Source: a virus
IMG/VR virus record: IMGVR_UViG_3300042515_002010
Span: 1 to 26,164 of that record
Direction: 5' to 3' (one strand)
Length of the DNA: 26,164 nt
Part shown: positions 1 through 26,164 of the stretch, piece by piece
Layout: each line of letters starts with the position of its first letter
How positions within the stretch are numbered: position 1 is the stretch's first letter
Notes under the pieces: model-generated
Databases searched by the model: none
What the model was told of the DNA's origin: nothing
The model's input: the letters and a program-made list of their open reading frames with translations, nothing else
Program-made: the position numbers and the translations under genes

Positions 1-2
1 GT

Positions 3-179
3 CTGTTGCAAGGTGAAAAAGCTGTTACTACTCGCACAATGGGAAGAAAAACTCCAGCTCTTGTTCGTGGTTTAGCAGGTGGAGCACTTGGTTCTGCCGC
101 TGGTGCAATCGCAGGTGTTCTTGCTAACCAAGCCATTGCTACCGCTGGTAATACACAAGACAAACTACCGATGCAATAA
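3..179 (+). CDS. C-terminal part of a glycine/alanine-rich hydrophobic virion-type protein (5' end outside window)
   Basis: The frame is open from the window edge to a TAA at 177-179, giving the last 58 residues of a protein whose start lies upstream. It contains a small-residue hydrophobic stretch (GLAGGALGSAAGAIAGVLA) typical of a glycine-zipper membrane helix, then a short polar tail. The same style of helix recurs in the genes at 227, 1811 and 9907, so I infer an internal or membrane-active virion protein. No specific family is recognised. The next gene starts 47 nt downstream. Confidence 0.6.
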   Translation: MLQGEKAVTTRTMGRKTPALVRGLAGGALGSAAGAIAGVLANQAIATAGNTQDKLPMQ

Positions 180-226
180 ATATTGCTTCTGGTAGAATTT
201 AAATAATTAAAAGATATTGGTAAATA

Positions 227-1285
227 ATGACGCCTGAAGAGCTAGCAAGAATGCAAGCAGGTGTAGATCCACGTGCTTATTACGGCGATCAAGAATCTAT
301 TCGCAGGAAAGTTCTTGCAGGCGAATTACCGGAAGAAATGCTTCCAGGAAGAGGTGCAACAACTATCCGCCCTGGTACAACCGGATCTAAATCTTTCAAT
401 CCTTCTGATTTTTTTGAAAACATGATGAACCGCGTAGGCGGTTTTGGTAAAAATATTGATCAACCCGGTGGTTTATTACAAAACAAACAAGGACAGTATA
501 GGCGTGCAGGTGGAGGCAAACTAGTTGCAGGATTTGGTGCTTTAGAAACAACTCTTCAAGATCCTGTTGCAGGTCTTATTAGTGCACCGATTGGTATTGG
601 TGCTGGTCAGTTGGCAAACATGGCCACCAATTATGCAACACAAGGGCTGATGCAAGGGCCTTTACCACTAAAGGCTGCCGGCATGGCGTTACGTTATTTA
701 GCTCCTTCATTCGTTGGTTATCAAGCACAACAGGCTGCTGCCCGTGGCGTTCAAGGAATAACAGGTTCAGCTCCTCAGGCTGCCAGTGGAGCAGTACAAG
801 CGACTGGAGGTTTGCTTGGACTTGGTAGTGGAATGCAAGATCTTTCTCTTAATGTTCCTATTTTAGGAAAAATTAATATTGGCGAGCGTGCTAAACGTAG
901 ATCTGCAGCTGCTTATGAACGCGAAGAGCTTGCTAAAGATGTTGGTTTGCAATTGCAATTAGAAGAGAAAAGAGCAAGTTTAAATCGCATGAACGAACTT
1001 GAGTTTCTTAAAGTTCAAGGACAAATGAATAGAGAAAATATGATTCTCCAAATGAAATCAATGGCGCCAATTATTGCAGATATGCATCGCCAAGAACTAG
1101 CAGGACAACAAACTTTAATGAATACACAGATTGCAGGTATGAAGAGTTTGGGTAGGATGGCAGGATCTTTTGATCTAGCTGGTAGGTCAATGGCTGAGTC
1201 CGGTGCATTAGCTCGTACCTTAGCAGCTAACAGTCCTTATAACGCAGCAATGCTGCCTATGCCACAAATTCAATTCGGAGGTTAA
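227..1285 (+). CDS. Hypothetical virion-type protein, glycine-zipper helices plus coiled coil (352 aa)
   Basis: The 352-residue product has a polar N-terminus, a central region (about residues 95-225) rich in Gly, Ala and Leu that could form membrane-active helices, and a charged helical C-terminal part (about 225-300, Glu/Lys/Arg/Gln-rich, with methionines) that looks like a coiled coil. No enzyme motif is visible. The start ATG at 227 has no convincing Shine-Dalgarno; the leader is very AT-rich. The stop is 2 nt before the next ATG, so the two are probably co-translated. Its position upstream of the terminase among similar proteins suggests an internal or ejected virion protein. That is inference from composition and context only. 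Confidence 0.75.
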   Translation: MTPEELARMQAGVDPRAYYGDQESIRRKVLAGELPEEMLPGRGATTIRPGTTGSKSFNPSDFFENMMNRVGGFGKNIDQPGGLLQNKQGQYRRAGGGKLVAGFGALETTLQDPVAGLISAPIGIGAGQLANMATNYATQGLMQGPLPLKAAGMALRYLAPSFVGYQAQQAAARGVQGITGSAPQAASGAVQATGGLLGLGSGMQDLSLNVPILGKINIGERAKRRSAAAYEREELAKDVGLQLQLEEKRASLNRMNELEFLKVQGQMNRENMILQMKSMAPIIADMHRQELAGQQTLMNTQIAGMKSLGRMAGSFDLAGRSMAESGALARTLAANSPYNAAMLPMPQIQFGG

Positions 1286-1287
1286 TC

Positions 1288-1791
1288 ATGGCACTTCCTT
1301 TTGCGGGTAATTGGGATCCAACGGAATTTAATAAAACTTTTTCGAGTAGTTCGCAAGGTTTTTATGGACAATCTAAAAATCCATATGAAGGACTTTTAGA
1401 AAAGTATGGAAAGCAACCTGCTATTGATCCAAGTAAATTTGGAGAAACTGGACAAATTGTTGCAGCAGCAATGAATCCAAATCCACAAAATTTAATTTTA
1501 CAAGCTCAATTACAAGAGTTGGGTGCTCAACGAGCTTCTGAGTTGTCACGTCAAAACATTGATTATGCAACTGCTAAACAACGCGAGTATGAAAGCAAAA
1601 GAGACAAGGAACGTTTTCAATATGGAATGCTTGCAAGTATTCCTGGAATGATTGGAGAAGCTTTTGCAGCGCCCGGTAAATACGCTTTGATGGGTTCTCA
1701 AATGGGTACTCAATCTTTAGCTAATGTCTTGAATACTCCTTCGGCTAGCTTCCAAAGCGTTTCACCTCAATATCAAAAATACCTTAGTTAA
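1288..1791 (+). CDS. Hypothetical virion-type protein (167 aa)
   Basis: A strong Shine-Dalgarno (GGAGG) lies 7 nt before the ATG and inside the end of the previous gene, which supports both the start and translational coupling. The product is Gln/Asn/Ala-rich with a helical middle (about residues 60-110, with QAQLQELGAQRASEL) and a weakly hydrophobic, Met/Gly-rich segment near 120-145. I see no catalytic motif and no family I can name. Neighbours of the same style point to a minor structural or internal head component. Confidence 0.75.
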   Translation: MALPFAGNWDPTEFNKTFSSSSQGFYGQSKNPYEGLLEKYGKQPAIDPSKFGETGQIVAAAMNPNPQNLILQAQLQELGAQRASELSRQNIDYATAKQREYESKRDKERFQYGMLASIPGMIGEAFAAPGKYALMGSQMGTQSLANVLNTPSASFQSVSPQYQKYLS

Positions 1792-1810
1792 AATAAAGTG
1801 AGTTAAGATT

Positions 1811-2383
1811 ATGTTTCCTGATTTTACAGGTATTTACAGTACTCCTTCTTTTGGAACGAGTTCTTCTATAAATGCTTTTCGAGGGGGACCAAAATCTTTT
1901 TTAGGCTCAGGTAGTTCAGGAGGAGGTTCAAAAGTGGATCCAGCCAGTCTTGCATTTGCTGGTTTAGGTGCGGTAGGTTCTGCAGTTGGTGGTATTTTTG
2001 GTAGTCAGTCTGCCGCTCAAGCTGCTTATCAAAACGCCATCATGGCTGGAGCGGGACTTCAGTATAAACAAGCGGAAGCTCTTGGATCCCTGGGACAAGC
2101 ACGTTTTAATACTCTTTTTCCGGCAACTACAGGAGGTGATATTTCATTTGCTCGTGAAAAAGAAGCTGAAAAGTTTAAAAATGTTTTTAGTCGTCCGCAA
2201 GATTTGTTATATGGCTCACAAGTTGCTGAGCGTGCAGCAGCCAATGAACTAAGTCCAATTTCTAAAGCAGCTAAACAAAGAGCAAACGTTGATAATTTAA
2301 GATATACTTTAGCAGCTAATGAAGAAAGAATGAAAAGCTTATTTGGTCCAATTAGTTCTAACGTTTCAAACTATTTAGCTTAA
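1811..2383 (+). CDS. Hypothetical virion-type protein with one glycine-zipper helix (190 aa)
   Basis: The N-terminal 45 residues are Ser/Gly/Phe-rich and probably disordered. A single small-residue hydrophobic helix follows (about residues 47-68, SLAFAGLGAVGSAVGGIFGS), then an Ala/Gln/Lys-rich helical region. This order (low-complexity tail, one membrane-like helix, coiled region) resembles small internal virion proteins, but no specific family is recognised. The ATG at 1811 sits 19 nt after the preceding stop with only a weak purine run ahead of it. Confidence 0.75.
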   Translation: MFPDFTGIYSTPSFGTSSSINAFRGGPKSFLGSGSSGGGSKVDPASLAFAGLGAVGSAVGGIFGSQSAAQAAYQNAIMAGAGLQYKQAEALGSLGQARFNTLFPATTGGDISFAREKEAEKFKNVFSRPQDLLYGSQVAERAAANELSPISKAAKQRANVDNLRYTLAANEERMKSLFGPISSNVSNYLA

Positions 2384-2392
2384 GAGGTAATT

Positions 2393-3271
2393 ATGGGAGG
2401 AGGAGGACCTACTTACACGCCGCCACCGCCGGACGATAGTTTTAAGAAATATCTTGAGTACACAAAAGAAAAAGAAGCTATTGCGGAACAACGCGCTGCA
2501 TCAGAACGTGCAGAATCTAAAGCTGCAGAACAAGCACGTAAAGCATCTGGTGCTGCAGCATATGGTGGACTAAAGCAAACAACTCAACAACAACTTGCCC
2601 AAGGTTTAATCAGCTATGAAAGTGCTGCAAATCAGTTGCGTGATTATGCAACTAAATATGATTTAACTCCTCCTGAAGCTGATATTAACGAGTTAACTCA
2701 ACAATACACCGCAGCATTACCTGGTAAACGCGCTGCTGGTATCAAAGCTTCTTACGAAGAACTGCTGGGGCGCCAGGCTTCGGAAGAAGAAATCTCTAAA
2801 GCTCAAGAACGATTTGGACAGGGTGTCTACGGTACGATGGAGGACTTCAAGTCTTCTCTTACCAAAAGTTCTGAGTATCAAGACAAATTTAATCAAGATT
2901 ACTTAAGTAATTATTACGATACTCAATTCGGAAAACAGACGCTTACCGCAGAAGGTAAAAAATCTGGTAAACGTACTTTTAAATTTGATTCATCACTCCT
3001 TCCTCAATACGGTGGAGATCTTCAAGCCCGCGCCAAAATTGTTACTCCCGACTTTGGTAAAGAATTTGAGGGCACTCCGGCAGAGCTGGAAGCACAACAG
3101 CAAAACATTCGTGATACCAGACAGTATCTTTACAGTGCAGGTCTTACCAATCTTCAAGGAGAAATTGACAAGGAGACCCAGAAACTTAAAAATGAAGGTA
3201 CTAAAGCTGTTGCAAAGATTTCTGCAGAAGGCAGCGTTTATTCAAATCTTGTTTCAGGGTTCTGGTCTTAA
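2393..3271 (+). CDS. Virion-type protein with a DUF4214-like segment (292 aa)
   Basis: The start is supported by AGAGGT 6 nt before the ATG and by only 9 nt of spacing from the previous gene. The product starts with a Gly/Pro-rich tail, continues with a Glu/Lys/Ala coiled coil (residues about 20-60), and has a middle segment near 120-165 with the pattern YEELLGRQAS ... G ... F ... L..SSEYQ. That pattern matches DUF4214, a repeat-like module in secreted and structural proteins of bacteria and phages (Y..LLGR.....G......F..S.EF). The remainder is helical with no motif. I infer a structural protein, possibly fibre- or baseplate-associated. The DUF4214 match is from pattern memory, not a search. 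Confidence 0.75.
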   Translation: MGGGGPTYTPPPPDDSFKKYLEYTKEKEAIAEQRAASERAESKAAEQARKASGAAAYGGLKQTTQQQLAQGLISYESAANQLRDYATKYDLTPPEADINELTQQYTAALPGKRAAGIKASYEELLGRQASEEEISKAQERFGQGVYGTMEDFKSSLTKSSEYQDKFNQDYLSNYYDTQFGKQTLTAEGKKSGKRTFKFDSSLLPQYGGDLQARAKIVTPDFGKEFEGTPAELEAQQQNIRDTRQYLYSAGLTNLQGEIDKETQKLKNEGTKAVAKISAEGSVYSNLVSGFWS

Positions 3272-3282
3272 ATTCATATTGT

Positions 3283-3288
3283 TATAAT
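3283..3288 (+). promoter_or_regulatory. Candidate -10 box (TATAAT)
   Basis: A perfect TATAAT lies in the gap after the 292-residue gene and 26 nt before the next ATG. No recognisable -35 box sits 16-18 nt upstream. The same hexamer or close variants occur ahead of other gene blocks in this window (3643, 14601, 17147). Confidence 0.35.
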
Positions 3289-3314
3289 TAATCAAGAGTC
3301 AACAATTAATCTAG

Positions 3315-3494
3315 ATGACTAGCTCTGTTCCTACCGGCCAAGGTACCGGAGACGACTACTTTGATATTAATAAGTTTGAAGAGCTGCTTGCTCGTCTTGA
3401 AGCTTCAAAAGGTCGTCAACAGCGTCAAAAATCTCTCGAAGGTCGCCGCGATATTTATGCCGGTGGTCTTGCCAGTATGATGTCTAACTTCTGA
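3315..3494 (+). CDS. Micro-protein, member 1 of a local paralogous family (59 aa)
   Basis: This short frame starts MTSSVPTGQ, passes through an acidic patch (DDYFDINKFEELL) and ends in a basic, Arg/Gln-rich helix. Its N-terminus is nearly the same as that of the gene at 3657 (MTSSVPAGQ ... DDWFDLDKY). Its middle (LLARLEASKGRQQR) matches the gene at 3494 (LLERLEASKRDQQR). Such shared pieces in three consecutive tiny genes show that they are real and arose by duplication. Function is unknown. Its stop overlaps the next ATG by 1 nt. Confidence 0.7.
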   Translation: MTSSVPTGQGTGDDYFDINKFEELLARLEASKGRQQRQKSLEGRRDIYAGGLASMMSNF

Positions 3495-3622
3495 TGCAAA
3501 CACCAATTCAAGAAGATCAAACTCCCGCTCAAGAGTTTAATCTTGACAGCTATCGAAATCTTCTTGAGCGTTTAGAAGCATCTAAACGTGATCAACAACG
3601 GTTGGATAAAAAAACTTCCTGA
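3494..3622 (+). CDS. Micro-protein, member 2 of a local paralogous family (42 aa)
   Basis: The ATG overlaps the preceding TGA (TGATG), a common phage coupling signal. The product has an acidic/polar N-terminus (EFNLDSYRNLLERLEASK) and a basic C-terminus. It aligns with the gene at 3315 over about 25 residues, but its N-terminal MTSSVP block is replaced by other sequence. No known domain. It could be a small internal or regulatory protein; nothing visible decides this. Confidence 0.6.
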   Translation: MQTPIQEDQTPAQEFNLDSYRNLLERLEASKRDQQRLDKKTS

Positions 3623-3642
3623 TTCTTCCCAACAGTAAACTG

Positions 3643-3648
3643 TATAAT
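3643..3648 (+). promoter_or_regulatory. Candidate -10 box (TATAAT) beside a short palindrome
   Basis: TGTATAAT lies 8 nt before the ATG at 3657, directly after the short inverted repeat ACAGT-aa-ACTGT. No good -35 is visible. Either a promoter making an almost leaderless mRNA for the 3657 gene or an operator-like site. Low certainty because the region is AT-rich. Confidence 0.3.
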
Positions 3649-3656
3649 TCGCTATT

Positions 3657-3905
3657 ATGACTAGCAGTGTTCCCGCTGGACAAACCGATGTTGATGACTG
3701 GTTTGATCTAGACAAATATCGTCAGGCGGCTGGTGTCGCCTACGAATTTTCCAAAAAGAAAATGGAGACTGCTGGTGAACAAGAGCGAGAAACTATCGGT
3801 AAGGGTGCAGAAGAACAAAGAGGTTCTGCTGAACAGTCCCAACGATTTAAACAAGAAGACGAAGCTCGAGACTACGGCCAGTCTCAACGAGCATATCGAT
3901 ATTAA
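3657..3905 (+). CDS. Small charged protein, member 3 of the MTSSVP family (82 aa)
   Basis: The N-terminus repeats that of the 3315 gene (MTSSVPAGQ, then DDWFDLDKY). From about residue 25 the two differ: this one carries a long Glu/Gln/Arg/Lys-rich helix (GEQERETIGKGAEEQRG and onward) ending in QRAYRY, most likely a coiled coil. Its last 131 nt overlap a second open frame that continues for another 162 codons (see 3775). Either the two are separate overlapping genes, or a +1 frameshift near the TAA joins them into one longer protein. Confidence 0.65.
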   Translation: MTSSVPAGQTDVDDWFDLDKYRQAAGVAYEFSKKKMETAGEQERETIGKGAEEQRGSAEQSQRFKQEDEARDYGQSQRAYRY

Positions 3906-4392
3906 AATCTTTAATCGTTGGTTAGATAATTTAGACGTACCAACGAAAGAAGGTTTTGTTTCTTTTGCACAAAGTAATAACTCAATTATTGAAGCGTACC
4001 TTTACGCTCGTTTTCTTGGTTACAACGGATCCCTTACTGGATGTGAGGCTTGGGTTCTAGAACGATATCCTAAGCCAGATCATAGAAGTATTCTTCTTGC
4101 TGAGATTATGGAGATGCAAGAAGACATTAGAAAGCTTAGAGAAGATATTGAAAATTTTGCTGTCAAACGTGATTCTGGTGTTGCGCGTATTGCTGGCATG
4201 CAAAAAGAATTACGCGGTACTATTGCCCAAGTGGAAAACTATACAGTTAATAAAGATCGCAAAGGTTTGTTGATGGCTGGTGCTGACCAAGCCATTCGTG
4301 AGTTGTTAATGATTTTTAAAGATGATCCGATTGAAGGACCTCTGCAAGAAGCATCAATGTCAGTATGGGCTAAAATGCAGTTAAGTGAATAG
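3775..4392 (+). CDS. Hypothetical helical protein overlapping the 3657 gene (about 205 aa)
   Basis: The frame is open from a GTG at 3733. I prefer the in-frame GTG at 3775 because GGAG lies 7 nt before it. There is no ATG until deep in the protein, which is unusual. The convincing part begins after the overlap: KIFNRWLDNLDVPTKEGFV, a helical, Tyr/Trp-containing block, then a long Glu/Lys/Ile coiled coil (MEMQEDIRKLREDIENF), then an Ala/Leu/Met-rich C-terminus. The first 40 or so residues, translated from the overlap, are Lys-rich and may not be native. Alternatives are a +1 frameshift from the 3657 frame at TAT-TAA-A, or a sequencing error. Function unknown. Confidence 0.55.
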   Translation: MNKSEKLSVRVQKNKEVLLNSPNDLNKKTKLETTASLNEHIDIKIFNRWLDNLDVPTKEGFVSFAQSNNSIIEAYLYARFLGYNGSLTGCEAWVLERYPKPDHRSILLAEIMEMQEDIRKLREDIENFAVKRDSGVARIAGMQKELRGTIAQVENYTVNKDRKGLLMAGADQAIRELLMIFKDDPIEGPLQEASMSVWAKMQLSE

Positions 4393-4397
4393 TAGTA

Positions 4398-4559
4398 ATG
4401 CAGCAATTACCAAACTACCAACATCCTTTTCCTGAGTCACAGTTACGAACTGGTATTGTTTTTGGACCAGGGAGGAGCACTCGTTTACCAGAGAAAGGTA
4501 CACGCGAGTATCAAGAGCTTGTCAACCGTATCCGTGATAACGCAGCACAAAATCAATGA
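4398..4559 (+). CDS. Hypothetical small protein (53 aa)
   Basis: The ATG is 5 nt after the previous stop. The N-terminus is Gln/Pro/Tyr-rich (MQQLPNYQHPFPESQ), the middle is basic, and the C-terminus looks helical and charged (GTREYQELVNRIRDN). The stop codon overlaps the next start as ATGA, the arrangement used by true neighbours elsewhere in this window. No family recognised. Confidence 0.55.
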   Translation: MQQLPNYQHPFPESQLRTGIVFGPGRSTRLPEKGTREYQELVNRIRDNAAQNQ

Positions 4560-4711
4560 GTAAGATGCCACCAGAACTTCTTGAGCACTTCAAGAAGAAA
4601 GAAGCAAAGAAAGAAGACGGTACTGAGATGAATGATAAGGAGAAGCGTAAAGCTGCCCTGGATAAAGCTCGTAAATATCAAGAACAAAAACGCGATAAAA
4701 AAGAAAAATAG
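4556..4711 (+). CDS. Hypothetical small Lys/Glu-rich protein (51 aa)
   Basis: The start overlaps the previous stop (ATGA). The 51-residue product is almost entirely Lys, Glu, Ala and Arg after a short MSKMPPELLEHF lead, so it is probably a single charged helix. It precedes the terminase large subunit; small charged proteins in that place are sometimes terminase small subunits, but nothing here (no HTH, half the usual length) supports that. Its stop forms the foot of the stem-loop that separates it from the terminase gene. Confidence 0.5.
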   Translation: MSKMPPELLEHFKKKEAKKEDGTEMNDKEKRKAALDKARKYQEQKRDKKEK

Positions 4712-4740
4712 ACTAGTATCAAGTTAATTACTGGTCTTTT
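4710..4740 (+). terminator. Stem-loop with short T-run just before the terminase gene
   Basis: AGACTAGTA (4710-4718) pairs with TACTGGTCT (4729-4737) over nine base pairs with one G-T wobble and a 10-nt loop, followed by TTT. It looks like a weak rho-independent terminator. The terminase GTG begins 5 nt after the stem and has no Shine-Dalgarno, so the structure could instead control translation of that gene. Confidence 0.45.
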
Positions 4741-4742
4741 CT

Positions 4743-6269
4743 GTGCCCGCATATCTTCATCAAGCTTATCGACGTAACGCCCAGGCTGCTGCAAAAAATC
4801 ACCGGGTTCGCAAGAAAGATAATGAAGATCTCCTGGAACTGGCGCGAGAAGACTTTGGTTACTTTTGTGATTACGTAGCAGATAAACCACCTGCTAAACA
4901 TCATCAAGATTGGCACCGGCAATTAGTTACCAACCAAGACAGCTCTTGTCTGCTGAAAATTGCTGGTCCAAATATTGACCTATTGGCTCCACGAGGATCA
5001 GCCAAGAGTACGGTTGCAGGTTTGTTTGCAGCATGGGCTATTGGCGTGCACACTGCAGCCAAACGCCCTTTACAGATTCTTTATCTTTCTTATACAGTTG
5101 ATATTGCTCGTTCTAAGTCAGCAACAATTAAACGACTTATTGAAAGCAAAAGATATCAAGATGTTTTTCCAACAGTAAAACTTCTTAAGAACGTTACAAG
5201 TAATGAGTACTGGTCTATTGACCATCGTTTTGCTGGTATTGATATTGCTGGTGAAGAACAGTTCACACTCTGTGCTGCTGGCCTAAAAGGTTCAGTGACT
5301 TCCAAGCGCAGTCAATTGGTAATCATTGATGACGCTATTAAAAGCTCATCAGATATTGCCAACCCTGACATCCGAAAGATGATGCAGGATAACTGGAATG
5401 CTGTGATCGCACCAACGATGTTTGAAGGTGGACGCGCCATCTGCCTTGGTACCAGATTCAGGCATGATGATATTCATGCAACTACTTTTAATGAACAAAA
5501 CAACTGGATGCAAATTGTTCTTTCTGCAATTCAAAACAATGAAATAAGTGGAGAAGAAGAATCTTATTGGCCAGAGATGTGGTCATTGGATTACTTAAAG
5601 GAGAAAAAACGGCAAGCACCAATTGCTTTTTCTTTCCAGTACATGAATCAAATCGTCAGGCAGAACGAACTATCGTTGGCGCCTGAACTATTGGTTAAAG
5701 CAGAGATTGCTACTGAGTTTGATTCACTGGCTGTTGGGGTTGACCTCTCCGCTGGTACAAAAGAAAAAAATGATTACACTGTTTTTGTTCTTGGCGGAAA
5801 ACTTGGAGATCAAATTCACATCATTGATTATCGCCGCATGCGTGTGATGGGCAACCTAGAAAAACTAGATGCGCTTAAAGAATTACTTAATGATTGGTCT
5901 ATTCTTGGACGCGACGAGAATGGCAATTACTTCCCCACGTACAACACTTGTGATGTGTACTCAGAAGCTGTGGCGTACCAGGCATCTCTTGAGGCTGACT
6001 TTAAACGTATCTGTTTGAGAAACGAGAATCTTTACAACATCAACTGGCATGCTGTTAAAGGCTTTAGGGCAGATAAACTTGCTCGTTTCCGTGGTTGTAT
6101 GGGTCTTTTTGAAGATCGCAAGATTATTTTTAATCGTTACCGTAACTTTACAGCTATGTTTGAAGAGCTTACTAATTTTGGTGTTAGTAGTCACGACGAT
6201 TGTGTTGATGCGCTTGTTTGGCTTATTAATGGATTAACGCGTAAAGGTACTCTTCAAGTTGATTATTAG
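4743..6269 (+). CDS. terL: Terminase large subunit (508 aa)
   Basis: This is the packaging motor, which translocates DNA into the prohead with ATP and cuts the concatemer. The ATPase domain shows a Walker A motif (APRGSAKST, residues 82-90) and Walker B (LVIIDD, acidic pair at 196-197). The C-terminal RNase H-like nuclease domain shows VGVDLSAG (Asp 334), TCDVYSEAV, and HDDCVDAL near the end (Asp 485, 486 and 489), which are the expected metal ligands. The length is normal for the family. The only plausible start is the GTG at 4743, because an in-frame TAA lies at 4725; it has no Shine-Dalgarno and directly follows a stem-loop. The portal gene lies 0.9 kb downstream. Confidence 0.95.
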   Translation: MPAYLHQAYRRNAQAAAKNHRVRKKDNEDLLELAREDFGYFCDYVADKPPAKHHQDWHRQLVTNQDSSCLLKIAGPNIDLLAPRGSAKSTVAGLFAAWAIGVHTAAKRPLQILYLSYTVDIARSKSATIKRLIESKRYQDVFPTVKLLKNVTSNEYWSIDHRFAGIDIAGEEQFTLCAAGLKGSVTSKRSQLVIIDDAIKSSSDIANPDIRKMMQDNWNAVIAPTMFEGGRAICLGTRFRHDDIHATTFNEQNNWMQIVLSAIQNNEISGEEESYWPEMWSLDYLKEKKRQAPIAFSFQYMNQIVRQNELSLAPELLVKAEIATEFDSLAVGVDLSAGTKEKNDYTVFVLGGKLGDQIHIIDYRRMRVMGNLEKLDALKELLNDWSILGRDENGNYFPTYNTCDVYSEAVAYQASLEADFKRICLRNENLYNINWHAVKGFRADKLARFRGCMGLFEDRKIIFNRYRNFTAMFEELTNFGVSSHDDCVDALVWLINGLTRKGTLQVDY

Positions 6270-6298
6270 ATCTTAGAATAAAAGAAAATACTTTTGCC

Positions 6299-6589
6299 AT
6301 GGGACCCGAGTACCTGGCGATCCTCGTTACAACTTGTGTAGCTGGAATCTCAGGTGGTACCTGGGCCGCAAATAAGTTGCTATCTAGGTCGCATGAAAGA
6401 ATCAAACAGCTTTCTGATCGCGTGACAATTCAAGAAAAAAAAGTTGAGCATCTAGATGACAGTTTCAATCGCATGCCGCTGGAGTACGTACTGAAAGTTG
6501 ACTTTCTTCGCGAAATCCAGCACATGCATGACACCTTTAAAGAAATTAATAGTAAGCTAGACAGAATGATGGATCGCCTTCTCAAATGA
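6299..6589 (+). CDS. Small protein with one N-terminal membrane helix and a coiled coil (96 aa)
   Basis: Residues about 5-26 form one hydrophobic helix (YLAILVTTCVAGISGGTWAA). The rest is a charged heptad-like coiled coil (RIKQLSDRVTIQEKKVEHL ... INSKLDRMMDRLL). This arrangement fits a small holin-, spanin- or anchor-type membrane protein, but no exact family can be assigned. A weak hairpin (AAAAG / CTTTT) lies just before the ATG, and no Shine-Dalgarno is seen. The stop overlaps the next ATG (ATGA). Confidence 0.7.
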   Translation: MGPEYLAILVTTCVAGISGGTWAANKLLSRSHERIKQLSDRVTIQEKKVEHLDDSFNRMPLEYVLKVDFLREIQHMHDTFKEINSKLDRMMDRLLK

Positions 6590-6771
6590 CCAGCTACATT
6601 ATCGAAGTCCAAGAGGATCAAGACGGAGAACTTTTTATCGAGTTTCCCGAAGAAATCATCGAAGAACTCGGTTGGCAAGAAGGAGATATTCTTTCATGGA
6701 ACCTAAAGGGCGAAGGTATTGTTCTTTCCAAACTCAACGATGAGTCTGGTTACGAGGTTATAGAAGAGTAA
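6586..6771 (+). CDS. AbrB/MazE-like small protein (61 aa)
   Basis: The pattern EVQEDQDGELFIEFPEEII followed by EELGWQEGDILSW is the swapped-hairpin AbrB/SpoVT/MazE-type fold signature (a strand, then 'P-x-E-[IL]-..-LGW..GD'). Small proteins of this type are widespread in cyanophages. In bacteria the fold binds DNA, usually as a dimer; whether this acidic version binds DNA is unknown. The ATGA overlap with the upstream membrane protein indicates coupled translation. Assignment is by motif memory. Confidence 0.7.
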   Translation: MTSYIIEVQEDQDGELFIEFPEEIIEELGWQEGDILSWNLKGEGIVLSKLNDESGYEVIEE

Positions 6772-6797
6772 GATAGAAACAAGATAATAATAGAGAA

Positions 6798-7142
6798 ATG
6801 TTTAGATACGGCGGGATGAGTTCGGTTCCCGGAGCACCAGGTAATTTAATGGCTGGTAGTCCCAGTTTTGATATCAATCGTACTCCCGGTGCTTTAGGGG
6901 GACGAAGTGGTGAACAATTAAAAAGACTTTATGAAGGTGGGACACAACAAAATCAACAGTTAAACGACGAATTAAAACGCCGGGGAATCATGCCCGGCGG
7001 CCCTCGACTTCCCCTTGCTTTTCAAAGTAATATGCAAGGTGCCCCCATGGGTAACATGGCTGGACTTGCTAACGCCCAGTTTTACATGGGTCCTCAACTT
7101 GGACAAGCCCCTGCAAATTTTGATACTAAATACGTCTCTTGA
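6798..7142 (+). CDS. Hypothetical Gly/Pro/Met-rich protein (114 aa)
   Basis: The product is low-complexity, rich in Gly, Pro, Met, Asn and Gln, with one short helical segment (LKRLYEGGTQQNQQLNDELK, about residues 41-60). The start has only a weak purine lead (agagaa). It lies between the AbrB-like gene and the portal. Composition resembles disordered virion or head-assembly proteins; there is no recognisable domain. Confidence 0.65.
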   Translation: MFRYGGMSSVPGAPGNLMAGSPSFDINRTPGALGGRSGEQLKRLYEGGTQQNQQLNDELKRRGIMPGGPRLPLAFQSNMQGAPMGNMAGLANAQFYMGPQLGQAPANFDTKYVS

Positions 7143-7186
7143 TTTTTAAAACTGTTAAACTAATTCCAGCGGGTTGAAAATAGTTA

Positions 7187-9538
7187 ATGGCTGCAGACGC
7201 TAAATCCAGACTCAAGGAAATTGTTGATTCCTATCTTGAAAAAGATGGTGGAATTGGCGTTGATACCGGCGTCGTAGCAGCACACCTGGCACAAATGAAA
7301 CTCTTTGGTATTCGCCAAGGGGTAGAATTTTTTCCTGCTCAGGACAACTTTGGTAATCAACGCAAAGATTTTATTGATCGCGTAGTTAAATACAATCAAA
7401 TTGATACAAGGCTTGATTCTATTTGGGATTACTTTTTGTGTGATGGTCAGGGTTTATTTTATATCCGCCCTACTACAAATAATTATCGTCTTTACTTTTT
7501 TAGAAAACACGAATATCGTACCTACTACAACGTAGACGGTGAACTCGATGAAGTTGTCATTATCTACAGTTATAAAGTTAAAAACGGTTTTGGCGTTAAT
7601 CAGGATATTCAACAAACTTCAATCACGGGGATGGATGGCCTTGGTACCCCAGGCCAAAAGAAATACATAAAATTATCGATTAAACGTAAAACCATTGAAG
7701 AGACTCATTCAGATGGTGAACTCTCTTTTGATCAGCCTGTTTCTGTGGTACCAGGCAAAACAAAAACTTATCGCAACACTCTTGGATTTATTCCTTGTGT
7801 AGAGATCTTTAACAACCCCAAAGGATTTTCTACTGAAGGTGTTGGTGAGTTTGATGCGCTTGCCAATCACATTGTTACGCATGACGAGATGATTCGTACG
7901 ATGCGAAAGAATGTTCAGTTCTTTGGCAACCCCACGCTTCTCTCGTCTCGGCCTAAAACCGACCTAATCGAGTCAGGTGGAGAAGGCGTGGTACAGCGTC
8001 CATCGATTGCTGCGAACTCAGGGTTTGCTAGCCCATCATCTCTTAGTCGTTCTATGTTTAAGGCTGATCCGATCAGCCGTGGAATGGACGGTCAGATTCG
8101 TGTTCCAAGAATTATTGCCAACCTAGAGCCGAATGATCGAGTTGGTTACATTGTTCCAGATGCGATCACAGGAGATCAAAACGCGTTTGCTCGTCAGTAT
8201 CGAGAGGAGATTCGTACAGCACTTGGTGGCGTTGACGAGTTGTCAATTTCCGCTGGTGTGACTGCAACTGAGTACAAGTCACTGTTTGGTCGTGTTGCTG
8301 CTACATCTAAGAAAAAAGCAAATTCTATTTATACTTACGGTATTTGCCGCTGTCTGGAACTAATCATTTTCCAAGAAGAACGTTTGTTCCGTGAGACACT
8401 TGCCGCCGCCGCAGGTTTAGAAAAACCTGTGGAACCAGATGACGATGCAGATGAAAGCATTGTTCAGATGTATAAAGAAGCTCTGGTTGGTTTTGAAGAT
8501 CGCATCAAGCAATTGATGATGGCTTGTGTGCGTACACAACAAATTCCACCTGGTGTTCTTGGTTTGATCCCTGATGGGGATTTAACTATTCAGTGGCGCT
8601 GGCTCGGACCAGTGTACGAAGATTCAACGCAAGATATTCTTAACAACTCGATTGTTGTTAGAAACTTGCAAGAATTAGGTGTTGATAGCATTGAAGCACT
8701 GAAATACCTCTTTCCGTCAAAAACGGATGAGGAACGGGCCGAGATGTTATCTGGGTTCCCGTTCAGGATGGTGGGTGAACTGCAGAATGCATATTCTTCG
8801 TTCGCACGCCTGGTGGGGGGCATGATGCAGACTCCTCATCCGCAATCACCGGATTTACCGATGGCTGCAGATCCACGATTGGATTTAACCCCATATCTGT
8901 ATCGAACTCTTGAAGCATTACAAAAGGAGATGAGTTATGCAGGACGCTACCGTCCAGTCGATCCCACAGACGAGCCAAGTACCGGCGGCAGTCGCTCCCA
9001 GCAGCTACGTGGCACCGGCTCCGTCCAGCCAACCGGTCAATTACCAGGTGGCACCACAGGCGTACCAGGTGGGTACCAGCTACCCCCAAGCGGTACCTCA
9101 GGCAGCCCCCAGTTACCAATCAGCCCCTACTCAGTACGCCCCCCAATCCCAACCGGAAGCACCCCAGGGCAATCCATGGGAATCGGCGTTCAACAAGGTG
9201 GTGAACCTGCTGAGCGCACCAGTCCAATCCCCGTTCCAGGGTCAACCCTCAGTACCGACTCCGCAGTACGCACCGGCGAACTTCGGTCAGACGTACCAAG
9301 CTACGCAACCATCGGCTCCGCAGACTTGGTCGCCCAACCAGGCATACTCGCCCAACTCTTCCCAAACCTCCTCGACAGTCTCCTTGGAACAGGTGGCCGA
9401 CCTGGTGGGAATGAGCCAGGAAAGTCGCCAGGTGATGGACGCGTTCGGAATCGAGACACCGGCAATTCTGAACAACTACGCCCTAAATCTGGAAGGGATG
9501 CTGGACAGCGCCGTCGCGTGGGGAAATCGCGCCGCTGA
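7187..9538 (+). CDS. Portal protein with a long overprinted C-terminal tail (783 aa)
   Basis: The portal is the dodecameric head vertex through which DNA enters and to which the tail joins. I assign it from its place between terminase and capsid, from its large size, and from its N-terminal portal-like block (FGIRQGVEFFPA; RLDSIWDYFLCDGQGLFYIRP; YYNVDGELDEVVIIYSY). The core, with helices and a Met/Gln-rich region, runs to about residue 590. The last 200 residues (Gly/Pro/Ser/Thr/Gln, low complexity) are read from DNA that also encodes the scaffold-like gene starting at 8937. Two readings are possible: the tail is a real disordered extension, or the original portal stop was lost and the frame simply runs on. 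No Shine-Dalgarno precedes the ATG, and a weak TTAAACTA / TAGTTAA hairpin overlaps it. Confidence 0.85.
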   Translation: MAADAKSRLKEIVDSYLEKDGGIGVDTGVVAAHLAQMKLFGIRQGVEFFPAQDNFGNQRKDFIDRVVKYNQIDTRLDSIWDYFLCDGQGLFYIRPTTNNYRLYFFRKHEYRTYYNVDGELDEVVIIYSYKVKNGFGVNQDIQQTSITGMDGLGTPGQKKYIKLSIKRKTIEETHSDGELSFDQPVSVVPGKTKTYRNTLGFIPCVEIFNNPKGFSTEGVGEFDALANHIVTHDEMIRTMRKNVQFFGNPTLLSSRPKTDLIESGGEGVVQRPSIAANSGFASPSSLSRSMFKADPISRGMDGQIRVPRIIANLEPNDRVGYIVPDAITGDQNAFARQYREEIRTALGGVDELSISAGVTATEYKSLFGRVAATSKKKANSIYTYGICRCLELIIFQEERLFRETLAAAAGLEKPVEPDDDADESIVQMYKEALVGFEDRIKQLMMACVRTQQIPPGVLGLIPDGDLTIQWRWLGPVYEDSTQDILNNSIVVRNLQELGVDSIEALKYLFPSKTDEERAEMLSGFPFRMVGELQNAYSSFARLVGGMMQTPHPQSPDLPMAADPRLDLTPYLYRTLEALQKEMSYAGRYRPVDPTDEPSTGGSRSQQLRGTGSVQPTGQLPGGTTGVPGGYQLPPSGTSGSPQLPISPYSVRPPIPTGSTPGQSMGIGVQQGGEPAERTSPIPVPGSTLSTDSAVRTGELRSDVPSYATIGSADLVAQPGILAQLFPNLLDSLLGTGGRPGGNEPGKSPGDGRVRNRDTGNSEQLRPKSGRDAGQRRRVGKSRR

Positions 9539-9902
9539 TACCATCAAGGGTTACGCTGAGTTTGCCGTTAATGAGCACCAGGAGAACCTGGCTTATAACG
9601 AAATCCTGACCAACCCCGATGTTCTTAGTGATTACACGCTGAAGTTCTTTGGTCCTGAAGGTCCGTACCCTGTGTACGAAAGTGAGCAGCAACTCGAAAC
9701 TCCTGGTTATCGCACTGCTCCTGTTGATCCTCAGTACGGTGGTCAGTTCCCTGCTCCTCCTGCTGCAGCCGCTCCTCAGCAACCTGAAAACTTCTGGGGC
9801 TCTTTTAACGAGATGATGGCTCGTGACCCCCAGAATGCCTGGCGCGTCATTAACCAAGCTCAGCCTCAAGTCCTGGCAAACAAACTGTTTGTGATGGAGT
9901 GA
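8937..9902 (+). CDS. Scaffold-like head assembly protein, overlapping the portal tail (321 aa)
   Basis: The start is well supported: AAGGAG lies 7 nt before the ATG at 8937, inside the portal gene. The first 145 residues are Pro/Gln/Ala/Ser/Tyr-rich and probably disordered; the C-terminal half is helical (VSLEQVADLVGMSQES onward, ending with AWRVINQAQPQVLANKLF). A Pro/Gln-rich, partly helical protein between portal and major capsid is what a scaffold or internal head protein looks like; no direct motif confirms it. It shares 602 nt with the portal frame. In the shared part about one codon in nine ends in T; after the portal stop it is roughly two in five (hand counts). Confidence 0.8.
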   Translation: MQDATVQSIPQTSQVPAAVAPSSYVAPAPSSQPVNYQVAPQAYQVGTSYPQAVPQAAPSYQSAPTQYAPQSQPEAPQGNPWESAFNKVVNLLSAPVQSPFQGQPSVPTPQYAPANFGQTYQATQPSAPQTWSPNQAYSPNSSQTSSTVSLEQVADLVGMSQESRQVMDAFGIETPAILNNYALNLEGMLDSAVAWGNRAADTIKGYAEFAVNEHQENLAYNEILTNPDVLSDYTLKFFGPEGPYPVYESEQQLETPGYRTAPVDPQYGGQFPAPPAAAAPQQPENFWGSFNEMMARDPQNAWRVINQAQPQVLANKLFVME

Positions 9903-9906
9903 GGCC

Positions 9907-10395
9907 ATGAGAGCCGCTCTTAAATATGGTATCCCCGCTGCCGCTGGTTTAGCTACCGGCGGCTACGCCCTTTCTCAAGGTGAAGATCCAGGTTCAGCAG
10001 TTCTCGCTGGACTTGGTGGAGCTGCTGGTGGTTACGCAGGTTTACTTGGTGCTCGCGGTCTTGCTGGCAAGTATATGCCACAAGAGATGCAAGAAATGCT
10101 CCTTAACGCTGCGGTAAAAAACCGTGAAGGTGGTAAACGTCAAGCTGTTCTTTTGAACGCTGCAGAAGCAGCAGGTAATGTAAATACCCGCAATCTTGGT
10201 AAAGGTATCGCCGCAGGTCTTGTTCCTGCCTCTACACTTGCAGCTGGCTTGGGTGGTGTTGCTCTTGGTGCTATCCCAGCTTCAATGGGTGTCCCAGGAT
10301 TCCAACAAAATACAATCTCTGATCCTGAGCGAGCTACTTCTAGTAACACGCCATCGGCCCGGAGTTATACTCCTACGCTTAAATATCTTGGTTGA
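9907..10395 (+). CDS. Glycine-zipper hydrophobic protein (162 aa)
   Basis: Two small-residue hydrophobic regions are visible: about residues 8-52 (PAAAGLATGGYALS; AVLAGLGGAAGGYAGLLGARG) and about 98-125 (GIAAGLVPASTLAAGLGGVALGAIP). They look like glycine-zipper membrane-active helices and resemble the partial gene at the window start. A basic helical linker joins them, and the C-terminus is polar. The ATG is 4 nt after the scaffold-like stop. Directly upstream of the capsid gene; an internal head or ejection protein is possible. Its stop codon lies in a perfect palindrome. Confidence 0.75.
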   Translation: MRAALKYGIPAAAGLATGGYALSQGEDPGSAVLAGLGGAAGGYAGLLGARGLAGKYMPQEMQEMLLNAAVKNREGGKRQAVLLNAAEAAGNVNTRNLGKGIAAGLVPASTLAAGLGGVALGAIPASMGVPGFQQNTISDPERATSSNTPSARSYTPTLKYLG

Positions 10396-10416
10396 TAAAT
10401 TATCAACTGCTATACT
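10388..10416 (+). promoter_or_regulatory. Candidate capsid-gene promoter with overlapping palindrome
   Basis: TTGGTT (10388-10393) and TATACT (10411-10416) are 17 nt apart, a plausible sigma-70-like promoter about 70 nt before the capsid start. Between them lies a perfect 17-nt palindrome, GTTGATAA-a-TTATCAAC (10391-10407), which overlaps the -35 and the preceding stop codon, so it could be a repressor site. Confidence 0.4.
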
Positions 10417-10486
10417 TTTTTTAGATGAGGTCAAAGACCGAATCTTTCACCTGATAAAAAGTCCTACCTTTGGAGGATAAATAAAC

Positions 10487-10495
10487 GTGTTTCTT
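10487..10495 (+). CDS. Major capsid protein, exon 1 (start codon and two more codons)
   Basis: A strong Shine-Dalgarno (GGAGG, 10472-10476) is followed 10 nt later by GTG TTT CTT GAT AGC TAG. The frame dies after five codons, but exactly where the group I intron should begin. Splicing these codons to 11319 gives MFL-ENDFPKILGAELY in frame. Ending exon 1 at 10495 fits a U-G pair with the internal guide GAGCAA at 11113-11118 (one mismatch). Ending at 10498 (MFLD) is the main alternative. Confidence 0.55.
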
Positions 10496-11318
10496 GATAG
10501 CTAGTTCAGATCCTGGTAGGTATTACCTTTAATGATTTGGTAAATAGCTACATGGCCACAGTTAAACTTTTCAGCAATCTTTCTATAAGAAAGTCCCGCT
10601 TCTTTTAAGGTTTTAATTCTGGCCACATCGTCTGAAGAAAACTTTCTCAAAGAATTCTTCGGCTTTCCTTTACTGGCAAAACCATTGTTCTTGTAACAAC
10701 CCGTTTTCCAGGCTCTTGTTAAATTTTCTTGTTTGGTAACAATTTCAAGATTTTCAATTTTATTGTTTCTCTTGTTGTTGTCAATGTGGTCTACTTGAAG
10801 GGAAAAGTTATTTGTTCCATGAGAACGAAGATCTAATCCTAAAAAAGCCACTGCCATCAAAACATGAAGATGAAAACGTTTTCTTTTTCCATTAACAAGA
10901 ACTGAAATACGATCATAAGAACTGGTTGAACTGATGGGAACCCTTTTAAAATATTCTTGATTATCAGGATCAAGACGTTTTTCAAAAGCCTCTCCATCTT
11001 TAGTTAAGTAAAGATTACCAAATCCAGGTACAAGTTTTGGTTCCATGTTGTTTATGAACAGGTTTCCAGGCTTACTATACCTCAACTGAACGCTCAACGT
11101 TGTCACCTCATCGAGCAATTGGTGAGTGCAAACCGGATGAATTCAGGGAAGCCCTAACGTAAAGACGAGGGTAATCCTGAGCCAAGCCAATCAAGCGTGA
11201 TTGGAAGGCGCAGAGACTACTGGGGGTAACACGCTCTTGTTACGTAATACCAGATTTAGCGTCCGGCATCCCACAGGGATGAAGAGATAGTCCACCCCTC
11301 TAAGAAACTAGAGACCAG
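10496..11318 (+). ncRNA. Group I intron (IA-type) interrupting the major capsid gene
   Basis: This self-splicing RNA has all core elements in order. P is 11140-11150 and Q is 11173-11188 (P4 = TCAGG/CCTGA; P5 = CCCT/AGGG; P6 = CCAATC/GATTGG). R is GCAGAGACTA at 11210-11219 and S is 11282-11293 (P7 = GACTA/TAGTC). P3 pairs 11133-11139 with 11260-11266, P8 is the perfect hairpin CATCCC-aca-GGGATG (11267-11281), and P9 is CTCTA/TAGAG (11298-11313). An extra hairpin between P7 and P3' (GTAAC/GTTAC) suggests subgroup IA. The terminal G is most likely 11318. The 5' boundary is uncertain by about 3 nt. About 600 nt of peripheral sequence between P1 strands is taken up by an antisense endonuclease gene. 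Confidence 0.9.
10501..11046 (-). CDS. HNH homing endonuclease, antisense within the group I intron (181 aa)
   Basis: The product has an N-terminal block typical of phage HNH proteins (GNLYLTKDGEAF; a basic KRKRFHLHVLMAVAFLG), then the HNH core (VDHIDNNKRNNKIENLEIVT, with the catalytic His and Asn residues), then a C-terminal helix-turn-helix (LSYRKIAEKFNCGHVAIYQII) for DNA contact. The frame could extend to 11118, but I choose ATG 11046: residues before it are not family-like, and a TATAGT box (11079-11074, minus strand) lies 27 nt upstream, so the gene may have its own promoter. Its stop is only a few nt from the intron's 5' splice site. Homing endonucleases usually lie in the sense direction of their phage introns, so this orientation is odd. 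Confidence 0.85.
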   Translation of the reverse strand: MEPKLVPGFGNLYLTKDGEAFEKRLDPDNQEYFKRVPISSTSSYDRISVLVNGKRKRFHLHVLMAVAFLGLDLRSHGTNNFSLQVDHIDNNKRNNKIENLEIVTKQENLTRAWKTGCYKNNGFASKGKPKNSLRKFSSDDVARIKTLKEAGLSYRKIAEKFNCGHVAIYQIIKGNTYQDLN

Positions 11319-12473
11319 GAGAACGACTTCCCTAAGATTCTGGGTGCTGAGCTGTATCGCCCTCACCCTGCCTATATCTGTGAGATGGCCGTAGAGCCCG
11401 TGGTTGTCCACGACTTTACTCGCCAACCCGGTCAAACCGTTCAACTTGATCGCTATAAGTTCTGGGGTAACCCTGGGACCAAGGACAGCCGTGCTCGCGT
11501 GGCTGACCAAACGATCGGTACCGCTAACAGCCGTAACATCACCAAGGAAAAAGTCCTGGTGGTGCTTAACGAATACACCGGTCCTGCTGATCCTGGCGAT
11601 CCGACCCAGCCTTCGACCTTTAAGATTGCTCGCGAAACCCTGATTACCGCTCAGCGCCTTCTGCTGGACACCGGTAATCTCAACATGTTCCACCAGTCGA
11701 TCGGTAGCCTCACCCTGCTGGATGACTATCGTCGTTGGCGTGACCGCGTCTTCATTGACGAACTGTCCAAAGCAGAAGCCAATGGTGCCGCTTCTAGCAC
11801 CCAAGGTGGTTACTACTTCCCTGGTGGTAAGACCAAGAACTCTTCTGGTCAAGTTACCTACACTGCTACTGAGTACACTGCTGACCTGCAGCAATTCTCG
11901 GTTCGCACTGACCTGCTGAATGTTGTTAAGGACCTGCGTAAGCGCAACGTTCCTACCTTCGCTGACGGTCTGTATCGCTGCATTTGCGATCCCGTGTTCA
12001 TGATGCACCTGCGTCGTGACCCCGACTTCCGTGAGATTGCTCGTTACTCCGGTAATCCTGGTCAAGGCATGTACATGGGTAACCCCATGATGCCCAACAA
12101 CGCTAGCTTCTACATGGGTCCCCAAGCTGGTCAGGGTTATTTCCTGGCTGGTGAACCTGTTATGCCGACTGGTGTTCAGTTTGAAGGTGTGAAGTTCTTC
12201 GAATCGACCAACTTCCCCAACAAGCAAATCTCGGCTAGCTTTGCTACTCCCGCTTCTTACTCCAACCAAGACGTTGCTCAGGGCTTCTTCTTCGGTCCTC
12301 AGGCCGTTGGTGTTGGTATCGGTGGTCCGAACGCTCAGGTGCTCATCAATAACAACGATGACTTCAGCCGTTTCATCATCTTGATTTGGCAACTGTACGC
12401 TGGTTTTGAAGTGCTGAACAAAGACTTCATCACGACTGCTTACAGCTTTGTCTCTGACGACGGCACTGTCTGA
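11319..12473 (+). CDS. Major capsid protein, exon 2 (384 codons)
   Basis: The reading frame is open upstream of the first ATG (11385) back to a TAA inside the intron, and that extra sequence (ENDFPKILGAELYRPHPAYICE) is clearly protein-like, so translation must begin in exon 1 rather than at 11385, which also lacks a Shine-Dalgarno. I call it the major capsid protein from its position after portal and scaffold-like genes, its length (about 387 residues when spliced), and its strongly biased, C/T-ending codons, typical of the most expressed phage gene. I see no resemblance to T4 gp23 that I could defend. The C-terminus (FEVLNKDFITTAYSFV) is intact. A strong Shine-Dalgarno gene follows. Confidence 0.85.
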   Translation, partial: ENDFPKILGAELYRPHPAYICEMAVEPVVVHDFTRQPGQTVQLDRYKFWGNPGTKDSRARVADQTIGTANSRNITKEKVLVVLNEYTGPADPGDPTQPSTFKIARETLITAQRLLLDTGNLNMFHQSIGSLTLLDDYRRWRDRVFIDELSKAEANGAASSTQGGYYFPGGKTKNSSGQVTYTATEYTADLQQFSVRTDLLNVVKDLRKRNVPTFADGLYRCICDPVFMMHLRRDPDFREIARYSGNPGQGMYMGNPMMPNNASFYMGPQAGQGYFLAGEPVMPTGVQFEGVKFFESTNFPNKQISASFATPASYSNQDVAQGFFFGPQAVGVGIGGPNAQVLINNNDDFSRFIILIWQLYAGFEVLNKDFITTAYSFVSDDGTV

Positions 12474-12506
12474 TCTATAACGTAAACATACACAAAGGAG
12501 AAATAA

Positions 12507-13304
12507 ATGTCCTACCTTTCGTCTAAAAAAATCTACCCCGGCAACTGGGCAGAGCCTCTTAACGGTTGGTACAAGAATATTGATACCGATTACAGCGGTA
12601 CTAACGACGGTTCAGAAGCAGGCCCTACTTCGGTTCTTGCTATCCCTGGCTATCGTTACTTCCAGCAGCGCGGTTACGTTGCTGTTACCAACACCTCTGG
12701 TGATGGCGCCGTTGCTTCTGGTAGCGTTATTGTTCCTTCCCCTTATCGTCAAGACGACACCCGTACTGACATCACCGGTATGGTGATCAGTGGTTCTTCC
12801 ACTTATCCCATCTACGTGTATCGCACTGCGATGTCGGTTGCTTCGGGTTGGGGTGATGGTCGCGTTGCTTCCGGTGTTTATACCACCACTGGTCGCGTGA
12901 TCTCGTTCGCTACTGGTCTTGTTTCCAGCGCAGCTTCTGGTGAAGGTGTGGCCCAGGTCAACCTGTCGTCCACCGTTTCCGGTAGTCAAGAAGGCGAAGT
13001 CTTCTTTGCCGCTGGTACTGCTGCTGTTTCTGCTGTGCCTGTGCCTGTGGTTAGCGGTGCTGTTGGTCTTACCGATGGTAACGTCTACAAGCCTCACACT
13101 GCTGCTGCTACTTACAGCGTTTTCACTCGCGCCGCTTCTACCACCACCTCTGGTACGGCTCCTGGCTGGTACATCTCTGCCGCTGACAAAGCTGCCGGTC
13201 GTACTGGTTACTTCGTGGTTGAAGTTTGCTACATCCAGCCGGATGAAGCTCCTGGTTACAACGATATCGAGTCCTATCTCGTCAACCGTATTGTGAGTAA
13301 CTGA
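12507..13304 (+). CDS. Probable abundant virion protein, capsid decoration candidate (265 aa)
   Basis: AAAGGAG lies 7 nt before the ATG, one of the best Shine-Dalgarno sites in the window, and codon use matches the capsid gene, so high expression is likely. The product is rich in Ser, Thr, Gly, Val and Ala with alternating hydrophobic residues, suggesting beta-structure. Blocks include YPGNWAEPLNGWYKN at the start and GYFVVEVCYIQPDEAPGYND near the end. Directly after the capsid gene, a decoration, cement or second capsid protein is the best guess. No motif identifies it directly. Confidence 0.75.
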   Translation: MSYLSSKKIYPGNWAEPLNGWYKNIDTDYSGTNDGSEAGPTSVLAIPGYRYFQQRGYVAVTNTSGDGAVASGSVIVPSPYRQDDTRTDITGMVISGSSTYPIYVYRTAMSVASGWGDGRVASGVYTTTGRVISFATGLVSSAASGEGVAQVNLSSTVSGSQEGEVFFAAGTAAVSAVPVPVVSGAVGLTDGNVYKPHTAAATYSVFTRAASTTTSGTAPGWYISAADKAAGRTGYFVVEVCYIQPDEAPGYNDIESYLVNRIVSN

Positions 13305-13311
13305 GTTAAAC

Positions 13312-13337
13312 TAGGACCAGGTATTTTCTTGGTCCTA
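13312..13337 (+). promoter_or_regulatory. Perfect stem-loop covering the start of the helix-hairpin-helix gene
   Basis: TAGGACCA (13312-13319) pairs perfectly with TGGTCCTA (13330-13337) around a 10-nt loop. The last A is the first base of the next ATG, and no Shine-Dalgarno is present. With no T-run it is not a standard terminator. It could limit translation, protect the mRNA end or be a processing site. GTTAAACTA just before and inside the stem includes a -10-like TAAACT. Confidence 0.45.
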
Positions 13338-13768
13338 TGTCTGTTGCCGCAGAACTGCTCCTGCATCGTCATAAAAAAACCGGTGCTCGAGTTCGAATCA
13401 TTAGTGAGTGGGATGAAGGCGATTGGTTCATGGTTGAAGATCAGGACGGTCGCCTTTACACCGCTTACAAAACTGAACTTGAACCCGACGAGTCTGCAAC
13501 TAAAAAAGTTAAGACTTTGCAGGTGAAAGATAAAGCGGCAAACGAAGAACCTCGCAATTTCCCCCCTGATACACGTCTTAACATTAACGGTGCTACTGCA
13601 CAGATGATTGCAGACCACATCAAAGGAATTGGTTTGAAGACTGCTCGAGAAATCAAGGACCTTCAGTTGTCCCTGTCTGGTGAAAGATTTAACAACCTCG
13701 AGCAGTTACGCCAAATCAAAAGAGTTGATTGGGATTCTGTATTCGCCGCAGACCTGGTACGTGTATAA
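13337..13768 (+). CDS. ComEA-like helix-hairpin-helix protein (143 aa)
   Basis: The C-terminal 60 residues follow the double helix-hairpin-helix pattern of ComEA-type DNA-binding domains: LNINGATAQMIADHIKGIG, KTAREIKDL, then F-N-N-L-E-Q-L-R-Q-I-K-R-V. The N-terminal 50 residues look like a small beta-barrel (GARVRIISEWDEGDWFMVED, then DGRLYTAY), perhaps SH3-like. ComEA-like domains bind the double-stranded DNA backbone without sequence preference. After the capsid genes, a head-tail connector or DNA-retaining protein is a reasonable inference, but it could also act on host or replicating DNA. A clear terminator follows 22 nt after the stop. Confidence 0.75.
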   Translation: MSVAAELLLHRHKKTGARVRIISEWDEGDWFMVEDQDGRLYTAYKTELEPDESATKKVKTLQVKDKAANEEPRNFPPDTRLNINGATAQMIADHIKGIGLKTAREIKDLQLSLSGERFNNLEQLRQIKRVDWDSVFAADLVRV

Positions 13769-13789
13769 CTAACATCTTCAATTACAAGC

Positions 13790-13813
13790 CCCCTGAGTAA
13801 TCAGGGGTTTTTT
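13790..13813 (+). terminator. Rho-independent terminator
   Basis: CCCCTGA (13790-13796), loop GTAA, TCAGGGG (13801-13807), then six T residues. It is a textbook terminator, 22 nt after the helix-hairpin-helix gene, and closes the capsid transcription unit. Confidence 0.9.
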
Positions 13814-13839
13814 AGTTTTAAAATAAAAAGAAAAGAATA

Positions 13840-14589
13840 ATGTCATATTTAACAGAACGTTCTGGCTTTACGGCTCCAAAAGGTAAAGGAGGAGCTGGTA
13901 CTGAATATCACATTGATTTAAAGCTATTAGCTTCTTTACCAGTTGCTGAAAGAGTAAAAATGTTTGATGCTTTAGCGCGTCAAAAACAAACAATTGGTAG
14001 AGAAATTGAATTTTCTAATCCAGCGGTTTCAGGTCGCCGCTGGAATCCTAGTGCAGAACTTGATGAAAAAATAGATTTATTAGAACGCGCTGCAGGTGCA
14101 CATAGTCATAGTCGGCATCCTGGTTGGCAATCTTTTGATTACTATGTTCCTTTTAAAGGAAAAAGTAGATTTGATAAAGGAGCTGTAGAAGACGCCTCTA
14201 TTTATATTCCTGCTGTTGCAGGTGGGAAAGTACGCAGGGGATCTGGTGGAGGATATGGTTATTTTTCTGAGTCTTTAGACCCCAGTGGAAAAGTTATTGC
14301 TCGTGTTGGTCACGGTAATATTGATAGACCAGAAGCAGGCGATGTAAACGTTTTAGGTGCTGCGCCAGAAGCTCCACAACTCCCTGGTGACACACAAACA
14401 AATAATGAAGATAGTGTTAATAAATTACTAGAAGCTCTTGGTGTTGGTAAACAACCAACGTTGAAAGACATGCTTGTGTCGCGTGCATTGGAGCAAGCTT
14501 TACAACGTAAACAAGAAATGCCAAGCCTGGCCAATTTTTCCCAAGCTGGCTACATTTCTCCAGAACAAGCAATGCAAATGGTTGCTTGA
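13840..14589 (+). CDS. Virion-type protein with a degenerate M23-like peptidase domain (249 aa)
   Basis: The central part (about residues 85-170) follows the M23/LytM metallopeptidase outline: HSHSRHPGWQSFDYYVP, then ASIYIPAVAGGKV (the 'I-x-A-P-x-x-G-x-V' strand pair), GGGYGYF, and RVGHGNIDRPEAGDVN (the GH...G..V block). The canonical H-x-H zinc site appears only as GHGN, so catalysis is doubtful. The C-terminal 70 residues are helical. Such domains occur in phage virion proteins that open the cell wall or have lost activity and become structural. The ATG lies 26 nt after the terminator T-run, so it starts a new unit. Codons are AT-rich compared with the capsid genes. Confidence 0.65.
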   Translation: MSYLTERSGFTAPKGKGGAGTEYHIDLKLLASLPVAERVKMFDALARQKQTIGREIEFSNPAVSGRRWNPSAELDEKIDLLERAAGAHSHSRHPGWQSFDYYVPFKGKSRFDKGAVEDASIYIPAVAGGKVRRGSGGGYGYFSESLDPSGKVIARVGHGNIDRPEAGDVNVLGAAPEAPQLPGDTQTNNEDSVNKLLEALGVGKQPTLKDMLVSRALEQALQRKQEMPSLANFSQAGYISPEQAMQMVA

Positions 14590-14600
14590 TTGTTTGAATT

Positions 14601-14606
14601 TATAAT
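14601..14606 (+). promoter_or_regulatory. Candidate -10 box (TATAAT)
   Basis: A perfect TATAAT lies in the 39-nt gap before the GTG start at 14629. No convincing -35 is found at 16-18 nt. It belongs to the recurring TATAAT set seen ahead of several gene blocks. Confidence 0.3.
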
Positions 14607-14628
14607 GTTAAGTAAATGGATGTAGTTT

Positions 14629-15090
14629 GTGAAACTCAGTGACTTTGATAAAAGTAGAGTCAGGTATCACCTAGGTTACTATGTGGTTTCTGTTCCAGCA
14701 GGTGACTATGCCCGTTTGGAAGAAGCTATGAACACGGTACCTGATTCATATTTTTACAGTAAAATTATCATTCAGATCGACCGTTGCGATACGGCTGAAA
14801 AGAAAACTGAGGTTGCAACCACACCTTCAACCAGAGTTGAGAACATTGCTGGTGACGTAGATCGTACCATCCGATCTAGTAATGCCAAGGAAGCATTAAA
14901 AACGTGGGACGAGATTTATCTTTATGAGACAAATCGACTTGCCCACATTCTTTACGTTCCTAACTACAAGGATCCTTTCCAGGCTCGTTATCGTTACGAA
15001 CGCTCAGGTGCTGAATTTATTCAGGCCATGCCTGGACCTGCTGACGTATCTGTTGGCTCTAATATTTTCTTAGCAGAGAATTATCGGTAA
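14629..15090 (+). CDS. Hypothetical protein, possible connector (153 aa)
   Basis: The start is GTG at 14629; the in-frame ATG just upstream is followed at once by a stop. The product begins MKLSDFDKSRVRYHLGYY, is mixed alpha/beta in appearance, and ends with a Phe/Tyr/Arg-rich block (YERSGAEFIQAMPGPADVS). Codon use is balanced and unlike the AT-rich gene before it. Its size and place among head genes would suit a head-completion or connector protein, but I recognise no family motif. The stop overlaps the next ATG (TAATG). Confidence 0.7.
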   Translation: MKLSDFDKSRVRYHLGYYVVSVPAGDYARLEEAMNTVPDSYFYSKIIIQIDRCDTAEKKTEVATTPSTRVENIAGDVDRTIRSSNAKEALKTWDEIYLYETNRLAHILYVPNYKDPFQARYRYERSGAEFIQAMPGPADVSVGSNIFLAENYR

Positions 15091-15902
15091 TGAATCCTTT
15101 ATCCTTGCTGACTAGTCCGCAAACTTATTTGTTGGATCCTTTATTAAAAACCTCTTTTGCACTCGGTACTACATTTCGAAAAGCGGGTTTGTTACCTAAT
15201 AAAGGATATACACCAGCCTATGGCGGCCCAACTTTACCAACTCGTCCATCTTCACGAATTAGTAATTTACCGCCTGAGTACGCTAGAACCGAAGCGGCTG
15301 CAGGCGCAGCGGCTGAAGCTTTTCGTCCAGGAGCGGGATTTCCGGGTCAACAGGCTAACACCTTTGCATCAGTGGACACACCAGCAGAACGTGCTCAAGC
15401 TCAAGAACGTTCCCGCGTTGCTCAAATGACAGAGCAAGATCCTCTGTTTAAAAAGTATCGTGTTGCTGAATTAACAAAAGCATATAACACTGCTAGTCCA
15501 GAAGATAAAGAAAAGATTGGTCTTGAGATCTGGGCCACTACAAACCCGCAGTTAGCACAGAAACTAAAGCCAGGTCAGCTTGGGTACACACAAGCCACCT
15601 CTGCTGTTATGTCCCAAAGTCCACTGGGACAATTCCAAGCACAGACTGGTGACATGCAGTATGCCAACAAAATGAATCAAGTACCAGGGGCAATGGCTGG
15701 TTTCCAAACCCAGACTCCGCTTACTGGTAGTCCAACTCCAACAGTTCCTCAATTCGGTGCTTCTGAAGTCTTTGCTAAATCCACCCCAATCCCTGGTGCA
15801 ACAGAGATGTTCACCGATCCACGCAAGTTCTTGAGTCAGGAAGAGCGCAGTCAAACTCAGCTTGCGCTTCTTAAGAAGGCGTTTGAAAGCCGCATAAAAT
15901 AA
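15090..15902 (+). CDS. Hypothetical Ala/Gln/Pro-rich virion-type protein (270 aa)
   Basis: Coupled by TAATG to the previous gene. The N-terminus is weakly hydrophobic (MNPLSLLTSPQTYLLDPLL), followed by a Pro/Thr-rich region, an Ala/Glu/Gln helix (residues about 70-115), a charged helical middle (FKKYRVAELTKAYNTASPED) and a Gly/Gln/Thr/Pro-rich C-terminus with a final basic helix. No enzyme motif. The composition is like other low-complexity virion proteins in this window. A hairpin overlaps its stop codon. Confidence 0.7.
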   Translation: MNPLSLLTSPQTYLLDPLLKTSFALGTTFRKAGLLPNKGYTPAYGGPTLPTRPSSRISNLPPEYARTEAAAGAAAEAFRPGAGFPGQQANTFASVDTPAERAQAQERSRVAQMTEQDPLFKKYRVAELTKAYNTASPEDKEKIGLEIWATTNPQLAQKLKPGQLGYTQATSAVMSQSPLGQFQAQTGDMQYANKMNQVPGAMAGFQTQTPLTGSPTPTVPQFGASEVFAKSTPIPGATEMFTDPRKFLSQEERSQTQLALLKKAFESRIK

Positions 15903-15923
15903 CCCTTTGATAAACTAGGGTTA
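15900..15923 (+). promoter_or_regulatory. Stem-loop over a stop codon
   Basis: TAACCCT (15900-15906) pairs with AGGGTTA (15917-15923) over 7 bp with a 10-nt loop. On the + strand no T-run follows; on the minus strand TTTT does. A TAAACT box lies at the end of the loop. Possible weak terminator or mRNA end-protector. Confidence 0.35.
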
Positions 15924-16006
15924 CTTGGCACCACACCTGTGGGTAAGACCACCAACTGGACACAAGACTTTTAGTCGCTGGGGGCCAGTGTAGCTGCTTT
16001 ATCCTA

Positions 16007-16123
16007 ATGATTCTCTGCCGTAATTTTGTCCGTCGCCTTACTGCGAAACTGAGTTTAATCGTAGCTCTACAAGCAGTATTTGTCCCCGGTCTCAAGGCAG
16101 ATTCAAATTGGGTAGGAGAATAA
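16007..16123 (+). CDS. Possible small exported peptide (38 aa)
   Basis: The gap between 15902 and 16137 contains this frame. The product has the three parts of a signal peptide: a basic start (RNFVRRLTAK), a hydrophobic core (LSLIVALQAVFVPG) and a short polar end (LKADSNWVGE) with a possible cleavage after LKA. No Shine-Dalgarno is visible, so the evidence is only its composition and its place before a wall-hydrolase-like gene. It could be chance. The remainder of the gap shows only the stem-loop at 15900 and no tRNA. Confidence 0.35.
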   Translation: MILCRNFVRRLTAKLSLIVALQAVFVPGLKADSNWVGE

Positions 16124-16136
16124 GGAAACAATTACA

Positions 16137-16877
16137 ATGGCACCTCAATTTTTTGGTACCTCTCCAGCGTTTTTTAATAAACTGCTTGATGTTGGATCTC
16201 GAGAGTCGGGCGATCCTAAAAGGGGAGTAAAGCCTGGCACCCTGGCGTCCATGCTTAATCGGGTTCATAATCCTCAATTTGGATCTTCTGGTAGTTGGTT
16301 AAATCCTAATCAATATGCTGTTTTGCGAAAGGGTGGTTTTAATCCTAAAAATCCGGCAATTGAAAAAGCTCGTCAATATTATTCATCTCCCGAAGGACAA
16401 CAAGAATTGTTTAATTATGCTAAACAACTTGGCGGCGTAACAGATTTTCGTAGTACAAAGTATTTACAAAAAACTGGCAATCTTCTTAAATACGATACGA
16501 ATTTAATTCCTACGATTATACAGGGTCAACGTCAGTTTGTAACTCCACAAAAATTAAAACAACTCGGAGCAACTCCTGATTTAAGTGAAAACACTTTTTT
16601 TAACGAAACAAAAAGAGCACCTACTAAGGAGTGGTGGAACGCTGGAACTCCACCTGCCCCAACGCTCCCCCCTACTACTGCAACAGCAACACCCAGGGAA
16701 CAAGGAAATGGGCTTGGTGCCAGCATTTTAAACTTGATTAAAAATACAGGACTTGGTACTATGTTTCGTCCACAAAGCTCCCTCCCTGGTTACGACGAAA
16801 TTTTAAATAGTATTCCTGATCCACAATCTTATCTCCAAACTTTTGCAAGCCGTTTAATGGAAGAGGAAGAAGTTTGA
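16137..16877 (+). CDS. SleB-like (Hydrolase_2) cell-wall hydrolase domain protein (246 aa)
   Basis: The N-terminal 110 residues follow the outline of SleB/Hydrolase_2 lytic enzymes: SRESGD with a candidate catalytic Glu, then ASMLNRVHNPQFG (compare V..V.LNRV.S..F), NPNQYAV (QF/QY position), and LGGVTDFRS (the GGATHFY position). These enzymes cut peptidoglycan glycan strands. The C-terminal half is Pro/Thr-rich and then acidic (ending MEEEEV), unlike simple endolysins, so a virion-associated hydrolase used at entry is more likely. AAGGA lies 9 nt before the ATG. Motif match is from memory and partial. Confidence 0.6.
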   Translation: MAPQFFGTSPAFFNKLLDVGSRESGDPKRGVKPGTLASMLNRVHNPQFGSSGSWLNPNQYAVLRKGGFNPKNPAIEKARQYYSSPEGQQELFNYAKQLGGVTDFRSTKYLQKTGNLLKYDTNLIPTIIQGQRQFVTPQKLKQLGATPDLSENTFFNETKRAPTKEWWNAGTPPAPTLPPTTATATPREQGNGLGASILNLIKNTGLGTMFRPQSSLPGYDEILNSIPDPQSYLQTFASRLMEEEEV

Positions 16878-17140
16878 TGTCTAGATTTTCTGAATACATT
16901 GATAGTAACGATTACTTGCCCGGAGATATTTACTCTGCTGGTTTAAGTGATTATCAGCTTTATCCACAGTTGCGAACAGATTATGTCAATCGTAAACGCT
17001 GGAAGTTTCAACCAAGGAAAGAAGATGAGGACGGAACTTCGTTTCAAACTTTTTTAGCTTTGCAAAATAATCCAGAAGCTTTAATGCCTAAATTACCAGA
17101 CACACCTTTTGGCAACTTAAGATCTTACATGGGTGCTTAA
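16877..17140 (+). CDS. Hypothetical small protein (87 aa)
   Basis: The ATG overlaps the preceding TGA by one base (TGATG), which I prefer to the TTG one codon earlier. The product is Tyr/Asp/Leu/Arg-rich (SEYIDSNDYLPGDIYSAG; RTDYVNRKRWKFQPRKEDED) with no recognised domain. Tight coupling to the hydrolase-like gene suggests that the two act together. Confidence 0.65.
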   Translation: MSRFSEYIDSNDYLPGDIYSAGLSDYQLYPQLRTDYVNRKRWKFQPRKEDEDGTSFQTFLALQNNPEALMPKLPDTPFGNLRSYMGA

Positions 17141-17146
17141 TTCGTT

Positions 17147-17152
17147 TATAAT
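17147..17152 (+). promoter_or_regulatory. Candidate -10 box (TATAAT)
   Basis: TTTATAATT lies between the stop at 17140 and the ATG at 17178. A weak CTTACA sits at about the -35 distance. One of the recurring TATAAT sites of this window. Confidence 0.35.
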
Positions 17153-17177
17153 TGAAAATAAAAGTTTGAGTAAGTAA

Positions 17178-17960
17178 ATGTCCTCGAGTTCCTCAAATAA
17201 GCAGCCCGTTTTTGTAGACCGTCCTCTTTATGATTCGGTACGCGTCACTACTCAGATTGTTGGTAACGCAACTGCAAACACTCTCTTTGTGCAGGGTGGT
17301 CAGGTCCCGGCAATTCTTGTGGACATGGACGCCACGCTTAGCGAAGATAATAACAGTGGTGGCATCGTTGACTCGGTTAAAATTATCCGTAATGATTTCT
17401 ACCGTGACCCTGATTACACGGTAAGTGCTTCTACTTCTGGTACTATTGTTTCTTTTGTAAGTGGACAAATCGTTAATATTACTGCTACAGGTATACTCAC
17501 TGGTAGTGGCGCTGGAAGTGGGGTTGGTTATTACACTTACACTGGCGCAGCCACTCTTACAGGGGTAAATACAGCTCTTCACTACTCAGGTGGATTGGTT
17601 AATGGTTTCACTTACAACGGTGTTAATTACGGTAATCAACCAGCAGTAACCTTTGTGTTTTACCACACCCGTGGTACAACCCAGCCAGTTCCCGCTTCTG
17701 GTGATTACAAGGTTGTGTTTGCTAAAACTGTCCCAGGTAATGCACAAGATGTTGATTGTTCTGATGTAATGCCGATTATTGCCACCCCAGCAATGTCCGC
17801 AGGCAACACTACAGGGCTCGGGGAGACCGCTCCACTTCGTAACAAGGGTGTGTACCTGGAACGGGGCGACAGGCTTTACGTAGGCGTCTTCCCGGACGGT
17901 CCCAACATCTCTGGTTATACCCCCGGTGCTCACATCGTTGCTCAAGGTGGTTTCTTCTAA
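17178..17960 (+). CDS. Probable virion structural protein, beta-rich (260 aa)
   Basis: The product begins with a Ser run, then FVDRPLYDSVRVTTQIVG, and continues as alternating hydrophobic/polar Gly-Ser-Thr-Val sequence that suggests beta-sheet. Near the C-terminus are a DVMPIIATPAMSAGN block and a well-conserved-looking GVYLERGDRLYVGVFPDG. Style and codon bias resemble the 12507 gene, so a decoration, neck or tail-surface protein is possible. No family match that I can name. The next gene starts 2 nt after the stop. Confidence 0.75.
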   Translation: MSSSSSNKQPVFVDRPLYDSVRVTTQIVGNATANTLFVQGGQVPAILVDMDATLSEDNNSGGIVDSVKIIRNDFYRDPDYTVSASTSGTIVSFVSGQIVNITATGILTGSGAGSGVGYYTYTGAATLTGVNTALHYSGGLVNGFTYNGVNYGNQPAVTFVFYHTRGTTQPVPASGDYKVVFAKTVPGNAQDVDCSDVMPIIATPAMSAGNTTGLGETAPLRNKGVYLERGDRLYVGVFPDGPNISGYTPGAHIVAQGGFF

Positions 17961-17962
17961 AG

Positions 17963-19483
17963 ATGGCTAAAAAAATTGGAAGTAACTTTGGTAACTTCCA
18001 AGAAGTTAAATCTTTAACGCCGAATAAAATTAAACCAATTACCACAGAGTTTTCTAGGGGTAGCGTCCCTGATTCGATCTACTCTGCAAATAGGGAATCA
18101 GCCTGGGCCAGGTGGAGAAGGGGTTACGAACTGGCAACGTCTCTTACTTATAACGGTGAGTACACGTTCCCTTTCTCTTACACAGTTCCTAATACAACCA
18201 CTTCTGGTAACCCACCCGTCACAATCTCTGGTGCATTCGTAGGTTTTCCTACAACCAACAAAGAGTTTGGTATGCATTGGGCCATTTGGCGCTATGCAGG
18301 ATCTTTTCGTACCGACTCTGTACAAGATACAGTCAGTAGCCAAAAACTGTTTGTTGAATCTGTTACAGAAGATGCAAACTTTTGGTATGTGAAGTTAGCT
18401 GGATCCTGGAGCCCATCTAATCCACTGCCACCTCCGTTTTACATTACTGTTACTGGTCAACCCAACGGATTAAAGCCTGCTAATACAGAAATATTTGAAG
18501 ATCGTATTGTTGTTGACGGTGGTCCTCTTATTGATAAAGAGACGATCAACCCTGCGAATCAAAGACGCTATGGTTATGTCCAGGCAGTTGTTGTCAACAT
18601 AAACCAAAACACAGGAGTACTTACATTCAAAAAAGCAGGTTCCGTATATGTCACTCCTGATGCAATATTTACCACACCGTCACCACAGGGGTTTGAAGTT
18701 GGTAGGTACCTGGTGACAGGGTCTAGATATTCATGTACCTGCCAAGACTTTACACATCGAGATTACTCTTTTATTTCGAATGGCGGAAAAAATAATCAAC
18801 GTCAATTTCCTCGAAGCTCCAGGGCTTCAGTTAAGCCTGGTCGATTTGAAGAGATTAGAACTGATGGGAAGCTTGATAACAGGGCGATGACACGACCTGA
18901 TGTCAACAGAGTACTTGAAACGTATGCGCCACAGGGTTTTGAGTTGGATTACACCGTAAGTGAATCGAATACAGATACAAAAGCAACGCGTGATAACCCT
19001 GGAGTGTATCGAGACTTTGGTATGATCTACACAAGAAGTACAAGTAATATTGCTACTGTTGGTTCACAGGCAGAAGGTATGCCTGGATACGACGACTACA
19101 GCTCTGCAATATTTGAGACGGATTCAAGTGTTGTTCCGCAAGATATTATTCTGACAATCAGTGATAACTGGACGCCACTTTTAGATGAGCTTCGATACTG
19201 CAAACACATTTATGCACTTAGGTTTAGAGATCGAGTGTTTCCTCCCGAACCATCTGATTTCCCTGTAGGGCCAGATGGTATGGTCAAGTGGGAACAAAGA
19301 TTAGTCAAACAAACAGAAGAAGAATTAACAAAGGCACGCACATTGCAAGAAACTAAACGCGCATTGGCAGTCATGGATGTTCCTCCGTATAATTGTCAAT
19401 CACCAATGATTTATCCAATGCTGCAAAAAATATTTAATATTGCAACAGATAAGATCACGATCAATAACTTTACAATGCTTTAA
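17963..19483 (+). CDS. Large virion structural protein with a CxC...H motif (506 aa)
   Basis: The N-terminal two-thirds are beta-rich with many aromatic residues (RESAWARWRRGYELA; EFGMHWAIWRYAG). At about residues 250-270 the sequence SRYSCTCQDFTHRDYSF carries a C-x-C-...-H arrangement like the first half of a SWIM-type zinc knuckle. The C-terminal part is helical with a Glu/Lys/Thr block (LVKQTEEELTKARTLQETK). Size and place suggest a tail, neck or fibre-associated structural protein. I cannot assign a named family. It is nearly fused to the previous gene (2-nt gap). Confidence 0.7.
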   Translation: MAKKIGSNFGNFQEVKSLTPNKIKPITTEFSRGSVPDSIYSANRESAWARWRRGYELATSLTYNGEYTFPFSYTVPNTTTSGNPPVTISGAFVGFPTTNKEFGMHWAIWRYAGSFRTDSVQDTVSSQKLFVESVTEDANFWYVKLAGSWSPSNPLPPPFYITVTGQPNGLKPANTEIFEDRIVVDGGPLIDKETINPANQRRYGYVQAVVVNINQNTGVLTFKKAGSVYVTPDAIFTTPSPQGFEVGRYLVTGSRYSCTCQDFTHRDYSFISNGGKNNQRQFPRSSRASVKPGRFEEIRTDGKLDNRAMTRPDVNRVLETYAPQGFELDYTVSESNTDTKATRDNPGVYRDFGMIYTRSTSNIATVGSQAEGMPGYDDYSSAIFETDSSVVPQDIILTISDNWTPLLDELRYCKHIYALRFRDRVFPPEPSDFPVGPDGMVKWEQRLVKQTEEELTKARTLQETKRALAVMDVPPYNCQSPMIYPMLQKIFNIATDKITINNFTML

Positions 19484-19497
19484 GGAAGACTTACATA

Positions 19498-19563
19498 ATG
19501 TATACTAATGTTGAGTCTATTAAGACTCAAAAAGATTTGTCCACCAACGCGTCCCTGGGCTAA
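19498..19563 (+). CDS. Possible 21-residue leader peptide with internal hairpin
   Basis: AAGGAAG lies 10 nt before an ATG that opens 21 codons (MYTNVESIKTQKDLSTNASLG). Within it lies the perfect hairpin TTGAGTCT-atta-AGACTCAA (19511-19530). The arrangement resembles a leader/attenuator ahead of the integrase remnant, but the length makes chance likely. Confidence 0.25.
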   Translation: MYTNVESIKTQKDLSTNASLG

Positions 19564-19574
19564 GTAAGGTCTAA

Positions 19575-19601
19575 GGTTTGGTTAGCTCATACGCACCAAC
19601 C
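19575..19601 (+). promoter_or_regulatory. Stem-loop ending 1 nt before the integrase-remnant start
   Basis: GGTTTGGT (19575-19582) pairs with ACCAACC (19595-19601) with one bulged base. The ATG follows after a single C, and no Shine-Dalgarno is present. Confidence 0.35.
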
Positions 19602-19602
19602 C

Positions 19603-20034
19603 ATGAAGCACTTACATCCCCCTCCGTCTGACCAGGCGATTGTTGACGATTACTTCCAGCTTCTTTACAAGAAGTCTTTTGGACAAGCGGCGTGGCTTTA
19701 TGGTATGCTTGCCACTTACGGTGTACACCCTAAAGAGTTAAAAGGATTTACCTGGAACACTGACAACACAATTAACATCATTTCAAAAAAGAAAAAAGTT
19801 CGCCCCATGCATCCACAGTGGGTTCTTCTTTTTCAACTAAAAGAAAAGCAGCCCTCAAAACTTGAGAACTGCTTTAAAGAGATTCAAGAAAAACTTGAAG
19901 TCGGTATTAAAAACAAAGTAATTACTTTGAACTTGACCGATCTAATCCTTTCTTATCGAATCAGGAAGGACTTTTACCAGCCAAAGAAAGTGGATCGGCA
20001 AATTCAATCCCCTGCTTACGCAGTGCTTTCCTGA
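19603..20034 (+). pseudogene. Truncated tyrosine-recombinase (integrase) remnant (143 aa)
   Basis: Residues about 25-85 match the start of the catalytic domain of cyanobacterial tyrosine recombinases: AAWLYGMLATYGVHPKELKGF (compare ATYGLRP.E), then a strand with basic KKKKVRPMHPQWVLLFQLKEK. In active enzymes 'GLRP' holds the first catalytic Arg; here it is His (GVHP). The protein ends at 143 residues, before the H-x-x-R and Tyr motifs, so strand exchange is not possible. Its 3' end overlaps a convergent HTH gene by 74 nt. Either a decaying lysogeny relic or a recombinase fragment kept for DNA binding. Confidence 0.65.
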
Positions 20035-20206
20035 CGCTAGTCACATTCCAACGATACGAGTCTCGTGAGAACGTATCCTTAAAGGCTGCGAAGTGAGGTC
20101 CCAGTTTTAGGGTGCCGTTATCTCGCATCTTAAACAGTTGTTTTTTGTCGAGCCCAAGAAGCTCGCACGCTTTGTTGGCTGTGACCCAGCCGGTAGAAGC
20201 TGACAT
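19961..20206 (-). CDS. Helix-turn-helix protein, excisionase/MerR-like (81 aa)
   Basis: The sequence GWVTANKACELLGLDKKQLF, then MRDNGTLKLGPHF and YRWNVTSVRKAL, follows the winged-HTH layout of excisionase/MerR-like proteins common in cyanobacteria and their phages ('WLTA..A..LLG.....L..LRD.G.L..G.H......RW....V..AL'). It probably binds DNA. It is convergent with, and overlaps, the integrase remnant, as excisionase-like genes often neighbour integrases. A TTGACC box on the minus strand (20258-20253) lies about 50 nt upstream of the ATG, with AT-rich sequence where a -10 could be. Confidence 0.75.
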   Translation of the reverse strand: MSASTGWVTANKACELLGLDKKQLFKMRDNGTLKLGPHFAAFKDTFSRDSYRWNVTSVRKALRKQGIEFADPLSLAGKSPS

Positions 20207-20331
20207 AAAGAACAGGGAGTGTTCAGATATACACTACCGACAAACCCATGTAGGTCAAGGATTTTTAGCAAATCTTAAACTTTGAGCTTTGGCTTAGCGA
20301 TCTTAAAATAAGTTAACGGCAACTAAAGAGT

Positions 20332-20694
20332 ATGTTCAGTGACGAGAACGCACCACTCGCCCTACTGATCGAAGTAACTCCAAGGTTAGCAAAAAAACGA
20401 TTTAGAGACGATATTTATAAATCCTGGGATTATAAATGTGGCTATTGCGAAGACGTAGCAACAAGCCTGGATCACATTGTCCCGAGGTTTAAATCAGGTT
20501 CCAGCAACAGGAACAATTTGATTCCTGCTTGTCGTCGCTGCAACAGTAACAAGGGAAGCACTGCCGTGGAGCAATGGTATCAACAGCAGGAATTCTTTAC
20601 TCAGGTTAAGATGGAAAGAATCAAGGCCTGGATGTCACAAGAAGTTGTTGACATTTTTTCTTATCCATTACAAGAGTTAAAACCGGCAGTTTGA
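20332..20694 (+). CDS. HNH endonuclease (120 aa)
   Basis: The core is a classic HNH nuclease with structural zinc: CGYCEDVATSLDHIVPRFKS, then SSNRNNLIPACRRCNSNKG. It has the two C-x-x-C pairs, the catalytic DH and the N...N residues. It cuts double-stranded DNA with a divalent metal. Short free-standing HNH proteins in phages act either as homing endonucleases or with the terminase in packaging. Being far from terL and beside the integrase scar, a homing role is more likely. The next gene begins 1 nt after its stop. Confidence 0.9.
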   Translation: MFSDENAPLALLIEVTPRLAKKRFRDDIYKSWDYKCGYCEDVATSLDHIVPRFKSGSSNRNNLIPACRRCNSNKGSTAVEQWYQQQEFFTQVKMERIKAWMSQEVVDIFSYPLQELKPAV

Positions 20695-20695
20695 C

Positions 20696-23398
20696 ATGGG
20701 ACTTTCATATGATCCGGCAGCGCGTAAGTGGAATGTTGTTTATGAAAATGAAAATTTAGGCAGGAATGAAGTTAATCCAAATTTAACTGTACCGACCGCT
20801 ACTGTTTATTACAAAACACAACAAATAGGTGGCTGGGGCCAAACTAGAAAAACAATAGTCCATGCAAGTATCGGTGCTCCAAATGGTTTTACTAGTGGAG
20901 GTGGATCGGTAACAGTTCAACTAGACCCTAATACAGCAAAAGACCAGCAAAGTCTTGCACAAGAAATTGCAAGTAAAGCAGGTAATGGAATAACAGCAAG
21001 TGCTTTAATTTCTGCTCAGCAGTTTGGCGATCAACTAGGTAATCTTATTAATCAAAAAAATGCGTATACTACCAATGAACAAAATAAAGAAATTAATCAA
21101 CTTAGAGAAAAACAAGAAACAGAAAATAAAACAAAAAATACAGCATATAGATCGGTTTTAACAACTGTAAACAATACCAAGGGCGGTGATTATGTTCAGC
21201 AAAGAGCTTTAATTCAAAACATTCAAGGTATTGATACTACTTTAAAAAGTGCTTTAGAAAATTATTACAAAGCATATTATTCAACGGAGAAAATTCAACC
21301 CTGGAGCTCCGATCTTGGAGCTAAACCTCCTTACGGTGTTTTTGATGCTGCTTATTACAAAGCACAAAATCCAGTTGCTGCTCAACAATGGCAATCTGCT
21401 GTTGCCAATGATGATATTGATATTACTCAACGGTATGGCGAGAATGGTTTTTATTTAAACCATTACACAACACAAGGTAAGCCAGCAGGTGCCCGTGGTA
21501 ACAAAGCAGAAGAACTTGCCGCTGCAAAGCAATACGTTGAACGCAAACCGACTGATATTGAGCTACAACAAGCGCGTACGATTCAGCTTGGTGTCAACAC
21601 AGATACTCAAACAGAACGTCTTCTAAAGGTACCAGAAGTTGCTGCAGCCTGGGAAGCTGCTAAAGCAGGTGACACGTATTGGAAATCAAAAGGAAAAGAA
21701 TTTTTTCTGGACCTTAACAAGCCGGATGAATTTGCCGTACTCTTCCGAATGTCTGATCGGCCGGAAGATAAAGAAGTTGCATTTAAATACAATATCAATG
21801 CTGATTACGGAATTACAGAACTAGAAGACGCACTCAACGCTGCTGTCGGTGAGAAAGCAATTGTGGACGTTAAGCGTTTTGGTGCGTTGACCCAAGATGT
21901 TTTAAAACAAACAATTGAGCAAATGAAAAAAGCTAAAGGGATGGAGCAAGAACTTGCCATCTTTAGCGGCTTTGATTCTTTTGGTGAAATTACTGGTATC
22001 AATAAAGATTTAACTAATTCAATTCTTGGGGATTCTGGGGTCGGCGGTGTACTCTCATTTATGGGTGGCGATAAAGCACAAAAGTCTTTAGAAAAATCTT
22101 TACGTGGAATTACTGGTATTAACAATGAAGTAACTTATAACTGGCAGCAATGGTTTGATAACACACTTAAAGAAAAATACCAAGCTGATTTAGAGCTGGG
22201 ACTTACAAAAGAGCAAGCAGAAGAACGAGTAAAGATTCAAGGCCAATTTGCGCGTGACTTTATTGATCAATATTTGATGCCTCGCTTCAACGAATCCAAA
22301 TCAATGAATGAATTTGTTGAGTATCTCGACGTTCGCCAGTCAGAACAAAACCCATTCCAAACTCAAGATATTCTTAACGCTGTAAAATTAGTTGCTGATT
22401 TAAGGGCTAATGAATATATTGAAGAGCTTCGTAAAACTCCTGAACGTTACTTTAACGCAGAGTTTTACTTTAACCCATCGGGAGACAAGGCAAGAACTGA
22501 AGCCTATGCAAGGCAAGCGTCCACAGTAAGTGCTGATTGGGAAGCAGCTAAAAATGGAGATCCTTACTGGACCTCACAAGCATATCGCTTTGGCGTAAAC
22601 ATCAATGACAAAGATGCTTTTGCCAGGATGCACTTCCAGGTTAAAGGCCAAGGGCAAGGTTACGATCCGGCCGATGACATTTTAAACGCATCTAAAGTGA
22701 GTGATTATATCTACAATCAAATCCTTCCAGCTCTTAACGAAGAAGCTCTTGCTCAAGGAACAGTTTTTGGTCAGTTCTTGAAGCCAGAAGAATTTGCTGA
22801 TGAGATGTTAAAAGGATTGAATCCAGAAGATAAGCAAACTTGGGATGAAGTACTAGAGAAATATGGACTTGAAAGTTTTGGTGGAACTATTGAAGAGTTA
22901 AAAAATTACATTACAGAAGCTGTTAGAACTGGTTCGGCACAAGAAATCAGAGAACAAATTAAGTACCTAAACGAGAAAAGAGAAAAACCAACACAAGAAG
23001 TGTTAGGTGTTAGTTACATCCAAAGAGAAGAAGATTATAAACCCAAAGATACTATTGAAGGCCAAACTGAACTATACAAAACATTTCAATCTGCTGGTTT
23101 CCAGGGTACAGAAGATGAGTTTTATGAGAACTTTTTTCCGGATCTCGATCGATCCGAACAAGCTGCTCTCACCAAGGCAGGAACTAACGAAGCATTGAAG
23201 ACAACTGGACTTAACTTTTCTGACCCGTTTGCCTCTCTTGGTACAATTGAAAGTTTCTTTGGTGAAGGAGAAGAAGAGGAAGAACCAACAAGGTCTAGTT
23301 ATTTTACAATTGATGAAGATGAGAAATTACCGACCAAATCAAAAGCTGGTCAGGGGTTCTTAAACGAATTCACATCTATGTTTAAAGGGCTTAGTTGA
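20696..23398 (+). CDS. Very large repeat-containing virion-type protein (900 aa)
   Basis: The largest gene in the window. After a beta-rich start and a Lys/Glu/Gln coiled coil (about residues 120-160), it carries a degenerate repeated module centred on Trp 232, Trp 319 and Trp 615: WQSAVANDDIDITQRYG; WEAAKAGDTYWKSKGKEFF; WEAAKNGDPYWTSQAYRF, each followed by a polar/aromatic stretch (compare LNKPDEFAVLF with INDKDAFARMHF). Other parts are Lys/Glu-rich helices, and the C-terminus is acidic (GEGEEEEEPTR). There is no enzyme motif. Size and position suggest an internal/ejection protein, tape-measure-like or fibre protein; I cannot choose. It is translated directly after the HNH gene. Confidence 0.75.
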   Translation: MGLSYDPAARKWNVVYENENLGRNEVNPNLTVPTATVYYKTQQIGGWGQTRKTIVHASIGAPNGFTSGGGSVTVQLDPNTAKDQQSLAQEIASKAGNGITASALISAQQFGDQLGNLINQKNAYTTNEQNKEINQLREKQETENKTKNTAYRSVLTTVNNTKGGDYVQQRALIQNIQGIDTTLKSALENYYKAYYSTEKIQPWSSDLGAKPPYGVFDAAYYKAQNPVAAQQWQSAVANDDIDITQRYGENGFYLNHYTTQGKPAGARGNKAEELAAAKQYVERKPTDIELQQARTIQLGVNTDTQTERLLKVPEVAAAWEAAKAGDTYWKSKGKEFFLDLNKPDEFAVLFRMSDRPEDKEVAFKYNINADYGITELEDALNAAVGEKAIVDVKRFGALTQDVLKQTIEQMKKAKGMEQELAIFSGFDSFGEITGINKDLTNSILGDSGVGGVLSFMGGDKAQKSLEKSLRGITGINNEVTYNWQQWFDNTLKEKYQADLELGLTKEQAEERVKIQGQFARDFIDQYLMPRFNESKSMNEFVEYLDVRQSEQNPFQTQDILNAVKLVADLRANEYIEELRKTPERYFNAEFYFNPSGDKARTEAYARQASTVSADWEAAKNGDPYWTSQAYRFGVNINDKDAFARMHFQVKGQGQGYDPADDILNASKVSDYIYNQILPALNEEALAQGTVFGQFLKPEEFADEMLKGLNPEDKQTWDEVLEKYGLESFGGTIEELKNYITEAVRTGSAQEIREQIKYLNEKREKPTQEVLGVSYIQREEDYKPKDTIEGQTELYKTFQSAGFQGTEDEFYENFFPDLDRSEQAALTKAGTNEALKTTGLNFSDPFASLGTIESFFGEGEEEEEPTRSSYFTIDEDEKLPTKSKAGQGFLNEFTSMFKGLS

Positions 23399-23775
23399 TG
23401 GCAGATAAACGTAAGAAAGCAGCTAAGGCAGCCAAGCTACACAAGGACTCAATGCCTTGTAACAAACCAAAGAAGACCCCTGGGCACCCCACAAAATCGC
23501 ATGTGGTTAAAGCCTGTGAAGGTGGAAAAGAGAAAATTATTCGCTTTGGACAGCAAGGAGTTAGTGGCAGTCCCAAGAAAGAAGGTGAGTCAGAAGTTTA
23601 TCGTAAACGCAGGGAAAGTTTTAAAGCTAGGCACGCAAAAAATATTGCAAAAGGAAAGATGTCGGCGGCATTTTGGGCAAACCGCGTCAAGTGGATGATC
23701 CTAAGTGGTATAATTTTGCCAGAGTTCTTGAACACATGTCTGCACGCTGGAACTACGTTGTTACAACTTGTGTAG
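23398..23775 (+). CDS. Small basic conserved phage protein with a displaced 3' end (125 aa)
   Basis: The ATG overlaps the previous TGA by one base. The first 100 residues are basic and look strongly conserved (KTPGHPTKSHVVKACEGGKE; IIRFGQQGVSGSPKKEGESE; RRESFKARHAKNIAKGKM; AAFWANRVKW). I know this pattern from phage proteins (I believe DUF6321) that normally end at the '..W...VKW' motif. Here the frame runs 25 residues further into an odd tail because an HNH gene has been inserted exactly after VKW. The natural length is therefore about 100 residues. Function unknown; the Lys/Arg content suggests nucleic-acid binding. Confidence 0.75.
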   Translation: MADKRKKAAKAAKLHKDSMPCNKPKKTPGHPTKSHVVKACEGGKEKIIRFGQQGVSGSPKKEGESEVYRKRRESFKARHAKNIAKGKMSAAFWANRVKWMILSGIILPEFLNTCLHAGTTLLQLV

Positions 23776-24317
23776 TATGCAGCCGCAAAGGTAAGATACG
23801 AATTGATCAATTTAATAGAAAAAATAAAATATGGGAATGCAGGAGTTGCGCTTTTAAAAAAAGAAAACTTAATATTAAAACTCCTTCTCCCAAACATGAT
23901 TCACAAAAATCAGGAGCATATAAAAGTTATTGGCATGCAAAAAAACGAGTACGAGAAAATCATAAAAATGCATATGGACATGTTCTTTTTTGTTTTAAAT
24001 CTTTTGAAGAATTTTGGGAGCTATTGGGTGAACGCCCGAAGGGAATGTCTCTAGATAGAATTGATCCAAATGGTAATTACGAACCTGGAAATGTGCGTTG
24101 GGCAACAGTCCATGACCAAGTCAGGAATAAAAGAAATAATGTATTAATTGAATATAAAGGAAATTTGATGTGTTTATATGACATTGCTAAAATAACAAAA
24201 CAAGATCCAGGGTGTTTAAGAAGACGTTTGAAGACCGGATGCCCAAAAGAATTTTTATTCGAACAAGGCAAATGGTTAATAAAGCAGCAAAAATTTATTC
24301 CCAAAGTAAAATGGTGA
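23691..24317 (+). CDS. HNH homing endonuclease inserted at the end of the 23398 gene (about 208 aa)
   Basis: An N-terminal zinc-ribbon-like block (TTCVVCSRKGKI ... WECRSCAFKK) precedes an HNH-type core (GMSLDRIDPNGNYEPGNVRW, then ATVHDQVRNKRNN) and a C-terminal DNA-contact region (LYDIAKITKQDPGCLRRRL). This layout is common in phage homing endonucleases. I place the start at GTG 23691; TTG 23673 and ATG 23736 are alternatives and no Shine-Dalgarno decides. The protein ends KVKW-stop, the same terminal motif that the upstream gene has just before the HNH begins, which marks the probable insertion boundaries. The gene is richer in A/T than its neighbours. Confidence 0.75.
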   Translation: MDDPKWYNFARVLEHMSARWNYVVTTCVVCSRKGKIRIDQFNRKNKIWECRSCAFKKRKLNIKTPSPKHDSQKSGAYKSYWHAKKRVRENHKNAYGHVLFCFKSFEEFWELLGERPKGMSLDRIDPNGNYEPGNVRWATVHDQVRNKRNNVLIEYKGNLMCLYDIAKITKQDPGCLRRRLKTGCPKEFLFEQGKWLIKQQKFIPKVKW

Positions 24318-24322
24318 CTTAA

Positions 24323-24451
24323 ATGGGTAAAGTAAAAGGCAACACGTCAACCAAAAAAGAGTCTCGTCCTAAGTTAACAAAACAAGGACAAGGACAAAAC
24401 TCCAAACCTTCTCATGGACGTAAGAAGTCTCGTGGACAAGGTAAAGGCTAA
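24323..24451 (+). CDS. Small very basic protein (42 aa)
   Basis: The product is nearly all Lys, Arg, Gly, Gln, Ser and Thr: MGKVKGNTSTKKESRP, then QGQGQN and GRKKSRGQGKG. It begins 5 nt after the HNH stop. Its composition suits binding to DNA or RNA, as in small condensing proteins, but also to a disordered virion peptide. I recall similar short basic proteins in cyanophages. No domain. Confidence 0.6.
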   Translation: MGKVKGNTSTKKESRPKLTKQGQGQNSKPSHGRKKSRGQGKG

Positions 24452-24479
24452 CAGTTAGTTTTAATTAAGACTATTATGG

Positions 24480-24498
24480 GGAATAGCTGAACTATTTC
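24480..24498 (+). promoter_or_regulatory. Stem-loop ending 2 nt before the lysozyme start
   Basis: GGAATAG (24480-24486) pairs with CTATTTC (24492-24498) over 7 bp with one G-T wobble and a 5-nt loop. The ATG is at 24501 and no Shine-Dalgarno is present, so the hairpin may restrain early lysozyme synthesis. Confidence 0.4.
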
Positions 24499-24500
24499 TC

Positions 24501-25166
24501 ATGTCCGATTTTTCGCGGGCAATTAAATTAATTAAAAAATATGAGGGGTTTAGCGAAAAAGCTTACCCAGATCCGTGCACTGGAACAACTCCTTATACGT
24601 TAGGGTTTGGAACACAATATTATCCTGATGGCGCTCCAGTGCGTCAAGGGCATTGCTGTACAGAACGTAAAGCACTGGAATATTTGAACCACGAAGTAGA
24701 AGTTATTAACGAAGAATTGATGCGTCTCAACTTAGGTCTTGATGACTCAATGGTTAATGCGTTAATTTCTTTTATTCATTCCGTTGGTTGGGAGCCTTTT
24801 CTTTACAGTCCCATCATTGATGCAGTGGAGATTGAGGATTGGCGTGGTGCAGCAGAACAAATTACACGTTGGGTCTTCGATCATTACTACAGGGTAGTAG
24901 GCGGACTCCTTGATCGACGCAGAGAAGAATCTTCACTTTTCCTATCGGAAATACGCTCTTCCTTGTCGCCAACTGGAGGCATTCTCTTGCGTGCGTTCTC
25001 CAATTACGGTGGAGCTGAGCACCAGATCAGATCAATTGAAACCCTGGAACAAAAGATCAATCCATATACTCTGGCTGAGTTTGCAAACCAGTTTGACCTA
25101 GAAGTCACTTTTGATTTTGGCCAAGAGCATGACTGGAAAGGATCATCATTTGACTCGTGGGATTAG
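24501..25166 (+). CDS. Lysozyme / endolysin, GH24 (T4-lysozyme-like), with C-terminal extension (221 aa)
   Basis: Cuts the glycan backbone of peptidoglycan. The catalytic pattern of GH24 is complete: Glu15 in KKYEGF, Asp24 in AYPDPC (nine residues apart, as in T4 lysozyme), and Thr33 in YTLGFGT. The usual GH of 'GxGH' is GFGT here. A late 'GLLDRRREESSLF' block matches the family's 'G...RR..E..LF'. Family members are about 150-165 residues; this one has about 65 extra residues after residue 155 (Ser/Gly then acidic), with no domain I recognise. No signal peptide, so it needs a holin for release. The small membrane protein at 6299 is one distant candidate. Confidence 0.9.
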   Translation: MSDFSRAIKLIKKYEGFSEKAYPDPCTGTTPYTLGFGTQYYPDGAPVRQGHCCTERKALEYLNHEVEVINEELMRLNLGLDDSMVNALISFIHSVGWEPFLYSPIIDAVEIEDWRGAAEQITRWVFDHYYRVVGGLLDRRREESSLFLSEIRSSLSPTGGILLRAFSNYGGAEHQIRSIETLEQKINPYTLAEFANQFDLEVTFDFGQEHDWKGSSFDSWD

Positions 25167-25191
25167 AATATTTGAAGATAAAGCAAACAAG

Positions 25192-25488
25192 ATGGAAGAC
25201 GCTGTTCGTCCCCGCGAGTTAGAACTCCCTCTGCAACTGCAATTTGCCATGCGCAAAGCAGAGCTTGAAGCACAAGAGATGACTTGGGACCAGTTGTACG
25301 CAGCTTTGTTAAATCTGTACCAGCGGCGTTTAATTGAGTGGGCAGCAGTAAAAGACATTCTCCAAGACGAAAATATCGAACTTGAATTTGACTGCCCGAC
25401 TCAGCTTGAACTCGTGGAACTGGCCATGATGTGTCAAGGTGACGACGATGATGACGAAGAAGATGACGAACCGATGTCAGTCTTCTAA
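25192..25488 (+). CDS. NblA-like phycobilisome-degradation adaptor (98 aa)
   Basis: Residues 10-57 follow the NblA pattern without gaps: LELPLQLQFAMRKAELEAQ (L-x-L-x-x-Q-F-x-x-R), then EMTWDQLYAALLNLY (M-[ST]-x-[DE]-Q-x5-L-x-x-LY), then a charged helix (QRRLIEWAAVKDIL). NblA is a small two-helix protein that links phycobilisomes to the host Clp protease so that the antenna is degraded. Here a longer C-terminus follows (ELEFDCPTQLELVELA, then a run of Asp/Glu), absent from the 55-60-residue host proteins. I start at ATG 25192; the upstream ATG at 25111 would overlap the lysozyme end. The 3' end overlaps the convergent DUF3310 gene by 12 nt. The match is by pattern from memory. Confidence 0.65.
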   Translation: MEDAVRPRELELPLQLQFAMRKAELEAQEMTWDQLYAALLNLYQRRLIEWAAVKDILQDENIELEFDCPTQLELVELAMMCQGDDDDDEEDDEPMSVF

Positions 25489-25740
25489 TTTTTGAATAAG
25501 GCGATTTAAATACCACATTGCTTTCTTTGCATCTTTTTTGGGATCTTCTTTATCCCACATCCTGTCAATATATTTAATTACTTGCCACTGGAGGCCGCCA
25601 AGAACCGCATCAGGTGCAAACTGAACTGCATCCTCAATCTTATCGATTGTTTCAATTGCCTTTCTATCGTTGACATAGTGGGGTGGGTGATTCACCATGT
25701 CGACCGCTGGTTTAGCAACAACCAGCTTTGAGGTAGGCAT
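25477..25740 (-). CDS. DUF3310 protein (87 aa)
   Basis: The sequence MVNHPPHYVNDRKAIETID followed by GGLQWQVIKYIDRMWDKED and DAKKAMWYLNRLI matches DUF3310 (H-P-x-H-Y ... E-x-I-D ... G...KYI.R ... KA..YL), a small phage family sometimes described with nucleotide-kinase genes; its role is not established. The frame is open further upstream to 25923, but that part overlaps another gene by 148 nt and is not family-like, so I start at the ATG at 25740 (minus strand). First gene of a minus-strand module; convergent with the NblA-like gene. Confidence 0.8.
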   Translation of the reverse strand: MPTSKLVVAKPAVDMVNHPPHYVNDRKAIETIDKIEDAVQFAPDAVLGGLQWQVIKYIDRMWDKEDPKKDAKKAMWYLNRLIQKLED

Positions 25741-25775
25741 TGGACAGAATCCGTCCTTACACCCTTCTTCAGAAT

Positions 25776-26138
25776 CTACCGGCTCAAACCACGGCGTTTC
25801 TTCGACATCTCGATTTCGTCCTCCGGCATCCCCTCCAGTTCCAAGACTAAAGACCTGGGCTTCGGATTGGCGCCCATCTTCATCCCTTCTTCCATACTCG
25901 GAATATATCCCGTCAGACCGCATCGTTCTCCTCCTTCAATTTGTAGGTTCTGGCGCTCACGCCCTTCTTGGGTGAGCACTAAACCCCGATTATAAAGGTC
26001 TTGAAGCGGAACGTCGTTGGTTTCGTTGTCTAGTTCTTGACCAAAATCCATCAGGCTTAAACACCTGTTTTTTACTTCATCATTCGTAACAATGAAGTTA
26101 TCTAAGAAGTCGCTCATAGATGACGCAGCGTGCATCAT
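25776..26138 (-). CDS. Hypothetical acidic protein (120 aa)
   Basis: The product is acidic and Met/Leu/Glu/Asp-rich (MSDFLDNFIVTNDEVKNR; LDNETNDVPLQDLYNRG), with a basic end (SKKRRGLSR). Its start may be at 26138 or at the in-frame ATG at 26117 (MSDFLDN), and neither has a clear Shine-Dalgarno. It lies 35 nt upstream of the preferred DUF3310 start and is probably co-transcribed. No domain recognised. A TATAAC box (minus strand) precedes the 26138 ATG, near the window edge. Confidence 0.6.
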   Translation of the reverse strand: MMHAASSMSDFLDNFIVTNDEVKNRCLSLMDFGQELDNETNDVPLQDLYNRGLVLTQEGRERQNLQIEGGERCGLTGYIPSMEEGMKMGANPKPRSLVLELEGMPEDEIEMSKKRRGLSR

Positions 26139-26164
26139 TGTTATATCTTGGCCTGAATTCCTTC

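Follow-up and report, generated by a model that had tools for sequence, protein, structure and literature searches.

NblA is a host protein by which the light-harvesting antenna is tagged for breakdown. When phages carry genes for NblA, these are generally regarded as auxiliary and patchily distributed. They have been listed in podoviruses, myoviruses and metagenome phages, S-EIV1 not being named among them, and phage NblA of other lineages caused phycobilin loss when expressed in cyanobacteria, e.g., S. elongatus (PMC9602691). In Ma-LMM01, nblA lies in the UG region, apart from the structural genes, and its product is reported to keep all the highly conserved residues, unlike the phage family described here (PMC4103541). 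For the genus-level group of S-EIV1, only hli and ptoX are listed, without nblA (PMC5332604, Table 2). In this report, we focus on an NblA-like gene in a viral DNA of 26,164 nucleotides (IMG/VR virus record IMGVR_UViG_3300042515_002010, positions 1 to 26,164), hereafter the window, and on its relatives in the S-EIV1-like lineage.

The gene, its neighbors and its conservation

The NblA-like open reading frame (25192..25488, plus strand) is intact, with an ATG at 25192 and a stop codon at 25486-25488, and its translation is MEDAVRPRELELPLQLQFAMRKAELEAQEMTWDQLYAALLNLYQRRLIEWAAVKDILQDENIELEFDCPTQLELVELAMMCQGDDDDDEEDDEPMSVF (98 aa), with a computed pI of ~4.05 and a charge of ~-20. Directly upstream on the plus strand is a lysozyme (endolysin) gene at 24501..25166 (Pfam Phage_lysozyme, E=1.9e-18; PHROG endolysin), the stop codon of which is separated from the ATG by 25 nt, and the location given in the earlier note, directly after the lysozyme in the late module, is therefore correct; the two genes are probably co-transcribed. 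A convergent gene for a DUF3310 protein (25477..25923, minus strand; Pfam E=3.4e-11) overlaps the NblA-like frame over its final 12 nt. The phage origin claimed for the gene is likewise supported.

A tblastn search of 50,697 phage records matched a sole isolate, Synechococcus phage S-EIV1 (KJ410740). Its protein AHV82245, annotated as a 'hypothetical protein', is the ortholog, with 81.5% identity over residues 1-81 and the same gene order, and differs from the window protein in a longer tail, ending in KELAPF. The gene was thus previously unlabelled in S-EIV1, and may be mentioned in Nadel 2019 or in Chenard 2015, the S-EIV1 genome paper. An IMG/VR scan confirmed 443 relatives. Among the fetched loci having a complete start, all start with ATG (187/187, representing 78 distinct nucleotide ORFs, with the same contig often sampled through several overlapping loci), the DUF3310 gene is on the opposite (minus) strand in 187/187, and the lysozyme lies 24-72 nt upstream wherever the contig extends that far. 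Purifying selection, estimated by Nei-Gojobori-type counts, is strong in both parts of the protein, with a dN/dS of ~0.02 (0.022) in the hairpin, where dS is near saturation, and of ~0.08 in the added third-helix segment. The NblA-like ORF is confirmed as a real, strongly conserved gene. In addition, a search seeded with the lysozyme, covering 80 contigs with lysozyme identity down to 57%, found an NblA-like gene downstream of the lysozyme in every one (80/80); on this ground it is a syntenic core gene of the late module, apparently universal in the S-EIV1-like lineage.

Elsewhere in the window, Rfam detects a group I intron (RF00028, 89 bits) at 11046-11314 on the plus strand, which lies just upstream of the start of the major capsid ORF at 11385 (PHROG major head protein), and is overlapped by a minus-strand ORF at 10501-11118 that looks, by eye, like an HNH homing endonuclease. 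The end of a small gene rich in Lys (window 23395-24317) is overlapped by an HNH endonuclease ORF at 23673-24317 (PHROG E=1.7e-26). The S-EIV1 ortholog of this Lys-rich gene ends in ...AFWSSVTKW-stop; the window copy continues past its usual stop, and an ending of that kind, 'KVKW-stop', is seen again where the HNH ORF terminates, a pattern that would fit insertion of the endonuclease gene at the stop codon of the Lys-rich gene. A free-standing HNH nuclease is found at 20332-20694 (Pfam HNH, E=7.5e-10), and an HNH nuclease is annotated at the corresponding position of S-EIV1.

Homology to NblA and the predicted fold

The helical hairpin (residues 12-60, 25225..25371, plus strand) is delimited by Pfam, 1ojh, hhalign and AF2. 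The spaced motif pointed out in the earlier note, L.L..QF..R...M[ST].[DE]Q....L..LY, is matched exactly by the window protein, and its exact form occurs in 39/55 family members and in 22/40 authentic cyanobacterial or phage NblA. Against the Pfam NblA model PF04485, which the earlier note had proposed as a check, the window protein alone scores 15.1 bits (E=0.033, residues 12-58), below the gathering cut-off of 25 bits and within the 15-21 bits at which partial NblA matches form the background in other genomes. Its relatives nevertheless point in the same direction: NblA is the commonest Pfam match among 20 diverse family members (17/20, best E=2.3e-5) and the best Pfam match of five further members, over most of the model, and the scores of the five relatives shown range from 15.1 to 23.7 bits, all below the cut-off. 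Searches against NCBIfam and PADLOC gave no match, and PHROGs gave no significant one.

Comparisons that use the whole family are more informative. In phmmer against all PDB chains, the top match to the single window protein is 1ojh (E=0.0044), the NblA of Anabaena PCC 7120 (PMC7966870), which is also the best PDB match of the family profile (E=3.2e-4), over 51 gapless residues (9-59). When this profile was run in six frames against 244 cyanobacterial genomes, eight matches fell below 1e-3, and all eight, the best ones obtained, coincide with nblA genes found independently via PF04485. When 55 phage proteins were aligned by hhalign to 40 NblA, the probability was 94.7% and P=6e-8, over 51 gapless columns with 29% identity, as compared with P=0.012 for the best of 30 column shuffles; a second alignment gave P=1.3e-6. 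A tblastn search of phages with Anabaena NblA found nothing, which indicates that the sensitivity of tblastn is insufficient for this family. Judged by sequence likeness across the whole 50-position domain, residues 9-60 are homologous to NblA, and at this level the question is settled by the family-level tests, against the single-protein score below the cut-off. The homology to NblA put forward in the earlier note is thus supported by the profile, reciprocal and hhalign tests, although the window protein alone falls below the Pfam cut-off (15.1 versus 25 bits).

Two possible cellular sources or relatives were discarded. In 145 genomes of one family, presumed from their size to be picocyanobacterial, neither a PF04485 match over the cut-off nor a family-profile match below 0.01 was obtained, and these genomes were rejected as the source of the gene. 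In cyanobacterial genomes of small size (1.6-1.7 Mb), an ORF of 32 aa resembles residues 35-57; this was judged a chance likeness.

Structure prediction supports a helical hairpin in the register of NblA. AF2 predicts, for the phage protein, helices at residues 14-28 and 32-59 (pLDDT of the block 85-91) and a third helix at 71-81, and for a genuine NblA used as a control, helices at 9-22 and 27-55; at an alignment offset of +5, the boundaries of the hairpin equal those of NblA within a residue. The NblA-type helix-loop-helix, of ~15 + 28 residues, is thus present in the model. Foldseek against the PDB returned no NblA match for the phage model; the model of a genuine Nostocales NblA also missed 1ojh, and the blank search is therefore not evidence against an NblA fold. 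By homology and fold register, we assign the protein to the NblA superfamily, with NblA activity as such being putative.

Departures from cellular NblA and the acidic, Phe-ended tail

The phage family retains NblA residues at hydrophobic and turn positions, namely L7, L9, F13, M25, S/T26, D/E28, L34, L37, Y38 and L51/L52 (Anabaena numbering). Several polar positions are not. E10-Q11 of NblA is replaced by [QEH]-[LMF] in 55/55 phage proteins, with the LxL and QF of LxLEQQF being kept, R44-E45 is replaced by E-W throughout the family, and position 53, K or R in 40/40 NblA, is A, E, Q or D in 55/55 phage proteins. E10-Q11 and K53 presumably lie within the N- and C-terminal regions of NblA reported to contact ClpC and phycobiliproteins. 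The WGL at the C-terminal end of NblA has given way to a conserved segment, '..D.PT[QD].EL..LA' (residues ~61-82), which comprises a linker and the predicted third helix and is encoded at 25372..25437 on the plus strand; it is absent from NblA and conserved in the family. Accordingly, the phage protein is not a plain copy of NblA, since it scores below the Pfam cut-off, polar positions nearly invariant in NblA are replaced, and a helix and a tail are added. At 98 aa, it is ~1.5 times as long as host NblA (54-69 aa, mean 63, n=40, with ≤4 acidic residues after the hairpin), and not almost twice as long, as had been stated.

The tail of the window protein contains the acidic run DDDDDEEDDE (residues 84-93, 25441..25470, plus strand) and ends in Phe98 (25483..25485, plus strand). 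The tails of 61 distinct relatives carry 6-14 acidic residues, and a C-terminal Phe after an acidic stretch, the feature typical of single-stranded DNA-binding protein (SSB), is found in 84/87 distinct proteins (the 85 tallied plus those of L430 and L435), as PF in 57 and VF in 23. As the terminal Phe is encoded by both TTC and TTT, it is held by selection at the protein level. An acidic C-terminal extension, as described in the earlier note, is therefore present in its Asp/Glu run, but the run does not stand alone, since a helix-forming segment precedes it and a near-invariant Phe ends it. The absolute invariance of this Phe, as it appeared at first (57/57), had to be dropped, as three divergent members end in EDPFAPA, EDPFTPA and NEDFLTA. 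Divergent tails of this kind, with three extra residues past the acidic-Phe motif (PFAPA, PFTPA, FLTA), occur in loci L439, L440, L430 and L435.

The C-terminal tip of SSB (SSB-Ct) is DDDIPF (PMC5872125) and, like the tail of the NblA-like protein, it has a run of acidic residues that leads into a C-terminal [PVI]F. The NblA-like protein differs from SSB in lacking an OB fold, in its longer acidic run and in the three members that do not end in Phe. The SSBs of S-EIV1-like phages themselves end in DEPF, HEPF, EPPF, DPPF or EAPF, i.e., PF after weakly acidic residues, and in the subclade of NblA-like proteins ending in VF, the SSBs end in PF. The SSB loci with this PF-ended, weakly acidic tip are L228-L233 and L136; in L231 and L233, the SSB frame is broken near the C terminus.

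Proposed function and comparison with known systems

We consider it more probable than any other reading (probability of about 0.58) that the protein is a late-expressed, re-tooled proteolysis adaptor of the NblA type, joining a Clp chaperone to an antenna protein. Residues 12-60 would fold as a helix-loop-helix and pair into a four-helix dimer, as in NblA, and the protein would be made late, together with the lysozyme. With one face docked on an AAA+ Clp chaperone of the host and its other face on a phycobilisome protein, the adaptor would cause antenna protein to be loosened and degraded during virion building, which would release amino acids and reduce the capture of excess light. An additional or substitute partner contact may come from the third helix and from the acidic tail with its final Phe, making up for the Glu-Gln and Lys positions that were lost. 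Dimerization, ClpC and phycobilisome binding, late timing and antenna loss are what we infer in this scheme, and the place of the gene in the lysis module points to antenna protein being recycled as infection draws to a close, a timing drawn from gene order only. To extend to this protein what the earlier note said of phage-encoded NblA, that it makes the host dismantle phycobilisomes, is an overstatement, because E10-Q11, R44-E45 and K53, near-invariant polar positions of NblA, are not retained.

The main rival of the NblA-type adaptor is an NblA fold with a different job, in which the adaptor is re-targeted to another host protein, or acts as an anti-adaptor, shielding the antenna during infection by blocking host NblA or ClpC. 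The changes at all the near-invariant polar positions with the hydrophobic core of the hairpin kept, the new conserved helix and tail, and the strong selection on the new helix segment all speak for it, although homology of the hairpin itself favors the ancestral activity, and other divergent phage NblA gave phycobilin loss in S. elongatus (PMC9602691); we therefore rate it as a possible but clearly less probable explanation. Quite another reading takes the tail as a mimic of the SSB tip, docking on SSB partners (polymerase, primase, helicase, nucleases) and recruiting or blocking replication or repair factors, with the hairpin being only an oligomerization platform. The Phe shared by 84/87 proteins, mostly as PF, after an acidic stretch, its retention through both codons, and the PF tips of the lineage's own SSBs and of SSB-Ct would fit this. 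The VF-ended subclade has PF-ended SSBs, so that the tails do not covary, the ends EDPFAPA, EDPFTPA and NEDFLTA would break a free-carboxylate tip, and the gene stands among lysis rather than replication genes; because of the first two of these points, we regard a replication-linked role as unlikely. A protein in which the hairpin and an SSB-like tip together form a physical bridge between the machinery of DNA replication or repair and either host Clp proteolysis or the antenna is no more probable; if true, such a fusion would deliver SSB-binding host proteins to ClpCP, or couple antenna recycling to replication. A chance likeness among short amphipathic hairpins, with the protein being a structural or lysis accessory of the late module, is very improbable and has largely been refuted already: the late position directly after the lysozyme, the low single-sequence score (15.1 bits) and the blank fold search, blank for genuine NblA as well, are compatible with it, but the reciprocal genome search, the shuffled-profile control and the top PDB match oppose it.

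In favor of the NblA-type adaptor stand the homology to NblA, the register of the hairpin, the purifying selection, the syntenic core position (80/80) and the earlier examples of phage NblA function (PMC9602691, PMC4103541); against it stand the Pfam score below the cut-off, the replaced polar positions and the loss of the WGL end. Among known systems, cyanobacterial NblA (PF04485; 1ojh) is alike over the gapless residues 9-60, at ~29% identity and with its helices at a fixed five-residue offset, but has ~63 aa and a WGL end, whereas the phage protein has 98 aa, an extra helix and an acidic, Phe-ended tail. The NblA proteins of Ma-LMM01 and PaV-LD are likewise phage-borne and have the NblA hairpin (52 and 45 bits in PF04485); they are short, score above the Pfam cut-off, and do not lie beside a lysozyme in the loci examined. 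The 'NblA' of marine myoviruses of the S-SCSM1/S-TIM5 type is a cyanophage protein of that label without a tail; single-sequence hhalign found no similarity of it to the phage family or to the NblA profile, and it was set aside as a relative. The S-SCSM1 gene lies at 38952-39116 of L351 (MK867354, 208951-209115), and was given the label on the basis of an HHpred search in the literature (PMC9602691). Here, by comparison, the widespread S-EIV1 lineage carries the gene for an NblA-family protein as a syntenic and apparently universal part of its late core. Because the near-invariant polar positions have been lost while selection has stayed very strong, the protein lends itself directly to testing on which NblA residues contact with ClpC and the phycobilisome depends, and also what a protease adaptor gains from an acidic tail ending in Phe.
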